A stretch of DNA of 64,000 nucleotides. Origin: Streptomyces sp. NBC_01283 (GTDB lineage Bacteria; Actinomycetota; Actinomycetes; Streptomycetales; Streptomycetaceae). The stretch spans positions 7,722,001 to 7,786,000 of the forward strand of contig NZ_CP108430.1 of the NCBI RefSeq assembly GCF_041435335.1. Reading direction: 5' to 3'. A program made the position numbers and the translations under genes. Positions 1 to 64,000 of this stretch are shown piece after piece. The notes under the pieces are model-generated. The model did no database searches and was not told the origin of the DNA. It saw only the letters and a list, made by a program, of their open reading frames with translations. The stretch's first letter is position 1. Each line of letters starts with the position of its first letter.

Positions 1-500
1 ACCTCCCAGTCGGCCGGGACGTCGAAGGCCGTGCCCCACTTGGGGTTCACGACGACCTGCCAGCCCTTGACCGTCGGCTTCGGGCCCTTGTCCGTGCCGC
101 GCTCGCTGCCGCCGTCGTCCGTCGGGCTCGGGGTCGGCTTCGGTGCGGCGGACTTGGCGGGAGTCTTCTTGTCCGCCTCGTCGTCCTTGTCGCCGCCCAG
201 GACCAGGAAGCCCGTCACACCGGCGGCCACCAGGACGGCAAGCGCCGCGACGATCGCGGTGACCTTCGTCTTGTTTCCGTCCCCGCCACGGCCGCCGCCC
301 GGCTGGGGCGGCACGGGAGGCGGCGTGGGCGCGGCCCACTGCGGCTGCTCCGGCTGCGAGAAGGCGCCCGAGTGCGGCTGCTGCTGGTATCCCGGCTGCT
401 GGTACGGGTTCGGCTGCTGGTACCCCGGCTGCTGGTACGGGTTTGGATTCTGGTCCTGCGGGTTCTGCTCGCCCCCGGGCGGCTGCTGTCCTGGCCACAT
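1..500 (-). CDS. Q/P-rich single-pass membrane protein, tandem copy 1 (3' end lies outside the window)
   Basis: Starts MWPGQQPPGG and, like the next two genes, has a cytoplasmic-looking Gln/Pro/Tyr-rich head with NPYQQPGYQQP repeats, a Gly-rich linker, one hydrophobic helix (Lys-flanked, about residue 80-100), a Ser/Pro/Asp linker, then a globular domain beginning GWQVVVNPKWGTAFDVPADW. Only about 166 codons are visible; the C-terminal part lies beyond base 1. No function is recognised. The ATG at 500 is chosen because the MWPG start is shared by all three copies. A -10-like hexamer lies only 8 nt upstream, with no Shine-Dalgarno sequence between. Confidence 0.85.
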   Translation of the reverse strand, partial: MWPGQQPPGGEQNPQDQNPNPYQQPGYQQPNPYQQPGYQQQPHSGAFSQPEQPQWAAPTPPPVPPQPGGGRGGDGNKTKVTAIVAALAVLVAAGVTGFLVLGGDKDDEADKKTPAKSAAPKPTPSPTDDGGSERGTDKGPKPTVKGWQVVVNPKWGTAFDVPADWE

Positions 501-508
501 GGGCAGTA

Positions 509-514
509 ACCATA
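509..514 (-). promoter_or_regulatory. -10-like hexamer TATGGT, candidate leaderless promoter of copy 1
   Basis: On the minus strand TATGGT sits exactly 8 nt before the ATG at 500, with an ATGACA hexamer 18 nt further upstream resembling a -35. Transcription would begin within about two bases of the start codon. Equivalent hexamers occur at the same spacing before the two paralogues. Confidence 0.4.
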
Positions 515-599
515 GAGGGGCTTGTGGCCTGATGTCATCGCTGGCCCCCCTGGGGGAACGGCACATCGGGTCACAAGCCCCGGTGGGGTACGAAACGCC

Positions 600-1631
600 T
601 CAGGATTCCGTGGGATCCCCGGACAGCCGGACCGTGTTGAGGATCTTCATCACCGTCGCCTCCGGAATCTCGTCCTTGACGCCCGTCGCCCCGTAGAGAC
701 TCCAGGCGACGTACTCGCCGTCGGAGTTCTTGAAGCCGAACGTGATCGCCTTGCCGTCCGAGTCGCACTTGCCGTTCTGCGGCGTGTTCTTCGACTGGGC
801 GCGGGCGATGCTGCCCTTGATGCCGGTCTTGGTGGTGAAGGGCTCCGCCTTCTTGTCGAACGTGAGGCTCTTCCTGTCGGGCTGGGTGTACCCGCCGAAG
901 ACCCACCAGGGCACCTGGTTCACCGCGACCTCGTCGGTGCTCTTCGCGCCGTTCGCGCCCTTCGTGCCGACGGCGCCGAGGGCGGTGTCGTCCTTCGTGC
1001 CGTCCTTGTCGTCGTCGGAGGTGCACCACTTCGACTTGTAGTACGCGGGCGCCGACATGGTGATGAGCGGCTTGGCGTCGGCGCCCTTACTGGCGTCCTC
1101 GAAGCCGATGAGGGTGTCGGGGGTCTGCACCTCCCAGTCGGCCGGGACGTCGAAGGCCGTGCCCCACTTGGGGTTCACCACGACCTGCCAGCCCTTGACC
1201 ACCGGCTTCGGACCCTTGTCCGTGCCGCGCTCGGAGCCGCCGCCACCGGTCGCCGGGTCCGTCTCCGGCTTCTTCGGGGCGGACTCCGCGGGGGACTTGG
1301 ACGGCTTGGCGTCCGCCTCGTCGTCCTTGTCGCCGCCGAACACCAGGAAGCCGGTGACACCGGCGGCCACCACGACCGCCGTCGCCGCGACGACGGCAAC
1401 CAGCTTGGTCCTGCCGCCGTTGCCGCCGCCCCCGTCACCGCCGGGCTGCTGCGGCACGCCCATCGGCGCGGTCGGCGCACTCCACTGGCCCTGCTGCTGA
1501 TACGGGTTGGGCTGCTGATAACCCGGCTGCTGGTACGGGTTGGGCTGCTGGTACCCCGGCTGCTGGTACGGGTTGGGATTCTGGTCCTGCGGGTTCTGCT
1601 CGCCCCCGGGCGGCTGCTGTCCTGGCCACAT
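600..1631 (-). CDS. Q/P-rich single-pass membrane protein, tandem copy 2
   Basis: 343 aa. Residues 1-70 are Gln/Pro/Gly-rich with two and a half NPYQQPGYQQP units, residues 77-98 form one transmembrane helix, followed by a charged Ser/Pro linker and a C-terminal domain of about 200 residues outside the membrane. That domain carries two Cys (in KSKWC and GKCDSDG), probably a disulfide, and a calcium-loop-like DxDxDG segment (DDDKDGTKDD). Long stretches match copy 1 almost base for base (1-105 versus 1129-1233), so the duplication is recent or maintained by gene conversion. The start at 1631 is set by the shared MWPG terminus; a longer in-frame ATG at 1670 is less likely. Function unknown. Confidence 0.85.
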   Translation of the reverse strand: MWPGQQPPGGEQNPQDQNPNPYQQPGYQQPNPYQQPGYQQPNPYQQQGQWSAPTAPMGVPQQPGGDGGGGNGGRTKLVAVVAATAVVVAAGVTGFLVFGGDKDDEADAKPSKSPAESAPKKPETDPATGGGGSERGTDKGPKPVVKGWQVVVNPKWGTAFDVPADWEVQTPDTLIGFEDASKGADAKPLITMSAPAYYKSKWCTSDDDKDGTKDDTALGAVGTKGANGAKSTDEVAVNQVPWWVFGGYTQPDRKSLTFDKKAEPFTTKTGIKGSIARAQSKNTPQNGKCDSDGKAITFGFKNSDGEYVAWSLYGATGVKDEIPEATVMKILNTVRLSGDPTES

Positions 1632-1639
1632 GGCCGGAA

Positions 1640-1645
1640 ACGATA
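1640..1645 (-). promoter_or_regulatory. -10-like hexamer TATCGT, candidate leaderless promoter of copy 2
   Basis: Minus-strand TATCGT is separated from the ATG at 1631 by 8 nt, the same geometry as in the other two copies. No convincing -35 is visible. Confidence 0.3.
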
Positions 1646-1710
1646 CGGGGTGTTGGAGCGGACACGTCACGGTCGCGCGGGAGGTGAGGCGGCCGTGACG
1701 GCCCGGCCGT

Positions 1711-2652
1711 TCAGGACTTCGGCTGCTTCATCTCACGCACCGTGCCGAGCATCTTCCTGACGGTCGCATCCGGGACCTCGCCGCTCACGCCGGTGGCTCC
1801 GTGGAAGGACCAGGAGGCGAACGCGCCCTCGGAGTCCTTGAACGCGAAGACCGTGGCCTTGCCGTCCGAGTCGCACTTGCCCTTCTTCTCCACGCCCGAG
1901 GACGAGGCGTTCACCACACTGCCCTTGAGGCCCGACTTCGTGGTGAAGGGCTCGGCGGCCCCGGTGCTGACCTTCTTCTTGTCGGGCTGGGTGAAGGCGC
2001 CGTAGACCCACAGCCCGGCGTCCTTGCTCGCGGCTTCCTCGGTGCTTTTGGCCCCGTTGTTGCCCTTGGTGCCCGCCGCCGCGAGGGGCGAGTAGTCCGT
2101 GGTGCCGTCCCTGTCCTCGTCGGCCCCGCACCACTTCTCCTTGAGGTACGCCGGTGCGGCGAAGGCGACGATGGGCTTCTCCTCGGGGTCGTCCGCCTCC
2201 GCGACCCAGCCGGCCCAGTCGGCCGACTTCAGCTTCCACCCCGGGGGCACGTCGAAGGCGATGCCGCGCTTGGGGTTCACGACGGTCTGCCAGCCCGGGA
2301 TCGTCGGCTTCGGACCGCGGTCCTTGCCGCGCTCCGAACCCTCGGAGCTGGTGGGAGCCGCGGACGAGGACTGTGCGGGGTCCGGCTTCGCGCTGTCGTC
2401 CTTGTCACCACCGAGCACGACGAAGCCCGTGACGGCGGCGGCCACCACGACCGCGGCCGCGGCGACGACGGCGATGACCTTGGTCCTGCCGTCGCCGCTT
2501 GCTCCGCCCCCGCCGTTTCCTCGCGGCGCCTGGGGTGGGCCACCGGGCACGGTGGGCGCGTTCCACGGCGCGGGCTGCTGATACCCCGGCTGCTGGTACG
2601 GATTCGGCTGCTGGTTCGGCCCGCCCCCGGGCTGCTGCTCTCCTGGCCACAT
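1711..2652 (-). CDS. Q/P-rich single-pass membrane protein, tandem copy 3
   Basis: 313 aa, the most diverged of the three tandem paralogues. It has a shorter Gln/Pro head (one YQQPGYQQP unit), a transmembrane helix at about residues 58-80, a Ser-rich linker and the same C-terminal domain (GWQTVVNPKRGIAFDVPPGW). The paired Cys and the DEDRDGTTD loop are conserved, which supports a structural disulfide and a metal loop. It is first in the direction of transcription, 79 bp before copy 2. The start is placed at the MWPG ATG rather than an upstream in-frame ATG at 2703. Function unknown. Confidence 0.85.
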   Translation of the reverse strand: MWPGEQQPGGGPNQQPNPYQQPGYQQPAPWNAPTVPGGPPQAPRGNGGGGASGDGRTKVIAVVAAAAVVVAAAVTGFVVLGGDKDDSAKPDPAQSSSAAPTSSEGSERGKDRGPKPTIPGWQTVVNPKRGIAFDVPPGWKLKSADWAGWVAEADDPEEKPIVAFAAPAYLKEKWCGADEDRDGTTDYSPLAAAGTKGNNGAKSTEEAASKDAGLWVYGAFTQPDKKKVSTGAAEPFTTKSGLKGSVVNASSSGVEKKGKCDSDGKATVFAFKDSEGAFASWSFHGATGVSGEVPDATVRKMLGTVREMKQPKS

Positions 2653-2660
2653 GGGCAGCA

Positions 2661-2666
2661 ACCCTA
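2661..2666 (-). promoter_or_regulatory. -10-like hexamer TAGGGT, candidate leaderless promoter of copy 3
   Basis: Minus-strand TAGGGT fits the Streptomyces housekeeping -10 (TAGRRT) and lies 8 nt before the ATG at 2652. No good -35 is visible at the expected distance. Confidence 0.4.
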
Positions 2667-2732
2667 GGTGACCGCGATCCACGCCGAGCACGCTCCTGGT
2701 CAAGAACGCTACTCGTGGGTAACATCCCGGTC

Positions 2733-3185
2733 ATGAGCGCTGACCAGATGTCGATCGGCGAGATGCTCGCCGCCACCGTGCCGATGGCCCGGACCCTGAA
2801 CCTCGAGTTCCGTGAGACCACGCCCGAGAAGGCCGTGGTCGCCCTGCCCGACCAGAGCGAATACCACAATCACGTCGGCGGGCCGCACGCCGGAGCCATG
2901 TTCACGCTGGGGGAGTCGGCGAGCGGGGCGATCGTGCTCGCCGCGTTCGGCGAGCAGCTCTCGCGGGCCGTGCCCCTCGCCGTCCGCGCCGACATCGCGT
3001 ACAAGAAGCTCGCCATGGGGCCGGTGACCGCCACCGCGACCCTCGGCCGCCCGGCCGCCGAGGTCGTCGCCGAGCTGGACGCGGGGCAGCGCCCCGAATT
3101 CCCGGTGGCGATCGCGATCCAGCGCGAGGACGGCGCCGTGACCGGCGAGATGACCGTCGTCTGGACGCTGCGCCCCAATAACTGA
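2733..3185 (+). CDS. DUF4442-type hotdog-fold protein (thioesterase-like)
   Basis: 150 aa. The sequence has hotdog thioesterase character: a HNHVGGPHAGAMFTLGE segment matching the central helix of the PaaI/DUF4442 group, then a beta-rich half ending in MTVVWTLR. Such proteins usually act on acyl-CoA or acyl-ACP thioesters in the cytoplasm; the substrate here is unknown. It stands alone, divergent from the three tandem membrane-protein genes. The ATG at 2733 gives the usual family length; the upstream extension in this frame is antisense to copy 3. Confidence 0.85.
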   Translation: MSADQMSIGEMLAATVPMARTLNLEFRETTPEKAVVALPDQSEYHNHVGGPHAGAMFTLGESASGAIVLAAFGEQLSRAVPLAVRADIAYKKLAMGPVTATATLGRPAAEVVAELDAGQRPEFPVAIAIQREDGAVTGEMTVVWTLRPNN

Positions 3186-3324
3186 GTCGCGTACGGGCGT
3201 TCGCTTCCGTACGTTCGTTGAACACACGGCGTCGCGTCGGCCGGGTCACGGGGGTCCCGACCGGCGCGGCGCCGTTCCCCCTCCCTGAATTCCCGCCGTT
3301 CCCACCGGTCTTCTGTTCAACTCA

Positions 3325-3353
3325 TTGACACGAGTCAGTGACCGTCATAGTTT
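3325..3353 (+). promoter_or_regulatory. Housekeeping-type promoter of the carboxylesterase gene
   Basis: A perfect -35 TTGACA (3325-3330) is followed after 17 nt by TAGTTT (3348-3353), 42 bp before the esterase ATG. The -35 overlaps a small inverted repeat TGAC-acga-GTCA. Confidence 0.5.
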
Positions 3354-3395
3354 TCCCGCCGCCAGTGGGTCGACGTCGTTCAGGGGAGTCGCCGC

Positions 3396-5030
3396 ATGAG
3401 TCGCAGGAGAAGAACGGGAAGAACGGGACGCAGCGCGTCCGCCTTCGTCGTCATGGCCGCCGCCGCGGCCCTGCTCACCCCGCACACCGCGCAGGCCGCT
3501 CCCGGCAACGGCACGCTCGTCCGTACGGATGCGGGCTGGCTGCGCGGTGAATCCACCGCCGAGGGGCGGCAGTTCCTCGGTATCCCGTACGCACAGCAGC
3601 CCGTCGGCGGCCTCCGCTGGAAGGAGCCACGTCCCGTCAAGTCCTGGCACGGCGTGCGCGGCGCGACCTCCTTCGGCAACCGCTGTGTACAGACGGCCAG
3701 TTGGGACCCCGGCTACGAGAACCCCAGCCACACGGAGGACTGCCTCGACCTCAACGTCTATGTCCCCGAGGGGAAGCGCGAGCCGCGTCCCGTCATGGTC
3801 TGGCTGCACGGCGGCGGGCTCACCGCGGGCGCGGGGGAGGACATCGTGCCCGACGCCTTCGCCCGGCGCACCGGCACGGTGGTAGTGACCGTCAACTACC
3901 GCCTCGGCGCCATGGGTTTCCTCGCGGGCAAGGGCCTCGACAAGGAGGCGTCCGACCACGTCTCGGGCAACTACGGCATGCTCGACCAGCAGGCCGCGCT
4001 GCGCTGGGTGCGCGCCAACATCGGCTCGTTCGGCGGCGACCGGCAGCGCGTCACCATCGCGGGCGAGTCGGCGGGTGGCCGCTCCGTCTGCACCCAGCTC
4101 GCCTCACCCACCGCCAAGGGCCTCTACCGTGCGGGCATCGTGCAGAGTGGCGCCTACGGGGACTGCGCCGCCCGCGAGCGAGCGGAGGCGCTCACGCAGG
4201 GCGCGGCGTTCGCGAAGAAGGCGGGCTGCCCGGACCGGGCCACCGCCCTCGCCTGCCTGCGGAAGAAACCCGCGGCGGAGATCCTCGCGGCGCAGACCGG
4301 GTTCGACTGGGGTCCGGTCGCGGGCGGTGACTTCCTGCCCGCCCAGCCGGAGGACGCGTACCGCGACGGGACCGCATCCCGCGTGCCGGTCCTGAACGGC
4401 GCGAACAGCGACGAAGGACGGCTCTTCGCCTACGGTCAGTTCGACGGGCAGGGCAAGCCGCTCACGGAGGCGCAGTACCCGGGCGCGCTCACCCGGACCT
4501 ACGGCGCGGAGCTCGGGGCGAAGGCCCTCAAGCGCTATCCGCTCTCCGGCCACGCCTCGCCGACGCACGCGTACGCGGCCACCCAGGGCGACCAGATGTT
4601 CGCCTGCTCGGCGCTGCGCATGGACAGGTCGCTCGCGGGCCGCGGGCCCGTCTACGCCTACGAGTTCGCCGACCGCACCTCGCCGCCCTTCGCCTCGATC
4701 CGCGACGCGGGAAAGACGTTCGACTTCGGGGCGACCCACGTCAACGAAGTGCAGTACCTCTTCAAGCACTTCGGCCTCGCGTCGCCGCTCAACGCCGAAC
4801 AGCGGATCCTGGCCCGGCAGATGGTCCAGTACTGGGGCTCCTTCATCCACGGCGGTGCGCCGCGCGCCGAGGGTCAGCCCGCCGCGCCCGACCAGCGGAC
4901 GCGGCCCGGCCAGGTGCTCTCGCTGCGCACCGCGTCCGCCGGCGGCAACGAGCTGAGCACCGCCGTGGCGCGCGAGCACCGGTGCGACCTCTGGGACCGC
5001 GAGGGTGCGACCCCGGCCGACGCCGGGTGA
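3396..5030 (+). CDS. Secreted type-B carboxylesterase
   Basis: 544 aa. The N-terminus is a classic Sec signal peptide: an Arg-rich n-region, a hydrophobic core (FVVMAAAAALL) and a cleavage site near AQAA-PG. The mature protein shows type-B esterase hallmarks: GIPYAQQPVGGLRW, the EDCLDLNVY motif, an oxyanion-hole HGGG, the nucleophile elbow GESAGG, and downstream acidic and His residues expected for the triad. It should hydrolyse carboxylic esters outside the cell; the substrate cannot be predicted. It is monocistronic with its own promoter. Length fits the family. Confidence 0.93.
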   Translation: MSRRRRTGRTGRSASAFVVMAAAAALLTPHTAQAAPGNGTLVRTDAGWLRGESTAEGRQFLGIPYAQQPVGGLRWKEPRPVKSWHGVRGATSFGNRCVQTASWDPGYENPSHTEDCLDLNVYVPEGKREPRPVMVWLHGGGLTAGAGEDIVPDAFARRTGTVVVTVNYRLGAMGFLAGKGLDKEASDHVSGNYGMLDQQAALRWVRANIGSFGGDRQRVTIAGESAGGRSVCTQLASPTAKGLYRAGIVQSGAYGDCAARERAEALTQGAAFAKKAGCPDRATALACLRKKPAAEILAAQTGFDWGPVAGGDFLPAQPEDAYRDGTASRVPVLNGANSDEGRLFAYGQFDGQGKPLTEAQYPGALTRTYGAELGAKALKRYPLSGHASPTHAYAATQGDQMFACSALRMDRSLAGRGPVYAYEFADRTSPPFASIRDAGKTFDFGATHVNEVQYLFKHFGLASPLNAEQRILARQMVQYWGSFIHGGAPRAEGQPAAPDQRTRPGQVLSLRTASAGGNELSTAVAREHRCDLWDREGATPADAG

Positions 5031-5112
5031 GCGGGTAGGCTGCCCGGCGTGCGCGGCCCTGGGGGGAGCGCGCACGCCGGGTACAGACACACCAGCACAG
5101 GAGGAACCGGCC

Positions 5113-5793
5113 TTGCACGTCCAGGAATGGCTGGAGACCGTACCGGCCGTCAGTATCTACGCGCTGGTGGGCGTGGTCATCGGTCTGGAGAGCCTGGGCA
5201 TCCCGCTGCCGGGTGAGATCGTCCTCGTGTCCGCCGCGCTGCTCTCCTCGCAGCACGGCGAGCTCAACCCCGTCGTCCTGGGGATCTGCGCCACCGCGGG
5301 CGCCATCATCGGCGACTCCATCGGGTACGCGATCGGACGCAAGGGCGGCCGGCCGCTCCTGGCCTGGCTGGAACGGAAGTTCCCCAAGCACTTCAGCGCC
5401 GCGAACGTCGGCAGCGCCGAGCAGTCGTTCCAGAAGTGGGGCATGTGGGCGGTCTTCTTCGGCCGTTTCGTCGCCCTGCTCCGGATCTTCGCGGGACCCC
5501 TGGCGGGCGTGCTGCGCATGCCGTACTGGAAGTTCCTCATCGCCAACGTCCTCGGCGGCATCATCTGGGCGGGCGGCACCACCGCCGTCATCTACTACAT
5601 CGGTGTCGTCGCCGAGGACTGGCTCAAGCGGTTCTCGTACTTCGGCCTGGCCATCGCCGTGCTGATCGGCGTCGGCTCCATGCTGCTCGTCAAGCGCCGC
5701 GCCAAGAAGGCGGCGGCGGCCCGCTCCTCGGAGGAAACCGGGAGCGGTGCGCCGTCGGCGGCCGATCCGGTCTCCGTCCCGGCCGCCGACTGA
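5113..5793 (+). CDS. DedA/SNARE-associated family membrane protein
   Basis: 226 aa, with four to five hydrophobic segments and the family signatures ESLGIPLPGE, GDSIGYAIGR and FGRFVALLRIFAGPLAG. DedA proteins are multi-pass membrane proteins, some of which flip undecaprenyl phosphate or phospholipid; the specific role here is unknown. I chose the TTG at 5113 because AGGAGG lies at ideal spacing (5099-5105) and the protein then begins at the normal position. The C-terminal tail is charged and Ser/Ala-rich. The gene ends 2 bp from the convergent carbonic-anhydrase-like gene. Confidence 0.9.
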   Translation: MHVQEWLETVPAVSIYALVGVVIGLESLGIPLPGEIVLVSAALLSSQHGELNPVVLGICATAGAIIGDSIGYAIGRKGGRPLLAWLERKFPKHFSAANVGSAEQSFQKWGMWAVFFGRFVALLRIFAGPLAGVLRMPYWKFLIANVLGGIIWAGGTTAVIYYIGVVAEDWLKRFSYFGLAIAVLIGVGSMLLVKRRAKKAAAARSSEETGSGAPSAADPVSVPAAD

Positions 5794-5795
5794 CG

Positions 5796-6326
5796 TCACT
5801 TGGCGTGGGCGTCCCGGTGGGCCTTCGCCAGCTCGACGTACATCGTGCCGTTGAGGGTGATGCCCGCCCGCTCCTCGTCGGTGAGCGGGCGGCGCACCTT
5901 GGCGGGCACGCCCGCGACGAGTGAACCAGGCGGCACGACCATCCCCTGCGGAACCAGCGCCTGCGCCGCGACCAGCGAACCGGCGCCGATCACCGCGCCG
6001 TTGAGGACCGTCGCGCCCATGCCGATCAGGCAGTCGTCCTCAACGGTGCAGCCGTGCAGGACGGCGTTGTGGCCGACCGAGACCCGCTCGCCGATGGACA
6101 TCGGGAACCCCAGGTCGACGTGGAGGCTGCAGTTGTCCTGGATGTTGCTGTCGGCGCCGACGACGATCGGCCCGCCGTCCGCGCGGAGCACCGCCCCGTA
6201 CCAGGCGCTCGCGCCCGCGTGCAGCGTCACCTCGCCGATGACGACCGAGGTGGGCGCGGTGAAGGCGTCCTGATCGATCTTCGGGTCCTTGCCGCCGATC
6301 CCGGTGATGAGTGCCTCGTGGCCCAT
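5796..6326 (-). CDS. Gamma-carbonic anhydrase-family hexapeptide protein
   Basis: 176 aa, a left-handed beta-helix protein with repeated hexapeptides (ISIGERVSVGHNAVLHGC and similar). The three His that bind the metal in gamma-class enzymes appear to be present (LHVD, GHNAVLHG). The family either hydrates CO2 or acts as a metal-dependent acyltransferase-like scaffold; activity cannot be decided from sequence. The ATG at 6326 gives MGHEALITG. It diverges from another hexapeptide-repeat gene at 6460. Confidence 0.9.
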   Translation of the reverse strand: MGHEALITGIGGKDPKIDQDAFTAPTSVVIGEVTLHAGASAWYGAVLRADGGPIVVGADSNIQDNCSLHVDLGFPMSIGERVSVGHNAVLHGCTVEDDCLIGMGATVLNGAVIGAGSLVAAQALVPQGMVVPPGSLVAGVPAKVRRPLTDEERAGITLNGTMYVELAKAHRDAHAK

Positions 6327-6459
6327 CGGATTTCTCCATTCGTACGTGACGCGCGCCTGGCGGAACCGTACGGGACGGGGGTGGGTCCGCCGCCCTGTGG
6401 GGTGAAGATCACAGGGGGCCGGGCCTGCCGGGCGGCGCGGGGCTGAGTAACGTGAGCGC

Positions 6460-7233
6460 GTGCCGAAGAACAGGAACACGTTCTCATCCGCGGTCGCCGA
6501 CTGGCGGCGCCGCGCGACCCAGCGCGCCGTGCACGCGGGCTGGGCCTGGGTGCAGCGGACGGGCGCCGTCACCGCGCAGCGGCCGGGGCGGCTGCGGTTC
6601 GGTGCGCTCGGCGACCACACGAAGCTCGCGTTCCCGCAGGGGACCGTCTTCGGTGAGCCGTGGATCCGGATCGGCGACCACTGCATCATCGGCGAGCAGG
6701 TCACCCTCACCGCCGGGATGATGCCCGACCTCGACCTCGGCCCCGACCCGATCCTGCGCATCGGCAACGGCGTCGTGCTCGGCCGCGGCAGCCATGTCAT
6801 CGCCGACACCACGGTGACGATCGGCGACGACTGCTACTTCGGGCCCACGGTGTACGTGACGTCCACGAACCACTCGTACGACGATCCGCACACGCCCATC
6901 GGCAAGCAGTGGCCGCGCATGGAGCCCGTCGAGATCGGGCCGGGCTGCTGGATCGGCACGAACGCCGTGATCCTGCCGGGGGCGCGGATCGGGCGCAACG
7001 TCGTGGTGGCCGCGGGCGCGGTCGTGCGGGGCTCCGTGCCCGACCATGCCGTGGTGGCGGGAGCCCCTGCCCGCGTCGTGCGCACGTGGGACGCGGACAA
7101 GGGGTGGCAGCCGCCGCTGCGGACGCCCGCGCCGGTGCCTATTCCTGACGGGGTCACGCCGGAACAGTTGATCGCCCTGGGTGAGTTGGGCGATCTCGAC
7201 CTGGACGATCTCGACCTGGGCGAGCAGGTCTGA
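6460..7233 (+). CDS. Hexapeptide-repeat acyltransferase (maa/LpxA-like fold)
   Basis: 257 aa. An N-terminal segment of about 60 residues without repeats is followed by a left-handed beta-helix with the xylobiose/maltose acetyltransferase-type end (WIGTNAVILPGARIGRNVVV, then AVVAGAPARVVR). The conserved TSTNHSYDDP loop probably contains the catalytic His. It likely transfers an acetyl or acyl group to a sugar or related hydroxyl. The C-terminal tail is Asp/Leu-rich. GTG start at 6460, divergent from the gamma-carbonic anhydrase-like gene. Confidence 0.88.
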   Translation: MPKNRNTFSSAVADWRRRATQRAVHAGWAWVQRTGAVTAQRPGRLRFGALGDHTKLAFPQGTVFGEPWIRIGDHCIIGEQVTLTAGMMPDLDLGPDPILRIGNGVVLGRGSHVIADTTVTIGDDCYFGPTVYVTSTNHSYDDPHTPIGKQWPRMEPVEIGPGCWIGTNAVILPGARIGRNVVVAAGAVVRGSVPDHAVVAGAPARVVRTWDADKGWQPPLRTPAPVPIPDGVTPEQLIALGELGDLDLDDLDLGEQV

Positions 7234-7249
7234 CGCGGGGCGGCTCCGG

Positions 7250-8113
7250 TCAGCTGGCCAGCAGCACCGTGCCCACCAGCGCGAGCCCCGCGCCCGCCGC
7301 CTGCACGCCCCGCAGCCGTTCCTTCAGCACCGCACGTGCCGCGAGCGCGGTGATCACCGGGTAGGTCGAGGAGAGCACGGCGGCCAGGGTGACCGGGCCG
7401 TTCTGGGCGGCCAGGGAGTACGTGCCGTTGGCCGCGACATCGGCCAGGCCGACGAAGGCGAGCGCCGGGAGAGCCGCCCGGATGAGCCCCATGCCCGTGC
7501 CCTCGGGGAGTGCGGGGCCGCCCCGCTTCACTGAGACGAACAGCGCGGCCCCGCCCGCCGCCACGTTCGTCACGCGCTGCACGAACAGCGCGAGGAACAG
7601 CCCGGTGAGGTTGCTCGACGCCTCGGAGATGAGGGCGAGTACCGCGCCGAAGCCGAAGGCCGCGAGCAGCGTGAGCAGGACCGCCTGCCGCTGCACGGGA
7701 GCGCCGCGCAGCTCGGGGCCGCCCGCGAGCACGATGCCCACGATGGCGACCGTGAGACCGGCGAACTGCGGGACTCCCGGCCGCTCGCCCAGGAAGAGCC
7801 CCACCGCCACCGGCACGACGACGCCCACGGAGGCGAGCGGTGAGACCACGCTCATCGGACCGATGGCCAGGGCCTTGTAGAAGGCGAGCATCGCCACCGG
7901 CCCGAGCAGGCCCGCGGCCACCGCGAACCACAGCTGCGGCCCCCACTCGGTCCAGCCGCCGGTGGCGACGACGATGACCCCGAGGACGAGCACGGCGATG
8001 GTCTGCGAGGCGACGACGACGGTGAGCGCGGGGATGCGTCGGGTCAGCAGTCCGCCGCCGAAGTCGGCAAGGCCGTACATCAGGCTGGTGGCCAGAGCGA
8101 ACAGTGCTGTCAT
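7250..8113 (-). CDS. EamA/DMT-family transporter
   Basis: 287 aa with about ten hydrophobic helices arranged as two EamA repeats. DMT proteins of this type export amino acids or other small metabolites across the inner membrane. I start it at the ATG at 8113, which has GAGGA 7 nt upstream, rather than at an in-frame ATG at 8188 that would cover the operator. It is divergent from an XRE-cupin regulator gene and shares a 94-bp region containing a large palindrome, which implies that the regulator controls this exporter. Confidence 0.9.
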   Translation of the reverse strand: MTALFALATSLMYGLADFGGGLLTRRIPALTVVVASQTIAVLVLGVIVVATGGWTEWGPQLWFAVAAGLLGPVAMLAFYKALAIGPMSVVSPLASVGVVVPVAVGLFLGERPGVPQFAGLTVAIVGIVLAGGPELRGAPVQRQAVLLTLLAAFGFGAVLALISEASSNLTGLFLALFVQRVTNVAAGGAALFVSVKRGGPALPEGTGMGLIRAALPALAFVGLADVAANGTYSLAAQNGPVTLAAVLSSTYPVITALAARAVLKERLRGVQAAGAGLALVGTVLLAS

Positions 8114-8132
8114 CGAAGATCCTCGCAGTACA

Positions 8133-8160
8133 GTGTGGTGAACCTTTAGGTGCACCACAC
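8133..8160. promoter_or_regulatory. 28-bp near-perfect palindrome, probable operator of the EamA/XRE pair
   Basis: Left arm GTGTGGTGAACCT (8133-8145), 2-nt centre, right arm AGGTGCACCACAC (8148-8160); 12 of 13 positions pair. It lies 19 bp from the EamA start and 47 bp from the regulator start, as expected for a shared site bound by the adjacent HTH regulator. Confidence 0.75.
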
Positions 8161-8207
8161 CGTAGTTCAGTATCGTAAACTCTGTCATTCAAAATATTGG
8201 ATGGAAT

Positions 8208-8792
8208 GTGTCTGACCTTGATCAGCTCACGCAGTCGCTCGCCCGCAACCTGAAGCGATGGCGTTCGGAACGGGGCTTCACGCTCGATGCGCTCGCGGCC
8301 CGCGCGGGCGTCAGCCGCGGCATGATCATCCAGATCGAGCAGGCCAGGACCAACCCCAGCGTCGGCATCACGGTGAAGCTCGCCGACGCCCTGGGCATCA
8401 GCATCACCACGCTCCTCGACTACGAGCAGGGCTCGCACGTCCGGCTCGTGCCGCCGGAGCAGGCGGTGCGCATGTGGTCCACGGAGGCGGGCAGCAGTAC
8501 GACCCTCCTGGTCGGGACCGAGGCGCGCGGGCCCTTCGAGCTGTGGGCGTGGAAGCTGATGCCCGGGGACGGCAGCGACTCGGACGCGCACCCGCCGGGG
8601 ACGATGGAGCTGCTGCACGTGTCGGCGGGCGAACTGACGCTCGTCGTGGACGGCGTGGAGCATCTCGTGCCCGCCGGATCGGCGGCGTCGTTCGAGGCGA
8701 ACGTGGGGCACGGCTATCACAACAAGGGTGCCGAGCCGGTCGAGATGACCATGTCGGTGTCGGTGCCGCCGGCCCACGCCTCGTCGTACTGA
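8208..8792 (+). CDS. XRE-family HTH regulator with C-terminal cupin domain
   Basis: 194 aa. Residues about 8-65 form a Cro/C1-type helix-turn-helix (ALAARAGVSRGMIIQIEQ) and residues about 110-190 a cupin sensor domain (MELLHVSAGELTLVVDG, VGHGYHNKG). Regulators of this architecture usually sense a small ligand through the cupin and control an adjacent transporter or catabolic gene. The divergent EamA exporter and the palindrome between them fit that model. GTG start at 8208. Confidence 0.92.
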   Translation: MSDLDQLTQSLARNLKRWRSERGFTLDALAARAGVSRGMIIQIEQARTNPSVGITVKLADALGISITTLLDYEQGSHVRLVPPEQAVRMWSTEAGSSTTLLVGTEARGPFELWAWKLMPGDGSDSDAHPPGTMELLHVSAGELTLVVDGVEHLVPAGSAASFEANVGHGYHNKGAEPVEMTMSVSVPPAHASSY

Positions 8793-8821
8793 CGCCTTCC
8801 GCGGCCTGTTAGCGTGCGGCC

Positions 8822-9379
8822 ATGCGTGCACCCATGGGAGATTTCGACGACGTCCGCCCCGCGCCCGAGGCCCTCGGCCTGCTGGTCGCGCCCGTCGCCG
8901 ACGCCGTGCGCGGATGGAGCGGGACCGTACCCGCCGAGCAGGTCCTGCACGTCGACACCGACCCGGCGTGGGCCGACACCACCACCTTCGTGGAGCACTA
9001 CGGCCAGGACATCCTTGAGCGGTCCGCGAACTGCGTAGTCGTCGCGGGCAAGCGCGGCGGCGAGACCTCGTTCGCCGCGTGCCTGGTCCTCTCCACGACC
9101 CGCGTCGACGTGAACGGCGTCGTGCGCCGCCGACTCGGCGCCCGCAAGGCCTCGTTCGCGCCGATGGACACGGCCACCGGCGAGACCGGCATGGAGTACG
9201 GCGGCATCACCCCGATCGGCCTGCCCGCCGACTGGCCGCTGCTCGTGGACGCCGCCGTCGTCGACCTGCCGTACGCCCTGGTCGGCAGCGGCAGCCGCCG
9301 GGGCAAGCTCATCGTGCCCGGCAAGGCGTTCGCCGAGCTGCCGAACGCGGTGGTGCTCGAAGGGCTCGGCGCCGCCTGA
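8822..9379 (+). CDS. YbaK/EbsC-type aminoacyl-tRNA deacylase domain protein
   Basis: 185 aa. The fold signatures of the YbaK/ProX editing family are visible: VVVAGKRGGETSFAACLV, LGARKASFAP and the GGITPIGLP loop, with a C-terminal GSGSRRGKLIVPGKAF. Members deacylate mischarged tRNAs in trans in the cytoplasm; the cognate tRNA here is unknown. A TAGCGT hexamer lies 6 nt before the ATG, so the transcript may be leaderless. It converges on the CoA-transferase gene with 47 bp between stops. Confidence 0.85.
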   Translation: MRAPMGDFDDVRPAPEALGLLVAPVADAVRGWSGTVPAEQVLHVDTDPAWADTTTFVEHYGQDILERSANCVVVAGKRGGETSFAACLVLSTTRVDVNGVVRRRLGARKASFAPMDTATGETGMEYGGITPIGLPADWPLLVDAAVVDLPYALVGSGSRRGKLIVPGKAFAELPNAVVLEGLGAA

Positions 9380-9426
9380 CGCGGGCGGGGCTCCGGTCGC
9401 CCGACCCGGACGGGTTCAGGCCCCGC

Positions 9427-10644
9427 TCACCCGCAGACCCCTCCCTCACGCAGCCGGGCGATGTCGTCGGGCCCGCGCCCCAGCTCGCCCAGGATCCGCT
9501 CGGTGTGCTCGCCCGCGGCCGGCACCGGATCCATGCGCGGGGCCACGCCCTTCAGGTTCGCGGGCGGCACCAGCGCCTGCACGGGGGACGGGGCGCCCGG
9601 AATCGCGACCTGCCGCCAGCGGTCGCGTTCGGTGAGCGCGGGGTGGTCGAGGAACTCGGCGACCGAATTGACGCCCGCGTTGGCGATGTTGGCGCGATCG
9701 AGCAGCTCCATCGCCTCGTCGCTGCCGAGTCCGGCGAAGCGTGCCGAGATGATCGCGTCGAGTTCGTCGCGGTGCGCGACCCGGTCCGAGCCGGTGGCGA
9801 ACCGTGGATCGCCGGTCAACTCGGGCCGCCCGATGACCTGTTCGCACAGAGCGGCCCACTCGCGTTCGTTCTGCACGGACAGCAGGACGTCCTTGCCGTC
9901 GGACGCGGTGAACGGGCCGTACGGTGCCACCGTCGCGTGCCGGGCGCCGACGCGCGGCGGCTGCGTGCCGCCGTAGCGCGTGTAGTACGCGGGCTGGCTC
10001 ATCCACTCGGCGAGCGCGTCGAAGAGGGACACCTCGACGGCCGGTGCGCGCCCGGTGGTCGCCCGGGTGAGGAGCGAGGTGAGGATGCCGCTGTAGGCGT
10101 ACATCCCGCCCGCGATGTCCGCGACCGAGATCCCCGCCCGCACCGCCTCGTCGGGTGTGCCGGTCAGCGAGAGCAGCCCGGTCTGGCACTGCACGAGCAG
10201 GTCGTACGCTTTCCGCTCGGCCCAGGAGCCGCTGGTGCCGTACCCGCTGACGGTGCACGGGATCAACGAGGGGTAGCGGGCCTGGAGTTCGTCCGCGCCC
10301 AGGCCCAGGCGGTCGGCGGCTCCGGGGGCGAGGTTCTGCACGAACACGTCGGCGCCCGCGAGGAGTTCGTGCAGGATCTCCCTGCCTTCCGCGGACTTGA
10401 GGTCCAGGGTGAGGGACTCCTTGGAGCGGTTGAGCCAGACGAAGTAGCTGGCCTGGCCGTGCACCGTGGTGTCGTAGCGCCGGGCGAAGTCGCCGCCCCC
10501 GGGGCGCTCGACCTTGATCACGCGGGCGCCGAGGTCGGCGAGCTGGCGGGTGGCGAAGGGAGCGGCGACGGCCTGCTCCAGGCTGACGACGGTGATGCCC
10601 TCCAGGGGGAGCTGACCGGCCGGTTCGTGGTGCGTCGTCGCCAT
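9427..10644 (-). CDS. CaiB/BaiF-family CoA-transferase
   Basis: 405 aa, the usual length of a class III CoA-transferase. It opens with LEGITVVSLEQAVAAPFATRQLADLGARVIK-like family sequence and includes the LTLDLKS and QNLAPGAADRLG blocks. These enzymes move CoA between carboxylic acids through an enzyme-bound aspartyl-CoA intermediate. No acyl-CoA ligase or racemase gene is adjacent, so the substrate is open. Start taken as the ATG at 10644 (MATTHHEP); an upstream in-frame extension is rich in Arg and looks non-coding. Confidence 0.92.
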   Translation of the reverse strand: MATTHHEPAGQLPLEGITVVSLEQAVAAPFATRQLADLGARVIKVERPGGGDFARRYDTTVHGQASYFVWLNRSKESLTLDLKSAEGREILHELLAGADVFVQNLAPGAADRLGLGADELQARYPSLIPCTVSGYGTSGSWAERKAYDLLVQCQTGLLSLTGTPDEAVRAGISVADIAGGMYAYSGILTSLLTRATTGRAPAVEVSLFDALAEWMSQPAYYTRYGGTQPPRVGARHATVAPYGPFTASDGKDVLLSVQNEREWAALCEQVIGRPELTGDPRFATGSDRVAHRDELDAIISARFAGLGSDEAMELLDRANIANAGVNSVAEFLDHPALTERDRWRQVAIPGAPSPVQALVPPANLKGVAPRMDPVPAAGEHTERILGELGRGPDDIARLREGGVCG

Positions 10645-10765
10645 GACTGCCTTTCGTTTCTTTCTTCGTTCCGCGGGTGCTGCTTGAGTCTGGATCCGAT
10701 TCCGAGTCCGAGTCTGCACGGTGGCACGGACCGCGGGGCCCGCGCCGACCGGTGGGTGCCGTCCG

Positions 10766-12325
10766 TCAGTCGCCCTCGCCCACGACCGACTTGGACACGA
10801 GCCGCCCGCCGGCGAAGCAGAGGCGGTAGCCGTCGGCCGACATGAAGCGCGTGCTGTAGTACGCGCAGTCCTGGCCGCGCGGCGTCGCGGGCGCGCCGTC
10901 CGGCGGGCCGTCCCGGGTGAAGTCCGGCAGCCGGGACTCCACCTCGTCGCGCGGCTCACCGGCCGTCAGGCCCTCGTACACCTCCCGGTCGAGGACCGAG
11001 AAGACGGAACTGATCAGGCTGAGGGGGATCATGAGCAGCAGGATTCCGGCGAGGACCGCGAGCGGGGCCAGGACCGCCTGGGCGAGCCGCCGTCTGATCT
11101 GCCGCCTGGCCTGCTCCAGTTCACGGGCGGACGTGGTCGGCCGGGGTGTGCCGACGGCGCGCGGGGCGGCCCCCGCCGCGGGGAGTTCGGCGCTCACCTC
11201 GAAGCCCCCGTCGTCCGTGGGGGCCGCGCGCAGCGTGCCGCCCGCAAGGCGCACCCGTTCGTCGAGGCCCACGAGTCCGCTGCCGCCCGATGCCACTCCG
11301 GGCAGGCGGCCCGCCGGCGCCGGGTCGTTCACCACCGTCAGGCGCAGCGTGTCGCCGTCCCGAGTGAGGCGGACCCGGACCGCCGCTCCGGGCGCGTGCT
11401 TGGCGGCGTTCGTCAGGGACTCCTGGAGCACGCGGTGGACGGCGAGCCCGACCATCGGCGGCAGGTTCTCCGTGGCCCCCGACCGTTCGAGCGTGACCTC
11501 GACGCCGGAGGCCCGCGCGCGTTCGACCACGGCGTCCGCGCTCTCCTCCGACGGCGCGCGTGGCGGCACCTCGTCGTCGGCCCGGAGCACGCCGATGATC
11601 TCCCGGAGCCGTTCGGTCGCCGCGCCCGCCGCCTCGCGCAGCTCGCCGACGGCCGCCTGCTGGCGGGCGTCGAGGGTGGGATCGACCTCGAGGACGGCCG
11701 CCCGGACGGCGATGAGCGTCAGGTCGTGGCCGAGCGAATCGTGCATGTCGCCCGCGATCCTGGCCCGTTCACGGATCCGGGTGCGGTCGGCGACGGCCTG
11801 CTGCTCGTGCTCCATGCGCTCGGCGAGCCGCCAGCCGTTGGCCATGAGGTCGGCGTACTGACGGCGGTACCGGCCGAGCAGCCAGGGCAGCACCACGCCG
11901 ATGAGCAGCGTCAGGAGCATCGTGGGCCAGCCCCACAGATCGTTCGACACGAACGCGCAGAGCACTAGCCCGGCCACGGCGGCCGCCCCGAAGAACCACA
12001 GCGCGGGGCGCACTGCCACCGTACGGCTGCCGGCGAGGTACCCGAAGACGGCGAGGGCCGCCCAGTACACGGGCGTCAGCATCTCCGGGTCCGTCATCAG
12101 GCTCAGGGCCACGGGCACGGCGAGCGCGACGAGCGGCCACCGCCTGCTGAACGCCACGGCGCCCCCGAGCAGCGGGACCCCCACGGCCGCCACGACCGCG
12201 TCACGTCCGTCGAGGCCGAGGGCGAGCGAGACCGGTGGCGCGCACACCACGAGCCACAGCCCGATGTCGAAGAGCCGGGGAAGCCAGCCGTGTATGCCGC
12301 GCATCGGCCCAGCATCGCCGATCAC
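10766..12325 (-). CDS. NarL/DesK-type sensor histidine kinase with an unusual C-terminal extension
   Basis: 519 aa if the GTG at 12325 is used; an ATG at 12304 is equally possible. The N-terminal 150 residues hold several membrane helices. The HisKA_3 motif MHDSLGHDL carries the phospho-His near residue 195, and the ATPase domain includes the N-box (LTNAAKHA) and a GSGLVGLDERV glycine box. Unlike most of its family, the protein continues about 100 residues past the ATPase domain: a further hydrophobic helix (about 417-447) and a terminal domain starting LTAGEPRDEVESRLPD with two Cys. Encoded 73 bp downstream of its response regulator. Confidence 0.93.
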   Translation of the reverse strand: MIGDAGPMRGIHGWLPRLFDIGLWLVVCAPPVSLALGLDGRDAVVAAVGVPLLGGAVAFSRRWPLVALAVPVALSLMTDPEMLTPVYWAALAVFGYLAGSRTVAVRPALWFFGAAAVAGLVLCAFVSNDLWGWPTMLLTLLIGVVLPWLLGRYRRQYADLMANGWRLAERMEHEQQAVADRTRIRERARIAGDMHDSLGHDLTLIAVRAAVLEVDPTLDARQQAAVGELREAAGAATERLREIIGVLRADDEVPPRAPSEESADAVVERARASGVEVTLERSGATENLPPMVGLAVHRVLQESLTNAAKHAPGAAVRVRLTRDGDTLRLTVVNDPAPAGRLPGVASGGSGLVGLDERVRLAGGTLRAAPTDDGGFEVSAELPAAGAAPRAVGTPRPTTSARELEQARRQIRRRLAQAVLAPLAVLAGILLLMIPLSLISSVFSVLDREVYEGLTAGEPRDEVESRLPDFTRDGPPDGAPATPRGQDCAYYSTRFMSADGYRLCFAGGRLVSKSVVGEGD

Positions 12326-12343
12326 GCCCGGCCCGCGCGCCCC

Positions 12344-12357
12344 ACGAAAGTAGGGGG
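12344..12357 (+). promoter_or_regulatory. ACGAAAGT-NGGGGG motif, copy 1, upstream of the kinase gene
   Basis: A 14-bp motif ending 19 bp outside the kinase start. The same motif with one difference lies before the response-regulator gene at 13088-13101, so it may be the binding site of that regulator. Confidence 0.35.
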
Positions 12358-12398
12358 TCTCCCGGGAGCGCTTGCCTCCGTGGCGCGTCCTGGGGAGC

Positions 12399-13055
12399 TC
12401 ACTCCCCGCCGACGAGTCCTGCCTCGTACGCGAGGATCGCGGCCTGCACCCGGTTCTTGAAGCCGAGGCGGGCCAGGACCTGGCTGACGTACGCCTTCAC
12501 CGTGCCCTCGACGACGTGCAGCCGCCCGGCGATCTCCGCGTTCGACAGACCGGCCCCGACCAGCGCGAGCACCTCGCGCTCGCGCGCCGTCAGTTCGTCG
12601 GTGCGGGCCCGCGCGGTGGCCTGCTTGCCGAGCTGCCCCGCGCCGAGGTGGGAGATGACGCGCCGCGCGATCGACGGGGAGAGGTACGCGCCGCCCTCGG
12701 CGACGGCCTGCACCCCGGCGATCAGCTCGCGCGGATTGCCGGACTTGAGGAGGAATCCGGCCGCTCCCGAGCCGAGCGCGCTCGCGATGTACTCGTCCTC
12801 GGAGAACGTGGTGAGCATCGCCACCGCCGTGCCGGGGGCCACTTTGTGCAGCTCGGCCGCCGCCTGGAGGCCGTCGAGCCGGGGCATCCGGATGTCGAGG
12901 AGACAGACGTCGGGGCGGTGCCCGAGCGCCAGATCGATCGCCTCGCGCCCGTCGGCCGCCTCGGCGACGACCTCGATGCCTTCGGCGGTGCCGAGGATCG
13001 CCCGCACCCCGGCCCTGATCATCGCCTCGTCGTCGGCAAGCAGCACTCGGATCAT
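12399..13055 (-). CDS. NarL/LuxR-family response regulator
   Basis: 218 aa. Receiver domain residues 1-120 with the acidic pair DDE, the phosphoacceptor Asp in LLDIRMPRLDG, a switch Thr (AMLTTF) and Lys (FLLKSG). A LuxR helix-turn-helix follows at about residues 150-210 (LTAREREVLALVGAGLSNAEIA). It pairs with the histidine kinase encoded immediately downstream on the same strand. Targets probably include the divergent ABC transporter that survives here only as a remnant. Confidence 0.95.
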   Translation of the reverse strand: MIRVLLADDEAMIRAGVRAILGTAEGIEVVAEAADGREAIDLALGHRPDVCLLDIRMPRLDGLQAAAELHKVAPGTAVAMLTTFSEDEYIASALGSGAAGFLLKSGNPRELIAGVQAVAEGGAYLSPSIARRVISHLGAGQLGKQATARARTDELTAREREVLALVGAGLSNAEIAGRLHVVEGTVKAYVSQVLARLGFKNRVQAAILAYEAGLVGGE

Positions 13056-13087
13056 GCGAGCACGCTACCCCGGCCGCCAGGGCCCTT

Positions 13088-13130
13088 ACGAAAGTCGGGG
13101 GCAGGCGCTGACCAAGGTCCCCTGCCCCCG
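13088..13130. promoter_or_regulatory. Shared ACGAAAGT-NGGGGG motif plus inverted repeat upstream of the response regulator
   Basis: ACGAAAGTCGGGGG at 13088-13101 repeats the motif upstream of the kinase. It overlaps an inverted repeat CGGGGGCAG (13096-13104) / CTGCCCCCG (13122-13130) with a 17-nt spacer. The position between divergent units suggests autoregulation. Confidence 0.4.
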
Positions 13131-13216
13131 CCCGCACCGCTTCGTAGCGTCGCTCTTGTCACCGCCCGTGCCACCGAAGGCGCGGGCACCGAGAAGGACT
13201 TGGAGGAGGTGGGGGC

Positions 13217-13450
13217 GATGCTCACGCCCGGAGCACCCCGCGTCGGGCCGACTTCGTACAAGGGGCGGGCCGGGTGTTTGCGATCGCCGTTCATCTGATG
13301 CTCATGAGTGTCCTGACCATCGGCCTCGCGGCCATCGTGCGCAGTTCAGCCGGGGCCAGCACCGTGCTGTTCGTGCTGCTGCTCCTCGCGGCACGGACGG
13401 CCGCCTCCCCGACCCTGGCCACGGCGATTCTCGGGCGCCGCGACGCCTGA
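13217..13450 (+). pseudogene. Remnant of an ABC-2 permease (ABC partner of the two-component system)
   Basis: The frame ending at TGA 13448-13450 encodes a short membrane-protein fragment (VFAIAVHLMLMSVLTIGLAAIV, RSSAGAS, a Leu/Val helix, ending ILGRRDA) that resembles the end of the ABC-2 permeases encoded beside LuxR-type two-component systems in Streptomyces. It has no proper N-terminus or ATPase partner. A strong GGAGGAGG Shine-Dalgarno and ATG (13218) lie in a different frame just upstream. I read it as a transporter operon reduced by deletion. A genuine 58-residue protein from GTG 13274 is the alternative. Confidence 0.45.
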
Positions 13451-13551
13451 GACCTCCTGAGTTCTCCTCCGCGCTCCTCAGCCCTCCTCGGCCCTCCTCA
13501 GCCCATGACCGTCTCACGACCGTCCCTCCCCGAACGGAGACCGGATCTGTC

Positions 13552-14349
13552 ATGCCCTCGACACCCGCTTCCCCTCTGACGTCCACCTCTTCGACGTCCT
13601 CCGCCCCCACCGTCTCCAGTCCCGCTGTCTCAAGCTTGTACGTCACCTCCATCGCCGACTCCGAGGAGCAGATCCGCGCCGCCCAGCGGCTGCGGTACCG
13701 CGTCTTCGGCGAGGAGATGGGCGCCACGCTCCACACCTCCCTGCCCGGCCACGACGTGGACGCCTTCGACGACCTCGTGGACCACTTGATCGTCACGGAC
13801 ACCTCCACCGGTGAGGTCGTCGGCACCTACCGCCTGCTCCCGCCCGGCCGGGCCGAGCGGTCCTACTCCGACAGCGAGTTCGACCTGCGCTCGCTGGCGG
13901 AGCTGCGGTCCGCCACGATCGAGACGGGCCGCTCCTGCGTGCACCCCGACCACCGCTCCGGTGCGGTGATCAACCTGATGTGGTCGGCGCTCGCCCGCTA
14001 CGTCCTGCTCTCCGGCCACCGTTACCTCGCGGGCTGTGCCTCGGTGCCGCTGTCCGACGGCGGCAGGGCGGCGTCCAGCGCCTGGCTGCTCGGCACGTCC
14101 AAGCATGCGTCGCCGCCCGAGCTGCGGGTGCAGCCCCGGCGCCCCTGGGTGCCCACCGAGCCGCCGGTCGAGCGGCCCTCCTACGCCGATCTGCCGCCGC
14201 TCCTGAGGGGGTATCTCCGCCTCGGCGCCTGGATGTGCGGGGCGCCCACGCACGACCCCGAGTTCGACGTGGCCGACTTCTTCGTCCTCCTCGACATGGA
14301 CCGGCTCGGCGACCGCTACCGCCGCTACTTCCTCGGGGACACGCAATGA
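13552..14349 (+). CDS. olsB: OlsB-like GNAT N-acyltransferase (ornithine lipid step 1)
   Basis: 265 aa. After a Ser/Thr/Pro-rich leader of about 30 residues, it matches the OlsB-type acyl-ACP N-acyltransferase family: QRLRYRVFGEEMGA near the start, VGTYRLLPP, and the block ETGRSCVHPDHRSG with a following GCASVPL. OlsB transfers a 3-hydroxyacyl chain to the alpha-amino group of ornithine to give lyso-ornithine lipid. The next gene overlaps it by ATGA and encodes an OlsA-like O-acyltransferase, which supports the assignment. Related hemolysin-like GNATs that use other amines cannot be excluded. Confidence 0.8.
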   Translation: MPSTPASPLTSTSSTSSAPTVSSPAVSSLYVTSIADSEEQIRAAQRLRYRVFGEEMGATLHTSLPGHDVDAFDDLVDHLIVTDTSTGEVVGTYRLLPPGRAERSYSDSEFDLRSLAELRSATIETGRSCVHPDHRSGAVINLMWSALARYVLLSGHRYLAGCASVPLSDGGRAASSAWLLGTSKHASPPELRVQPRRPWVPTEPPVERPSYADLPPLLRGYLRLGAWMCGAPTHDPEFDVADFFVLLDMDRLGDRYRRYFLGDTQ

Positions 14350-15164
14350 GCCGGGGACACGCCATGAGTTCCGCGGCGGCCCCGGCAGCGCTATGCACCC
14401 CGGCCTGCGTCACCCGCTCGGCGCCGGAGGTCCCACCGGGCGAACTGGCCCGCAGGTACGCCGCGTTGGCGTACGAGATCGGTGTCAGCGTGGCTCAGGG
14501 TGAGCGGCTCGCCGAACCGCGCGCGCTGCGAACGCGGGCCCGGGGCATCCTGGGCGCGCTGGGCGTACGCCTTGAGGCGGGGCCGGAGCGGCTGACGGTG
14601 ACCGGTGCCCGCCCCGGCAGCCCCGGCACCCTGATCGTCGCCAATCACATCTCCTGGCTCGACGTCGTCAGCCTGCTCGCCGTCGAACCGGTGACAGTCC
14701 TCGCCAAGCGGGAGGTGGGCCGGTGGCCGGTCGTCGGCGGGCTCGCCCGGCGAGCCGGGTCCCAGTTCATCGACCGCGACGGGCTGCGCCAACTCCCGCG
14801 GGTGGTGGCCGAGTTGGCGTCGACCCTGCGCTCGGGCCGTTCCGTCCTCGTCTTCCCGCAGGCCACGACCTGGTGTTCCGTGGCCGGTGGCCGCTTCCGG
14901 CGTGCCACCTTCCAGGCGGCGGCCGACGCGGGCGCGCCCGTACGCCCGGTCACCATCCGCTACTACCGGCACGGCGTCCGCAGCACCACGGCCGCCTTCC
15001 TCGGCGACGAGACCTTCGGGGCGTCGCTGCACCGCGTGGCCCGCGCCCGGGAACTGGCCGTGCGGGTCACCCCGCACGCCCCGCTGCGTGGCTCGGACCG
15101 CCGCGAGCTGGCCGCCGCGGCCCAAGCGGCGGTCGGGGCCCATGAGATGCCCGCGCATGTCTGA
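14346..15164 (+). CDS. olsA: OlsA-like lysophospholipid/lyso-ornithine-lipid acyltransferase
   Basis: 272 aa, PlsC family. The catalytic NHISWLD (Hx4D) motif, the FIDR block and a FPQATT substrate motif (FPEG equivalent) are visible. OlsA adds the second acyl chain to the hydroxyl of lyso-ornithine lipid. Start at ATG 14346 overlaps the olsB stop; an internal ATG at 14364 is also possible. Together olsBA would make phosphorus-free ornithine lipids in the membrane. Confidence 0.82.
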   Translation: MSRGHAMSSAAAPAALCTPACVTRSAPEVPPGELARRYAALAYEIGVSVAQGERLAEPRALRTRARGILGALGVRLEAGPERLTVTGARPGSPGTLIVANHISWLDVVSLLAVEPVTVLAKREVGRWPVVGGLARRAGSQFIDRDGLRQLPRVVAELASTLRSGRSVLVFPQATTWCSVAGGRFRRATFQAAADAGAPVRPVTIRYYRHGVRSTTAAFLGDETFGASLHRVARARELAVRVTPHAPLRGSDRRELAAAAQAAVGAHEMPAHV

Positions 15165-15795
15165 GCCGCTCGGCCGCCTGGCCGTCCTGCTCCAGGCCGG
15201 ACTCGACTCGCCCTTGCTCTGGCTGATCGTCTTCCTCGTGGCCGCCCTGGACGCGCTGCTGCCCCTGATGCCGAGCGAGACGACCGTCGTGATGGTGGCC
15301 GTGCTCATCGGCCCCGAACTCCCTCGCCTCGCCCTGCTCGCCGCCGTCGCGACGGCGGGCGCGCTGTGCGGCGACTGTCTCGGCCACGGCGTGGGGCGGT
15401 GGCTCGGACCACGGGCGGTGGCCCGCCTGATGCGGGGCGAGCGGGGCAGACGGCGCTACGAGTGGGGCCGCGGGATGGTCGAACGGCACGCCGTGGCCCT
15501 GGTGGTCGCCGGGCGCTTCCTGCCCGGCGGTCGCGTGGTGGCCGGCCTGTCCACCGGCAGCCTGGGCTTCCCCTTCCGCCGTTTCGTCGCCCTGGACGCG
15601 GCGGGGGCGGGCCTCTGGGCGGTCAGCAGTACCGCCGTCGGGCTGGTCGGCGGGGCGAGCTTCGGCGACGAGCCGGTGAAGGGGCTCGGGCTCGCCTTCG
15701 TCCTGGCGCTGGTGGTCGTCGCCGGAGTCGAGTCGGTCCGCAGACTGCGCGTACGCCAGGTCACCCCCGGCGGACGGTGTCCGTCAGAGCTCTGA
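15157..15795 (+). CDS. DedA-family membrane protein in the ols operon
   Basis: 212 aa with about five hydrophobic segments and DedA signatures (LPLMPSETTVV, CGDCLGHGVGRWLG, GRFLPGGRVVAGLSTG). It overlaps olsA by 8 bp, so it is probably cotranscribed and translationally coupled. DedA proteins include lipid flippases, which makes a role in moving the lipid products across the membrane attractive but unproven. An in-frame ATG at 15142 is an alternative start. The 3' end overlaps the convergent esterase-like gene by 35 bp. Confidence 0.85.
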   Translation: MSEPLGRLAVLLQAGLDSPLLWLIVFLVAALDALLPLMPSETTVVMVAVLIGPELPRLALLAAVATAGALCGDCLGHGVGRWLGPRAVARLMRGERGRRRYEWGRGMVERHAVALVVAGRFLPGGRVVAGLSTGSLGFPFRRFVALDAAGAGLWAVSSTAVGLVGGASFGDEPVKGLGLAFVLALVVVAGVESVRRLRVRQVTPGGRCPSEL

Positions 15796-16750
15796 CCGGC
15801 GTCACCTCGCGGACGTGCACCACGGCGTCGAACCACTCCGCGAGGGAACCGCCCGACAGGTGGTGGTCCGCGTCCTCGCGGGCGTCGTAGAAGGGGCCCA
15901 CGAGCCGGGTCCTTGCGGGGGCACCGAGCCAGGCGTCGACGGATGCGGGGCGCCCCGCGCGCAGGTCGCGCAGGTCGCGCAGGTCCAGGAAGTACGCGGG
16001 CAGGTCGGTCGCGCCGAGCATCGCTTCGGCGAAGTCCGCCGGCGGCACCGGGTACTCAGTGCCGTGGTGGAAGGTCAGCCCGATGGAGGCGTAGCCGTCG
16101 CCGAAGTGTTCACGCAGGTAACCGCCCGCGTTGCGGTGTGTCTGAGGAGCGGGCGAGGACACCGTCCGGGGGTTGCCGACCGCCGTGTGGGTGAGGCCGC
16201 CCCAGTAGACGGTCTTCTGCCGGGTGCGCTCGTACCACCGGATCGTGTCGTCGGCCAGGGCCCGCTCGATCTCCGCGAGACCGCCGCCGGGCGGCAGCGA
16301 CCGCATGGGGAGCGCGGCCAGTTGGACGGGGTCGTGGGGGTTGCGTTCGTTGTGGGCGCGCAGCCAGCGCAGCACGCCGAGGATTTCCTGGGTCCGCAGG
16401 AAGGAGCGGGCTTCGGAGAGCAGGGCTTCGGGGTCGCCCGCCCCGGTCAGGACGTACGCGTCGAGGCCGAGCCGTGCCGGGTCCTCCCCTTCGAGGACGA
16501 GCGAACGGAACCCCTGCTCCTCGACCAGGAACCGCAGCATCCGGTGCTGGAGGACGGACAGTTCACGCGTGGCGCGGGACCCCACGCCGAGCGCGACGAT
16601 CTCGGCACCCGCCACCGCGCCGGCGAGCGGGCGCAGATCCTCCAACTCGCCGAGGGGATCGGATGCATCGAGGGGGTGAGCGTGCCGGTCCAGCCAGTCG
16701 GCTGCCGCTTCGGTGACTGCTTCGGTGGTTGCTTCTGATGTCCGGTTCAT
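15761..16750 (-). CDS. Erythromycin-esterase-family protein lacking the key active-site motif
   Basis: 329 aa. Overall similarity to the EreA/EreB fold is seen in the order of blocks: N-terminal loop, LVLEGEDPARLGLDAYVL, LRWLRAHNERNP, an Arg/Lys-rich Trp/His strand (YWGGLTHTAVGN) and LTFHHGTEY. In active esterases the first loop reads roughly GEATHGTRE; here it is GVGSRATRE, so the catalytic Glu and His are replaced by Val and Arg. Macrolide hydrolysis is therefore unlikely. It may act on something else or bind without catalysis. Single gene, divergent from the Met/His-rich operon. Confidence 0.82.
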   Translation of the reverse strand: MNRTSEATTEAVTEAAADWLDRHAHPLDASDPLGELEDLRPLAGAVAGAEIVALGVGSRATRELSVLQHRMLRFLVEEQGFRSLVLEGEDPARLGLDAYVLTGAGDPEALLSEARSFLRTQEILGVLRWLRAHNERNPHDPVQLAALPMRSLPPGGGLAEIERALADDTIRWYERTRQKTVYWGGLTHTAVGNPRTVSSPAPQTHRNAGGYLREHFGDGYASIGLTFHHGTEYPVPPADFAEAMLGATDLPAYFLDLRDLRDLRAGRPASVDAWLGAPARTRLVGPFYDAREDADHHLSGGSLAEWFDAVVHVREVTPVRALTDTVRRG

Positions 16751-16908
16751 GTGCGAAGGCTCGTACCTGAAGCGTGATTGAGGTCAAGTGCGGCGTGCGT
16801 CACGGGAACTCGGGCCCCTCCACGGCCGACTCCTGAACCGGCGCGGGCGCGACGGTTCCGCGCCGTGGCGTTCACGAGTGTCGGTTCACGAGTGTCAGGA
16901 GAGCGGCC

Positions 16909-17142
16909 ATGAGCGATCGCACCCAACTGCCCCTGCTCTGCGGGTTCCTCGCGTTGCTGGCGGTGATCTTCGCGGTGTCGTACGCCGTGGGTGCGGCCGT
17001 CGGACCGGCCGCACCCGGCACGCAGCGCACCGAGACGGAGACGGAGACGGAGTTGGACACCAACAAGGATCCCGGCGGCGACATGGAGGACATGCACTCC
17101 GGCGGCGACATGGGCGGCATGCATTCCGGAGGCGGCCGATGA
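16909..17142 (+). CDS. Small membrane protein with Met/His-rich tail
   Basis: 77 aa: one N-terminal hydrophobic helix (about residues 8-32), an acidic Thr/Glu linker (TETETETEL) and a C-terminal tail with DMEDMHSGGDMGGMHSGGG. Repeated Met and His separated by one to three residues are typical of periplasmic copper-binding segments; this is inference from composition. Overlaps the next gene start by 4 bp (ATGA). GGAG precedes the ATG, and a 13-bp direct repeat GTTCACGAGTGTC occurs at 16870 and 16884 in the leader. Confidence 0.75.
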   Translation: MSDRTQLPLLCGFLALLAVIFAVSYAVGAAVGPAAPGTQRTETETETELDTNKDPGGDMEDMHSGGDMGGMHSGGGR

Positions 17143-17957
17143 ACGGGTCCGGAGAGACCGGGATCGGCGCGGGCCGTCGCCGCCTGCTGCGGGGCGCGGT
17201 GGCCGGGACGCTGGGCGCGGCCGGACTCGCCGCAGCCTCGGACCACTCGGCGTACCCGGCGGACCGTGACGCTCCCGGGCGGGACCCCGGGCGGGGCGAG
17301 GGGGACGCGAGTTCGCTGAGTGTCGCCCTGTTGCTCTACGACGGATTCACCGCCCTCGACGCCGTCGGGCCGCACGAAGTGCTCTGCCGCGTGCCGGGCG
17401 TCCGCGTGACGACGGTCGCCCGGAAGGAGGGACCGGTCCGTACCGACACCGGCGAACTGGCGCTGGTGGCCGAACGGGCCACGCGTGACATCACCCGGGC
17501 CGACGTACTGCTGGTGCCCGGCGGCGGCGACCGCGGGGTCACGGCCATGATGGAGGACGCCGACGCCCACCGGTGGATCCGCCGCATCCACCGCCACTCC
17601 ACGTGGACCACCTCGGTCTGCACCGGCTCCCTGATCCTGGGCTCGGCGGGCCTGCTCCGGGGACTCCCGGCCACCACCTACTGGGCGTCGCGCCCGTACC
17701 TGGAGAAGGTCGGCGCCGTCTACACCCCGGGCCGCTTCGTCGAGGCAGGGAAGATCATCACGGCGGCGGGTGTCTCCGCGGGCATCGACATGGGCCTGCA
17801 CCTCGCGTCCCGCCTCGCCGACGAGAAGGTCGCCATGGCGATGCAGCTGGCCGTCGAGTACGACCCGGACCCGCCGTACGACACGGGCAGTCCCGAGAAG
17901 GCCGACGCGGAGACGGAGGCCCTGGCACTGAAGCTGCTCGCGGACTCCGCGCGCTAG
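17139..17957 (+). CDS. Tat-exported DJ-1/PfpI-family protein (isonitrile hydratase-like)
   Basis: 272 aa. The N-terminus GRRRLLRGAVAGTLGAAGLAA looks like a twin-arginine signal. From about residue 65 it is a DJ-1/PfpI domain: LYDGFTALDAVGPHEVL, LLVPGGG, and the nucleophile elbow TSVCTGSLILGSAGLLRG with the reactive Cys, closest in style to isonitrile hydratase and AraC-associated amidase-like domains. Exported members are unusual. Start ATG 17139 is coupled to the Met/His-rich small protein gene, so the pair may act together in the cell envelope. Confidence 0.85.
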   Translation: MNGSGETGIGAGRRRLLRGAVAGTLGAAGLAAASDHSAYPADRDAPGRDPGRGEGDASSLSVALLLYDGFTALDAVGPHEVLCRVPGVRVTTVARKEGPVRTDTGELALVAERATRDITRADVLLVPGGGDRGVTAMMEDADAHRWIRRIHRHSTWTTSVCTGSLILGSAGLLRGLPATTYWASRPYLEKVGAVYTPGRFVEAGKIITAAGVSAGIDMGLHLASRLADEKVAMAMQLAVEYDPDPPYDTGSPEKADAETEALALKLLADSAR

Positions 17958-18108
17958 TTCTCCCCCCTCAGGGGTCGGGGTGGCGGGCCGTCCAGTTCCT
18001 GCGGGCCGATGTGCCGTGGCTCACATGTCCGGTGGGGCTGAGCGGGCCGGGTGCATTTCGCGTACCCGTCCGTGAAACGAGTGGCGCGAATGCAAGGATG
18101 GCCCCGCC

Positions 18109-18867
18109 ATGACTGCTGGGTGGTGTTCTCGCGCGGTACGGGCTGCGGTGTTCGCGGCCGCCTGTGTGCTGCTCGCTGCCCTGGGCCACGTGCTGATGTC
18201 GGGGACTCCGCTGCCCTGGTGGACGCTGGGCGCCGGAGCCGCCGGCGTCGGCGGCACGGCGTGGCTGCTGGCCGGGCGCGAGCGGGGACTGCCCCTGGTC
18301 GTCTCCCTCGCGGTGGCCGCCCAGGCCGCCCTGCACTCGGGGTTCTCCCTGGCCCAGGCCGCCGCGCGGCCCGCGGGCGGGGTGCCGCTGGTGCGGCGCT
18401 GGGTGCGGCACATGCTCTGCGCCGCACCCATGGGCCCCGACTCCATGGGGGCCATGGGGAGGGGCCAGGGTTCGGCCATGTCGGCGCCGGCGCCCGGGTC
18501 GGGAGCAACTCCCGTGCCCGCCATGCCCACGTCGTCGATGGCCTCCTCCATGGAGCACATGGATCACATGGGCGGCGGCCACGACATGGGCGGCATGTCG
18601 CCGACCGGCATGCTCGCCGCCCACCTTCTCGCCGCGCTCCTCTGCGGCCTCTGGCTCGCGCACGGCGAACGCGCGGCCTTCCGCGTCGCGCGTGCCTTCG
18701 CCGGGTGGCTCGTCGCCCCGCTGCGAGTGCCTCTCGCGTTGCCCACGCCCGCGCACCGGCCCCGCATCCGGCCCCACCGCCACCGTTCGGCGGGCCGGCC
18801 GCGGCAGTTGCTCCTCGTGCACGCCATCACTTCTCGGGGTCCGCCCGCCGGGACCGCTGTCGCCTGA
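18109..18867 (+). CDS. Polytopic membrane protein with Met/His-rich loop
   Basis: 252 aa with about four hydrophobic helices: two to three before residue 90, a long loop, and another helix near residue 170. The loop is very rich in Met, Gly, Ser and His (SSMEHMDHMGGGHDMGGM), again a copper-binding style of composition. The tail is basic and Pro/Arg/His-rich. No enzymatic family recognised. It lies between the DJ-1 operon and an ECF sigma factor gene, and I infer a metal-stress envelope function. Confidence 0.7.
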   Translation: MTAGWCSRAVRAAVFAAACVLLAALGHVLMSGTPLPWWTLGAGAAGVGGTAWLLAGRERGLPLVVSLAVAAQAALHSGFSLAQAAARPAGGVPLVRRWVRHMLCAAPMGPDSMGAMGRGQGSAMSAPAPGSGATPVPAMPTSSMASSMEHMDHMGGGHDMGGMSPTGMLAAHLLAALLCGLWLAHGERAAFRVARAFAGWLVAPLRVPLALPTPAHRPRIRPHRHRSAGRPRQLLLVHAITSRGPPAGTAVA

Positions 18868-18973
18868 CAGCTGGTTCCCCGACGCCGTTCCCGTGCGCCA
18901 CGTCGCGCGTCCCGACGGCTCGGGCATCGGCCGTACGCACTCGTGTGCGGCCGTACCCCCCTCACCGGACCCG

Positions 18974-19005
18974 CCGGACGCACCTGCGTACGCAGGTGCG
19001 TCCGG
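18974..19005. promoter_or_regulatory. Perfect 32-bp palindrome upstream of the ECF sigma gene
   Basis: Half-site CCGGACGCACCTGCGT (18974-18989) is followed directly by its exact reverse complement to 19005. No loop bases and no T-run follow, so a cruciform or dimeric operator is as likely as a terminator for the upstream gene. It ends 35 bp before the sigma factor start codon. Confidence 0.7.
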
Positions 19006-19040
19006 GGCCCGGATCTCCGGATTCGCGAGAAGGACACCAG

Positions 19041-19634
19041 GTGATCATTCCTGCCCTGCCCAGCTCACCCGACGAGTCGATAACGGCCTGGGCGCTCGCC
19101 GCCCGCGCCGGGGACCCCGAAGCGGTCGAGCATTTCGTACGCGCCCTGCACCGGGACGTCCGCCGGTACGTGACGTACCTCGGCGGCGACCCGCAGGCCG
19201 CCGACGACCTGACGCAGGACACGTTCCTGCGGGCTCTCGGCAGCCTGCACCGTTTCGAAGGGCGCTCGTCCGCCCGAACGTGGCTGCTGTCCATCGCCCG
19301 GCGCGCGGTGATCGACAGCCTGCGGCACGCTGCGGCCAGGCCCCGCCTCTGCGACACGGACGACTGGCAGTCGGCCGCGGAGCGGGCCCAGCCGAGGGGT
19401 CTGCCGGGCTTCGACGACGGCGTGGTCCTCGCCGACCTGCTGGCGACGCTGCCCGACGAACGGCGTGAGGCCTTCGTCCTCACCCAGCTCCTCGGGCTGC
19501 CCTATGCGGAGGCCGCGCTGCTCACCGGCTGTCCGGTGGGCACGGTCCGCTCGCGGGTGGCGCGGGCCCGCATCGCTCTGATGGAGCGGCTGCGGGAGGC
19601 CGAACGCCCGGCGCCGGTGGGCGCCGCTGCCTGA
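19041..19634 (+). CDS. ECF-type RNA polymerase sigma factor
   Basis: 197 aa. Sigma region 2 (about residues 25-95: DPQAADDLTQDTFLRAL, then FEGRSSARTWLLSIARR) and region 4 (about 130-185: LLATLPDERREAFVLTQLLG, then CPVGTVRSRVARAR). The GTG at 19041 is preceded by GAAGGA. No anti-sigma gene follows, which would be usual, so control may lie at transcription through the palindrome upstream. Its neighbourhood suggests the regulon concerns envelope or metal stress. Confidence 0.93.
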   Translation: MIIPALPSSPDESITAWALAARAGDPEAVEHFVRALHRDVRRYVTYLGGDPQAADDLTQDTFLRALGSLHRFEGRSSARTWLLSIARRAVIDSLRHAAARPRLCDTDDWQSAAERAQPRGLPGFDDGVVLADLLATLPDERREAFVLTQLLGLPYAEAALLTGCPVGTVRSRVARARIALMERLREAERPAPVGAAA

Positions 19635-19696
19635 CGCGCTGACCGGCCGCTCGGCCGCTCTTCTGCCCGGCCGTCCGGCTTGCTGCCGGGCGGCCG

Positions 19697-19775
19697 TCAG
19701 CCGGCGCGGGCGGCCAGCTCCGCGTGCGCCGCCCGCACCTCGTCCACGGCCTGCTGGTGGGCTACTGCGAGTCCA
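19697..19775 (-). pseudogene. Minus-strand 3' gene fragment
   Basis: Minus-strand codons ending in TGA at 19697 read AHQQAVDEVRAAHAELAARAG, a plausible alpha-helical protein C-terminus, but upstream codons lose coding character at about 19775, where the plus-strand fragment begins. Family not identifiable. Confidence 0.3.
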
Positions 19776-19982
19776 TCAACGGAACGGCCATATACGGCCC
19801 GAAGGGAAGGCCACGGACGGCGGAGGCTGGGCCGAGAAGGGCGAGACCGACCCCTCGAAGCCATCGCCGCCTGCATGTTCGCCGACGGTTCGGTGATCGA
19901 CGCCTGGGGGCTCAAGTACCACTCGGGTGATGTGATCCGGGTCGCGGACCTGACGAAGAAGTTCCGCGCGGACATCCCGTAG
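19745..19982 (+). pseudogene. Frameshifted plus-strand gene fragment
   Basis: Three protein-like segments follow each other in three frames: VGYCESINGTAIYGPKG (frame of 19751), KATDGGGWAEKGETDPSKP (frame of 19807), and IAACMFADGSVIDAWGLKYH onward to ADIP and a TAG at 19980-19982 (frame of 19863). Two indels would restore one reading frame. Parent family unknown. Confidence 0.4.
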
Positions 19983-19985
19983 GGG

Positions 19986-20900
19986 TTACGGGGCGGGGCG
20001 CCCCAAGGCCGCGAGCTGGGCCGGAGTCAGACGCTCCGGCCCGGCACGGCCCAGGGCGTCGGCCACGCGGTCCGCGGGCCAGCCCAGCGCGGTCGCGAGC
20101 CGGTCCGCCGGGAGAGGGGCGCCCACGTGGCGCAGCGCGGCCAGCACGGTCAACGCGTCGTCGACGGCTCCGGAGCCACCGCCCGGGTCGCCGCTCGGGC
20201 CGCTGCTCATCTCGCCGCCCATCTCGCCGTTCATGTCGTCGCTCAGGGTCGCGAAGAACTGGCTCATCTGGGCGAGCCGGGCCCCGGCAGGCGTCGCCGC
20301 GTCGAGGACATCGACGCCTCGCTGCGCGGTCTCCGCCCACATCGCGTGCTTCCGAGCGCTCGTCAGCCAGGCCTGGAGCCATACGTCGTCGTCGATGACG
20401 TACCGCTGGCGACGGTGTCCCGGCTCCCGTACGCGCCGAATGACCTCAAGGCTCTCCAGATAGCCGACGGCCAGGGACACCGACGCGGCGCTGACCCGCA
20501 GCCGCTGGACCAGGTCGGCGGCGGTGAGACTTCCGGAGTCGTCCGTGATCAGGCGGGCGAGCACCCGCGCGGCCATGCGGGGCACCCCGGTCCTGACCAT
20601 GAGCGCCGCGAGCTCCTCGGCGAAGTCGCGTACGGCAGCGGGGTCGCGTCCGTACGCGTCGTCGCGAGGGGTGGCCGGATCCCGGCGCGGCAGCCGCCTG
20701 CGCCGGCGGGCGCGCCGTTCGGTGGCGAGGTGGGCGTGGTCGACGCGGTATCCCTCGGGCCCGCCGTTGCGCGACACCTCGCGGCTTACGGTCGATGTCG
20801 GCCTGTCGATGCGCCGGGCGATCTCGGCGTACCCGAGCCCCTCGGCGAGGCCCGCGCCGATGTGCCGGCGGTCCTGGTGGGTCAGCCTGCCCCCTGGCAT
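19986..20900 (-). CDS. GbsR/MarR-like regulator fused to an IS30-type HTH
   Basis: 304 aa. Residues 1-50 match the HTH_38 DNA-binding domain of IS30 transposases (LTHQDRRHIGAGLAEGLGYAEIA, then STVSREVSRNGG). Residues about 85-200 form a winged-helix GbsR/MarR domain (GVPRMAARVLARLI, LVQRLRVSAASVS). The C-terminus repeats a helical segment with a short Met-rich stretch (DDMNGEMGGEM). Such double-HTH regulators control divergent ABC exporters; the DrrAB-like genes start 197 bp away on the other strand. Confidence 0.88.
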   Translation of the reverse strand: MPGGRLTHQDRRHIGAGLAEGLGYAEIARRIDRPTSTVSREVSRNGGPEGYRVDHAHLATERRARRRRRLPRRDPATPRDDAYGRDPAAVRDFAEELAALMVRTGVPRMAARVLARLITDDSGSLTAADLVQRLRVSAASVSLAVGYLESLEVIRRVREPGHRRQRYVIDDDVWLQAWLTSARKHAMWAETAQRGVDVLDAATPAGARLAQMSQFFATLSDDMNGEMGGEMSSGPSGDPGGGSGAVDDALTVLAALRHVGAPLPADRLATALGWPADRVADALGRAGPERLTPAQLAALGRPAP

Positions 20901-20935
20901 GAGCGTCGGCCTCCCTTCTCCTCGGGTTCAACGGT

Positions 20936-21032
20936 TTGCGTTCATCGGCAAGTCCATTGCAATGAAGCGGCCAAATACCCCAACGGGAGTACCCGTCCGT
21001 CCAGTTATCCATTGAAGGGGAATTGAACGCAA
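20936..21032. promoter_or_regulatory. Separated inverted sites TTGCGTTCA / TGAACGCAA in the divergent promoter region
   Basis: TTGCGTTCA at 20936-20944 and its exact complement TGAACGCAA at 21024-21032 flank the divergent region between the GbsR-like gene and the ABC exporter. They could be paired operator sites for the double-HTH regulator. The region is locally AT-richer than its surroundings. Confidence 0.35.
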
Positions 21033-21096
21033 CGTAACTTCGCCGATATCTGAAGAGACCTCAGGGGGATCTGAAGGGATACGGGGAGGAGGCGAA

Positions 21097-22038
21097 GTGA
21101 CGACGACGAGCGAGGACGTCGTGCTCGATGTCGAGGGGCTGCGCATGCGCTACGGCACGGCCGAGGTGCTGCGTGACGTGACGTTCCGGGCGCGGCACGG
21201 CGAGGTGCTCGCCCTGCTCGGGCCGAACGGGGCGGGCAAGAGCACCACCATCGAGATCATGGAAGGGTTCCGCATGCGCTCGGCGGGCCGGGTCCAGGTG
21301 CTCGGAACGGACCCGGCGCTCGGCACCGAGGCATGGCGTGCGCGGATCGGGGTCGTCCTGCAGTCCTGGCGCGACCATGGCAAGTGGCGGGTGCGGGAGC
21401 TGCTCGCGCACCTCGGGACGTACTACGCGCCCTACTCCACCGGCGCGATCCGGCGACCGTGGGACACCGACGAACTCATGGCCGCGGTCGGCCTGACCGC
21501 GCACGCGGGCAAGAAGATCAAGACGTTGTCCGGCGGACAGCGGCGCAGGCTGGACGTGGCGATCGGCATCGTGGGCCGCCCCGAAGTGCTGTTCCTGGAC
21601 GAGCCGACCGCGGGCTTCGATCCGGAGGCCCGGCAGGAGTTCCACGACCTCGTCCACCGGCTCGCCGCCGATCACGAGACCACGATCCTGCTCACCACGC
21701 ACGACCTGGACGAGGCGGGCAAGCTCGCCGACCGCATCATGATCCTCTCCGGGGGACGGATCATCGCCGACGGTTCGCCGGACGGCCTGGCGCGGCGGAT
21801 CGCTGGGGAGGACGAGGTCCGCTGGACGTGCGGTGGACAGCGTTTCGTGAGGTCGACGCCGGAATCGACGGCGTTCGTCCGCGCGTTGTTCCTCGAGTAC
21901 GGCGACGCCGTGGACGAACTGGAGGTCCGCAGGGCCTCGTTGGAGGACACCTACCTGGCACTGGTACGCCGCCAGGGCGAGGCCGCGGGCAACGGGACCG
22001 CGATCCAGCCCGCGGAGGCGCCGGTGGTGGCCCGGTGA
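21097..22038 (+). CDS. ABC transporter ATP-binding protein (DrrA-like)
   Basis: 313 aa. Walker A GPNGAGKST, signature LSGGQRRRLDVAIG, Walker B VLFLDEPTAGFD and H-loop TTHD are all present, with the DrrA-type C-terminal extension of about 80 residues. It energises the permease encoded next (GTGA overlap). Such pairs export hydrophobic compounds or antibiotics. GTG start at 21097 with GGGGAGGA upstream. Probably repressed by the divergent GbsR-like protein. Confidence 0.94.
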   Translation: MTTTSEDVVLDVEGLRMRYGTAEVLRDVTFRARHGEVLALLGPNGAGKSTTIEIMEGFRMRSAGRVQVLGTDPALGTEAWRARIGVVLQSWRDHGKWRVRELLAHLGTYYAPYSTGAIRRPWDTDELMAAVGLTAHAGKKIKTLSGGQRRRLDVAIGIVGRPEVLFLDEPTAGFDPEARQEFHDLVHRLAADHETTILLTTHDLDEAGKLADRIMILSGGRIIADGSPDGLARRIAGEDEVRWTCGGQRFVRSTPESTAFVRALFLEYGDAVDELEVRRASLEDTYLALVRRQGEAAGNGTAIQPAEAPVVAR

Positions 22039-22883
22039 ACGCGACGAGCGTTGCGGTCAGGGCGGGTTGGAGCCGTGGCCTGATCGAACTGCGGCAGTCG
22101 TTCACCAACGGCGGCGATGTGCTCTCGCACCTGCTCTGGCCGGTGCTGATGCTGACCGTCATGTTCTTCATGAGGGACACGGCGTTCGGCACGAGCGGAC
22201 TCCTGCTCGGCACCCTGGCCCTGCCGAGCATCCTCGGCATGAACGCGGCGATGGGCATGGTGAGCATGAGCCAGGCGCTCACCGCCGAACGCGAGGACGG
22301 CACCCTGCTGCGCGCCAAGGCCACGCCGAACGGGATGCCGGGCTATCTGATCGGCAAGGTCGTCTCCGTGGCCGGCGGTCTGCTGGCCGACCTCGCGATC
22401 CTGCTGATCCCCGGGATGCTGATCGTCGGGGGTCTCGCGATCGGCGGCCCCGGCTCCTGGCTGACGCTGACCTGGGTGCTCGTCCTCGGGCTGATCGCGA
22501 CGCTGCCCATCGGGGCGATCCTGGGCTCGGTGTTCACCAGCGCGCGCAGCCAGGGCCTGATCCAGCTGCCGGTCCTCGGCATGATCGCGATCTCCGGCAT
22601 CTTCTACCCGGTCACCGCCCTGCCGGACTGGCTGCAATGGGTCGCCCAGGCGTTCCCCATCTACTGGCTCGGCCTGGGCATGCGCTCGGCCCTCCTGCCG
22701 GACCACGCGGCCACCATCGAGATCGCCGCCTCCTGGCGACACTGGGAGACGGCCGGCGCCCTGGGATTCTGGGCCGCACTGGGCCTGCTGGTGGCCCCGA
22801 CGGTACTGCGCCGCATGGCCCGCAGAGAGTCGGGCTCCCACGTGGCACGACGCCGGGAGAGGGCGTTGCAGAGGGTGGGGTGA
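22035..22883 (+). CDS. ABC-2 type permease (DrrB-like)
   Basis: 282 aa with six hydrophobic helices, a conserved cytoplasmic block LTAEREDGTLLRAKATPNG and the helix pair around IAISGIFYPVTALPDWLQW, both typical of ABC-2 drug/lipid exporters. GTG start at 22035 overlaps the stop of the ATPase gene. It forms the membrane channel of the exporter. Confidence 0.93.
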   Translation: MNATSVAVRAGWSRGLIELRQSFTNGGDVLSHLLWPVLMLTVMFFMRDTAFGTSGLLLGTLALPSILGMNAAMGMVSMSQALTAEREDGTLLRAKATPNGMPGYLIGKVVSVAGGLLADLAILLIPGMLIVGGLAIGGPGSWLTLTWVLVLGLIATLPIGAILGSVFTSARSQGLIQLPVLGMIAISGIFYPVTALPDWLQWVAQAFPIYWLGLGMRSALLPDHAATIEIAASWRHWETAGALGFWAALGLLVAPTVLRRMARRESGSHVARRRERALQRVG

Positions 22884-23130
22884 GGTGCCGCGGGTTTGGC
22901 CAGGGGGTGCGGTGCTGGGCGACGGTGGCGGTCAAGGGGGGGTGGGGGGCTTGGGCGGAGGGTTCTCGTCAAGGCACGCGGGGGTCTCGACGGACCCCGC
23001 CACGGGGCGCGAGGCTTGCTCGACGGGTTCCTGTCAGGGGTGTGCGGGAGCTGGGGTGAAGGGTCCTGCCGGGGTGCGGGTGTGTGGGTGACGGATGCCG
23101 TCAAGGCGCGGGGTTTGTGTGACGGGCTGC

Positions 23131-23180
23131 CCCGTAAGGGGCGCGAGGAACCGCGCGACCAGCCCCCACCGGGCCCGCAG
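23131..23180 (+). repeat. Streptomyces-type dispersed intergenic repeat
   Basis: The segment starting GCCCCGTAAGGGGCGCGAGG and continuing through ACCGCGCGACCAGCCCCC resembles the short GC-rich element scattered through intergenic regions of Streptomyces chromosomes. The first part forms a small GCCCC-GTAA-GGGGC hairpin. Identification is from memory of the consensus, not a search. Confidence 0.5.
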
Positions 23181-23299
23181 GTCGTCCAACGGGCCGTGGG
23201 GGTTTCCCCGCCGGGCCGCAGGCACTTCACTCGCGCCCGCCGGTCGTCCCCCGGGCCGAGGGGGACGTGCAACCGGGCCAAGTGGACGCCCATCGGGCC

Positions 23300-23338
23300 C
23301 CGGGGGCTCCATCCGGGCCCGCGGGATGGAGCCCCCGG
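23300..23338. terminator. Strong hairpin, probable bidirectional terminator
   Basis: Perfect 15-bp stem CCGGGGGCTCCATCC (23300-23314) / complement (23324-23338), 9-nt loop. It sits between the ABC permease and the convergent CoA-binding gene. It lacks a T-run, as is common for Streptomyces terminators. Confidence 0.7.
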
Positions 23339-23370
23339 CCCGCAGGGCGAGAGCCGCTACCGGCGGAGCG

Positions 23371-23775
23371 TCACAGCATGGGGAGTTCGATCGCCGGGCA
23401 GCGGTCCATCACCATGTCCAGGCCCGCGGCCCGCGTCCGCTCGAACGCCGCCTCGTCGATGACGCCGAGCTGGAACCACACCGCCTGCGCCCCGATCGCG
23501 ACGGCTTCCTCGGCGGCCTGGCCCGCGAGGGCGCTGTTGAGGAAGACGTCGACGACGTCGATCTTGAAGGGCACGGCGGAGAGGGACGGATAGCCCTTCT
23601 CGCCGTGCACCGTCTCCGCCTTCGGGTGGATCGGGACGATCCGCTTTCCGTAGCGCTGCAGGACGCCCGCGACCCCGTACGCCGCTCGCTCCTCGTTCGT
23701 GGACAGGCCCACGACCGCCCAGGTGTCCCCGAGTTCCGTCAGGATCTTGCGCACTGTTGCCGGATCGCCGTACAC
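23371..23775 (-). CDS. CoA-binding domain protein (YccU-like)
   Basis: 134 aa, a single Rossmann-type CoA-binding domain of the succinyl-CoA-synthetase-alpha/YccU family: WAVVGLSTNEERAAYGVAGVLQRYG, then IVPIHPKAETVHGEKGYPSL, then CPAIELP at the end. Usually cytoplasmic and of unknown exact role. GTG start at 23775, preceded by AAGGAG. The 13-bp repeat array lies 59 bp upstream. Confidence 0.9.
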   Translation of the reverse strand: MYGDPATVRKILTELGDTWAVVGLSTNEERAAYGVAGVLQRYGKRIVPIHPKAETVHGEKGYPSLSAVPFKIDVVDVFLNSALAGQAAEEAVAIGAQAVWFQLGVIDEAAFERTRAAGLDMVMDRCPAIELPML

Positions 23776-23833
23776 GTCCCGCTCCTTCTGCCGCCGGTGG
23801 TCGGATGACTGCGCGTCCGTGTCGGACCGGTAC

Positions 23834-23898
23834 GTCAGACACGTAGGTCAGACACGTATGTCAGACACGTATGTCAGACACGTATGTCAGACACGGAC
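23834..23898. repeat. Five tandem copies of a 13-bp unit GTCAGACACGTAT
   Basis: Units start at 23834, 23847, 23860, 23873 and 23886; the first and last are slightly degenerate and further GTCAG pieces follow at 23899 and 23911. The junctions create repeated TGTC-A-GACA palindromes. The array lies upstream of the CoA-binding gene and immediately downstream of the terD-like gene. Confidence 0.85.
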
Positions 23899-23911
23899 GT
23901 CAGCTCGTACG

Positions 23912-24487
23912 TCAGACGTTGACGCCGAAGTCCGACGCGATGCCGCGCAGCCCACTCGCATAACCCTGGCCGACCGCGCGGAATTTCCACTCCGTGCCGT
24001 GCCGGTAGAGCTCGCCGAAGACCATGGCGGTCTCGGTGGAGGCGTCCTCGGAGAGGTCGTAGCGGGCGATCTCCGCGTTGTCGGCCTGGTTGACCACGCG
24101 GATGAAGGCGTTGCGGACCTGGCCGAAGCTCTGGCCGCGGTTCTCGGCGTCGTGGATGGACACCGGGAAGACGATCTTCGTGATCGTGGCCGGGACCGCG
24201 GCGAGGTTCACCTTCACGGCCTCGTCGTCGCCCTCGCCCTCACCCGTGAGGTTGTCGCCGGTGTGCTCGACCGAGCCGTCGGGGCTCTTGAGCTGGTTGT
24301 AGAAGATGAAGTGCTGGTCGGACACGACCTTCCCCGAGTCGTCGCAGAGCAGTGCGCTGGCGTCCAGGTCGTAGTCCGTGCCGGTGGTCGTGCGGACGTC
24401 CCAGCCCAGGCCGACCAGGACGGCGGTGAGGCCGGGGGCCTCCTTGCTGAGCGAGACATTGCCGCCCTTGGCCAGGGAAACTCCCAC
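23912..24487 (-). CDS. TerD-family stress protein
   Basis: 191 aa, the standard length for TerD. It opens [20 protein letters not shown] and carries the calcium-binding blocks [11 protein letters not shown] and the ISIH-like [18 protein letters not shown], plus [20 protein letters not shown]. TerD proteins bind calcium and belong to the tellurite/chemical-stress (Ter) system at the membrane. A BlaI-like palindrome (24550-24565) overlaps its probable -10 (TAGATT), so it is likely repressed by a BlaI/MecI-type protein. Confidence 0.95.
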
Positions 24488-24549
24488 GATGTCCTCCTGA
24501 AGTCCTGAGGTGAATGCGTACCGGCCGTGGTCAGGACCGGAACGTAAAA

Positions 24550-24565
24550 TCTACAGCACTGTAGA
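24550..24565. promoter_or_regulatory. BlaI/MecI-type operator upstream of the terD-like gene
   Basis: TCTACAG-CA-CTGTAGA, a perfect palindrome with 7-bp arms. TACA...TGTA half-sites are the known recognition core of BlaI/MecI/CopY repressors. It overlaps the likely terD promoter and resembles the palindrome at 25522-25543. Confidence 0.6.
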
Positions 24566-24706
24566 AATGATGGTCGCTGGGGTGGCGTCCCCCCGCTACC
24601 GCGTCCCGTTACGATGTGGCGCTCCTCGATGAGCCGTCAAGGGCGCCGTCAACAGCGCCGTCGGGAGTGCGGTCGCGAGAGCCGTCACGGCAGGAGGGGT
24701 GCGGGC

Positions 24707-25019
24707 GTGGAGCGGCATGAACGCGCAGCGCGGCAGCAGCCCAGCCTCCGGCGGCGCGCGCAGGGCGAGTTGGAGGCGCAGGTGCTCACGGCGCTGCACG
24801 GCGCGCCCGGCCCGGTGGGCGCGGCCTGGGTGCGGGAACGTGTCGGCGGGCCTCGCCGCGCTGCGGATGCGCAAGGTGCTCGACGGCGAGAGTGACCGCG
24901 GGGCCGTGCTCGCCGGCTTCGTCACCACGCTGTCGCCCGACGACGAGCGGATGCCGCGCGGGCTCCTCGGGGGCGGGCGGCACCCTCAAGTGGCCCCGCC
25001 CGCCCCGCGAGAGGCCTGA
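24707..25019 (+). pseudogene. BlaI/MecI-family repressor gene, internally deleted and frameshifted
   Basis: From GTG 24707 (AGGAGG upstream) one frame encodes the start of a BlaI-type winged helix (RRRAQGELEAQVLTALHGAP, then PVGAAWVRERVGG). At about 24845 similarity jumps to another frame encoding the family's C-terminal part (GLAALRMRKVLDGESDRGAV, then LSPDDER, GLLGG). About 35 residues holding the recognition helix and wing are missing. No M56/BlaR1-type sensor gene is adjacent. The product cannot be a working repressor. Confidence 0.7.
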
Positions 25020-25041
25020 CGCCCGAGTCGCAGTCCGGCAA

Positions 25042-25497
25042 TCAGAGGTCGAACTCGTGCGGCGGCAGGTCCAGCGCGAAGCACGCCTCTCGTACGACGG
25101 CCCGCTCCGTCGCGTCGAAGTCGCCGTCCGCGCCGCCGATGACGATGCCGATCTGCACCACGGCACGCGCCTCGGCGGGCTTCTTCTTCGCCTTGGCGAC
25201 CTCCTGCAACACGCTGACCCTGCCGAACGCGAAGTCCGCGGTCAGCTTGTCGAGGTAGTCGTCGAAGCGGCGCCGCAAGTCGTCGGCGGGAAAGTTCTGC
25301 AGCACCTCGTTGGTGGCGATGAGCTGGGCCACGCGCTGCCGTTCGGACGGATCGATCGTGCCGTCCGCGGCCGCCACGAGGGCGCACATCGCCATACTGG
25401 AGTCGCGGAAGGCGCCGCTCTTGAGGTCGTTCTTCTTCGCCGTGAGCTGGGTCTGCATCGTCGATGCGGATTCCTTGACGCGGTCCCACAGGGCCAT
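25042..25497 (-). CDS. TerB-family tellurite-resistance protein
   Basis: 151 aa all-helical TerB protein: MALWDRVKESASTMQTQL start, then MAMCALVAAADGTIDPSERQR and the second acidic repeat IGGADGDFDATERAVV. These acidic loops resemble metal-binding sites. TerB and TerD cooperate in membrane-associated stress complexes. The BlaI-like operator lies 24 bp upstream of the ATG and is shared with the divergent TenA-like gene. Confidence 0.92.
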   Translation of the reverse strand: MALWDRVKESASTMQTQLTAKKNDLKSGAFRDSSMAMCALVAAADGTIDPSERQRVAQLIATNEVLQNFPADDLRRRFDDYLDKLTADFAFGRVSVLQEVAKAKKKPAEARAVVQIGIVIGGADGDFDATERAVVREACFALDLPPHEFDL

Positions 25498-25521
25498 GAG
25501 AGCTCCGTACGTTGGTTTCTT

Positions 25522-25543
25522 GTTTCTACAGCAATGTAGAAAC
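25522..25543. promoter_or_regulatory. BlaI/MecI-type operator between the terB-like and TenA-like genes
   Basis: GTTTCTACA (25522-25530), spacer GCAA, TGTAGAAAC (25535-25543): perfect 9-bp arms. Same core and same centre (CTACAG-CA-NTGTAG) as the site upstream of terD, so one repressor probably controls all three genes. Confidence 0.65.
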
Positions 25544-25589
25544 TAGCAGGCGGGCCGAGAAGTTCCGCCGAAGGCAGGGAGGACGGACG

Positions 25590-26267
25590 ATGACACGGAC
25601 CGCACAGGAACTGCTCGACGGCGTGGTGGCGCAGCTCGCGCCCGATCCGGCGGCCAATCCGCTCGTCCCGCGCCTCGCGGACGGCACCGCGAACCCTTCC
25701 GTGATCACTGCTCTCGCTCTGGAGCAGCGCTCCGTGATCCCGGCCGACCGCCGCTCCTTCCTGCACCTGGCCGAGCGCTCGGCCGACGCGGGAGAGGCCG
25801 AGTGCGCCGCCTTCTTCCGCACCCTCGCCGAAGGCGAGATGCTCGCCCTCGACCGGCTCGGCGCCCTGGTCGAGGCGTGCGGAGTGGGCAAGACCGACGC
25901 CGACGCGTACGAGCCGCGCGCGGGCTGCCAGGCCTATCCGGCCTACGTGGCCTGGCTCGCCCTGAACGGCTCGCCCGCCGACGTGGTCCTCGCCCTGACC
26001 GCCAACTTCGCCTCCTGGGGCGCCTATTGCGCGACGCTCGCCGAAGCGCTGCCGACGCACTACGGCTTCAGTGAGGAGGCCTGCGGATTCTTCGCCTTCT
26101 TCGCCGAGCCCGCGCCCGACCTGGAGCGGCAGGCGCTCGCCGCGGTGCGCGCGGGCATGGACCGGGGCCTCGACGCGACCGGGTCCGCCCTGCGCCACGG
26201 GAAACTGCTGCAACGCTACGAGGCGATGTTCTGGGAGACGCTCGCCGACCCGGCGCACAGCCTCTGA
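25590..26267 (+). CDS. TenA-like (heme-oxygenase-fold) protein
   Basis: 225 aa, all alpha-helical, resembling the TenA/thiaminase-II/PqqC group: EQRSVIPADRRSFLHLAERS, ACQAYPAYVAWLALNGSP, NFASWGAYCATLAEAL, and a C-terminal RYEAMFWE. The strong TenA catalytic Cys/Glu cannot be confirmed from sequence alone, so the reaction is open. ATG at 25590 with GGGAGGA upstream. Its promoter shares the BlaI-like operator with terB, which links it to the Ter stress genes. Confidence 0.75.
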   Translation: MTRTAQELLDGVVAQLAPDPAANPLVPRLADGTANPSVITALALEQRSVIPADRRSFLHLAERSADAGEAECAAFFRTLAEGEMLALDRLGALVEACGVGKTDADAYEPRAGCQAYPAYVAWLALNGSPADVVLALTANFASWGAYCATLAEALPTHYGFSEEACGFFAFFAEPAPDLERQALAAVRAGMDRGLDATGSALRHGKLLQRYEAMFWETLADPAHSL

Positions 26268-26339
26268 CCACATCGGACGCCGGGCACAGGGTCGAGAAGG
26301 GCCGCCCGGCGCCGGGCACCTGATCTCGGGAGTACCCGC

Positions 26340-27791
26340 GTGACCGCACCCACCTCCTCCCGCCCCGCCAAGGGACTGAGCGGCGGTGCCGTCGGCACCG
26401 GTGACCTCGTCTTCTTCGTCGTGGCCGCCGCCGCGCCGCTGACCGTGATGGCCGGAGTGGCCCCGCTCTCCATCGGCATGGCGGGCCGGGCGGCGCCGCT
26501 CGGCTACCTCGTGTCGGGGCTGCTGCTCATCGTCTTCGCGGCCGGATTCACCGCGATGAGCCGCTTCGTCCGCAACGCGGGCGCCTTCTACGCGTACATC
26601 GGCCGCGGGGTCGGCCGCCCGGTGGGAGCCGGCTCCGCGTACGTCGCGCTCTACTCGTACAACGCCATCGAGGCCGGACTCCTCGTCGCCTTCGGCTGGT
26701 TCACCGAGTCCGGGTTCGACGACCTGACCGGGGTGCGCGTCGCCTGGTGGATCTGGGCGCTCGCCGGGCTCGTCGCGATCGGCGTCCTCGGCTATCTGAA
26801 GGTCACGTTCAGCGCCAAGGTCCTCGGCGTCGCCCTGGTCCTCGAGGTGCTCGTGCTGCTGGTGTTCGAGGCCGGAGTGGTCGCGCACGGCGGCGGGCCG
26901 CGGGGATTCGAACTCGGCACGCTCTCGCCGGAACACCTCGGCGGGCCGGGAGTGGGCGGCATGTTCGTGCTCGCCGTCGGCGCGTTCGTCGGCTTCGAGG
27001 CGACGGCCATCTACGCGGAGGAGGCGCGGGACCCGGAACGCACGGTGCCGCGCGCCACGTACGTCGCCGTGGCTTTCCTCGCGCTCTTCTACACCTTCAC
27101 GGTGTGGACGGTCATCAACGCGTACGGGCCGGAGCGTGCTCAGGCCGTCGCCGAGGGGGACGGCGGAGCCGACATGGTCTTCACGGCCACCGAGCGGTTC
27201 GCGGGAGCCTGGGCCGCCGACTCCATGCACGTACTGATCATCACCAGCGCCTTCGCCGCGACCCTCGCCTTCCACAACGGCGCCGCCCGCTACTTCTACG
27301 CCCTGGGCCGCGAGGGCCTGTTGCCGCGCGGGCTCGGCACGGTGTCCCCGAGGACGAGGGCGCCCGCAGCCGCTGTCGTGGCCCAGTCGGCCGTCGCGCT
27401 GGCCGTCGTCGCCGTGACCGTCGCAGGCGGCGCCGATCCGTACACCGTCACCTTCCTGTGGAGCAACGGCTCCGGCATCCTCGGCGTGATGCTGATGCAG
27501 GCGGTCGCCGCACTCGCGGTGTACGGGTTCTTCCGGCGCGACCGCAGGGGCATGCCCGCCTGGCGGGTGGTCGCGGCCCCGCTGACCGCGTGCGCCGGCC
27601 TGGCCGTACTGATCGCCTTGGTGTGTGCCAACCTCGATCTCCTGACGGGTGCTTCGGGCGGCGTCAACGCGGCGCTCATCGCGCCGCTGCCCGTGCTGTT
27701 CGTGGCGGGCGCGGCGCTGGCCCTGCGGATCCGACGGCGTGCGCCGCGGGCGTACGAACGGCTGACGACGGTGGACGCGGAGAGCGTGTGA
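26340..27791 (+). CDS. APC-superfamily amino acid permease
   Basis: 483 aa with about twelve hydrophobic helices. Typical APC blocks are GTGDLVFFVVAAAAPLTVMAG at the N-terminus, SRFVRNAGAFYAYIGRGVG, and FVGFEATAIYAEEARDPERT (the consensus cytoplasmic loop). It should import an amino acid or amine by proton symport. GTG start at 26340. It overlaps the amidohydrolase reading frame, so both form an uptake/degradation pair. Confidence 0.92.
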   Translation: MTAPTSSRPAKGLSGGAVGTGDLVFFVVAAAAPLTVMAGVAPLSIGMAGRAAPLGYLVSGLLLIVFAAGFTAMSRFVRNAGAFYAYIGRGVGRPVGAGSAYVALYSYNAIEAGLLVAFGWFTESGFDDLTGVRVAWWIWALAGLVAIGVLGYLKVTFSAKVLGVALVLEVLVLLVFEAGVVAHGGGPRGFELGTLSPEHLGGPGVGGMFVLAVGAFVGFEATAIYAEEARDPERTVPRATYVAVAFLALFYTFTVWTVINAYGPERAQAVAEGDGGADMVFTATERFAGAWAADSMHVLIITSAFAATLAFHNGAARYFYALGREGLLPRGLGTVSPRTRAPAAAVVAQSAVALAVVAVTVAGGADPYTVTFLWSNGSGILGVMLMQAVAALAVYGFFRRDRRGMPAWRVVAAPLTACAGLAVLIALVCANLDLLTGASGGVNAALIAPLPVLFVAGAALALRIRRRAPRAYERLTTVDAESV

Positions 27792-27808
27792 CGGAGGGGC
27801 GGGACAGC

Positions 27809-29437
27809 ATGGCGGACGAGACGGCGACGCGGGTCTTCCTGGGGGCGGTCCGTACGGGAAGCGGCATCCACGGGGACACGACGGCACTCGCCGTGCGCGA
27901 CGGACGTGTCATCGCGCTCGGGGACGAGGCCCGCGCACTGGCCGAAGTGGCGGACGAGGTCGTCGAGTTGGGGGACGGGTTGCTCCTTTCCGCCTTCGGG
28001 GACGGCCACGCCCACCCCCTCTTCGGAGGCCTGGAGAGCTTCGGCCCGCAGATCAAGGACCTCGCATCGGTCGACGCGATCGTCGCGGAGGTCGGGCGGT
28101 GGGCCGAAGCGCACCCGGGCGCGCAGTGGATCGTCGGCGCGTCCTACGACCCCGCGCTCGCGCCCGACGGCGAGTTCGACGCCCGGTGGCTGGACGCGGC
28201 GGTGACGGAACGGCCCGTCGTGCTGCGCGCCCACGACTACCACACGGTGTGGTGCAACACGGAGGCGCTGCGCCGGGCCGGCGTACGGGACTCGACGCCC
28301 GACCCGCGCCTCGGCTGGATCGTCCGGCGCCCCGACGGCTCACCGATGGGCACCCTGCGCGAGTGGCACGCCTGCGATCTGGTGCTGGATCAGGTGCCCG
28401 CTCGCGAGGAGGCCGAACTGGTCGAGGCCGTGCGCCGCGCGGGCCGGGCGTACGCGCGAGCGGGCATCACCTGGGTACAGGACGCCTGGGTGGAGCCGGA
28501 GATGGCGGAGGCCTATCTCGCGGCGGTCCGGCACGACGCGCTGAGCGTCCGCGTCGACCTGGCCCAGCGCGCCGACCCCGACCGCTGGCGCGAGCAGCGC
28601 AAGGAGTTCGACGCGACGCGCGGGCGCGTGACCGCCGAGGGCGGCCCGCTGCTGTCCGCGCGCACGGTGAAGTACTTCAGCGACGGTGTGATCGAGGGCG
28701 GTACGGCCGCCCTGCTCGACCCCTATCTGGACGCGCCGCACAGCTGCGGCATGCCCGTGTGGGAGCCGCACGCGCTCGCCGAAGCGGTGTGCGCCTTCGA
28801 CGCCGACGGCTTCCGGACGCACATCCACGCCATCGGCGACGCGGGCGTACGGGCCGCGCTCGACGCGGTGGAGGCCGCGGTCCTCGCCAATGCGGCCTGG
28901 GACCGGCGGCCGGTGATCACCCATGTGCAGCTCGTCGACCCGGCCGACCTGCCGCGCTTCGCCGCACTCGGCGTCATCGCCAACTTCGAGCCCCTGTGGG
29001 CGCAGCCCGACCCGCTCCAGACCGATCTGTCGATGCCGCGGATCGGCGCCGAACGCTCCGACCGGCAGTATCCGATGGGGGAGTTGGCACGCGACGGGGC
29101 GCGGCTCTCCTTCGGCAGCGACTGGCCCGTCAGCTCGTACGAGCCGCTGGAGGGCATCCAGGTCGCCGTCACCAGGCGTACGTTCGACGGGGCGCCGGAG
29201 GGCGGCTGGACCCCGCACCAGCGGCTCACCGTGGAGCAGGCGCTCGCCGCGGCCACCAGCGGTGTCGCCCACCAGGCGGGCGCGGACGACCGCCTCGCGC
29301 TCGTGCCGGGGGCGCCCGCGGATCTGGTCCGGCTCTCCGCGGATCCGCGCACCGTGGACCCGATGGCCATCCGGCAGGTGCGGGTGCTCGGCACCTGGCT
29401 CGGCGGAGTTCCTACGTACCGGCCGGGGGAGGAGTGA
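27809..29437 (+). CDS. Amidohydrolase family 3 (YtcJ-like) metal-dependent hydrolase
   Basis: 542 aa. Metal-site motifs of the amidohydrolase superfamily are visible: GDGHAHP near residue 70, THVQLVDP (His), and FGSDWPVSSYEP (final Asp) near the C-terminus, in YtcJ order. It probably hydrolyses an amide or imide imported by the permease encoded upstream. I prefer the ATG at 27809 (GGAGGGG upstream); a GTG at 27788 overlapping the permease stop is possible. The 3' end overlaps the phosphopantetheinyl transferase gene by 26 bp. Confidence 0.9.
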   Translation: MADETATRVFLGAVRTGSGIHGDTTALAVRDGRVIALGDEARALAEVADEVVELGDGLLLSAFGDGHAHPLFGGLESFGPQIKDLASVDAIVAEVGRWAEAHPGAQWIVGASYDPALAPDGEFDARWLDAAVTERPVVLRAHDYHTVWCNTEALRRAGVRDSTPDPRLGWIVRRPDGSPMGTLREWHACDLVLDQVPAREEAELVEAVRRAGRAYARAGITWVQDAWVEPEMAEAYLAAVRHDALSVRVDLAQRADPDRWREQRKEFDATRGRVTAEGGPLLSARTVKYFSDGVIEGGTAALLDPYLDAPHSCGMPVWEPHALAEAVCAFDADGFRTHIHAIGDAGVRAALDAVEAAVLANAAWDRRPVITHVQLVDPADLPRFAALGVIANFEPLWAQPDPLQTDLSMPRIGAERSDRQYPMGELARDGARLSFGSDWPVSSYEPLEGIQVAVTRRTFDGAPEGGWTPHQRLTVEQALAAATSGVAHQAGADDRLALVPGAPADLVRLSADPRTVDPMAIRQVRVLGTWLGGVPTYRPGEE

Positions 29438-30140
29438 GGGGCAGGACGATGGCGGTCACCGCTATGCCGTCCCGTATGAGCCAGTTGCCCGCGAAGCCCG
29501 TGAGCTCGCGCCCCGCCACCACAGGACCGGGGACGAGGAGCGCCGCGGTGAACGTGCCGTCCGGGGCGAACGCCACCCGCGCGTCCTCGAATCCGAGCCA
29601 GCTGCCCATGAGCGGGAACCACGTCTTGTAGACGGACTCCTTGGCGCTGAAGAGCAGCCGGTCCCAGGGGACGTCCGGATGCCGGATGCCCAGTTCGGCG
29701 AGGGCCGCGCGTTCCGTCTCGTCCGAGACCAGCCGCAGGACGTCGGCGTCGGCGAGCGGAGCGGCCGGCTCCGCGTCGATGCCGAGGGACGTGACGGCGG
29801 AGGCGCGGGCCACGACGGCGGCACGGTAGCCCGCGCAGTGCGTCATGCTGCCGACGATGCCGTCGGGCCAGCGCGGCGCGCCCTTGAGCCCCGGCAGGAT
29901 CGGCACGGGCGGCACGTCGAGCTCGGCCAGGGCCGCGCGTGCGCACTGCCGGACCGTGGCGAACTCGGTGCGCCGCTTGTCCACGGCCCGCGCCACGGCC
30001 TCCACCTCCTCGGGAAACAGGAAGGGATCGGCCGGGTCCGCGCGGGTCTCCGCGACGATGACGGGCGCGGCGCCGAGCAGCGACGCCAACACGTCGGTAC
30101 CGCCGGGGACTTGGCGCACGGGATTCGAGGGTGTCGTCAC
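29412..30140 (-). CDS. 4'-phosphopantetheinyl transferase (Sfp/EntD-type)
   Basis: 242 aa. The three Sfp-superfamily motifs are intact: GSMTHC with the CoA-binding segment near residue 97, GIDAE (120-124) for Mg2+ binding, and WDRLLFSAKESVYKTW (159-174). It transfers the phosphopantetheine arm of CoA to carrier proteins of polyketide, peptide or siderophore pathways. No such megasynthase is in this window, so it probably serves clusters elsewhere. GTG start at 30140. Confidence 0.94.
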   Translation of the reverse strand: MTTPSNPVRQVPGGTDVLASLLGAAPVIVAETRADPADPFLFPEEVEAVARAVDKRRTEFATVRQCARAALAELDVPPVPILPGLKGAPRWPDGIVGSMTHCAGYRAAVVARASAVTSLGIDAEPAAPLADADVLRLVSDETERAALAELGIRHPDVPWDRLLFSAKESVYKTWFPLMGSWLGFEDARVAFAPDGTFTAALLVPGPVVAGRELTGFAGNWLIRDGIAVTAIVLPLTPPPAGT

Positions 30141-30192
30141 AACGGATCACCGTACCGGGGCCGCGCCCTGAACGGGGGCCTACCCTGGCGTG

Positions 30193-30819
30193 ATGCACGA
30201 CGAGTACCGCACAGTGGCCCGCGAGGCCGTGCACGAGACCGAGATCAACCGCTCGCGCTTCCTGTGCGCCCTCGCGCCCGCGGCCACCGAGGAGGAGGCC
30301 CAGGACTTCGTCGCGCGCATCCGCAAGGAGCACCCGTCCGCATCGCACAACTGCTTCGCGTACGTCATCGGGGCCGATGCCGGGGTCCAGAAGGCGAGCG
30401 ACGACGGGGAGCCCGGCGGCACCGCCGGTGTGCCGATGCTCCAGATGCTGCTGCGCCGCGACATGCGGTACGTCGTCGCCGTCGTGACCCGCTACTACGG
30501 AGGGGTCAAGCTCGGCGCCGGCGGGCTGATCAGGGCCTACGGAGGCGCCGTCGGCGAGGCGCTCGACGCGGTCGGCACGCTGACCCGCAGGCGCTTCAGG
30601 CTCGCCACGGTCACGGTCGACCACCAGCGCGCCGGCAAGATCCAGAACGATCTGCGGTCGGCGGGGCGCGCGGTGCGTGATGTGCGGTACGGGGACGAGG
30701 TGACCATCGAGATCGGTCTTCCCGACGCCGACGTGGAGGGCTTCACGGCCTGGCTGGCGGACGCGACCGCGGGCAGTGCGGTGTTCGAGCTCGGTGGAGA
30801 GGCGTACGGGGACGCCTGA
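30193..30819 (+). CDS. YigZ/IMPACT-family protein
   Basis: 208 aa, the usual YigZ length. It shows INRSRFLCALAPAATEEEAQ, ASHNCFAYVIG, SDDGEPGGTAGVPMLQ and the signature RYYGGVKLGAGGLIRAYGGA, followed by a DUF1949-like C-terminal domain. The family is linked to translation control and ribosome association; the exact role is unsettled. A GTG directly before the ATG is an alternative start; a TACCCT hexamer just upstream suggests a leaderless transcript. Confidence 0.93.
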   Translation: MHDEYRTVAREAVHETEINRSRFLCALAPAATEEEAQDFVARIRKEHPSASHNCFAYVIGADAGVQKASDDGEPGGTAGVPMLQMLLRRDMRYVVAVVTRYYGGVKLGAGGLIRAYGGAVGEALDAVGTLTRRRFRLATVTVDHQRAGKIQNDLRSAGRAVRDVRYGDEVTIEIGLPDADVEGFTAWLADATAGSAVFELGGEAYGDA

Positions 30820-30877
30820 TGCCTGGTGGGCGTCCGGGCTCGGCGTCCGCGCGCAGGCGCAGACGCTGGCAAATGGG

Positions 30878-30883
30878 TAGAAT
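30878..30883 (+). promoter_or_regulatory. -10 hexamer TAGAAT of a probably leaderless FHA-ABC transcript
   Basis: TAGAAT matches the Streptomyces consensus -10 and lies only 6 nt before the ATG at 30890; no Shine-Dalgarno is present between them. The -35 is not evident. Confidence 0.5.
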
Positions 30884-30889
30884 TCGGGC

Positions 30890-33253
30890 ATGGGAGAGCG
30901 GCCTGTAGCGCCGACTGCGCCCGAACTCGTCCTTGAGACCGACGCCGGTTCCACGGTGATGAGTCCGAGCCGGGACTATCACGTCGGGCGCGATCCACTG
31001 AGCGACATCGTCATCGACGACGCCCGCGTCTCCTGGCACCACGCCGTCCTGCACGCCGAGCTCGACCACTGGACGATCGAGGACGAGCACAGCACGAACG
31101 GCACCTACGCCGACGGACAGCGCGTCCAGGAGCGGGGCGTCGGACCGGGCAGCGTGCTGCGGTTCGGCAGCGTCGCGGACGGCCCGCGCGCGGTGCTCGT
31201 GGGCCGCGCACCGCCTACGCCCGCCCCCGCCGCTCCCGAGCGGCCCTCGGCCGTCCGCACGCCCTCGGCCACCGGCACCTTCCGGCAGCCGACCACCGTG
31301 CGCCCGCTGCCCTCCCGTACCGTCCGCATCGGCCGTGCCGCCGACAACGACCTGGTCATCGACGACCTGGTCGTCTCACGCCGCCACGCCGAACTGCGGG
31401 TCCTCGCGGACGGCACGTACGAGATCGTCGACCTCGGCAGCCACAACGGGACCTACCTCAACGGCCAGCCCGTAGGCCGTGCCCCGGTCGCGTCCGGCGA
31501 CATCGTCGGCGTCGGCCACCGCGCGTACTGCCTCGTCGGCGACCAGCTCCAGGAGTACGTCGACACCGGCGAGGTGTCGCTCGACGTGCAGGAGCTGACG
31601 GTCGCCGTCGACCGGGGCCGCAAGACGCTCCTCGACCGGATCTCCTTCCCCGTCGGCGAGAAGTGCCTGCTCGCCGTGGTCGGCCCCAGCGGCGCGGGAA
31701 AGTCGACCCTCCTCAACGCCCTCACCGGCCTGCGCCCCGCCGACGACGGCACGGTCCTCTATGACGGCCGCGACCTCTACCGCGACTACGCCGAACTCCG
31801 GCAGCGCATCGGCCTCGTGCCGCAGGACGACATCCTGCACGCGCAGCTCACCGTGCGCCGGGCCCTCGGATACGCCGCCGAACTGCGCTTCCCCCAGGAC
31901 ACCGAGAAGGCGGAACGCCGGGCCAGGGTCGACGAGGTCATCCGCGAACTCGGTCTCGAACAGCGCGTCGACCAGCCCATCCACAGCCTCTCCGGCGGCC
32001 AGCGCAAGCGCGTGAGCGTCGCCCTCGAACTCCTGACGAAGCCGTCCCTGCTCTTCCTCGACGAACCGACGTCCGGACTCGATCCCGGCATGGACCGCTC
32101 CGTGATGCACATGCTGCGCGGTCTCGCCGACGACGGCCGTACGGTCATCGTCGTCACGCACAGCGTGCTCAGCCTCGACGGGTGCGACCGGCTGCTCGTG
32201 CTCGCCGCGGGCGGCCGGATCGCCTACTACGGGCCGCCGCGGGACGCGCTCCCGTTCTTCGGCTTCGAGGAGTGGCCCGAGGCGTTCGAGGCCTTCGAGG
32301 GGGACCGCGACCGGGACTGGGCGGGGGAGTACCAGCGGTCACCGTTCCACCAGCAGTACATCGTCAACGCCTCGGCGCAGCCGCCCCTGCCGCAGGGCGG
32401 CGCGGGACCGGTCGCCGCGTTCGCCCCGCCGCCCAAGGCGCAGAGCTGGGGGTCCCAGCTGCGGACGCTGGTGCGGCGGTACGCGGCTGCTCTCGGCGCC
32501 GACCGGACGTTCCTCGCGATCATGATCGCGCTGCCGTTCGTCATGGGCGCCATGGCCCGCGCGCTGGCCGGGAGCAGGCTGACGCAGGAGACGGCGATGA
32601 ACGCGCTGCTCATCCTCTGCGTGGGCGGAGTCCTGACCGGCGCGGCCAACGCCGTGCGGGAACTGGTCAAGGAGCGGGTCATCTACCGGCGCGAACGCGC
32701 CGTGGGCCTCTCCAGATCCGCGTACCTGATGTCCAAGGTCGTCGTACTCGGCACGATCACCGTGCTGCAGGCCGTCGTGCTGACCCTGGTGGCGCTGCTC
32801 GGCGTCGACCTCAACGCGCCGGGTGGCGAGGGGGTTCTGCTCCCACCCCTGGTCGAGATCACCGTGGCGGTGGCCCTGCTGGCGTTCACGGCCATGATGC
32901 TCGGGCTCCTGGTCTCGGCGCTCGTGCGCAAGGAAGAGGTGACGATGCCGCTGCTCGTGCTGCTTGCCATCGTCCAGGTGGTGTTCTGCGGGGCGCTCCT
33001 GAAACTCCACGGGGTTCCCGGGGTGGAGCAGTTGGCGTGGCTCGTGCCATCGCGCTGGGCGCTGGGCGCGATGGCGGGGACCATCGGCCTCGGCAGGATC
33101 GTGCCGGGGGAGCTGACCGCCGATCCGCTGTTCCGGCACTCCGCGGGGGTGTGGCTGCTCAACATGGGCATGCTGGTGGCCCTTTCGGTCGTGTTCGGTT
33201 ACGCGGTCGCGAGGCTGCTGAGACGGCATGAGCCCGCGGTGATGCGGAAGTAG
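30890..33253 (+). CDS. ABC transporter with two N-terminal FHA domains (full-length half-transporter)
   Basis: 787 aa. FHA1 at about residues 25-90 (GRDPLSDIVIDDARVSWHHA, NGTYADG) and FHA2 at about 145-205 (IGRAADNDLVIDDLVVSRRH, NGTYLNG) both keep the Arg, Ser/Arg-His and Asn residues that bind phosphothreonine. An ABC ATPase follows: Walker A GPSGAGKST (~265), signature LSGGQRKRVS (~367), Walker B LLFLDEPTSGLD (~387). The last 270 residues contain six helices of an ABC-2/ABCG-type permease. Rv1747-like proteins of this design are regulated by Ser/Thr kinases, and one is encoded two genes downstream. Confidence 0.95.
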   Translation: MGERPVAPTAPELVLETDAGSTVMSPSRDYHVGRDPLSDIVIDDARVSWHHAVLHAELDHWTIEDEHSTNGTYADGQRVQERGVGPGSVLRFGSVADGPRAVLVGRAPPTPAPAAPERPSAVRTPSATGTFRQPTTVRPLPSRTVRIGRAADNDLVIDDLVVSRRHAELRVLADGTYEIVDLGSHNGTYLNGQPVGRAPVASGDIVGVGHRAYCLVGDQLQEYVDTGEVSLDVQELTVAVDRGRKTLLDRISFPVGEKCLLAVVGPSGAGKSTLLNALTGLRPADDGTVLYDGRDLYRDYAELRQRIGLVPQDDILHAQLTVRRALGYAAELRFPQDTEKAERRARVDEVIRELGLEQRVDQPIHSLSGGQRKRVSVALELLTKPSLLFLDEPTSGLDPGMDRSVMHMLRGLADDGRTVIVVTHSVLSLDGCDRLLVLAAGGRIAYYGPPRDALPFFGFEEWPEAFEAFEGDRDRDWAGEYQRSPFHQQYIVNASAQPPLPQGGAGPVAAFAPPPKAQSWGSQLRTLVRRYAAALGADRTFLAIMIALPFVMGAMARALAGSRLTQETAMNALLILCVGGVLTGAANAVRELVKERVIYRRERAVGLSRSAYLMSKVVVLGTITVLQAVVLTLVALLGVDLNAPGGEGVLLPPLVEITVAVALLAFTAMMLGLLVSALVRKEEVTMPLLVLLAIVQVVFCGALLKLHGVPGVEQLAWLVPSRWALGAMAGTIGLGRIVPGELTADPLFRHSAGVWLLNMGMLVALSVVFGYAVARLLRRHEPAVMRK

Positions 33254-33312
33254 CGGGAGCCGGACGCTGAGCGCCGGGCGTCGGGAAGAGCCGAGGAGCA
33301 GGAGCTGAACCG

Positions 33313-34737
33313 ATGACAACCGCGGACTTCCGGCCCACACATGTCGTCCCCCAGGACGGGCTGCCCGCCTGGGAGGCGCCGGACGTGAACCGCCCGACCG
33401 CGCCGCTGGACGCGCTGCTGCCCGTCCAGTTGGTGGACCGGCTGGGCGACTGGGCCAGGATCGTCTGCGCGAACGACTGGTCGGCCTGGGTCGACGGCCG
33501 CCTCCTGATCGCCGTCCCGGCCGACCCGCCCGCGGCGGGCCACCCCCTGACCCGCACGGCGGACCCGGCCCCGCTCCTCGCCAGGACGGAGGAGGCACTG
33601 AGCCGCTACCGTCACGCGGCCGGGCAACTGGCATCCGGCGACACCGACGCCGAGTCCTTCCGCGGCCGGACGCGGGGCTTGCGGGCGGGCGTGATCGTGG
33701 ACGGCGAGTCGATATGGCTCTACGACGCCGAACACGAGCGCTGGGTGTACTGCGACGGAACCCGCCTGAGCACGTACGCGACGACCGGCCCCCCGAGCGT
33801 CCAAGGACTGGCCGGAGCCCCGGACCCAACCCAGCCGGCCCCCGAAACGACCTCGTCCGATCCCCAGGCCGAAGACGCCACCACCCCCAAGCACCGGGAG
33901 CCGCCCGCGAGCGCCGGGGGTCCGGCTCCGGACGGGGCGGGAGGCCCGGAGCCAACCCAGGCGATCCCCGAGACGAGTCCGCCCGATCCCCAGGCCGGGG
34001 ACGGCGCCACCCCCACCCGCGGGGCGCCGGCCGCCAGCGCTGGGGGCCTGGCTCCGGACGGGGCGGGAGGCCCGGAACCACGCCAGGCGGCCCCCGTAAC
34101 GAGTCCATCCGAGCTCCAGTCCATGAACGGCGACACCCCCACGCACCGGGAGCCGCCCGCGAGCGCCGGGGGTCTGGCTCCGGACGGGGCGGGAGGCCCG
34201 CAGCCGACTCAGGTGGTGGCTCCCGCAACGAGCCCGTCCGGGGCTCAGGTCGCGGACGGCGACGCCCTCACCCGCCGGGAGTCGGCCGCGAGTGCCGGGC
34301 GCCTGATTCCCGGCGGCACCGGAGACCCGGAACCGACCCAGGCGGCGGATCCCGCAACGAACTCGTCCGAGCCCCACGCAGCCTCCATCCACCGGGAGTC
34401 GCCCACGAATGCTGGGAGCCCGGTTCCGGACGGCATCGGAGGCCCGGAAGCAACCCAGGTGGTGGTCACCGGAGCGAGCTCGTCCGAGCCTCAGGACGGC
34501 GGCACCCCCACCCACCGGGCGCCGCCCGCGAGCGCCGGGCGCCTGGTCCCGGACGGCGCCGGAGGTCCGCAGCCGACTCAGGTCGTCGAGTCCGTGCCCG
34601 ACCCCGGGGACGTGTGTCGAGAAGGCCCCGCCCAGAACCCCGTCGCGCAGTCCGAAGGCCTCGGTCCCGATTCGTCCGCCGGGGCGCCCACCCGTCGTAT
34701 CCCGCCCATCACGGTCGACCGAGGCGGTGACGGGTGA
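33313..34737 (+). CDS. SH3-like protein with seven degenerate Thr-Gln repeats
   Basis: 474 aa, no signal peptide or membrane helix. Residues about 35-65 look like a bacterial SH3 domain (QLVDRLGDWARIVCANDWSA, WVDGRLL). A second small domain spans about 90-155 (SIWLYDAEHERWVYCDG). The remaining 310 residues are low complexity: about seven imperfect units of 36-43 residues, each with an SAG..PDG.GGPEPTQ-like core. Six of seven units keep Thr-Gln (DPTQPA, EPTQAI, QPTQVV, EPTQAA, EATQVV, QPTQVV); one reads EPRQ. The spaced Thr may be targets of the kinase whose gene overlaps the 3' end (GTGA). Confidence 0.8.
   Translation: MTTADFRPTHVVPQDGLPAWEAPDVNRPTAPLDALLPVQLVDRLGDWARIVCANDWSAWVDGRLLIAVPADPPAAGHPLTRTADPAPLLARTEEALSRYRHAAGQLASGDTDAESFRGRTRGLRAGVIVDGESIWLYDAEHERWVYCDGTRLSTYATTGPPSVQGLAGAPDPTQPAPETTSSDPQAEDATTPKHREPPASAGGPAPDGAGGPEPTQAIPETSPPDPQAGDGATPTRGAPAASAGGLAPDGAGGPEPRQAAPVTSPSELQSMNGDTPTHREPPASAGGLAPDGAGGPQPTQVVAPATSPSGAQVADGDALTRRESAASAGRLIPGGTGDPEPTQAADPATNSSEPHAASIHRESPTNAGSPVPDGIGGPEATQVVVTGASSSEPQDGGTPTHRAPPASAGRLVPDGAGGPQPTQVVESVPDPGDVCREGPAQNPVAQSEGLGPDSSAGAPTRRIPPITVDRGGDG
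33810..34612 (+). repeat. Intragenic repeats of about 110-130 bp encoding the Thr-Gln units
   Basis: Recurrent DNA blocks such as GCGAGCGCCGGGGGTCTGGC and GGAGGCCCGGA-CCAACCCAG recur about every 120 bp inside the SH3-like gene. Nucleotide similarity between units is high, so the array is likely to expand or contract by recombination. Confidence 0.75.
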
Positions 34738-35759
34738 TGGGGGATGGGATGGGGGGTGAGGAGGCGGAGGGGGCGAGTGTTCACTCCGGGCGGCCGTCCG
34801 CCCTGGTCGGGAAGCGGATCGCGGGGTACCGGGTCGAGGGGGAGATCGGGCGGGGCGGGATGGCCGTCGTCTACCGGGCCAAGGATCTGCGGCTGGAGCG
34901 GACCGTGGCCCTGAAGCTGCTCGCCCCCGAGCTCGCGCGCAACGACACCTTTCGGCAGCGCTTCACGCACGAGTCACGCGTGGCCGCCGCGATCGAGCAC
35001 CCGCACATCGTGCCGGTCTTCGAGGCGGGCGAGACCGACGGGGTGCTCTACATCGCCATGCGATACGTACCCGGGCTCGACCTGCGGCACCTGCTCGACG
35101 ACTCGGGCCCGCTCCCCGTTGGCGCCGCCCTTCGCATCGCCGCCCAGGTCGCCTCCGCGCTGGACGCGGCCCACGACCACGGCCTGGTGCACCGCGACGT
35201 CAAACCCGGCAACATCCTCGTGGCCAAGGGCACGGACAGCGACCACCCGGAGCACGTCTACCTCACGGACTTCGGTCTGACGAAGAAGTCGCTCTCGCTG
35301 ACCGGCTTCACGACCGTGGGCCAGTTCGTCGGCACCCTCGACTACGTGGCGCCGGAGCAGATCTCGGGACGCCCCGTGGACGGCCGGTGCGACGTCTACA
35401 GCCTCGCCTGCGTCGTCCACGAGACCATGGCCGGCGGGCCGCCCTTCCAGCGCGACGACGACATGGCGCTGCTCTGGGCCCATCAGTACGACCAGCCGCC
35501 CCGCCTCACGGAGACGCGCCCCGAGGTCCCCGCGGCCCTCGACGGCGTCCTGGCGAAGGCCCTCGCCAAGAGCCCCGAGGACCGCTACGGCTCCTGCCTC
35601 GAATTCGCGGCCGCCCTGCGCGCCGCGGCCACGGGAAGCGCCGAGGGGCATGCCCCCACCCAGGTGGACCTCCGGGTCGTCGGAGCAGCGGCGGAGACGG
35701 GCAGTCCCCCGGAGCCGCCCGCCTGGGCCCGGCCCGTCTTCCGGCGGCTGCCCGGCTAG
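34737..35759 (+). CDS. Cytoplasmic Ser/Thr protein kinase (PknB-type catalytic domain)
   Basis: 340 aa. Complete Hanks-type kinase: glycine loop GRGGMAVVYRAKD (~residue 39), catalytic Lys in VALKLL, HRDVKPGNILV (~153), DFGLTKK (~178), an activation segment with Ser/Thr (SLSLTGFTTVGQ), and APEQISG. No transmembrane helix or PASTA domain follows; the tail is short and contains APTQVD, a Thr-Gln site like those of the neighbouring repeat protein. ATG 34737 overlaps the preceding stop (a GTG at 34734 is an alternative). Its context points to the repeat protein and FHA transporter as substrates or partners. Confidence 0.93.
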   Translation: MGDGMGGEEAEGASVHSGRPSALVGKRIAGYRVEGEIGRGGMAVVYRAKDLRLERTVALKLLAPELARNDTFRQRFTHESRVAAAIEHPHIVPVFEAGETDGVLYIAMRYVPGLDLRHLLDDSGPLPVGAALRIAAQVASALDAAHDHGLVHRDVKPGNILVAKGTDSDHPEHVYLTDFGLTKKSLSLTGFTTVGQFVGTLDYVAPEQISGRPVDGRCDVYSLACVVHETMAGGPPFQRDDDMALLWAHQYDQPPRLTETRPEVPAALDGVLAKALAKSPEDRYGSCLEFAAALRAAATGSAEGHAPTQVDLRVVGAAAETGSPPEPPAWARPVFRRLPG

Positions 35760-37030
35760 GAACGTGGACCGTCCCGCTCCACCTCACCGCGCCGGTGGAC
35801 CCGCCGCGCCAGCAGACCGCCGATGAAACCGGTGACCAGACCCCACGCCACGGCCAGGATCAGCGCGGTCCCCAGCTTCGGGTCCAGCTTCACGAGGCCC
35901 GACAGGCCGCCGCCCAGGTCCCCGATGCCCAGGAGCGACAGGCCGTAGTGGGCGGAGACACGGGCGAGCAGACTGACGGCCAGCACCGTGAGGGCCAGCG
36001 CCACCGCCATGTGCACGGCGTGCTGCCAGGCCCGCATCCGGGCCGGTGAGCGTGCCGCCATCAGGAACGCGGCCCCCAGGACGAGGACCGCCGCGACCAC
36101 GAGGAGCCACCACACCCGCCCGTCGTGTTCGGAGAGCGTGTGCAGGTTCAGCGTGGAGTCGTCCGGGGTGCGCAGCACGTCGTCGAGGACCTTCGGCATG
36201 GGCAGCCCGAACGGCCCGTCCACGCGGCCCTCCCAGGAGCCGCCGAGCCCGAGGGTGAAGGCGAGCCAGACGAGGTTGGGCAGCCCGAGCAGCAGCACGG
36301 CGAGCGTCTCGGCGGCATGCCCCCGGGTCACCGCCACGATCACTCCGATGACGAGCCCCAGGGCCACGTACGCGAGCAGCAGCACCACCATGGCGTACGC
36401 GGCGGGCCGCACCGACTCCTGGAAGCGCAGCAGGCGGCCCGGGAGCGGGGCCCCGCGCGAGACCAGCAGCGCCACGGCGAGCACACCCGCGAGCCACAGC
36501 AGCCCGAAGAGGACGGTCAGCGGTACATCCGTCTCGAAGCCGACCTCGGGCGACGCGCCCAGGAGATCGCCGATGTCGGCCGCGGTTCCCTCCCCGAGCC
36601 CGATCGTGAACCGGTGGCGGGCCAGCAGGCCGAGGCCGACGAGGAGCAGCACCCAGAGCACGGCGATCCGCGCGGCCCATCCGGCCAGTTCCCTGGTGCC
36701 GGCGACCGCCCGGTGCCGCAGCGGCCTGAGGAACCCCGCGGCGAGCACCAGCGCTCCGGCCAGGGTGACCGAGAGGGGGAGCACCGAGAGCCCCGCGTCC
36801 GCCCCGGCGATCGCCCCGGCGTCGCCGGAGAGCCCGACGGAACCGCCGACCGCCATCACGACGACGGCCGCGACGACGGCGGGAAACGCACCGCCCGGCA
36901 GATCCGCGGCACCGGCGGCCCACAGGCCGAGCGCGGCGGCGACGGCCATGGCCACCAGCGCGGCGAGCACGGCCAGGAAGGCGTGGATCCAGCCGTGGGG
37001 GGCCCGCGCGGGCCGTGTCTGGTCGCTCAC
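35756..37030 (-). CDS. Streptophobe-type polytopic membrane protein
   Basis: 424 aa with ten or more hydrophobic helices and few polar loops; the family is found largely in Streptomyces and relatives. No enzyme motif is recognised. It ends 4 bp inside the kinase gene on the opposite strand. Its constant place beside the kinase locus suggests membrane signalling or permeability, as inference only. Confidence 0.75.
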   Translation of the reverse strand: MSDQTRPARAPHGWIHAFLAVLAALVAMAVAAALGLWAAGAADLPGGAFPAVVAAVVVMAVGGSVGLSGDAGAIAGADAGLSVLPLSVTLAGALVLAAGFLRPLRHRAVAGTRELAGWAARIAVLWVLLLVGLGLLARHRFTIGLGEGTAADIGDLLGASPEVGFETDVPLTVLFGLLWLAGVLAVALLVSRGAPLPGRLLRFQESVRPAAYAMVVLLLAYVALGLVIGVIVAVTRGHAAETLAVLLLGLPNLVWLAFTLGLGGSWEGRVDGPFGLPMPKVLDDVLRTPDDSTLNLHTLSEHDGRVWWLLVVAAVLVLGAAFLMAARSPARMRAWQHAVHMAVALALTVLAVSLLARVSAHYGLSLLGIGDLGGGLSGLVKLDPKLGTALILAVAWGLVTGFIGGLLARRVHRRGEVERDGPRS

Positions 37031-37212
37031 GTTGCCACGCTAAGCAGCGCCGGGGCGGTCCGCCCCTCGGGAGGGCCGACCGCGTCGGCTTGCGGGCTCC
37101 CGGGAAGCGGGACACACAATAGGCGCGTAACGGAAAAAGGCGTGCAGACCGCAGGAAAGTGCGTGTCAACGGTCTTCGCGTCGTGGATCCCCTACGCAGG
37201 GAAGAAGTCTTC

Positions 37213-38343
37213 GTGAGCGCCGAACCGCCGTCGTCAGGACGCCCCACAGGACCCCCGTCCGGCCCGCTCTCCGGCCCGCAGGGCGGTCCCCCGAGTGGCC
37301 CCCCGAGCCCCCCGCCGGACTCACCGGGCCCGCCGGGCGGTGCGAGCCCCGGAGGGGGCTCCGGCGAGGGCCCGGAGAAGCCCGACCGCCCCTGGTGGAA
37401 GTCGGCGCCCCGCGTGGCGGCGATCTCCCTCGTGCTCGTGGCCGCGGTGGTGCTGACCGTCGTCCTCACGCGGCCCGACGGCACCTCGAAATCCGGCGGC
37501 GAGGTCGCCCTCCAGCCCGCGGGGAAGCAAGGACCTGACCCCTTCACCGAGTCGACGGCCCGGGACGACTCCACACCGCCGTCCCCGAGCGCCCTGCCGA
37601 GCTCCTCGGCGTCGGCCAACGTGACGCGCGGCGTCGACGGCGCCGCTCCCGGCCTCTACGGCGGGACCCGCAAGGTCGGCAGCTGCGACGTGGAGAAGCA
37701 GGTCGGCGCCCTGAAGAAGGACCCGGCGAAGAACAAGGCGTTCGCATCGGTGCTCGACATCGACGCCTCCGCCGTCCCCGCGTATCTGCGGGCCCTCACC
37801 CCCGTACAGCTGCGCATGGACACCCGCGTCACCAACCACGGCTACCGCGACGGCGCCCCCACCGCCTATCAGGCCGTCCTGCAGGCCGGGACCGCCGTAC
37901 TCGTCGACGACCGCGGCGTGCCGCGCGTGCGCTGCGCCTGCGGCAATCCGCTGCTGCCCCCTGTCGCGCAGAGCTCCCCGAAGCGGACGGGCGACGCCTG
38001 GCCCGGCTACCGGTCCTCGAACGTCGTGGTCGTCGCACCCGCCGCGCAGACCGTGAACGTGTTCGTCATGTACGACCCCGAGAGCGGCGACTGGTTCGAA
38101 CGTGACAAGGGCGACACCGGCGCCGGGGACACGAAGACCCGGCCGCCCGCGCACCAGCCCTCCCCCTCCGCCTCCCCCTCGCCTTCCCAGTCCTCCTCCG
38201 CCTCCCCTTCATCCTCCTCCGCATCCCCTTCCTCCGGCGAACCCTCATCCCCGCCCGCCTCCTCGTCCGCGTCGCAGCCGCCGTCCACGGAACAGGAGCA
38301 GCCGCCCGCGTCGCAGTCCGCGCAGCCGCAGTCCTCCCCGTGA
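37213..38343 (+). CDS. Membrane-anchored protein with extracellular DUF6777-like domain
   Basis: 376 aa. A Gly/Pro/Ser-rich cytoplasmic head of about 55 residues precedes one transmembrane helix (VAAISLVLVAAVVLTVVLT, about 76-95). The external part starts with a Ser/Pro linker, then a conserved domain of about 170 residues (NVTRGVDGAAPGLYGGTRKV, ALTPVQLRMDTRVTNHGYRD, RVRCACGNPLLPP) with three Cys, and a long Ser/Pro/Gln tail. The architecture mirrors PASTA-kinase partners. GTG start at 37213 with a GGGAAG upstream. The DUF assignment is from memory. Confidence 0.75.
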   Translation: MSAEPPSSGRPTGPPSGPLSGPQGGPPSGPPSPPPDSPGPPGGASPGGGSGEGPEKPDRPWWKSAPRVAAISLVLVAAVVLTVVLTRPDGTSKSGGEVALQPAGKQGPDPFTESTARDDSTPPSPSALPSSSASANVTRGVDGAAPGLYGGTRKVGSCDVEKQVGALKKDPAKNKAFASVLDIDASAVPAYLRALTPVQLRMDTRVTNHGYRDGAPTAYQAVLQAGTAVLVDDRGVPRVRCACGNPLLPPVAQSSPKRTGDAWPGYRSSNVVVVAPAAQTVNVFVMYDPESGDWFERDKGDTGAGDTKTRPPAHQPSPSASPSPSQSSSASPSSSSASPSSGEPSSPPASSSASQPPSTEQEQPPASQSAQPQSSP

Positions 38344-38457
38344 CAGATCGAGGTTCGTGATCGAGCAGGTGCCGACAGGCGCTAGCGTGGTGGGTGCTGT
38401 CGGCGAGGCCCGTGCTGGGGCGGTGCTGGATCCGGAGCGTAGGAGGGGAAAGCGACC

Positions 38458-38481
38458 ATGCGGGCCGGAGCGGCGTCTTGA
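38458..38481 (+). CDS. Seven-codon leader ORF (MRAGAAS) coupled to sbcD
   Basis: ATG at 38458 has a near-ideal AGGAGGGG Shine-Dalgarno 9 nt upstream (38441-38448), much better than that of sbcD itself. It encodes MRAGAAS and stops with TGA at 38479-38481, overlapping the sbcD TTG start (TTGA). This geometry suggests that sbcD translation depends on ribosomes finishing the leader. Confidence 0.55.
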   Translation: MRAGAAS

Positions 38482-39641
38482 GAATTCTGCACACGTCCGA
38501 CTGGCATCTGGGCCGGGCGTTCCACCGCGTGAACATGCTCGGCGCCCAGGCCGATTTCATCGGCCACCTCGTCGCCACGGCGCGTGAGCGCGAGGTGGAC
38601 GCCGTCGTCGTGTCCGGGGACGTGTACGACAGGGCGGTGCCGCCGCTCGCCGCCGTGGAGCTCTTCGACGACGCGCTGCACCGCCTCGCGGACCTCGGCG
38701 TCCCGACGGTGATGATCTCCGGCAACCACGACTCGGCACGCCGCCTCGGCGTCGGCGCCGGACTCATCGGCCGCGCGGGCATCCACCTGCGCACCGCGCC
38801 CGCCGCCTGCGCGGACCCGGTGGTCCTGGCCGACGGCCACGGGGACGTGGCGTTCTACGGCCTTCCCTATCTCGAACCGGCCCTGGTCAAGGGCGAGTTC
38901 GGGGTGGAGCGGGCCGGCCACGAGGCGGTGCTCGGCGCCGCCATGGACCGGGTGCGCGCCGACCTGGCCGCCCGGACGCCCGGCACCCGCTCCGTCGTCC
39001 TCGCCCACGCCTTCGTCACCGGCGGCGAGGCCAGCGACAGCGAGCGGGACATCACGATCGGCGGGGTGGCCGCCGTGCCCTCCGGGGTCTTCGACGGCGT
39101 CGACTACGTGGCGCTCGGCCACCTGCACGGCAGCCAGGCCATCAGCGAGCGCGTGCGCTACTCCGGCTCGCCGCTGCCGTACTCGTTCTCCGAGTCCACG
39201 CACCGCAAGACCATGTGGCTCGTCGACCTCGGAGCCGCGGGGGAGATCGAGGCCGAGCGGATCGACTGCCCGGTGCCGAGGGCCCTCGCACGGATCCGGG
39301 GAGATCTCGGCACGCTGCTCGCCGACCCGGAGCTCGCACGCCACGAGGAGGCGTGGGTCGAGGCCACCCTCACCGACCCCGTACGCCCCGACGACCCCAT
39401 GGCCCGCCTCTGCGAGCGCTTCCCGCACACCCTCAGCCTGGTCTTCGACCCGGAACGCGCCCCCGAGGACCCGGACGTCTCGTACGCCCAGCGCCTGAAG
39501 GGCCGCAGCGACCAGCAGATCGCGGAGGACTTCGTGACCCATGTGCGGGGCGCGGGGCCCGACGTACGCGAACAGGCGGTGCTGCGGGCGGCGTTCGACA
39601 CCGTCCGTACCGACGACACGCTGCATGAGGTGGCCCGATGA
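38478..39641 (+). CDS. sbcD: Exonuclease subunit SbcD
   Basis: 387 aa. Mre11/SbcD calcineurin-like phosphoesterase motifs: LRILHTSDWHLGR at the start (Asp, His for Mn2+), VVSGDVYDR, ISGNHDS, and LAHAFVTG, ALGHLHG. With SbcC it forms an ATP-dependent nuclease that opens hairpins and cleaves protein-blocked DNA ends. TTG 38478 is preferred because the family almost always begins at this residue. ATGA overlap with sbcC. Confidence 0.93.
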   Translation: MRILHTSDWHLGRAFHRVNMLGAQADFIGHLVATAREREVDAVVVSGDVYDRAVPPLAAVELFDDALHRLADLGVPTVMISGNHDSARRLGVGAGLIGRAGIHLRTAPAACADPVVLADGHGDVAFYGLPYLEPALVKGEFGVERAGHEAVLGAAMDRVRADLAARTPGTRSVVLAHAFVTGGEASDSERDITIGGVAAVPSGVFDGVDYVALGHLHGSQAISERVRYSGSPLPYSFSESTHRKTMWLVDLGAAGEIEAERIDCPVPRALARIRGDLGTLLADPELARHEEAWVEATLTDPVRPDDPMARLCERFPHTLSLVFDPERAPEDPDVSYAQRLKGRSDQQIAEDFVTHVRGAGPDVREQAVLRAAFDTVRTDDTLHEVAR

Positions 39642-42600
39642 GGCTGCACCGGCTCCGGATCACCGCGTTCGGCCCCTTCGGCACCACCCAGGACATCGAC
39701 TTCGACGACCTCTCCGCCGCCGGGCTCTTCCTGCTGCACGGACCGACCGGCGCGGGCAAGACGTCCGTCCTGGACGCCGTCTGCTACGGCCTGTACGGCT
39801 CGGTGCCAGGGCCCCGGCAGGGCAGCGGCCAGGGAGTGACGCTGCGCAGCGACCACGCGCAGCCCGGGGTGCGCACGGAGGTGTGCCTCGAACTCACCGT
39901 CGCCGGACGCCGGTTGGAGGTCACCCGGCAGCCGCCATGGGAGCGCCCGAAGAAGCGCGGCACCGGCACGACCATGGAGAAGGCGCAGAGCTGGTTGCGG
40001 GAGCACGAAGCCGGTGACGGGGGCGGGGCGTGGAAGGACCTCAGCCGCTCCCACCAGGAGATCGGCGAGGAGATCACCCAGCTCCTCGGGATGAGCAAGG
40101 AGCAGTTCTGCCAGGTGGTGCTGCTGCCCCAGGGCGACTTCGCGCGCTTCCTGCGGGCCGACGCCGAGGCCCGCGGCAAACTGCTCGGCCGGCTCTTCGA
40201 CACGCGCAGGTTCGCGGCGGTCGAGGCGCGGCTCGCCGAGCAGCGGCGCGAGGCCGAAGGCGCGGTGCGGGAAGGGGACCGGGAACTCCTCGCCGACGCG
40301 CACCGGATGCAGCAGGCCGCCGAGGGGGTCCTTGAGGACGCCGAGTCGCCGCTGCCCGACCTCTCGCCCGGCGATCCGGGGCTCGCCGAGTCCGTCCTGG
40401 CCTGGGCGGCCGTCGCCCGTACCAGCGCCCGCGAACGGCGCACGATCGCCGGGTGCGCCCTCACGGCCGCCGAGTCCGCGCAGGCCGCCGCCGCGCGCCG
40501 CCTCGACGACGTACGCGAACTCGACCGGCTGCAGACGCGGTTCGCCCAGGCGCGGGAGCGGTCCGGTCGCCTCCAGGAGCGTGCCCAGGAGCACCGGCAG
40601 CGGCAGACCCGTATGGAGCGCGCCCGCAAGGCCGAGACGGTCGCCCCCGCGCTCGGGCTGCGCCGGGCCACCGAGGAGGAACACCGGCGCGCGTCCGCCG
40701 ACGAGGCACGCGCGCGTGGACACCTGCCCGCCACGTTCGCGGACTCCGGCGCGTCGGGCCTCGCCGCCGCCGCGCGCAAGGCGGCCGAAGAACTCGGCGG
40801 CCTCGAATCCGCCCGGCGCGCCGAGCAGCGCCTCGCCGAACTCGGCACGGAGCATGCTGCCCTGGAGCGCGAGGAGCGCGCCGACGACGAGCTGCTGCGC
40901 GAGGCCGCGGGCTGGCTCGACGGGTGGGAAGCGACCCGGACCGCGCTCCAGGAGCGCATCGAGTCCGCCCAGGAGGCGGCGACGCGCGCCGAGCATCTCG
41001 CGGGCCAACTGGAGCCGACGCAGAGCAGGTTGGACGCGGCTCGGCGACGCGACCGGCTCACCCAGGAGGCGGCTGCCGCGCACGAACGTGCCCTCGCGGC
41101 CCGGGAGCGTGCCACCGCGGCCCACGGGCACTGGCTCACCCTCAAGGAACAGCGCCTGAACGGCATCGCGGCGGAACTCGCCGCGGGCCTCACGGACGGT
41201 GCCCCCTGCGCGGTCTGCGGAGCCACCGAACATCCCGCGCCCGCACCCAAGAACGCCGGTCATGTCGACCGTGCCGCGGAGGAGTCCGCGCTCGCCGCCT
41301 ACCAGCAGGCGGAGGAGGCGCGCACGCGGCAGGATCGGCACCTCGGGGAGGTGCGCGAGGCGTTGGCGGCGGCCGGGGCCGCCGCGTTGGGATCCTCCGG
41401 CGCGGACCCGGCCTCCGAGGAGCCGGAGACCGCCCCGCAGGCGCCCTCGGTCGAGCAACTCGCCGCACTGGTCGAGGAGTTGCGGGGCGAACACGCCGAG
41501 GCCCGCAGCCGCGCCTCCGGTCTGCACGCCGCACGCGAAGCACTCGCCCAGGCCGAGCGTGAGCACGACCGCAGGGTCGCCGGGCAGCAGGAAGCCGCCG
41601 TGCGGGCCGCCTCCCGCACCACCCTGCGGGACACCCTCGACCGCGAACGGGCAGCCCTGGACGTCGAGTTGACCCGCGCGCGGGGCGCCAGCGGCAGCGT
41701 CGCCGCCCGAGCCGCGCAGCTGGAGCGGCAGGCCGCGCTCCTGACCGACGCGGCGGAAGCCGCACGTGTCGCCGACGACACCGCCCAGCGGCTCAAGGAC
41801 GCCGACGCGCGACTCGCCGACGCCGCGTTCCGCGCGGGGTTCGACACGCCGGGGGACGCGGCCGGAGCCCTCCTCGACGACGCGCACCACCGCGAGCTGC
41901 AGCACCGTATCGACGAGTGGCAGAACGAAGAGGCGGCGGTGCGTTCCCTGCTCGCCGAGCCGGACGCGGTCGCCGCCGCCCAGCAGCCGCCCGCCGACCT
42001 GCGGGCCGCGCAGGAAGCCGCCGAGCACGCCGACCGGCGGGCCCGCGTGGCCGCCTCCGCGCTCGACGCGGCCACACGGCGCTGCGCCGAACTCGACCGG
42101 CTCTCCGAGCGGTCGGCCGCCGGAGCCCGGCGGATCGCGCCGCTGCGCGGCGCGTACGACCGCGTGGCACGCCTCGCGGGTCTCGCCGCGGGCACCTCGG
42201 CGGACAACGACCGCAAGATGCGCCTGGAGTCCTATGTTCTCGCGGCCCGCCTCGAACAGGTCGCGGCGGCGGCGACCGCACGGCTGCGGCGCATGTCGTC
42301 GGGCCGCTACACCCTCGTCCACTCCGACGACCGCACGGGACGCGGCCGTTCCGGCCTCGGACTGCACGTCGTCGACGCGTGGACGGGCCGTGAGCGCGAC
42401 ACGTCCACGCTCTCGGGCGGCGAGACCTTCTTCGCCTCGCTCGCCCTCGCGCTGGGCCTCGCGGACGTCGTCACCGACGAGGCGGGCGGCGTACGGCTCG
42501 ACACGCTCTTCATCGACGAGGGCTTCGGCAGCCTCGACGACCAGACGCTCGACGAGGTCCTCGACGTCCTTGACTCACTGCGCGAGCGGGACCGCAGCGT

Positions 42601-42706
42601 CGGCATCGTGAGCCACGTCGCGGACCTGCGGCGCCGCGTGCACGCGCAGCTGGAGGTCGAGAAGGGGCGCGCGGGCTCGGTCGTACGGCAGCGGGGCGGG
42701 GTGTGA
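39638..42706 (+). CDS. sbcC: DNA repair exonuclease ATPase SbcC (SMC-like)
   Basis: 1022 aa. N-terminal Walker A HGPTGAGKTS (~34), two long coiled-coil arms rich in Ala/Arg/Glu, a central zinc hook CAVCGATEHPAP (~524), and C-terminal signature TLSGGETFFASLALALGLAD and Walker B DTLFIDEGFGSLD (~955). It dimerises through the hook and bridges SbcD nuclease to DNA. Standard length. Confidence 0.95.
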   Translation: MRLHRLRITAFGPFGTTQDIDFDDLSAAGLFLLHGPTGAGKTSVLDAVCYGLYGSVPGPRQGSGQGVTLRSDHAQPGVRTEVCLELTVAGRRLEVTRQPPWERPKKRGTGTTMEKAQSWLREHEAGDGGGAWKDLSRSHQEIGEEITQLLGMSKEQFCQVVLLPQGDFARFLRADAEARGKLLGRLFDTRRFAAVEARLAEQRREAEGAVREGDRELLADAHRMQQAAEGVLEDAESPLPDLSPGDPGLAESVLAWAAVARTSARERRTIAGCALTAAESAQAAAARRLDDVRELDRLQTRFAQARERSGRLQERAQEHRQRQTRMERARKAETVAPALGLRRATEEEHRRASADEARARGHLPATFADSGASGLAAAARKAAEELGGLESARRAEQRLAELGTEHAALEREERADDELLREAAGWLDGWEATRTALQERIESAQEAATRAEHLAGQLEPTQSRLDAARRRDRLTQEAAAAHERALAARERATAAHGHWLTLKEQRLNGIAAELAAGLTDGAPCAVCGATEHPAPAPKNAGHVDRAAEESALAAYQQAEEARTRQDRHLGEVREALAAAGAAALGSSGADPASEEPETAPQAPSVEQLAALVEELRGEHAEARSRASGLHAAREALAQAEREHDRRVAGQQEAAVRAASRTTLRDTLDRERAALDVELTRARGASGSVAARAAQLERQAALLTDAAEAARVADDTAQRLKDADARLADAAFRAGFDTPGDAAGALLDDAHHRELQHRIDEWQNEEAAVRSLLAEPDAVAAAQQPPADLRAAQEAAEHADRRARVAASALDAATRRCAELDRLSERSAAGARRIAPLRGAYDRVARLAGLAAGTSADNDRKMRLESYVLAARLEQVAAAATARLRRMSSGRYTLVHSDDRTGRGRSGLGLHVVDAWTGRERDTSTLSGGETFFASLALALGLADVVTDEAGGVRLDTLFIDEGFGSLDDQTLDEVLDVLDSLRERDRSVGIVSHVADLRRRVHAQLEVEKGRAGSVVRQRGGV

Positions 42707-42715
42707 GGGCCCGGT

Positions 42716-43162
42716 TCAGCGGCCCAGCGGGCGCCTCGGCAGGGGAGAGGAGTAGACGATGCTGGTGGTCACGGACCCCAGCGCGCCGATCTTCCCCGCG
42801 ACCTCCTCGAGGTGGCCCATGGAGCGCGCGGCGACCTTGATCACGAAGCAGTCGTCGCCGGTGACGTGGTGCGCCTCCAGGACCTCGGGGGTCACCTCGA
42901 CCAGGTCGTGGAACGGCTTGTAATTGCCGTTCGGGTAGCGCAGGCGCACGAACGCCAGGATGGGCAGGCCCAGCCGCTCCGGGTCGACCACGGCCGCGTA
43001 CCCCTGGATCACGCCCGCCTCCTCCAGGCGGCGGACTCGTTCGGTGACGGCGCTCGGGGACATCGCGACGGCACGTGCCAGCTCGGCGTAGCTGGCGCGG
43101 CCCTCGCGCTGGAGGACATCGAGGATGCGCCAGTCGGTGGCGTCCGTGGAATAACCGGTCAT
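42716..43162 (-). CDS. Lrp/AsnC-family transcriptional regulator
   Basis: 148 aa: an N-terminal AsnC HTH (DWRILDVLQREGRASYAELA, MSPSAVTERVRRLEEAG) and a C-terminal RAM domain (VTGDDCFVIKVAARSMGHLE). Members sense amino acids. Divergent from the rhodanese gene with 94 bp between the starts, so it probably controls that gene. Confidence 0.93.
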   Translation of the reverse strand: MTGYSTDATDWRILDVLQREGRASYAELARAVAMSPSAVTERVRRLEEAGVIQGYAAVVDPERLGLPILAFVRLRYPNGNYKPFHDLVEVTPEVLEAHHVTGDDCFVIKVAARSMGHLEEVAGKIGALGSVTTSIVYSSPLPRRPLGR

Positions 43163-43256
43163 GCCTGAGAGGTAACAGGGGAATCCCCGGCTGATCAAGA
43201 GGTACGCCGGTGATCGTCTCTTCTGGGCCGGCGGCTCCGCCCGTAGATTTCTGGTC

Positions 43257-43784
43257 ATGAGCACAGTGACGAACGCAGAGCAGATGACCGCCGCGAGCAC
43301 TCCGGACGCCGCCGCGAGCGCCCCCAATGCCGTCCTGCGGGCGGCCCCCGCCTCCCCGGCTGCCGCCGCCGCGTACTTCGGCGCGAGCCTCGCCTTCCAC
43401 GCCGACGTGTCCGACGTGGCCTCGGCGCTGGCCGCCGACGGCGACCCCGGCTTCGTCGTGGTCGACTCCCGCTCGACGGCCTCCTGGGACCAGGGCCACA
43501 TACCCGGCGCGATCCACCTCCCCACCGCGCTCATTCCCGAGCAGGCGGAGCAACTCCTCGACAAGTCCGTCCCGGTCGTCACGTACTGCTGGGGCCCCGG
43601 CTGCAACGGCGCGACGCGCGCCGCCCTGGCCCTCGCCCAACTGGGCTTCCAGGTCAAGGAGATGCTCGGCGGCTTCGAGTACTGGGCCCGCGAGGGCTTC
43701 GGCTTCGAGACCTGGGAGGGCAGCGAGCGGCGCACTCCCGACGGCCTGACGGCCCCGCTGGACGCGGAGGACTGCGGCTGCTGA
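43257..43784 (+). CDS. Rhodanese-domain sulfurtransferase
   Basis: 175 aa. One rhodanese domain at about residues 45-165: VVDSRSTASWDQGHIPGAIH and the active loop YCWGPGCNGATRAA. The Cys at position 111 accepts the sulfane sulfur, and a second Cys lies in the loop; CGC ends the protein. Likely in sulfur/cysteine metabolism under control of the divergent AsnC-type regulator. TAGATT lies 7 nt before the ATG, so the transcript may be leaderless. Confidence 0.9.
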   Translation: MSTVTNAEQMTAASTPDAAASAPNAVLRAAPASPAAAAAYFGASLAFHADVSDVASALAADGDPGFVVVDSRSTASWDQGHIPGAIHLPTALIPEQAEQLLDKSVPVVTYCWGPGCNGATRAALALAQLGFQVKEMLGGFEYWAREGFGFETWEGSERRTPDGLTAPLDAEDCGC

Positions 43785-43790
43785 CAGCCG

Positions 43791-43814
43791 GGCGCGGCCC
43801 CGCGGGGCCGCGCC
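43791..43814. terminator. Perfect 24-bp palindrome, bidirectional terminator
   Basis: GGCGCGGCCCC (43791-43801), GC, then the exact complement to 43814, in the 63 bp between the convergent rhodanese and DUF885 genes. Confidence 0.7.
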
Positions 43815-43847
43815 GTGCCCGCGGGGCAGATGACCGGTGCGGGAGCT

Positions 43848-45569
43848 CTAGAGCGCCGACAACTCGTCCACCAGGTCGTCGAGCCCCAGCGACCCCTGCG
43901 ACAGCGCGGCCATGTGCCACGCCTTCGCGTCGAACGCCTCGCCGAGCCGCCGCCGCGCGTTCTCGCGCCCCAGGAGCCAGGCCCGCTCGCCCAGCTTGTA
44001 GCCGATGGCCTGGCCGGGGATGGAGAGGTAGCGGGTCATCTCGCTCGCCACGTAATCCGTGGGACGGCTGCAGTGCGCGTCGTAGAACTCCTGCGCGAGG
44101 TCGGGCGTCCAGCGCTCGCCCGGGCGGAACGGCGAGTCCGCCGGGATCTCCAGCTCCAGGTGCATACCGATGTCGACGATGACCCGCAGCGCCCGCATCA
44201 TCTGCGCGTCCAGATAACCGAGCCTGCGCTCCGCGTCCTTGAGGAAGCCGAGCTCGTCCATGAGCCGCTCCGCGTACAGCGCCCAGCCCTCCGCGTTGGC
44301 GCTGACGATGCCGATGGTCGCCTGGTAGCGGGAGAGGTTCTCCGCGACGTGCGCCCACTGCGCCAGCTGGAGGTGATGGCCGGGCACGCCCTCGTGGTAC
44401 CAGGTGGAGACCAGGTCGTACACGGGGAAGCGGGTGTCGCCCATCGTCGGCAGCCACGTCCGCCCGGGGCGCGAGAAGTCCTCCGACGGGCCCGTGTAGT
44501 ACGGGGCCGCGGCGCCGCCCGGCGGGGCGATGCGGGACTCCACCTTCCGTACCCGCTCGGCGAGCTCGAAGTGCGTGCCGTCAAGCGCCTCGATCGCCTC
44601 GTCCATCAGCTCCTGGAGCCAGACCCGCACCTCCTCCACGCCCTCGATGTGCGTGCCGTGCTCGTCGAGGTGGGCGAGCGCCACCCACGGCGTCTCCGCG
44701 CCGGGCAGGATCTTCTCGGCCTCGGCGCGCATCTCGCCCAGCAGCCGGTGGAACTCGGACCAGCCGTACGCGTACGCCTCGTCGAGGTCCAGGTCGGCGC
44801 CGTTGAAGTAGCGGGACCAGCGGGCGTAGCGCTCGCGGCCCACCGTGTCGGGGGCGCCCTCGATCGCCGGCGCGTACACGTCCCGCATCCAGTCGCGCAG
44901 CGCCACGACCGAAGCGGTGGCGGCGCGGGCCGCGGCGTCCAGCTCGGGGCGGAGCGACTCCGGGCCCTCCGCGGCGAACTCCTCGAACCAGCCGCGGCCC
45001 TCGCCGCCGCCGGGGCCAGCCCACTCCCCGAGCTGTCCGATGAAGATCTCCGTGGGCCGGGGAGCCGCGAACAGCTTGCGCTCCAGGCCGAGTTCGAGCG
45101 AGGCGCGGTAACCCTCGTACGCGGCGGGCACGGCACGCAGCCGTTCGGCGATCGCCGCCCAGTCCTCGTCCGTCTCCATCGGTGTCACGGTGAAGATCTC
45201 GCGCACCGCGTGCGGAATCGTGTGCAGATTGCCGACCGCGCGCAGACCCTCGTCCGCCTCGTGCACGGCGAGTTCGGCGGTGAGCCGCTCCCGCAGCAGC
45301 CGCGCGCACCGACGTTCGGCGTCACTGCCGGCGCCGGGCAGACGCTCCGCCGCGTCGAGCCGGGCGAGCGTCGTGCGGGCCAGCTCCGCGACGGCCTCCT
45401 GGCCCGCGGGCGAGGTGTCCGGGAGCTTGCCGTGACTCGCCTTGACGCCGAGGTACGTGCCGTTGATGGGGTCGAGGGCGATCAGCTCGTCGACGTAGGC
45501 GTCGGCGACCTGGCGGGGCAGCAGCGGGCTCCCGCTGTCGCTCGTGTTCGTGATCTTCGTGTCTGACAT
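43848..45569 (-). CDS. DUF885-family putative metallopeptidase
   Basis: 573 aa, typical DUF885 length. The zinc-ligand helix WYHEGVPGHHLQ is near residue 390, with a downstream Glu in EGWALYAERLMDE. The N-terminus carries DLIALDPINGTYLG-like family sequence. No signal peptide is visible, so it is probably a cytoplasmic peptidase of unknown substrate. Start at ATG 45569 (MSDTKITNT); the next upstream gene is an AsnC regulator on the same strand. Confidence 0.88.
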   Translation of the reverse strand: MSDTKITNTSDSGSPLLPRQVADAYVDELIALDPINGTYLGVKASHGKLPDTSPAGQEAVAELARTTLARLDAAERLPGAGSDAERRCARLLRERLTAELAVHEADEGLRAVGNLHTIPHAVREIFTVTPMETDEDWAAIAERLRAVPAAYEGYRASLELGLERKLFAAPRPTEIFIGQLGEWAGPGGGEGRGWFEEFAAEGPESLRPELDAAARAATASVVALRDWMRDVYAPAIEGAPDTVGRERYARWSRYFNGADLDLDEAYAYGWSEFHRLLGEMRAEAEKILPGAETPWVALAHLDEHGTHIEGVEEVRVWLQELMDEAIEALDGTHFELAERVRKVESRIAPPGGAAAPYYTGPSEDFSRPGRTWLPTMGDTRFPVYDLVSTWYHEGVPGHHLQLAQWAHVAENLSRYQATIGIVSANAEGWALYAERLMDELGFLKDAERRLGYLDAQMMRALRVIVDIGMHLELEIPADSPFRPGERWTPDLAQEFYDAHCSRPTDYVASEMTRYLSIPGQAIGYKLGERAWLLGRENARRRLGEAFDAKAWHMAALSQGSLGLDDLVDELSAL

Positions 45570-45604
45570 GCGGACATCCTCGTACGCGGGAGGCGCCCCC
45601 GTCA

Positions 45605-46117
45605 TCAGGATTGGCCGGAGGGCGCTCCTTGGTCATCGGCGCCCGGGCCCGGTGGCAGGAGGGGGCCGCACTCCCACTGCTGGAAGATCAACCGCGTCTC
45701 CACGCTCGCCACTTCACGCCGCGCCGTGAACTCGTCGAGGACGAGCCGCTGGAGGTCCGCGGTGTCGGCCACCGCCACATGCACCAGATAGTCGTCGGGA
45801 CCCGCGAGATGAAACACCGAGCGGGACTCCGGCAGCGCCCTGATCCGGTCCACGAACGGCCCGACCAGCTCCCGCCGGTGCGGGCGCACCTGAACGGAGA
45901 GCAGCGCCTCCAGGCCGCGCCCGAGCTTCGCCGGATCGAGCCGCAGCTGGTGTCCGAGGATCACGCCGGAGCGGCGCAGCCGGGAGATGCGGTCGAGACA
46001 GGTCGACGGCGCGACGCCGACCTGGGCCGCGAGATCGCGGTAGGTGATCCGGGCATCGTTCTGCAACAGCCGCAGTATGCGGAGATCCACCGGGTCCAGT
46101 ACGACAGAATCAGCCAC
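45605..46117 (-). CDS. Lrp/AsnC-family regulator of the divergent PLP enzyme
   Basis: 170 aa. HTH (LRILRLLQNDARITYRDLAA, APSTCLDRISRLRRSG) and RAM domain (FHLAGPDDYLVHVAVADTAD). Start GTG 46117 lies 60 bp from the divergent gamma-family PLP enzyme gene, as in many Lrp-regulated amino acid genes. Another 35 bp downstream on the same strand is the DUF885 gene, possibly cotranscribed. Confidence 0.92.
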   Translation of the reverse strand: MADSVVLDPVDLRILRLLQNDARITYRDLAAQVGVAPSTCLDRISRLRRSGVILGHQLRLDPAKLGRGLEALLSVQVRPHRRELVGPFVDRIRALPESRSVFHLAGPDDYLVHVAVADTADLQRLVLDEFTARREVASVETRLIFQQWECGPLLPPGPGADDQGAPSGQS

Positions 46118-46177
46118 TTGCCGAACGTAGCACGGGGTTCAACTACCCGGCACCGGCCTTTGTTCAGGCTGTGGGGC

Positions 46178-47425
46178 ATGGAGACGAACACGGAACCCCG
46201 CACCGGATCCGGCCACCAGGACCCGGCGCCGGCGCCGACCGTAGCGCCCGCACCCCGGGCCCTCGCCACCGAGGCCGTGCACGCCGGACGCGACGACCTC
46301 GCCGGACTCGGTCTGCACGCCGCCCCGATCGATCTGTCCACCACCTACCCCTCGTACGACACCCGGGGCGAGGCCGCGCGCATCGACGCCTTCGCCGCCG
46401 ACGGCACCCTGGACGACGGACCGCCCGTCTACGCCCGCCTCGCGAACCCCACCGTCGCCCGCTTCGAGACCGCCCTGGCCCGGCTCGAAGGCACGGAGAG
46501 CGCGGTCGCCTTCGCCAGCGGTATGGCGGCGCTGACCGCGGTCCTCCTCGTACGAGGCGCGGCGGGCCTGCGCCATGTCGTCGCCGTCCGCCCCCTGTAC
46601 GGCTGCAGCGACCATCTCCTCACGGCGGGGCTCCTCGGCTCCGAGGTGACCTGGGTCGACCCCGCGGGGATAGCCGACGCCATCCGCCCCGACACCGGTC
46701 TGGTCCTCGTCGAGTCGCCCGCCAACCCGACCCTCGCCGAACTCGATCTGCGTGCGGTGGCCCACGCCTGCGGCACGGTGCCGCTGCTCGCCGACAACAC
46801 CTTCGCCACACCCGTCCTGCAGCGGCCCGTCGAGAGCGGCGCGCGGCTCGTGCTGCACAGCGCCACCAAGTACCTCGGCGGACACGGCGACGTACTGGGC
46901 GGCGTGGTCGCCTGCGACGAGGAGTTCGCGCGGCAGCTGCGGCAGGTCAGGTTCGCCACCGGCGGGGTGCTGCATCCGCTCGCGGGATATCTGCTGCTGC
47001 GCGGCCTGTCCACGCTGCCGGTGCGGGTGCGTGCCGCCTCCGCGAACGCGGCGGAACTCGCGCGGCGCCTGGCCGCCGACCCGCGCGTGCGCCGCGTGCA
47101 CTATCCGCGGCTCGGCGGCGCCATGGTCGCCTTCGAGGTCGAAGGAGACCCGCACGCGGTGACCGCCGGGGTGCGTCTGATCACCCCGGCGGTCAGCCTC
47201 GGCAGCGTCGACACGCTCATCCAGCATCCGGCGTCCATCAGCCACCGCGTCGTGGACCCGGCGGACCGGCGGTCGTCGGGCGTGAGCGACAAGCTGCTGC
47301 GCCTCTCGGCCGGTCTAGAGGACGTCGAGGACCTGTGGCAGGACCTCGACCACGCCCTCGGCGTCAGTGCCGCTCCGCCCGCCCCTGCGGCTGGTCGTAC
47401 GGCAGTCGTGAGCTCACCGGCGTAG
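46178..47425 (+). CDS. Cys/Met-metabolism PLP enzyme (cystathionine gamma-synthase/methionine gamma-lyase family)
   Basis: 415 aa. Ala/Pro-rich head of about 25 residues, then family blocks: LGLHAAPIDLSTTY, YARLANPTVARFETALARLE, FASGMAALTAVL, and LHSATKYLGGHGD with the PLP Lys near 230. Near residue 310 the usual segment of about 20 residues between the HYP and GGM strands is missing (VHYPRLGGAMVAFEV). It probably eliminates or replaces the gamma substituent of methionine, homoserine esters or cystathionine. Its 3' end overlaps the convergent gene by 62 bp. Confidence 0.92.
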   Translation: METNTEPRTGSGHQDPAPAPTVAPAPRALATEAVHAGRDDLAGLGLHAAPIDLSTTYPSYDTRGEAARIDAFAADGTLDDGPPVYARLANPTVARFETALARLEGTESAVAFASGMAALTAVLLVRGAAGLRHVVAVRPLYGCSDHLLTAGLLGSEVTWVDPAGIADAIRPDTGLVLVESPANPTLAELDLRAVAHACGTVPLLADNTFATPVLQRPVESGARLVLHSATKYLGGHGDVLGGVVACDEEFARQLRQVRFATGGVLHPLAGYLLLRGLSTLPVRVRAASANAAELARRLAADPRVRRVHYPRLGGAMVAFEVEGDPHAVTAGVRLITPAVSLGSVDTLIQHPASISHRVVDPADRRSSGVSDKLLRLSAGLEDVEDLWQDLDHALGVSAAPPAPAAGRTAVVSSPA

Positions 47426-48836
47426 CTTCGAGGCGCGCGGTGATGACCAGCGTGCCCTCCTCGATCTGGTAGTCGAGGGGAAGCCCGAGTCCGCGCATCG
47501 CGGCGACCATGCCCGTGTTGGACGCCTGCGTCACCGCGTACACGCTCTCGCAGCCCGCCTCGATCGCCATCGTCACCAGGCGGCCGAGCAGCTCGCTGCC
47601 GATGCCGCGGCGCTGCCAGTCGTCCTCGACGAGCAGGGCGATCTCGGTCTCGTCGCCGTCCCAGAGGAGATGGCCGATGCCGACGATCCGCCCGGACGCC
47701 GTCCGCACCGCCAGGGTGCGGCCGAACCGCGGACTGAGCAGGTGCTTGAGATAGCGGTCGGCGTCCCGTACGGGGCCGTGGTAGCGCATGCCGAGGGTGC
47801 GCTGCGAGCAGCGTTCGTGCATGGCCTTGGCCGCGTCGACGTCGGCGGTGTCGGCCCGGCTCACGGTGATGGAGCTGCCCTCGGCGAGAGTCAGTACGTC
47901 CTGGCTGCGCGGGATGCGCGGGCCCAGCCGGGTGTCGAGCTCGACCAGGGCACGCGCGCGGGCGAACTCGGTGGGCGTGAACGGCAGATACGGCCGCTCC
48001 ACGGTGATCACTTCGCCCTCCGGGGCCCGCAGCCGGAGCACCGTCCCCTCACCTTCTAGCGCGCCCTCGACGGGTGCGCCGTCGGCGGGCTTGTCGGCCC
48101 GCGGTCCGGACGCGCCCTGCGTCTTCGCGGGCAGCGACCGGATCGTGCAGCGGCCCAGCAACTGGCGCAGTGCGAGCGGGAGTTCCGCGGCGTCCAGGGC
48201 GGTGCGGGTGGCCAGGCCCAGGATGCGGGTGGGGGCGTCCACCAGGTCGTGGGCGTCCGCACGCTCGATCCAGGTGCCCGAGCCGCCCGCGTGGGCGACG
48301 CCCCGGGTGATCTCGGCCGCAGGCAGGTCGGCGGGGGCGCGCAGCAGGAACTCGTCGACGGTGCCTTCGGCCAGCGGGTGCGCCTGGAGGCTCAGGATGT
48401 CGACCTTGCCGTGGGCCAGTGCCGTGCACAGGGCGGCGAGCGAGCCCGGTTCGTCCCGCACCGTGGTACGCATCCGCCACAGCGCCGTCGCCCCCGCGGA
48501 CGACTCCGCGGCGATGGTCCCGGCCTGCTCCATGGCCGTCATGGGCCCGGTCCGCTGCCCGGCGGCGCGCGGCCGGGCGCCCGTATCGTCCGCCGCCGGG
48601 GGTGCGTGGTTGTGGCGGCGCGCCCACCATGTGTGGAACCCGACCGTGGCGAGCAGCGCCACGGCCGAGATCACGAGCAGGGCGGGGCCGTCGGGGCCGT
48701 GCCCGATCATGTTCGCCACCGCGTCCGCCACGGCCACGGCCGTGAAGAGGGCGGCGAGTTCCACCAGATCCCGCCGCCAGTGGTGAACGGGACGGCCGTG
48801 TTTGGTTCGCGTCACATCAGACATGTCAGCACTCAT
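47364..48836 (-). CDS. Membrane-anchored ACT-like/GNAT acetyltransferase fusion
   Basis: 490 aa. The N-terminus has two hydrophobic helices (about 27-70). An ACT-like regulatory domain (TTVRDEPGSLAALCTALAHG, about 120-190) follows, then a linker, then a GNAT acetyltransferase domain at about 330-470 (VGIGHLLWDGDETEIALLVE, DDWQRRGIGSELL, the acetyl-CoA loop). It may acetylate a protein or small molecule in response to an amino acid bound by the ACT part. Position at the membrane is unusual for GNATs. Confidence 0.85.
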   Translation of the reverse strand: MSADMSDVTRTKHGRPVHHWRRDLVELAALFTAVAVADAVANMIGHGPDGPALLVISAVALLATVGFHTWWARRHNHAPPAADDTGARPRAAGQRTGPMTAMEQAGTIAAESSAGATALWRMRTTVRDEPGSLAALCTALAHGKVDILSLQAHPLAEGTVDEFLLRAPADLPAAEITRGVAHAGGSGTWIERADAHDLVDAPTRILGLATRTALDAAELPLALRQLLGRCTIRSLPAKTQGASGPRADKPADGAPVEGALEGEGTVLRLRAPEGEVITVERPYLPFTPTEFARARALVELDTRLGPRIPRSQDVLTLAEGSSITVSRADTADVDAAKAMHERCSQRTLGMRYHGPVRDADRYLKHLLSPRFGRTLAVRTASGRIVGIGHLLWDGDETEIALLVEDDWQRRGIGSELLGRLVTMAIEAGCESVYAVTQASNTGMVAAMRGLGLPLDYQIEEGTLVITARLEATPVSSRLPYDQPQGRAERH

Positions 48837-48977
48837 ACAGTCACTGTGGATGAAGGGTGTTGCGTGATCGCGAACGTTCTGTGACTGACGAGTTAAGATG
48901 CCTTCTGCCCGATTAGTTCATCTTTGGTCTTTCGCGGTGTCCGGACGCGACCTGCCCTTGCGCGTTCGGGGGCGGAA

Positions 48978-50561
48978 TCACTGCTGGCCCACCTGTCCCG
49001 GCTGCAGCACCTTCGTGAACAGCACCCCACCGCCCTCCTGGCGCAGCCGCACGGTCAGCTCTCCGCTGCCGCCGTCGATGTCGACCTCCCCGAAGTACTG
49101 CGGGGTCTCGGCCGGCGAGGTGTTGGAGCGGTTCGGCGCCTTGATGAAGCGCTGCTCGGCGCCGAACGTCCCGTCGAGCTTGAGGGCCTGGAAACCACCC
49201 GCCGCCAGTGGCCCCGACACGAACTCCCAGAACGGCGCGAAGTCCTTGAACGCGGCGCGCGAGGGGTCGTAGTGCTGCGCCGACGTGTAGTGCACGTCGG
49301 CGGTCAGCCACACCGTCCCGGTGACCTTGCGGTGCTTGATGTGCCGAAGCAGTTCGGCGATCTGCAGCTCGCGGCCCAGCGGCGCGCCGGGGTCGCCCTG
49401 CGCCACCGCCTCGAAGTTCGCCGAGCCGTCGGGCACGACGAGGCCCAGCGGCATGTCGGAGGCGATGACCTTCCAGGTGGCCCGGGAGCGCGACAGCTCG
49501 CGCTTCAGCCACTGCAGCTGGCGGGCGCCCAGGATGCCGGTGGTGTCGTCGGGCTGCCTGCCGGGGGAGTTGGCGTTGCGGTAGGAGCGCATGTCCAGGA
49601 CGAACACGTCGAGCAGCGGTCCGTGCCGCAGCACGCGGTACACCCGCCCGTCCTCGTCGCCCGGCGGGAGCGTGGAGACCGGAAAGTACTCGCTGAACGC
49701 GCGCAGGGAACGCCCGGCGAGGACGTCCACGTTCTTCTCGGTGTAGCGGGCGTCGGCCAAGATCTGCCCCGGGTACCAGTTGTTGTGCACCTCGTGGTCG
49801 TCCCACTGGACGATGGAGGGCACCTGCGCGTTGAAGCGCCGCAGGTTCTCGTCGAGCAGGTTGTAGCGGAACGCGCCACGGAACTCCGCGAGCGACTCGG
49901 CGACCTTGGACTTCTCCTCCGTGGTCACGTTCCGCCACACCGTGCCGTCGGGCAGGGTGACGCTGGGCAGGATCGGCCCGTCGGCGTAGATGTTGTCGCC
50001 GCTGCACAGGAAGAAGTCCGGGTTCCTGCGGCGCATGTCGTCGAAGACGCGGTATCCGCCGCGGTCCGGGTTGATGCCCCAGCCCTGGCCCGCGATGTCA
50101 CCCGACCACAGGAAGCGCACCCCCTCCTTGCGTCCCTTGGGCGTCGTACGGAACGTGCCGGTGACCGGCTCTCCCGTGCGTCTGGGGTCGTCGGGGTCGG
50201 CCAGGATCACGCGGTAGTGGATCTGCTCGCCGGCGGGCAGCCCGCGCAGCCGGGTCGTCCCGGTGAAGTCGGTGTCCGGGCCGAGCACCGGCCCCTTCCA
50301 GCGGGTGGGGTTGCGGAACGACTCCGTGGCGGAGGTCTCCACGATCATGCGGGCGGGCCGGTCGGAACGTACCCACACCAGGCCCGCGTGCGCCGTCACG
50401 TCACCGGCCTGCACGCCCCACTCGGCCCGCGGACGTCCCGACCGGGCGAACGCCGGAGCGGCCACGGCGAGCGACGGCACGGCCAGCGCCGCCGGCACGG
50501 CGAGCGAGCCGCGCAGCACACTGCGGCGGCGGGGGGACGGGCTCGGCTGAGGGTGTGACAT
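48978..50561 (-). CDS. phoD: Tat-exported alkaline phosphatase PhoD
   Basis: 527 aa. A twin-arginine signal SPRRRSVLRGSLAVPAALA is followed by a PhoD_N beta domain and the phosphodiesterase/phosphatase core: GDNIYADGP, WDDHEVHNNWYPG, YRNANSP, and TADVHYTSAQHYDP carry the metal-binding Asp/Asn/His. It cleaves phosphate mono- and diesters outside the cell, probably under PhoP control. ATG 50561 chosen to expose the Tat signal. No clear PHO box was confirmed. Confidence 0.93.
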   Translation of the reverse strand: MSHPQPSPSPRRRSVLRGSLAVPAALAVPSLAVAAPAFARSGRPRAEWGVQAGDVTAHAGLVWVRSDRPARMIVETSATESFRNPTRWKGPVLGPDTDFTGTTRLRGLPAGEQIHYRVILADPDDPRRTGEPVTGTFRTTPKGRKEGVRFLWSGDIAGQGWGINPDRGGYRVFDDMRRRNPDFFLCSGDNIYADGPILPSVTLPDGTVWRNVTTEEKSKVAESLAEFRGAFRYNLLDENLRRFNAQVPSIVQWDDHEVHNNWYPGQILADARYTEKNVDVLAGRSLRAFSEYFPVSTLPPGDEDGRVYRVLRHGPLLDVFVLDMRSYRNANSPGRQPDDTTGILGARQLQWLKRELSRSRATWKVIASDMPLGLVVPDGSANFEAVAQGDPGAPLGRELQIAELLRHIKHRKVTGTVWLTADVHYTSAQHYDPSRAAFKDFAPFWEFVSGPLAAGGFQALKLDGTFGAEQRFIKAPNRSNTSPAETPQYFGEVDIDGGSGELTVRLRQEGGGVLFTKVLQPGQVGQQ

Positions 50562-50831
50562 GGATGCGCCTCCAGTGACAGGTCCGACCAGTGTGCAGGG
50601 CCACAACTAGTGGTGCGCGGCGGCGCACACACAAACCCCAAGTGAACAACTGCCCATGGGTGCAGGGGAACCAGTGTGCGAACGCTGTGTCGTTTTTGGA
50701 GGCGGAAGCACAGGCGCAGGCGTCCCGGTCGTACGACCTAGGCCGGGCGGCCGATGCCTGGTGATCGTTCGCTGTCTACGCTCTCCGGCAGAGGCGCGCG
50801 GTCGAGCGCGCTCGTCCTGAGGGGGAGCCTC

Positions 50832-51245
50832 ATGCCGCCGGTCAACGGTCAGAGCCACATACGTATCGCCCGTCCGTCCCGCGACCTCGCCGCGGCGGAG
50901 CGCTTCTGGGTGACGGGTCTCGGCCTGGACGTCGTGTGGCGTTCGCGGGGCGGTGCTGTTCCCGGTGAGCACGACCTGCTCATGGCGGGCTGGCCGGACG
51001 CCTCCTGGCATCTCGAACTCGTCCACGACGCGGACGAGCCGGTCCTGCCCCGCCCCACGGAGGAGGACCTGCTCGTGATCTATCTCGACGAGCCGGTGCC
51101 GGACGACCTGGTGGCCCGCCTGGAGGCACATGGCGGCAAGCGCGTCCTGTCACCCAACCCGTACTGGAACGAGTGGGGCGTCACCGTCGAGGACCCCGAC
51201 GGCTACCGCCTGGTGCTCTGCACGCGCGCGTGGTCCAACTCCTGA
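50832..51245 (+). CDS. VOC/glyoxalase-family protein
   Basis: 137 aa, one vicinal-oxygen-chelate domain: IRIARPSRDLAAAERFWVTG, GLDVVWRSRGG, WHLELVHDAD, EWGVTVEDPDGYRLVL. The metal ligands (His, Glu) fit glyoxalase/bleomycin-resistance relatives, but substrate is unknown. Monocistronic; the 270 bp upstream of it is the shared divergent region with phoD. Confidence 0.88.
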   Translation: MPPVNGQSHIRIARPSRDLAAAERFWVTGLGLDVVWRSRGGAVPGEHDLLMAGWPDASWHLELVHDADEPVLPRPTEEDLLVIYLDEPVPDDLVARLEAHGGKRVLSPNPYWNEWGVTVEDPDGYRLVLCTRAWSNS

Positions 51246-51291
51246 ACCACGCGAGCGTGCTCCCCACTCCTGGAATGCACGGAAGTGGCGG

Positions 51292-51651
51292 CTAGCCCGA
51301 AACCGGTGCCGCGCTCCCGGCGTCCCCGCCGGGGCGGTCCGCCCCGTCCGCCCCGTCCTCACCGGGGCGGGCCACCTCTCCGGCGTCGGCGAGCCGGACG
51401 AGCTCGGTGAGCCAGCCCGGCGCCTCGCCGCCGTCGATGACGGTCCCGGCTCCTGCCGTACGCGCCGGTTCCGTGCCGGGGGCGGCGGAGTAGCCGCTCG
51501 TGACGGACTCCGCGGCGGGCCCGGCGTCGACGGCGCCCGTCGCGTCCGCGGCTCGCGGCACGGGGAGCTGCCGGTCCGCCGCGGGCGCCCCGGGCACCAC
51601 GGCCCCTGGGGCCGCGCCCGCGTCCTCCGCGATCGTGATGTGCAGTTTCAT
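51292..51651 (-). CDS. Small Ala/Gly/Pro-rich protein, last gene of the S8 protease locus
   Basis: 119 aa. It starts MKLHITIAEDAG, a short beta strand, continues through a disordered Ala/Gly/Pro region and contains one ordered-looking segment, GGEAPGWLTELVRLADAG (about residues 73-90). No Cys, no signal peptide, no known family. It lies 29 bp downstream of the stand-alone beta-domain gene. It could be a protease substrate, a peptide precursor or an adaptor; sequence does not decide. Confidence 0.6.
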   Translation of the reverse strand: MKLHITIAEDAGAAPGAVVPGAPAADRQLPVPRAADATGAVDAGPAAESVTSGYSAAPGTEPARTAGAGTVIDGGEAPGWLTELVRLADAGEVARPGEDGADGADRPGGDAGSAAPVSG

Positions 51652-51680
51652 GGCCGTTCCCCTCGTCCAGTTGAGGACCG

Positions 51681-51935
51681 CTAGTTGAGGACCGCGTACC
51701 GGCCTTCGAAGTTCATCTGGGTGCTGCCGATGTTCTTCACCGTCAGCCAGTACGTGACCGTCGTCGACGAGGCGCGCTCGACCTCGGTCTCCCACTCGAT
51801 CTGCGGGCTGCCCGTCTGGGGCGTCGTCGGCATGAAGTACCAGATGACGTGCCAGCCCTGCGGCCAGTTGAAGGTGAACCAGCGCCCGGTCTGTCCGGGG
51901 TTGAGTGTTCCGGTGAACTGTGTGCCTACTCGCAT
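51681..51935 (-). CDS. Stand-alone copy of the S8 protease C-terminal beta domain
   Basis: 84 aa, almost entirely equivalent to the last 84 residues of the protease encoded upstream: GTQFTGTLNPGQTGRWFTFN aligns with GVQFRGTLAGNRTGRWFTFN, and both contain HV-W, a TSP/TTP-RTG-PQI segment and an F-AVL end. The shared FNWP..WHV motif is rich in Trp/His. It looks like a beta-sandwich recognition domain without an enzyme attached. Strong AGAGGA upstream of the ATG. Made together with the protease, it may compete with or anchor it. Confidence 0.8.
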   Translation of the reverse strand: MRVGTQFTGTLNPGQTGRWFTFNWPQGWHVIWYFMPTTPQTGSPQIEWETEVERASSTTVTYWLTVKNIGSTQMNFEGRYAVLN

Positions 51936-51948
51936 CGTTCTTTTCCTC

Positions 51949-52000
51949 TCACCATCCGAGAACCGCGAGAACCGCGAATCACCATCCGAGGACCGCGAAC
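51949..52000 (-). repeat. 30-bp-offset direct duplication of the protease 3' end
   Basis: TCACCATCCGAGRACCGCGA occurs at 51979 (the protease stop region) and again at 51949 in the intergenic space. In the second copy minus-strand codons again read LAVLGW-stop, a fossil of a duplicated C-terminus, pointing to tandem duplication as the origin of the stand-alone domain gene. Confidence 0.65.
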
Positions 52001-53781
52001 CGGGCCTCGAAGTCGACCGAGTCGGCCACGAGGTTGGTCACGTCGATCCAGTACGTCGCGTAGGTGTCGTTGGCCCGCTCGACCCGGACCTTCCAGCCGA
52101 TCTGCGGGGCGCCGGTGCGCGGGCTCGTCGGGACGACGGTCCACACCACATGCCAGTGCGCGGGCCAGTTGAAGGTGAACCAGCGGCCGGTGCGGTTCCC
52201 GGCGAGGGTGCCCCGGAACTGGACGCCGACCCAGCTGCTCGTCTGGAGTGCCGCGGGGATGAGCTGCCGCAGGTCCGGACGCCTGCCGATGCGCTGGGTC
52301 GCCGGGCGGCCCGGCGCGTCCTGCTGTGCCGAGCCGGTGGCGCGCAGCAGCTCCCGGGAGCGTGCGGGCGACAGCGGGATACGGCCGGCCGCGCGCAGGA
52401 CGCCCTGGGTGCCGGCGAGGGCGCCCACGACGATGGGCGAGGCGCTTGACGTCCCGCTGAACTGGTCCGTGTACCAGAAGTCCTGGTCGGCGCCCGCCTG
52501 GAGGTCGCCGTATCCGGTGGTGGTCACCTCGCGTCCCCAGCCCTGCGCGTCCACGCAGGCGCCGTAGTTGGAGAAGTCGAGGCGGGAGCGGTCGGGGCCG
52601 TGCTGGCGGCCGTGGGTGCCGGGCGGCGGCGCTCCGGCACCCACGAGCACGGCGCCCGCGTCCAGCGCGGTGCGCCGGAAGGGGTTGCGCCACCAGGCGG
52701 GGAAGCCCGCCCTCGGGGTGTCGTAGTCGGCGTGGTCCAGGTCCTCCGCCCCGTTGCCCGCGGCCTCGACGACGGTGATGCCCTTGTTGACGGCGTAGCG
52801 GATGGCCAGGTAGTCGTCCGGCCACCACTCGACGGCGATGTACCCCTGCTGGCCGACCCCGGTCGCGTGCGGCCCCGCGCGGTGGATCTCCAACAGGATG
52901 ATGTCGCCGGGGCCGAGCCGGTCGGCGGCGTTGCGGATCGCCGTGGCCGTGGGGATGGAGAAGGCGGACGCGCTGGTGACGGCGTCCGGCGCGATCCCGG
53001 TGATCCCGAACGCGTTGACGTCGCCGCCGATCTCGCCGAGCACCGCGGTGCCGTGATCGGTGTCCGTGCTCCCGGTGCCGGAGACGATGCCGCCCTGGTT
53101 CAGCCGCAGGTCCTCGTGGGTGAAGCGCCAGCCCCACTCGCAGTCGATCACCCGGACACCGGCGCCGCGCCCGCCGGCCAGGGTCCACGCGTAGCGGGCG
53201 TCGACGCCGCCCGGAGCCGCGTCGAGATAGCCCTGCCGGGCGGTGAAGTCCGGGGTCACGGGCGGCGCGTCGGCGCCCAGCGGCCGCATGTCGTTGAGCG
53301 GTGCGTGCGCGGCCCCCTCGCTCTCCTCGCCCTTCTTCTTCGGGACGACGTCGGGCACGGCGAGCGCGGCGGCGGGCTTGACGTAGGCGCCCTCCACGGC
53401 GTCCGACGCGCGGAGCCGCTCGGCCAGTTCGTCCAACTGGTCCTCCGGCGCGTCGACATGGAAGAAGAGCGCCATCCGGTCGACGGTCTCCAGCGTGGCG
53501 TCGTCGCCCCCGGAGTGCTCCGAGGGCACCCCCGCCTGAGCGCGCAGCCTCTCCTGGTCGGCGCCGAACAGCGGCCTGATGGTGACGTCCTCCCGGGCCG
53601 CCACGGCGTCGAGGGCGCTCACGGAGATGTCCGCCGCGGCGGTCGCGCCGGTCGGGGTGATCTGTACCCCGGCGTCGGCGCGCGTGACGCACACCAGCTC
53701 AGGGCGTCCGAAGAGTGGTCCGAATCCTGGAGCCGGGCGGCTGTTCCCCCGGCTGTTCCCCGCACCTGATCGCTGTGGCAC
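51979..53781 (-). CDS. S8 (subtilisin-like) serine protease with C-terminal beta domain, no visible signal peptide
   Basis: 600 aa. A prodomain-like region (about 25-145, ending ASDAVEGAYVKPAAALAVP) precedes an S8 catalytic domain with intact triad: Asp213 in VIDCEWG, His243 in DHGTAVLG, oxyanion Asn343 in AAGNG, and Ser445 in FSGTSSASP. The last 84 residues are a separate beta domain (VGVQFRGTLAGNRTGRWFTF). I place the start at the GTG 53781, 6 nt after a perfect AAGGAG, rather than at GTG 53799. The N-terminus (MPQRSGAGNSRGNSRPAPG) is not a Sec or Tat signal, so secretion is uncertain. It is the centre of a four-gene locus. Confidence 0.9.
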   Translation of the reverse strand: MPQRSGAGNSRGNSRPAPGFGPLFGRPELVCVTRADAGVQITPTGATAAADISVSALDAVAAREDVTIRPLFGADQERLRAQAGVPSEHSGGDDATLETVDRMALFFHVDAPEDQLDELAERLRASDAVEGAYVKPAAALAVPDVVPKKKGEESEGAAHAPLNDMRPLGADAPPVTPDFTARQGYLDAAPGGVDARYAWTLAGGRGAGVRVIDCEWGWRFTHEDLRLNQGGIVSGTGSTDTDHGTAVLGEIGGDVNAFGITGIAPDAVTSASAFSIPTATAIRNAADRLGPGDIILLEIHRAGPHATGVGQQGYIAVEWWPDDYLAIRYAVNKGITVVEAAGNGAEDLDHADYDTPRAGFPAWWRNPFRRTALDAGAVLVGAGAPPPGTHGRQHGPDRSRLDFSNYGACVDAQGWGREVTTTGYGDLQAGADQDFWYTDQFSGTSSASPIVVGALAGTQGVLRAAGRIPLSPARSRELLRATGSAQQDAPGRPATQRIGRRPDLRQLIPAALQTSSWVGVQFRGTLAGNRTGRWFTFNWPAHWHVVWTVVPTSPRTGAPQIGWKVRVERANDTYATYWIDVTNLVADSVDFEARFAVLGW

Positions 53782-53800
53782 AGCTGACTCCTTCACCACG

Positions 53801-54073
53801 TTACGGAAGGTCCGCCGGTGGTTTCACATAGGCGGCCTCGACTGCCGGGTGACCGCGCAGGGCCGTGGCGACGGCCTCGGCGTCCACACCGGCGGGGACG
53901 GCGACCCGTCGCCATCCGATGAGGGACGGGTCGTCGGCTCCCGGGTGCAACGGCTCCGCCGTGACGCCGAACCGCCGCTCCAGAAGACCCCGTACGTCTT
54001 GGGCGTCCGCGGTGCCCGCGGTCGCGGGGCGCGGTGGGGTTCGGAGCTGGACGATGACTTCGGCCTCGGTCAT
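53801..54073 (-). CDS. Stand-alone prodomain-like protein (I9-inhibitor-like) of the S8 locus
   Basis: 90 aa. Its second half (RRVAVPAGVDAEAVATALRG, HPAVEAAYVKPPADLP) parallels the prodomain of the protease (LAERLRASDAVEGAYVKPAA), and its LLERRFGVTAEPLHPG parallels VAAREDVTIRPLFGAD. Subtilisin prodomains act as folding chaperones and inhibitors, and free I9 proteins inhibit in trans. It is read just before the protease (19 bp between stop and start). Start ATG 54073 (MTEAEVIVQL). Confidence 0.75.
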   Translation of the reverse strand: MTEAEVIVQLRTPPRPATAGTADAQDVRGLLERRFGVTAEPLHPGADDPSLIGWRRVAVPAGVDAEAVATALRGHPAVEAAYVKPPADLP

Positions 54074-54141
54074 GGATCTGCCCCCCGGGCACGTCCGGCA
54101 CCGCGTCCGAGCGGCTCTCTCACGGTCACCGGGCGGGCCTG

Positions 54142-54147
54142 ACCCTA
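54142..54147 (-). promoter_or_regulatory. -10-like TAGGGT upstream of the S8 locus
   Basis: Minus-strand TAGGGT lies 68 nt before the ATG at 54073 in the 107-bp gap after the MocR gene, so the four-gene set may have its own promoter. No -35 of good quality was found. Confidence 0.35.
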
Positions 54148-54180
54148 ATGAGGCGCTGTCACCGGAACGTCGCGGTCGCG

Positions 54181-55605
54181 TCACCGGGCCCGGGAGTCAG
54201 CAGCCCCGGCAAGGAGCCGCACCCCCTCGGCGATCCGGGCGGGCGTGAGGTGGGCGTAACCGAGCACCAGCCGCAGCCCTGGCCCGTCCGCCGAGGCGTA
54301 GTCGCTGAGCGGCCGCACCGCGACCCCGGCCGCGGCGGCCCGCCGCAGGAAGTCCACCTGCGTTCCAGTGTGTTCGGGCAGCCGGGCGATGACGTGCAGT
54401 CCGGCGGCGATGCCCGTCACCTCCGTGCCGGGAAAGTGCTCGTCTAGCGCCGCGACGAGGGCGTCCCTGCGCTCCCGGTAGGCCCGCTGGCAGCGGCGCA
54501 ACTGGCGGTCGTAGTCCCCGCGTTCGACGAAGCGCGCGAGCAGCGCCTGGTCGAGCGCCGGATTGCCCAGGTCCATCATGCGCTTGCGGGCGACGACCTC
54601 ATCGGTCATCGACTCCGGCACGAGCAGCCAGCCCAGGCGCAGCCCCGGAGCGAGCGACTTGCTGACCGAGCCCGCGTACGCGACGTGTTCGGGGTCGAGC
54701 CCCTGCAGGGCGCCCACCGGGGCGCGGTCGTAACGGAAGTCCCCGTCGTAGTCGTCCTCGATGACCAGGCCGTCCACGGCCCGTGCCCAGTCAAGGAGTT
54801 CGGTGCGCCGCCGCGCCGAGTAGCCGATGCCCAGGGGGAACTGATGGGCGGGCGTGGTGACGACCGCGCGCAGCCCGCGCTCCCGCAGTACGCCGGTGAC
54901 GACGCCCTCGTCGTCGAGCGGCACCGGCACCGTGGTCACGCCCGCCGAGGCGAACAGCTCGCCGTGCTGCGGGCTTCCGGGGTCCTCGACGCCGACGGCG
55001 CGCACCCCGCGCGCGTGCAGCACGAAGCCGATCAGCGCCATGGCCTGTGCCACGCCGGAGCAGACGACGACCGTCTCCGGGTCCGCGACCACGCCCCGGC
55101 GGCGTACGAGCAGTTCGGCCAGGGCCGTACGCAGCCGGGGCAGGCCGCGCGGGTCCGGGTAGCCGAGTGCGTCGTGGGGGAGTTCGGCCAGGACGCCGCG
55201 GTGCGCCGCCGCCCACGCGGCGCGCGGGAACAGGGACAGGTCGGGGGTCCCCGCGATGAAGTCCACGCGCGCGTGGACGGGCCGCGGCGCCAGATCGCGG
55301 GCGCCTCGTGCGGCCTTCCGCGCCGCGCCGCCCACCCAGGTCCCCGCGCCGCGGTCGCTGCGCAGATACCCCTCGGCCGTCAACTGCTCGTACGCCTCCG
55401 TGACGAGCCCCCGTGACACACCCAGATCGGCGGCCAGCTCACGGCTCGACGGCAGCCGCGTCCCCGGCGCGAGCCGACCGGCCCTGACCGCCTCGCGCAG
55501 CGCCGACCGAAGGCTGCGGCCACGGCTGCGGGCGGGGGCGGAGGCGGCGGGGAGCAGCAGCTCCCAAGCGGCGGTCCCGGGTGCCTGTCCCGAACCTGAT
55601 GTCAC
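54181..55605 (-). CDS. MocR/PdxR-type regulator (GntR HTH fused to aminotransferase-like domain)
   Basis: 474 aa. GntR winged helix at about residues 28-95 (LPSSRELAADLGVSRGLVTE) joined to a class I aminotransferase-fold domain with the PLP Lys in YAGSVSKSLAPGLRLG and LVIEDDYDGDFRYDR. MocR proteins bind PLP and often control vitamin B6, GABA or amino acid genes; this one faces a DMT-family transporter divergently. GTG start at 55605, AGGAGG 10 nt upstream. Confidence 0.93.
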   Translation of the reverse strand: MTSGSGQAPGTAAWELLLPAASAPARSRGRSLRSALREAVRAGRLAPGTRLPSSRELAADLGVSRGLVTEAYEQLTAEGYLRSDRGAGTWVGGAARKAARGARDLAPRPVHARVDFIAGTPDLSLFPRAAWAAAHRGVLAELPHDALGYPDPRGLPRLRTALAELLVRRRGVVADPETVVVCSGVAQAMALIGFVLHARGVRAVGVEDPGSPQHGELFASAGVTTVPVPLDDEGVVTGVLRERGLRAVVTTPAHQFPLGIGYSARRRTELLDWARAVDGLVIEDDYDGDFRYDRAPVGALQGLDPEHVAYAGSVSKSLAPGLRLGWLLVPESMTDEVVARKRMMDLGNPALDQALLARFVERGDYDRQLRRCQRAYRERRDALVAALDEHFPGTEVTGIAAGLHVIARLPEHTGTQVDFLRRAAAAGVAVRPLSDYASADGPGLRLVLGYAHLTPARIAEGVRLLAGAADSRAR

Positions 55606-55720
55606 CCGGATGCGCCTCCTGAGCGTGACGGGGGATGGCCGGGGCCGCGCGAAGTGGTCCCCGAACGAGCCCCGGAAGTGGACCTTAAACCGGTCCGCGT
55701 CCGTTCCTAACGTCAGGGAC

Positions 55721-56881
55721 ATGAATGCGAACCTCACCCGCGGGTCCCTCCTCGCCGCCCTCGCCTGCCTCCTTGTCGGCGGCTCCTTCACCGCCAACAG
55801 CCTCCTCGGCGACTACCCTTACGCGGGCGGCCAGTTCCTGCGCTACGGCCTGGCCTGCCTGCTGCTCCTGCCGCTGCTGGGCCGGGGCGGCACAGCGCCG
55901 CTCCGCCGCCTCACGCGGCGCCAGTGGGGGCGCCTCGCGGTCCTCGCCGCCGTCGGCATGGTCGGCTTCAACCTGGCGATCCTCGCCGCCGAACGCACGG
56001 CGGAACCTGCCGTACCGGGTGTCTTCGTAGGATGCGCCCCGGTCGTCGTGGCGGTCATCGTGCCGCTCCTGGAAGGGCGGCAGCCCCGACGTGCGGTCAT
56101 GTACGGGGCGTTGATCGTGGCCGCCGGAGCCTTCACCGTGCAGGGGTGGGGCCGTACGGACGTGCTCGGCATCGTCTTCTCGGTGGGCGCGCTCGCGGGC
56201 GAGGTCGGCTTCGCGGTCCTCGCCGTGCCCGTGCTGCGCCCGCTCGGCCCGAAGCTGCTCTCCGCGACGGTCTGCGGCATCGCCGCCGCCGAGTCCGCCG
56301 TCATCGGAGTCGTGGCCGACGGCGGGGGCTGGCTGCGGGTGCCCGGTACCACCGAGGCGGCGGCCCTGCTGTGGCAGGCGGCGATCGTCACCGTCATCGG
56401 GTTCGTCTGCTGGTACTCGGGCATCCAGCGCATCGGCGCCGAGCGGGCCACCCTCTTCTCCGGACTCATTCCGGTCGCCGCGGCCTTCACCGCCCCCTTG
56501 GTCGGCACCGGCTCCTACGGCGTTCCGCAGGCGGTGGGCAGCGCGCTCGTCGGCGCCGGGGTGGCCATCGGCTCCGGCGTGCTACGAGGCCTGCGCGCGG
56601 CGGCAGGTGTCGAGGACGACGCGCGAGACGAGAGCCGGGTCGTCGTTCATCGGGACATGTCCGCAGCCGGGCAGGCGCACCAGGCGGGCCTCGGGAACGG
56701 CGTGCTTCGCACGGATGCCCTGACGGCGCAGCAGGATCCGGTCACGGGCGCCCCACGCGACGGTGACCGCGAGCCCGGGCACGTCGTCGGCGAAGAGCAG
56801 GCCACGCCCGGCGGCGAGGGTCTGCTCGAACCCCTTGGCGTCGCGCAGCGCGAGCGTCTCGGCGACGACGGCCTCCGGTGA
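55721..56881 (+). CDS. EamA/DMT transporter with antisense-encoded C-terminal tail
   Basis: 386 aa. About ten hydrophobic helices in two EamA repeats occupy residues 1-290. The last 100 residues (RDESRVVVHRDMSAAGQAHQ onward) are hydrophilic and lie entirely antisense to the alpha/beta hydrolase gene, so they appear to be read-through beyond a lost stop. Likely controlled by the divergent MocR protein. Substrate unknown. Confidence 0.85.
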   Translation: MNANLTRGSLLAALACLLVGGSFTANSLLGDYPYAGGQFLRYGLACLLLLPLLGRGGTAPLRRLTRRQWGRLAVLAAVGMVGFNLAILAAERTAEPAVPGVFVGCAPVVVAVIVPLLEGRQPRRAVMYGALIVAAGAFTVQGWGRTDVLGIVFSVGALAGEVGFAVLAVPVLRPLGPKLLSATVCGIAAAESAVIGVVADGGGWLRVPGTTEAAALLWQAAIVTVIGFVCWYSGIQRIGAERATLFSGLIPVAAAFTAPLVGTGSYGVPQAVGSALVGAGVAIGSGVLRGLRAAAGVEDDARDESRVVVHRDMSAAGQAHQAGLGNGVLRTDALTAQQDPVTGAPRDGDREPGHVVGEEQATPGGEGLLEPLGVAQRERLGDDGLR

Positions 56882-57427
56882 ACGGCGCCCGGGATGGGCG
56901 TAGATGGTGCTGGTCAGTGCCGCGCGGCCGGCCGCGGAGCGCGAGAGCCGTTCGATCAGCGGCAACGGAAGGAGCCGCGCACCGTGCCGCATGGCGAGCA
57001 GGGTGCTGAACGCGTACCGCCGCTCCCCGGGCGTCCAGAAACCCGCGGGGGCCAGCGCGGTGACCGAGCGGACGAGCTTCTCCCGGCCGAGTCCCAGGGC
57101 GAGCAGACCGCCCAGCGAATTGCCCGCCACGTGCGGGCGGTCCACCTCAAGGGCTTCGCACAGAGCGCCGAGCACGGACACCACCGTCGCGATGTCGTAC
57201 GGGATCCCGTCGGGCAGGGCGGGGGACTCCCCGAAGCCCGGCAGGTCCACGGCTATCACGTCGTACTCGGCGGCCAGGATGCCGAACACCGGGTCCCACG
57301 CCTGGCGGTGGTGCCCGATGCCGTGCAGCAGGAGCAGCGGCTCGCCCTTGCCCGCGCGTTCGTAGGCGACGGACACCGTCCGTGGGCCGCCGGGAGATTC
57401 GACGCTGAAGGACACCTCTGCGGCCAT
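56582..57427 (-). CDS. Alpha/beta-hydrolase fold protein
   Basis: 281 aa. HG oxyanion region LLLLHGIGHHRQAWDP, nucleophile elbow GNSLGG, acid in WGARDRILL and His in GCGHVPMNDDP. Probable esterase, lactonase or C-C hydrolase; substrate unknown. It overlaps the DMT gene by 300 bp antisense. Divergent from the SigJ-type sigma gene at 57626. Confidence 0.9.
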   Translation of the reverse strand: MAAEVSFSVESPGGPRTVSVAYERAGKGEPLLLLHGIGHHRQAWDPVFGILAAEYDVIAVDLPGFGESPALPDGIPYDIATVVSVLGALCEALEVDRPHVAGNSLGGLLALGLGREKLVRSVTALAPAGFWTPGERRYAFSTLLAMRHGARLLPLPLIERLSRSAAGRAALTSTIYAHPGRRSPEAVVAETLALRDAKGFEQTLAAGRGLLFADDVPGLAVTVAWGARDRILLRRQGIRAKHAVPEARLVRLPGCGHVPMNDDPALVSRVVLDTCRRAQAS

Positions 57428-57625
57428 TGCTGCTCCAGTCCCCGCCGCCCGGCGACGGTCTCAGACACCTTAGACACGTTGTCAGCAACAATTACCGCTC
57501 AGTAGCCTCCAGTTCAAGGGGGCGGGTGGGTGCAAGGCGACGGTGTGAGGACCGCCGGGCCGGTGTGGGGTGCGCCGCACTCGAATCACCTGGACACCGG
57601 GTGGCGCTTCGGCTGGGATGGAGAG

Positions 57626-58516
57626 GTGGCGACCGACACCCTGACCGACGTCTTCGAAGAGCACCGGCCCGTCCTGATGGGCGTGGCCTACCGCATGCTC
57701 GGCCGGGTGGCCGACGCGGAGGACGTGGTGCAGGAGTCCTGGCTGCGCTGGTCGGCGGCCGACCGGGCGCACGTGCGCGAACCGCGTGCCTACTTGGTGC
57801 GGGTCACCACACGGCTCGCCGTCGACCGGCTGCGCCACGTGCAGTCACGACGCGAGTCCTACGTGGGCCCATGGCTGCCCGAACCGCTCGTCACCGACTA
57901 CGGACCGACCGTCCCCGACACCGCCGAGCAGGCCGTGCTCGCCGACTCCGTGTCCATCGCCGTCCTCGTCGTCCTGGAGTCGCTGTCGCCCCTGGAGCGC
58001 GCGGTGTTCGTGCTGCGGGAGGCCTTCGGGTTCCCGTTCTCGGAGATCGCCCTCACGCTGGACCGCGGCGAGCCCGCCGTGCGGCAGCTCGCGGCGCGGG
58101 CCCGCAAGCACGTCGACGAGGGAAGGCCGCGCTATGCGGTGGATCCGGACGAGCGCAAGGACCTCACCGCGCGGTTCCTCGCCGCTGCGACCAGCGGTGA
58201 CCTGGACGGCCTGATGTCCCTGCTCGCCCCGGACGTGCGCCTCGTCGGCGACAGCGGCGGCAAGGCGAAGGGCCCGCTGCGGATCATCGAGACGGCCGAC
58301 AAGGTGGGCCGTTTCCTCGGCGGCGCGGCCCGCAGGGGCGTACCGGAGGGGGCGGAGCTGGAAGCCCGTTTCCTGGAGATCAACGGTGCGGGTTCCGTGC
58401 TGATCCTCGTCGACGGCAAGCCGCACTCCCTCTTCCAACTGGACGTCGCCGACGAAGAGATCACGTCCGTCTACATCATCCGCAACCCGGACAAGCTGGT
58501 CGGGCTCGCCTCCTAG
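57626..58516 (+). CDS. SigJ/ECF41-type sigma factor with SnoaL-like C-terminal domain
   Basis: 296 aa. Sigma region 2 (FEEHRPVLMGVAYRMLGRVA, DAEDVVQESWLRW), the ECF41 linker motif YVGPWLPEPLV, region 4 (LSPLERAVFVLREAFGFPFS), then a SnoaL/NTF2-like extension of about 100 residues beginning DLTARFLAAATSGDLDGLMS. In ECF41 factors the extension controls sigma activity and no anti-sigma protein is needed. Here GDSGGK approximates the DGGGK element. Start GTG 57626 is the most plausible, with an upstream GTG possible. Confidence 0.9.
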   Translation: MATDTLTDVFEEHRPVLMGVAYRMLGRVADAEDVVQESWLRWSAADRAHVREPRAYLVRVTTRLAVDRLRHVQSRRESYVGPWLPEPLVTDYGPTVPDTAEQAVLADSVSIAVLVVLESLSPLERAVFVLREAFGFPFSEIALTLDRGEPAVRQLAARARKHVDEGRPRYAVDPDERKDLTARFLAAATSGDLDGLMSLLAPDVRLVGDSGGKAKGPLRIIETADKVGRFLGGAARRGVPEGAELEARFLEINGAGSVLILVDGKPHSLFQLDVADEEITSVYIIRNPDKLVGLAS

Positions 58517-58530
58517 GCCGCAGGTGACAG

Positions 58531-58563
58531 GCCCCCGCCCTCGCAAGGCGGGGGCTTTGTCTT
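58531..58563 (+). terminator. Rho-independent terminator of the SigJ-type gene
   Basis: Stem GCCCCCGCC (58531-58539) / GGCGGGGGC (58547-58555), 7-nt loop, followed by TTTGTCTT. Confidence 0.85.
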
Positions 58564-58648
58564 GTTCGCGACGCGTGCGAGACGCGACATCAACATCGCA
58601 TGAATGCTCTGTGGCATCGTCCCTGTGCACCCTGTAACGGATCGAGGA

Positions 58649-58662
58649 TTGGTCTTGACCAA
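58649..58662. promoter_or_regulatory. DasR-box-like palindrome upstream of the HutC/GntR gene
   Basis: TTGGTC-TT-GACCAA is a perfect inverted repeat, differing by one central base from the core TGGTCTAGACCA recognised by DasR-type HutC regulators. It lies 97 bp before the start of a gene for a HutC-subfamily regulator. Confidence 0.55.
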
Positions 58663-58759
58663 GGGTGGGTGCCGTTCTATCGTCGCAGAGATAGTGCAGG
58701 AACCTTTAATAAACAAGGCGCTGAAAAGCCGCCGGCACACGGCGATTGCGGAGGACAGG

Positions 58760-59521
58760 GTGGGGACCACGCAGCTGGAAACGGCGCCGGAGCCGAAGTA
58801 CTGGCACCTCAAGACCGTGCTCAGCGAGGCACTCGACTCCGAGTTCGCCGTCGGCGAGATCCTGCCCAACGAACGTGATCTCGCGGCCCGCTTCGGCGTG
58901 GCCCGTGCCACGCTCCGTCAGGCACTCGAGCAGCTCGAGCTGGAAGGCAGGCTGCAGCGCCGCCGCGGGGTCGGTACGACCGTCGCCCCGCCGCGGGTGG
59001 GTGTGGCCGTCGGATCCGCACAAGGCACCTGGCCGGGCGAGGTCGGCGACGCCTGGCAGCCCGCCGACTGCGCACCGGCGGTCCCGCCTGCCGAGGTGGC
59101 CCGCATGCTGGCGGCGGACCCCGACGAGCAGGTGCACGTGGTGCGTCGTACGCGCGTCTCGCACGGCCAGCCCGTGGCCGCCGAGCTGCTGTACGTGTCG
59201 ACGTCGTCCGTCCCGGAGCTCTCCGCCATCGACGCCCCGTCCGGACCGGCACGCGCGCGCGGCGTGCTGCGCGAGCTGCACCGGCTCGGCCTCGAAGGGC
59301 AGGACCGCGCCGTCGAGCTCGGCTCGGCCCGCGCGGACGACGCCAAGGCACTCGACCGGCTCCCCGGAGCCCCGGTCCTCGTCGTGACGACCCGCTTCTT
59401 CGCCGAGGGACGCACCGCCGCGGTATCCGTGGCGACGTACCGCGCGGACACCTGCCGCCTCACGTTCGGCGACGCGGGCGGCGTCGAGATCCACCACGGC
59501 CCGGAGCGCCGGGCTTCCTGA
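58760..59521 (+). CDS. GntR-family regulator, HutC subfamily (UTRA domain)
   Basis: 253 aa. GntR winged helix at about residues 15-80 (LPNERDLAARFGVARATLRQ, ALEQLELEGRLQRRRGVGTT), then a UTRA ligand domain (VHVVRRTRVSHGQPVAAELL, FFAEGRTAAVSVATYRADTC). UTRA domains bind phosphosugars or histidine-like ligands. Start GTG 58760, GGAGG 6-7 nt upstream. Converges with a ROK regulator; the palindrome upstream suggests autoregulation. Confidence 0.92.
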   Translation: MGTTQLETAPEPKYWHLKTVLSEALDSEFAVGEILPNERDLAARFGVARATLRQALEQLELEGRLQRRRGVGTTVAPPRVGVAVGSAQGTWPGEVGDAWQPADCAPAVPPAEVARMLAADPDEQVHVVRRTRVSHGQPVAAELLYVSTSSVPELSAIDAPSGPARARGVLRELHRLGLEGQDRAVELGSARADDAKALDRLPGAPVLVVTTRFFAEGRTAAVSVATYRADTCRLTFGDAGGVEIHHGPERRAS

Positions 59522-59587
59522 CACCGGCCGCCGGTTTTGCGCGTCCCCTCGGCGCGTCCCCTCGGCGCGGCGCCTCAGTGCGTCGCC

Positions 59588-60745
59588 TCAGCGCCGCGCC
59601 GTGACCGTCCCCTCGACCGCGAACAGCTGCTCCTCGACATGGTCGAGGGCCAGCCGCAGCGCGCCCGTCGCGACAGCCGCCTCACCGAGCACCGACAGGG
59701 CGACCCGGGGCGGCCGCAGGCAGTAGCGGGCCAACTCGCGGCGCAGCGGCTCCAGTACGCCGTCCAGACCGGCGGCCCAGCCGCCCACGACGACCAGCTC
59801 GGGGTCCAGGGCGAGCACCAGCGCCGCCACGTCGTGCACCAGGCGCTGGATGAACCGCTCGACGGCCTGCTGTGCCCGCTCGTCACCCTCGCGCGCGTGC
59901 GCGAACACCTCCGCCACCGCCTGCTCGTCGAGCGGGTGCAGCGGCTCGTCCGTGGTCGATAGGAGCGTCTCCGGGGTCACGTCACGGCCGAGGAGATGCA
60001 GCGCGCCGATCTCCCCGGCGGCGCCGCCGTAACCGCGGTGCAGCCGGCCGCCGATCAGCGCCCCGGCTCCCGGGCTGAGGCCCGCGAGGACGAACACCAC
60101 GTCGTCCGACTCGGTCGCCGCGCCCTTCCAGTGCTCGGCCACCGCCGCCGTGTTCGCGTCGTTCTCCACCAGGACCGGGCACTTGAAGGACCGGCGCAGG
60201 CGCTCGCCCAGCGGGAGCCCCGTCCACTCGGGCAGGGCCGTGCCCAGCCGGACCGTGCCGTCCGCCTCCACGATGCCGGGGCTGCCGACCCCCACCGCGC
60301 GCAGTGAGCTGCGGGCGATTCCGCCGCGGCGCAGCAGATCGGCGACCGCCGTGCGCAGCCGCTCGATGCGTTCGTCCGCAGGGGCCGTCTCGTCCACGGC
60401 CCTCGCGGTCGTGCCGAGGACCTGGCCGTCCAGGTCCGAGAGGACGGCGGCCACCCGGTGCGGGCCGATCTCCAGGCCGAGCAGGTGCCCCGCCTCGGCC
60501 CGGAAGCGGAACCTCCGCGCGGGCCTTCCCTGGCGTCTGGCCGCGCCTTCCTCGGCGGCGGTCTCCACCACGAGTCCGGCCTCGATGAGCCCTTCGACCA
60601 CGCCTTCGACGGTCGGCCTCGAAAGCCCCGTCACCCGGGTGACCTCGGTGAGTGTCGCGAAGTCCGCCGCACGCAGCGCGTGCAGCACCACCGCGGAGTT
60701 GATCCGCCGCAGCAGAGAGGGATCCCCGCCGGTCAGCCGCCCCAA
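59588..60745 (-). CDS. ROK-family transcriptional regulator (NagC/Mlc-like)
   Basis: 385 aa. N-terminal winged helix (EVTRVTGLSRPTVEGVVEGL, about 28-75), then a ROK domain with the ATP-fold block GLEIGPHRVAAVLSDLDG, GVGSPGIVEADG, VENDANTAAVAEHW, and GAGALIGGRLHRGYGGAAGE. The Cys-rich zinc motif of sugar kinases is absent, so it is a regulator without obvious kinase activity. TTG start at 60745 with GGGAGGA upstream. Its proximity to a HutC regulator suggests amino-sugar or glucose control. Confidence 0.9.
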   Translation of the reverse strand: MGRLTGGDPSLLRRINSAVVLHALRAADFATLTEVTRVTGLSRPTVEGVVEGLIEAGLVVETAAEEGAARRQGRPARRFRFRAEAGHLLGLEIGPHRVAAVLSDLDGQVLGTTARAVDETAPADERIERLRTAVADLLRRGGIARSSLRAVGVGSPGIVEADGTVRLGTALPEWTGLPLGERLRRSFKCPVLVENDANTAAVAEHWKGAATESDDVVFVLAGLSPGAGALIGGRLHRGYGGAAGEIGALHLLGRDVTPETLLSTTDEPLHPLDEQAVAEVFAHAREGDERAQQAVERFIQRLVHDVAALVLALDPELVVVGGWAAGLDGVLEPLRRELARYCLRPPRVALSVLGEAAVATGALRLALDHVEEQLFAVEGTVTARR

Positions 60746-60854
60746 CGTCAGTCCTCCCAGCTCGTGCGCATGATGGGCGGATCGTACTCGCCGGGGCCGA
60801 CCCCTGCGAGTGCCGGGCCCACCTGTGACAGAGAGTGCCGATCGGCCGTCATGT

Positions 60855-61517
60855 TCAGCCCGGCGCCACGAAACCGGATTCGTACGCGGCGATGACCGCC
60901 TGCGTCCGGTCGCGGGCCCCCAGCTTCGCCAGCACGGAACTCACATGCGACTTGACGGTCTCGGCACCGACGATCAGCTCAGCCGCGATCTCCGCGTTCG
61001 ACAGGCCGCGCGCCATGAGGCGCAGCACGTCCGCCTCGCGCTCGGTCAGCGCGGCCCGGTCCAGGACGTCCCTGGCCGCCGCGTTGCCGGGCCGTCGCCC
61101 GTACTCGCCCGCCAGCTGCCGCACCGCCGCCGGGAACAGCAGCGACTCGCCCTCCGCGACCAGCCGGACGGCGTTCACGATCTCCGCGGGACGGGCGCGC
61201 TTCAGCAGGAAGCCGTCGGCACCCGCGCGCAGCGCCTCGTACACGTACTCGTCGTTCTCGAAGGTCGTCACGACCAGGATCTTCGGGGGGTCCTGCACGG
61301 TGCGCAGGACCGCGCGGGTTGCCTCGATGCCGTCCAGGAGCGGCATGCGGACGTCCATGGCGACCACGTCGGGCCGCAGTCGGCGCACGAGCGGAATCAC
61401 CGCGGCGCCGTCTGCCGCCTCGCCGACCACCTCGATGTCGGGCTGTGCCTCCAGGACGGCGCGCAGGCCCGCGCGTACGAGGGGTTCGTCGTCGACGAGG
61501 AGGACGGTGACCGGCAT
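60855..61517 (-). CDS. NarL/LuxR-family response regulator (second system)
   Basis: 220 aa. Receiver domain with DDEPLVRAGLRAVLEAQPDI, phospho-Asp in VAMDVRMPLLDG, Lys in FLLKRARP, and LuxR HTH LTEREADVLRLMARGLSNAE. Partner of the histidine kinase encoded 14 bp upstream on the same strand. Probably controls the divergent ABC transporter. Confidence 0.95.
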   Translation of the reverse strand: MPVTVLLVDDEPLVRAGLRAVLEAQPDIEVVGEAADGAAVIPLVRRLRPDVVAMDVRMPLLDGIEATRAVLRTVQDPPKILVVTTFENDEYVYEALRAGADGFLLKRARPAEIVNAVRLVAEGESLLFPAAVRQLAGEYGRRPGNAAARDVLDRAALTEREADVLRLMARGLSNAEIAAELIVGAETVKSHVSSVLAKLGARDRTQAVIAAYESGFVAPG

Positions 61518-61531
61518 CCGGTCAGCCTAGA

Positions 61532-62752
61532 TCACCCGAGGGGCAGCTCGACGTGCACCTGCCATTCGCCGTCGCGCGGGCCCGTGGTGGCCCGGCCGCC
61601 GAGCAGCGTGGCCCGCTCGCGGATGCCGCGCAGCCCGCTGCCGCCACGCCCGGTGACCTCTCCTCCCGTCGGCAGGGCATTGCGTACGTCGACCTCAAGG
61701 GCCGTACCGTCGACCGCGAGCCGCACCCGTACCGGCACGGGACCGGCGTGCCGCAGCACGTTCGTGAGGGCCTCCTGGAGCATGCGATAGGCCTCGCGGG
61801 ACACCGGCCCCGGCAGCCGCTCCAAGGGGCCCGTCACCTCGGTGTCGACCTTCGCCCCCGAAGCCCGCGCGGAGTCCAGGAGTTGGCCGGCGTCGGCGAG
61901 GGTGGGGCGCCTGCTCGCGGGCTGCCCGTCCTCCCGCAGCACGCGCAGGACCCGCTCCAGGTCCTCCAGGGCGGCCCGGCCCGTCTCCTCGATCGCGCCG
62001 AGCGCCCGGTAGGTGAACCCGGGGTCGGCCGCGGCCCGCGCGGCGCCCGCCTGGACGACGGCGACGGTCAGCGCGTGCCCGATGGAATCGTGCAGTTCGC
62101 GGGCGATGCGGTTGCGTTCGAGGAGCTGCTCGGTGCGTTCCTCCAGGGCGGCGAGGCGCTCCACGGGGGAGGGGCCGAGCAGCCGCTGGGCCGCCGACGT
62201 CATCAGCCGGCCCGCGACCACCATCACCCCCAGCAGCACCAGGACCGGGACCGGCACGAGCAGCGCGTTCGCCGGGTTCGGTCCCGGCAGCGGAAGGAGC
62301 AGTCCGGGGTCCTCGGTGGGCTTCGACGACGCCGCTCCCACCAGGGCAAGCGCCGTCCCCAGGAACTGCACCGTGACGTAGCCCGCCGCGCAGCCGGCCT
62401 CCAGGCGCAACACGGCCCACAGCGCGGTCCTGCCCCGGTCACGCCACGACGCGGAGGGAGCCACGGAGATGCCGGAGTCGTCCTGGTCGCCCGGCACGCG
62501 CGCGTGCTGCCCCGGGAACAGCATCAGCCGCGCCTGCAGACCCTCCGCCCTGCGCAGCGAGGGCAGCAGCAGCGAGGCCGCCACCACCAGCGGGATCGGC
62601 TGAAGCGCGATCTGCAGCCAGTCGACGAGGGAGGGACTGCGGAGCCCCGGCGTGATGAACGCGCCCATCAAGGGGACGGCCGCGCCGATGAGCAGGTGCA
62701 GCCAGCGCGTGTAGGTGACCGCATGGGTGAGCGGTCCGAGGAAGCGGGGCAT
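61532..62752 (-). CDS. NarL/DesK-type sensor histidine kinase (second system)
   Basis: 406 aa. Four to six membrane helices in residues 1-190, phospho-His in ARELHDSIGHALTVAVVQAG, N-box LQEALTNVLRHAG and glycine box GGSGLRGIRERATLLGG. A plain architecture, in contrast to the kinase at 10766. ATG 62752 (MPRFLGPL). Divergent from the ABC ATPase gene by 108 bp. Confidence 0.94.
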   Translation of the reverse strand: MPRFLGPLTHAVTYTRWLHLLIGAAVPLMGAFITPGLRSPSLVDWLQIALQPIPLVVAASLLLPSLRRAEGLQARLMLFPGQHARVPGDQDDSGISVAPSASWRDRGRTALWAVLRLEAGCAAGYVTVQFLGTALALVGAASSKPTEDPGLLLPLPGPNPANALLVPVPVLVLLGVMVVAGRLMTSAAQRLLGPSPVERLAALEERTEQLLERNRIARELHDSIGHALTVAVVQAGAARAAADPGFTYRALGAIEETGRAALEDLERVLRVLREDGQPASRRPTLADAGQLLDSARASGAKVDTEVTGPLERLPGPVSREAYRMLQEALTNVLRHAGPVPVRVRLAVDGTALEVDVRNALPTGGEVTGRGGSGLRGIRERATLLGGRATTGPRDGEWQVHVELPLG

Positions 62753-62786
62753 CACGTCATCGTGCCAGCAGGCCCGGGCCGCACGG

Positions 62787-62804
62787 CTCCCCCGTGAGGG
62801 GGAG
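62787..62804. promoter_or_regulatory. Inverted repeat in the divergent kinase/ABC promoter region
   Basis: CTCCCCC-GTGA-GGGGGAG, perfect 7-bp arms, between the kinase (minus) and ABC ATPase (plus). Likely response-regulator site or mRNA hairpin. Confidence 0.4.
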
Positions 62805-62860
62805 AGCGACTCCCCGGGCGGGGGAAGACCCCCCACCCCTCCGGCCGCGAGTCTGGGCCC

Positions 62861-63793
62861 ATGACCAGCATCGACGTCCAAGACCTCACCAAGGAGTACG
62901 GCACCACCCGCGCGGTGGACGGACTGACGTTCACCGTCCGCCCGGGGAAGGTCACCGGGTTCCTCGGGCCCAACGGAGCCGGGAAGTCCACCACCATGCG
63001 CCTCGTCCTGGGCCTCGACCGGCCCACGTCGGGCACCGCCACGCTGGGCGGACGCCCCTATGCGTCCATCGACGAACCCCTGCGCCACGTGGGGGCCCTG
63101 CTCGACGCCCAGGCCGCGCACGGATCACGGACCGCGCGGAACCACCTCCTCGCCCTCGCCGCCGCCAACCGCATCCCCGCACGCCGCGTGGAAGAGGTCC
63201 TCGAAGAGGCCGGACTCGCCTCCGTGGCAGGGCGCCGGATCAAGACGTTCTCCCTCGGCATGCGCCAGCGCCTGGGCATCGCGGCGGCGCTGCTCGGCGA
63301 CCCGCGCATCATCATGCTGGACGAGCCGTCCAACGGCCTCGATCCCGAAGGCATCATCTGGATCCGCGAACTCCTGCGCCGCCTCGCCCGCGAGGGCCGG
63401 ACGGTCCTGGTGTCCAGCCACCTCATGAACGAGACGGCCACGTTCGCCGACCACTTGGTGATCCTCGGCCGGGGCAAGCTGCTCGCGGACACCTCGATGC
63501 CGGACTTCATCGCCGCGCACAGCAGCCCGCGGGTGCGGCTGCGCACTCCGGAGAGCGACCGGCTGCGCGGCCTCCTGGAGGACAAGGGGTACGCGATGGC
63601 GGCGGGGGACGACGGCCGCTGGACGGTGGACGGTGCGAAGGCCGGGGAGATCGGGGCCATCGCCGCCGGTCACGGCATCCCCCTCCTCGAACTCGCCGAC
63701 GAGCAGGCCTCCTTGGAGCAGGCCTATCTCGCCCTCACGGCCGACGACGCCGAGTTCGCCGCCGCCCCTTCGAAGCCCCGCCAGGAGGCCTGA
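62861..63793 (+). CDS. ABC transporter ATP-binding protein (two-component-linked)
   Basis: 310 aa. Walker A GPNGAGKST, signature FSLGMRQRLGIAAALLG, Walker B IIMLDEPSNGLDPEG and H-loop SSHLM. C-terminal extension as in bacitracin/BcrA-like exporters. Followed within 3 bp by the permease gene. Cognate two-component system is divergent. Confidence 0.95.
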   Translation: MTSIDVQDLTKEYGTTRAVDGLTFTVRPGKVTGFLGPNGAGKSTTMRLVLGLDRPTSGTATLGGRPYASIDEPLRHVGALLDAQAAHGSRTARNHLLALAAANRIPARRVEEVLEEAGLASVAGRRIKTFSLGMRQRLGIAAALLGDPRIIMLDEPSNGLDPEGIIWIRELLRRLAREGRTVLVSSHLMNETATFADHLVILGRGKLLADTSMPDFIAAHSSPRVRLRTPESDRLRGLLEDKGYAMAAGDDGRWTVDGAKAGEIGAIAAGHGIPLLELADEQASLEQAYLALTADDAEFAAAPSKPRQEA

Positions 63794-63795
63794 CC

Positions 63796-64000
63796 ATGTC
63801 GACGACCGCCGTACTCCACTCGGAATGGATCAAGATCAAGTCGGTGCGTGCCAGCCTTGGTTCGCTCATCGCCGTCTTCGTGGCCACCGTCGCCATCACG
63901 CTGCTCGCGTTCGCCACCGTCGGCACCGCGGAGGCGGACAACGCCGGCTACGAACCGCTCTTCGGCGCCTTCTACGCGCTCAACTTCGGCCAGATCGCGG
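63796..64000 (+). CDS. ABC-2 permease, 5' part only (runs off window)
   Basis: 68 residues are visible: MSTTAVLHSEWIKIKSVRAS followed by a first transmembrane helix (SLIAVFVATVAITLLAFATV). The EWIK-SVR start is typical of BcrB/YhgE-type ABC permeases. The rest lies beyond 64000. Confidence 0.88.
   Translation, partial: MSTTAVLHSEWIKIKSVRASLGSLIAVFVATVAITLLAFATVGTAEADNAGYEPLFGAFYALNFGQIA

Follow-up and report, generated by a model that had tools for sequence, protein, structure and literature searches.

A Streptomyces subtilase locus with its prodomain and C-terminal domain also encoded as free-standing proteins, beside a motif-repeat peptide

Few enzymes have been studied as thoroughly as subtilases, whose prodomains serve as the textbook example of an intramolecular chaperone that is also an inhibitor. 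Stand-alone propeptide-like inhibitors are known in eukaryotes: the available part of PMC6993865 names Pleurotus peptidase A inhibitor 1, yeast peptidase B inhibitor and Arabidopsis subtilisin propeptide like inhibitor 1, together with the mimics Toxoplasma MIC5 and Plasmodium SUB1-ProM, and notes that the Plasmodium one adjoins subtilase genes. Each of these I9-type inhibitors is a small separate product that is related to a subtilase prodomain or mimics it, and this is also what gene A of the locus described here looks like. Those named in that part of the source are eukaryotic and single, whereas A is bacterial and archaeal and stands in an operon-like row with a copy of the protease's C-terminal domain and a motif peptide; its inhibitory action is putative.

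Two other described systems come close in different ways. Branches 7 and 8 of the graspetide ATP-grasp enzymes are linked to peptidases of several families, and the peptide-modifying genes found there have no detectable precursor according to the portion of PMC8939145 that was available. Multi-domain conflict systems, as presented in the accessible passages of PMC7159879, use adaptor domains (EADs) that effectors share with other proteins; the same small domain is found there fused to an enzyme and again elsewhere in the operon. In our locus, however, we recognised neither an NTPase nor an effector array, the small domain belongs to no family above cut-off, and a motif peptide is present. A description of the cassette as a whole was not found in the open-access literature (titles, abstracts and passages; subscription papers fell outside the scope).

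The four-gene row and its relatives

The window, a stretch of 64,000 nucleotides from the soil bacterium Streptomyces sp. NBC_01283, contains an S8 protease locus in which four genes, A-B-C-D, follow one another in a tight row, all on the minus strand:

53801..54073, minus strand: gene A, a stand-alone S8-prodomain-like protein of 90 aa with the prodomain tail AYVKPPADLP at its end (identity and family profile match)
about 51979..53781, minus strand: gene B, an S8 (subtilase) protease of about 600 aa with prodomain, catalytic domain and C-terminal domain (Pfam match, intact triad)
51979..52233, minus strand: the fused copy (type I) of the C-terminal domain at the end of gene B (match to free C)
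51681..51935, minus strand: gene C, 84 aa, the C-terminal domain of B as a free copy (57% identity to the end of B over 81 residues, 107 bits, E 5e-33)
51292..51651, minus strand: gene D, a low-complexity protein of 119 aa with an N-terminal MKLHITI strand followed by VDAGPA, DGGEAPGWL and DAGSAAP motifs (motifs, recurrence in related loci)

Gene B has 600 aa when read from the GTG preceded by GGAG and 606 aa from the first GTG. The shorter form fits the relatives, which begin MPQRSGA, and leaves intergenic gaps of 19, 43 and 29 nt (A-B, B-C and C-D, respectively).

The related loci discussed below are the best 80 of at least 435 S8 relatives from one scan, that is, a sample and not a census. 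The four-gene set was seen also in distant bacteria and archaea, and since the same gene order is found again in other phyla the locus is far beyond chance. The original prediction of a modular S8 locus with its prodomain and C-terminal domain also free-standing is borne out by the sequence and profile matches. It had named as one of its refutations that the small genes would not be kept next to S8 homologues elsewhere; they are kept there in other genomes. Directly observed are the genes, their homologies and their conserved order, and also that domain and motif peptide occur together and are exchanged together, as described below. Within 4.5 kb, the gene families common to more than six of the best 80 loci are those of the modules, the ATP-grasp genes that one subgroup carries together with a partner gene, and a family of ABC-ATPases, present in 11 loci at varying distance and on varying strand.

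The protease and its free prodomain

Protein B passes the Pfam model Peptidase_S8 (36.5 bits against a cut-off of 21.8). In a set of 16 sequences Asp219, His249, Asn349 and Ser451 do not vary (P0001 numbering). The triad (Asp219, His249, Ser451) has its GTSxA context; this places B in family S8 and agrees with the earlier reading of the triad as intact. That reading had also seen no Sec/Tat signal, and when possible starts were screened crudely for hydrophobicity, no signal-peptide-like segment came up either in B or in any of the best 80 related S8 proteins. The likeness to mycosins and to PatA/PatG subtilases is slight: B and the relative L063 match the mycosin model weakly, L063 also PatA, with scores far below the cut-offs (37 against 278.75 bits for B and TIGR03921; 30.6 against 421.05 for L063).

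Protein A is 42% identical to the prodomain of B over 64 residues. As a family, the stand-alone A proteins align with the S8 prodomains of the clade over 90 columns at an hhalign probability of 99.0 (E 6e-18), compared with 0.2 for A against C and 0.3 for A against 70 catalytic domains; a cruder cut of the latter control gave 95.6 over 37 columns. Moreover, A ends at the same place as the S8 prodomain tail. In being related to a subtilase prodomain, A has the sequence property of I9-type stand-alone propeptide inhibitors. Curated models recognise it poorly. Specifically, the window's A scores 14.6 against the 21 bits of the Pfam prodomain PF22148. Counting matches to E 0.1, this model is matched weakly by 5 of 53 A proteins (best 0.017) and the ACT-domain model ACT_4 by 8 of them (best 5e-5), with Inhibitor_I9 not among the families matched. 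A search of PDB sequences with the A profile gave nothing convincing (best E 0.015, 'GCG binder').

Gene A adjoins B in 59 of the best 80 S8 loci, bacterial and archaeal, and lies upstream on the same strand in 53. It was not found in the other 21, three of which (L047, L052, L066) begin less than 300 bases from the end of the available sequence, and it is absent from 7 of the 37 loci with a type I domain. The window's genome has one free copy. Constraint on A appears weak (dN/dS 0.88 in one pair with few synonymous changes), and so is the signal for pairing between A and its own B prodomain, whose score ranks first in 4 of 57 cases with a median rank of 15. Going by family relationship and position, A is most likely the natural candidate for a trans-acting prodomain inhibitor or chaperone of B. 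If this is true, a prokaryotic operon with a second prodomain in trans, as found in 59 of the best 80 relatives, would represent a new layer of protease control.

It was suggested earlier that such a locus might be a toxin-antitoxin-like or conflict cassette, with a toxic protease B neutralised by A and with C as a decoy. A protease paired with a putative inhibitor would suit this, as would the patchy spread of the C-type domain, carried by 6 of 392 genomes of the genus including the window's own. However, none of the four proteins matched a PADLOC family at an E of 0.1 or below, so that no known defence component was recognised among them, and reading of the recurrent neighbours in the best 80 loci revealed no defence family. 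No relative was found on viral contigs, and on plasmids a relative of the S8 protein occurs in 9 of 72,556 records, two of these over at least 80% of its length. The lack of A in 21 of the best 80 loci also speaks against a toxin with its antidote. The conflict role is therefore left without support from defence models, neighbour families or viral relatives, and we consider it very unlikely.

The C-terminal domain and its motif peptide

The type I domain, i.e. the C-terminal domain of the window's protease, is present on 37 of the best 80 S8 relatives and missing from 43. A free copy adjoins it in 27 of the 37 loci; its absence from the other 10 means that free C is not obligatory. The free C protein has 276 database matches. 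Neither C nor D, nor the type II domain introduced below, belongs to a Pfam or NCBIfam family above cut-off, and the C profile matched nothing among PDB sequences.

The 57% identity of C to the end of B could be read as a sign that the small genes have no function of their own, being either debris or segments of B that were recently duplicated in tandem. For Haloferax, L054 and G103 the tree groups the fused and free copies of a locus together, which suggests that C was re-duplicated locally or underwent gene conversion there. Across phyla, however, fused and free copies mostly keep to lineages of their own (6 label changes on the tree compared with 23 when labels are shuffled). Free C is, moreover, the most constrained gene of the row, more so than B, with dN/dS of 0.15 (against L013) and 0.03 in two pairs, and this strong purifying selection argues that the small genes are not debris. 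Together with the presence of D in every type I locus, these conservation data largely refute the debris reading, which we regard as barely credible.

Gene D encodes an IxIxI strand and usually two to four DAGxPPxWL-like motifs; judged by its sequence it is a new family. A D-like gene lies downstream in all 37 type I loci of the best 80 and is convincing in none of the 43 loci lacking the domain. It is important to note that the motif was defined on the same loci as those counted: the motif scan itself recovered 35 of the 37, L047 and L074 being added by reading, and the D of L039 was taken from direct reading in a frame other than the one picked by the scan. The single match among the 43 (L049) was judged spurious. 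D evolves fast (dN/dS 1.0 and 0.6 in two pairs). Earlier work on this DNA had not recognised the fourth gene as a conserved family whose repeated motifs track the C-terminal domain.

A different C-terminal domain of 73 aa (type II) is found on 8 S8 proteins. Its free copy follows in 6 of the 8 loci, and a small protein with PPPP-type motifs is likewise present in 6 of 8. Compared profile against profile, the type I and type II domains give 0.2. Domain and motif peptide thus change together. No type II domain was found in 394 genomes of the class, a set that holds no positive control. The type I domain, again with a D-like gene, occurs also on astacin-like (G001, G732), BNR/sortilin-like (G103) and NAL1_N-like (G346, G508) proteins, with free C present in 3 of these 5 cases, which indicates that C and D are independent of S8 chemistry. 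A profile search for A in six loci with the type I domain on other proteins found none, and an S8 positive-control locus was matched. This distribution assigns A to the S8 protease, and C and D to the tail domain. These non-S8 carriers, and the repetition of the arrangement with a different domain, had also escaped the original prediction.

We think there is about an even chance that the cassette is self-contained and has two separable modules: in one, A acts in trans on B, and in the other, D holds B and C together as a multivalent scaffold. The first module would join A to two parts of B, the prodomain and the catalytic domain. A would bind the catalytic groove of B through its C-terminal AYxKPxxxxP tail, helping B to fold and/or keeping it inactive, so that B would stay controlled once its own prodomain has been cut off. 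To the second module would belong D and both copies of the C-type domain, the fused one on B and free C. D would be unstructured and multivalent, its DAGxPPxWL-type motifs serving as ligands of the C-type domain and its IxIxI strand joining one partner by beta-addition; D may then gather B with free C, which could set spacing or occupancy. The role of such a cassette may be controlled proteolysis, either inside the cell or after non-classical release. We infer the inhibition by A, the binding of D to C-type domains, the assembly and the order of events from the homologies and co-occurrence given above. The paired exchange of tail domain and motif peptide predicts specific protein-peptide interactions for two dissimilar, unannotated domain families.

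Subtilase, astacin and BNR/sortilin are domain types usual in secreted proteins. That proteins of these types bear the tag, and that a signal peptide was seen in 0 of the best 80 S8 proteins by the crude test, might mean that the C-type domain and D form a module for signal-peptide-independent export or surface display, with C tagging the enzyme and D tethering it. Action outside the cytoplasm is also suggested by the A frames of L027 and L029 (Chloroflexi), which can start with a lipoprotein-type signal, although this is one of several possible starts. Two astacin loci (G001; G732 by eye) end in a YscW-like gene, and the YscW family takes its name from a secretion pilot protein. On the other hand, intracellular subtilases exist, and no transporter keeps a fixed place in the neighbourhoods of the best 80 loci. 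We hold export or display to be improbable.

The ATP-grasp branch

The two-module arrangement of A with B and of D with C-type domains has to be weighed also against a reading in which D is a substrate. D would then be a multi-copy propeptide, cut by B after C-type recognition into short signal or RiPP-like peptides, and elsewhere in the clade the precursor would be fused to the protease as its tail and cross-linked by ATP-grasp enzymes. D with its leader-like N-terminal strand and repeated cores is consistent with this. So are 12 of the best 80 S8 proteins, which end in a KE-rich linker, an HFIxxxLRPD-like motif and a short tail (KDxKDxE in 7 of 12): in 10 of these 12 loci a gene of one ATP-grasp-containing family lies no more than 1.2 kb downstream, and the family member of L064, when compared with graspetide-type maturases, gives scores under their cut-offs. 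However, D-like genes also stand next to the astacin-like, BNR/sortilin-like and NAL1_N-like proteins, so the presence of D does not depend on S8 cleavage. In the whole genome of the window nothing matches TIGR04187, a model of ATP-grasp maturases. By reading the ORFs of 48.5-57 kb we recognised no ATP-grasp maturase, and the window's own locus does not classify as a graspetide locus. Neither was a dedicated exporter recognised, the ABC-ATPase family being variably placed. We therefore find D as a substrate rather unlikely.

A wider proposal is possible but doubtful. There may be an undescribed general design consisting of a protein fused to domain X, a free X and a floppy peptide with X-specific motif repeats, in which X and motif are exchanged together. 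Its users would be, on one side, a clade of signal-less subtilases from many phyla, which add a prodomain acting in trans, and on the other side astacin-like and further proteins. For one branch, the protease's own C-terminal tail would be the 'precursor' missing from peptidase-linked ATP-grasp clusters. That branch might then answer the question left open in the available part of PMC8939145, namely where the precursors of peptidase-linked ATP-grasp enzymes are. The main text of that paper does not contain the words 'subtilisin' or 'subtilase'. The L063-like S8 loci carry the ATP-grasp-family gene and a second conserved gene, which has no Pfam or NCBIfam match and is perhaps the truncated ATP-grasp of branch 8 (PMC8939145). 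The YscW homologues of branch 7 described there recall the astacin loci G001 and G732.

The four-gene cassette

Four genes, A to D, follow one another on the minus strand in the order A, B, C, D; all gene starts, here and throughout, are putative.

Genes of the cassette in the window
53801-54073, minus strand: A, stand-alone prodomain, 90 aa
51979 to about 53781, minus strand: B, S8 protease, 600 aa
51681-51935, minus strand: C, free C-terminal domain, 84 aa
51292-51651, minus strand: D, small low-complexity protein, 119 aa

As the start of B the GTG at 53781 is likeliest; GGAG precedes it and it agrees with relatives starting MPQRSGA. Given this start, the intergenic gaps are 19, 43 and 29 nt (A–B, B–C and C–D, respectively). 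B lies above the Pfam cut-off as an S8 protease, and its Asp219, His249, Asn349 and Ser451 show no variation across 16 aligned sequences. The original prediction had placed the genes correctly and was also right that A resembles the prodomain of B (42% identity over 64 residues) and C the end of B (57% identity over 81 residues). Homology, gene order and co-occurrence are seen directly in the sequences; inhibition by A, binding by D and the location of the proteins are what we infer.

The free prodomain and the catalytic module

Scanning species genomes with the S8 alignment gave at least 435 S8 relatives, and the loci compared here are the 80 best-scoring of them, not a random sample. By the free-A profile, a free A adjoins the S8 gene in 59 of these best 80 loci, on the same strand and upstream in 53 of the 59, and all free matches with E < 0.01 are no more than about 0.65 kb away from it. 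Profile comparison of the free-A family (60 sequences) with the S8 prodomains (76) aligned 90 columns with a probability of 99.0, and the catalytic-domain control (70 sequences) gave 0.3. The Pfam prodomain model PF22148 matches weakly in 5 of 53 A proteins and ACT_4 matches in 8 of 53. The window's genome has a single free A; two more significant matches to the profile fall within long frames, namely B itself and a second S8 protein of the clade.

We propose that A would act as a trans-acting prodomain, inhibiting B and/or helping it to fold. A ends at AYxKPxxxxP, and it is at this point that a subtilase prodomain would reach into the active site with its tail. In two Chloroflexi loci (L027:401-769 and L029:6496-6972) a possible start of the A frame carries a lipoprotein-type signal with a lipobox, as assessed by a crude hydrophobicity test for signal peptides, suggesting an extracytoplasmic inhibitor. 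Eukaryotes are known to have propeptide inhibitors that stand alone (PMC6993865), and on that basis module 1 (A with the prodomain and catalytic domain of B) is of a known kind and novel in form. For module 2 (the C-terminal domain of B, C and D) there was no family match above cut-off and no description was found among the open-access papers searched. We rate the cassette as a whole as a novel form of something already known.

The tail domain and its partner D

The C-terminal domain of B (type I) was found by HMM on 37 of the best 80 S8 proteins; its free copy adjoins the S8 gene in 27 of these 37 loci and a free A is present in 30. D, whose gene comes next after C (or after B in loci without C), is a new family. 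Its members have a strand at the N terminus, often MRIxIET, and usually carry the motif [DN][AGI]G plus Pro or Ala two to four times, often once in the form DAGxPPxWLxxAI. D is present in all 37 type I loci: 35 by motif scan, including L039, where the scan picked the wrong frame and the real D is present, plus L047 and L074. The 43 loci lacking the domain gave one match (L049), judged spurious by eye, and this control is internal since the motif was derived from these very loci. Among loci examined after the motif had been defined, G687 and G732 each have a D bearing several motifs, and the D of G508 combines the strand with a single motif. The D profile had 72 matches in the protein database, and no name among them indicates a function. 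The D-like protein encoded downstream of C in the Haloferax loci L026 and L074 apparently forms a fusion with a conserved segment of 50 aa (MDYEAIVSGTV...).

Outside S8, the type I domain is carried by an astacin-like protein in G001 and G732, a BNR/sortilin-like one in G103 and a NAL1_N-like one in G346 and G508 (the latter by eye). A D-like gene accompanies all five and a free C three of them; in a sixth case, G365, itself weak, D was looked for and none was found. Profile search detected no A in the six non-S8 loci, and the positive control, S8 locus L121, gave one. Thus A belongs with the S8 catalytic module, and C and D belong with the tail domain regardless of its carrier. In the Streptomyces loci L010 (G001) and L123 (G732) the astacin-like protease with its type I domain is followed by D-like, free C and YscW-like genes; that of G001 is above the cut-off of the NCBIfam model LegP and that of G732 was identified by eye.

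The pattern recurs with another tail: eight S8 proteins of the clade carry a different C-terminal domain of 73 aa (type II; 0.2 in profile comparison with type I). A free copy lies downstream in six of the eight, and six of the eight are followed by a small protein in which PPPP-type motifs recur, with a strand near the N terminus in five of these six. The second clade S8 of the window's genome (L111:3182-5146; with its neighbour L111:2470-5146, C1:7298000-7306500) has behind it a Gln-rich protein of 219 aa, the end of which is weakly similar to the S8 tail (26 bits), a likeness that is only suggestive. A similar Gln-rich neighbour stands beside L092. Other S8 C-terminal repeats are DUF5648 in L072 and WxNASW-like in L073. 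In the tails of L072, L073 and L087 repeats precede an own repeated motif, GSFET- or DDGxGFGGG-like, and those of L072 and L087 finish with a strand, for instance GVTVNINVNKSN; these may be D-like parts fused in cis.

We propose that D would be a multivalent scaffold, its motifs binding the C-type domain and thereby gathering B and C. The main alternative is that D is a substrate yielding peptides, and a side branch of the clade speaks for it. Specifically, a KE-rich linker, an HFIxxxLRPD-like motif and a short tail form the end of 12 of the best 80 S8 proteins, and in ten of these loci (L063, L064, L068, L078, L080, L084, L086, L088, L089 and L090) a gene of one family lies within 1.2 kb downstream; in L050 it is farther off and in L081 the contig ends. 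The member examined, from L064, is a RimK-like ATP-grasp with its best score to a ribosomal-peptide maturase model, below that model's cut-off. Nine of the ten loci have a second conserved gene in between, and the member examined, from L063, had no family match. These loci are reminiscent of branches 7 and 8 of the peptidase-linked ATP-grasps, which PMC8939145 reports as lacking precursors, and the missing precursor, of graspetide type, may be the tail of the S8 protein. Against the substrate reading, the window's genome has no match to TIGR04187, and the scaffold remains our preferred role for D. An ABC-ATPase family within 4.5 kb in 11 of the best 80 loci varies in place and strand and is taken as chance.

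Spread and evolution

Searching 5.8 billion proteins yielded, among 8,000 candidates scored, at least 6,078 matches to B, many of which need not be clade members, and 276 matches to C. By tree labels, the type I loci come from nine phyla, one archaeal: Actinomycetota, Thermomicrobiota, Armatimonadota, Bacteroidota, Acidobacteriota, Cyanobacteriota, Pseudomonadota, Chloroflexota and Methanobacteriota. The domain is rare in Streptomyces (6 of 392 genomes, the window's included). No relatives of B or C were found in viral contigs, phages gave a single weak match, and 9 of 72,556 plasmid records had S8 relatives, two of them across at least 80% of B. In Salegentibacter a gene (L028:3766-5949) that by eye resembles one for a contractile tail sheath protein is found 0.7 kb upstream of the four genes, a single case.

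In a tree built from 71 C-type domains, many of whose forks lack resolution (21 of 68 starred), the free and fused labels need 6 changes as compared to 23 when shuffled, so the split is old. The fused and free C of Haloferax, L054 and G103 pair up within their own locus, apparently through local re-duplication or gene conversion. Constraint in two close Streptomyces pairs is strongest on free C (dN/dS 0.15 and 0.03), with 0.30 and 0.38 for B and 0.27 and 0.88 for A; the values of 1.02 and 0.62 for D indicate that it evolves fast.
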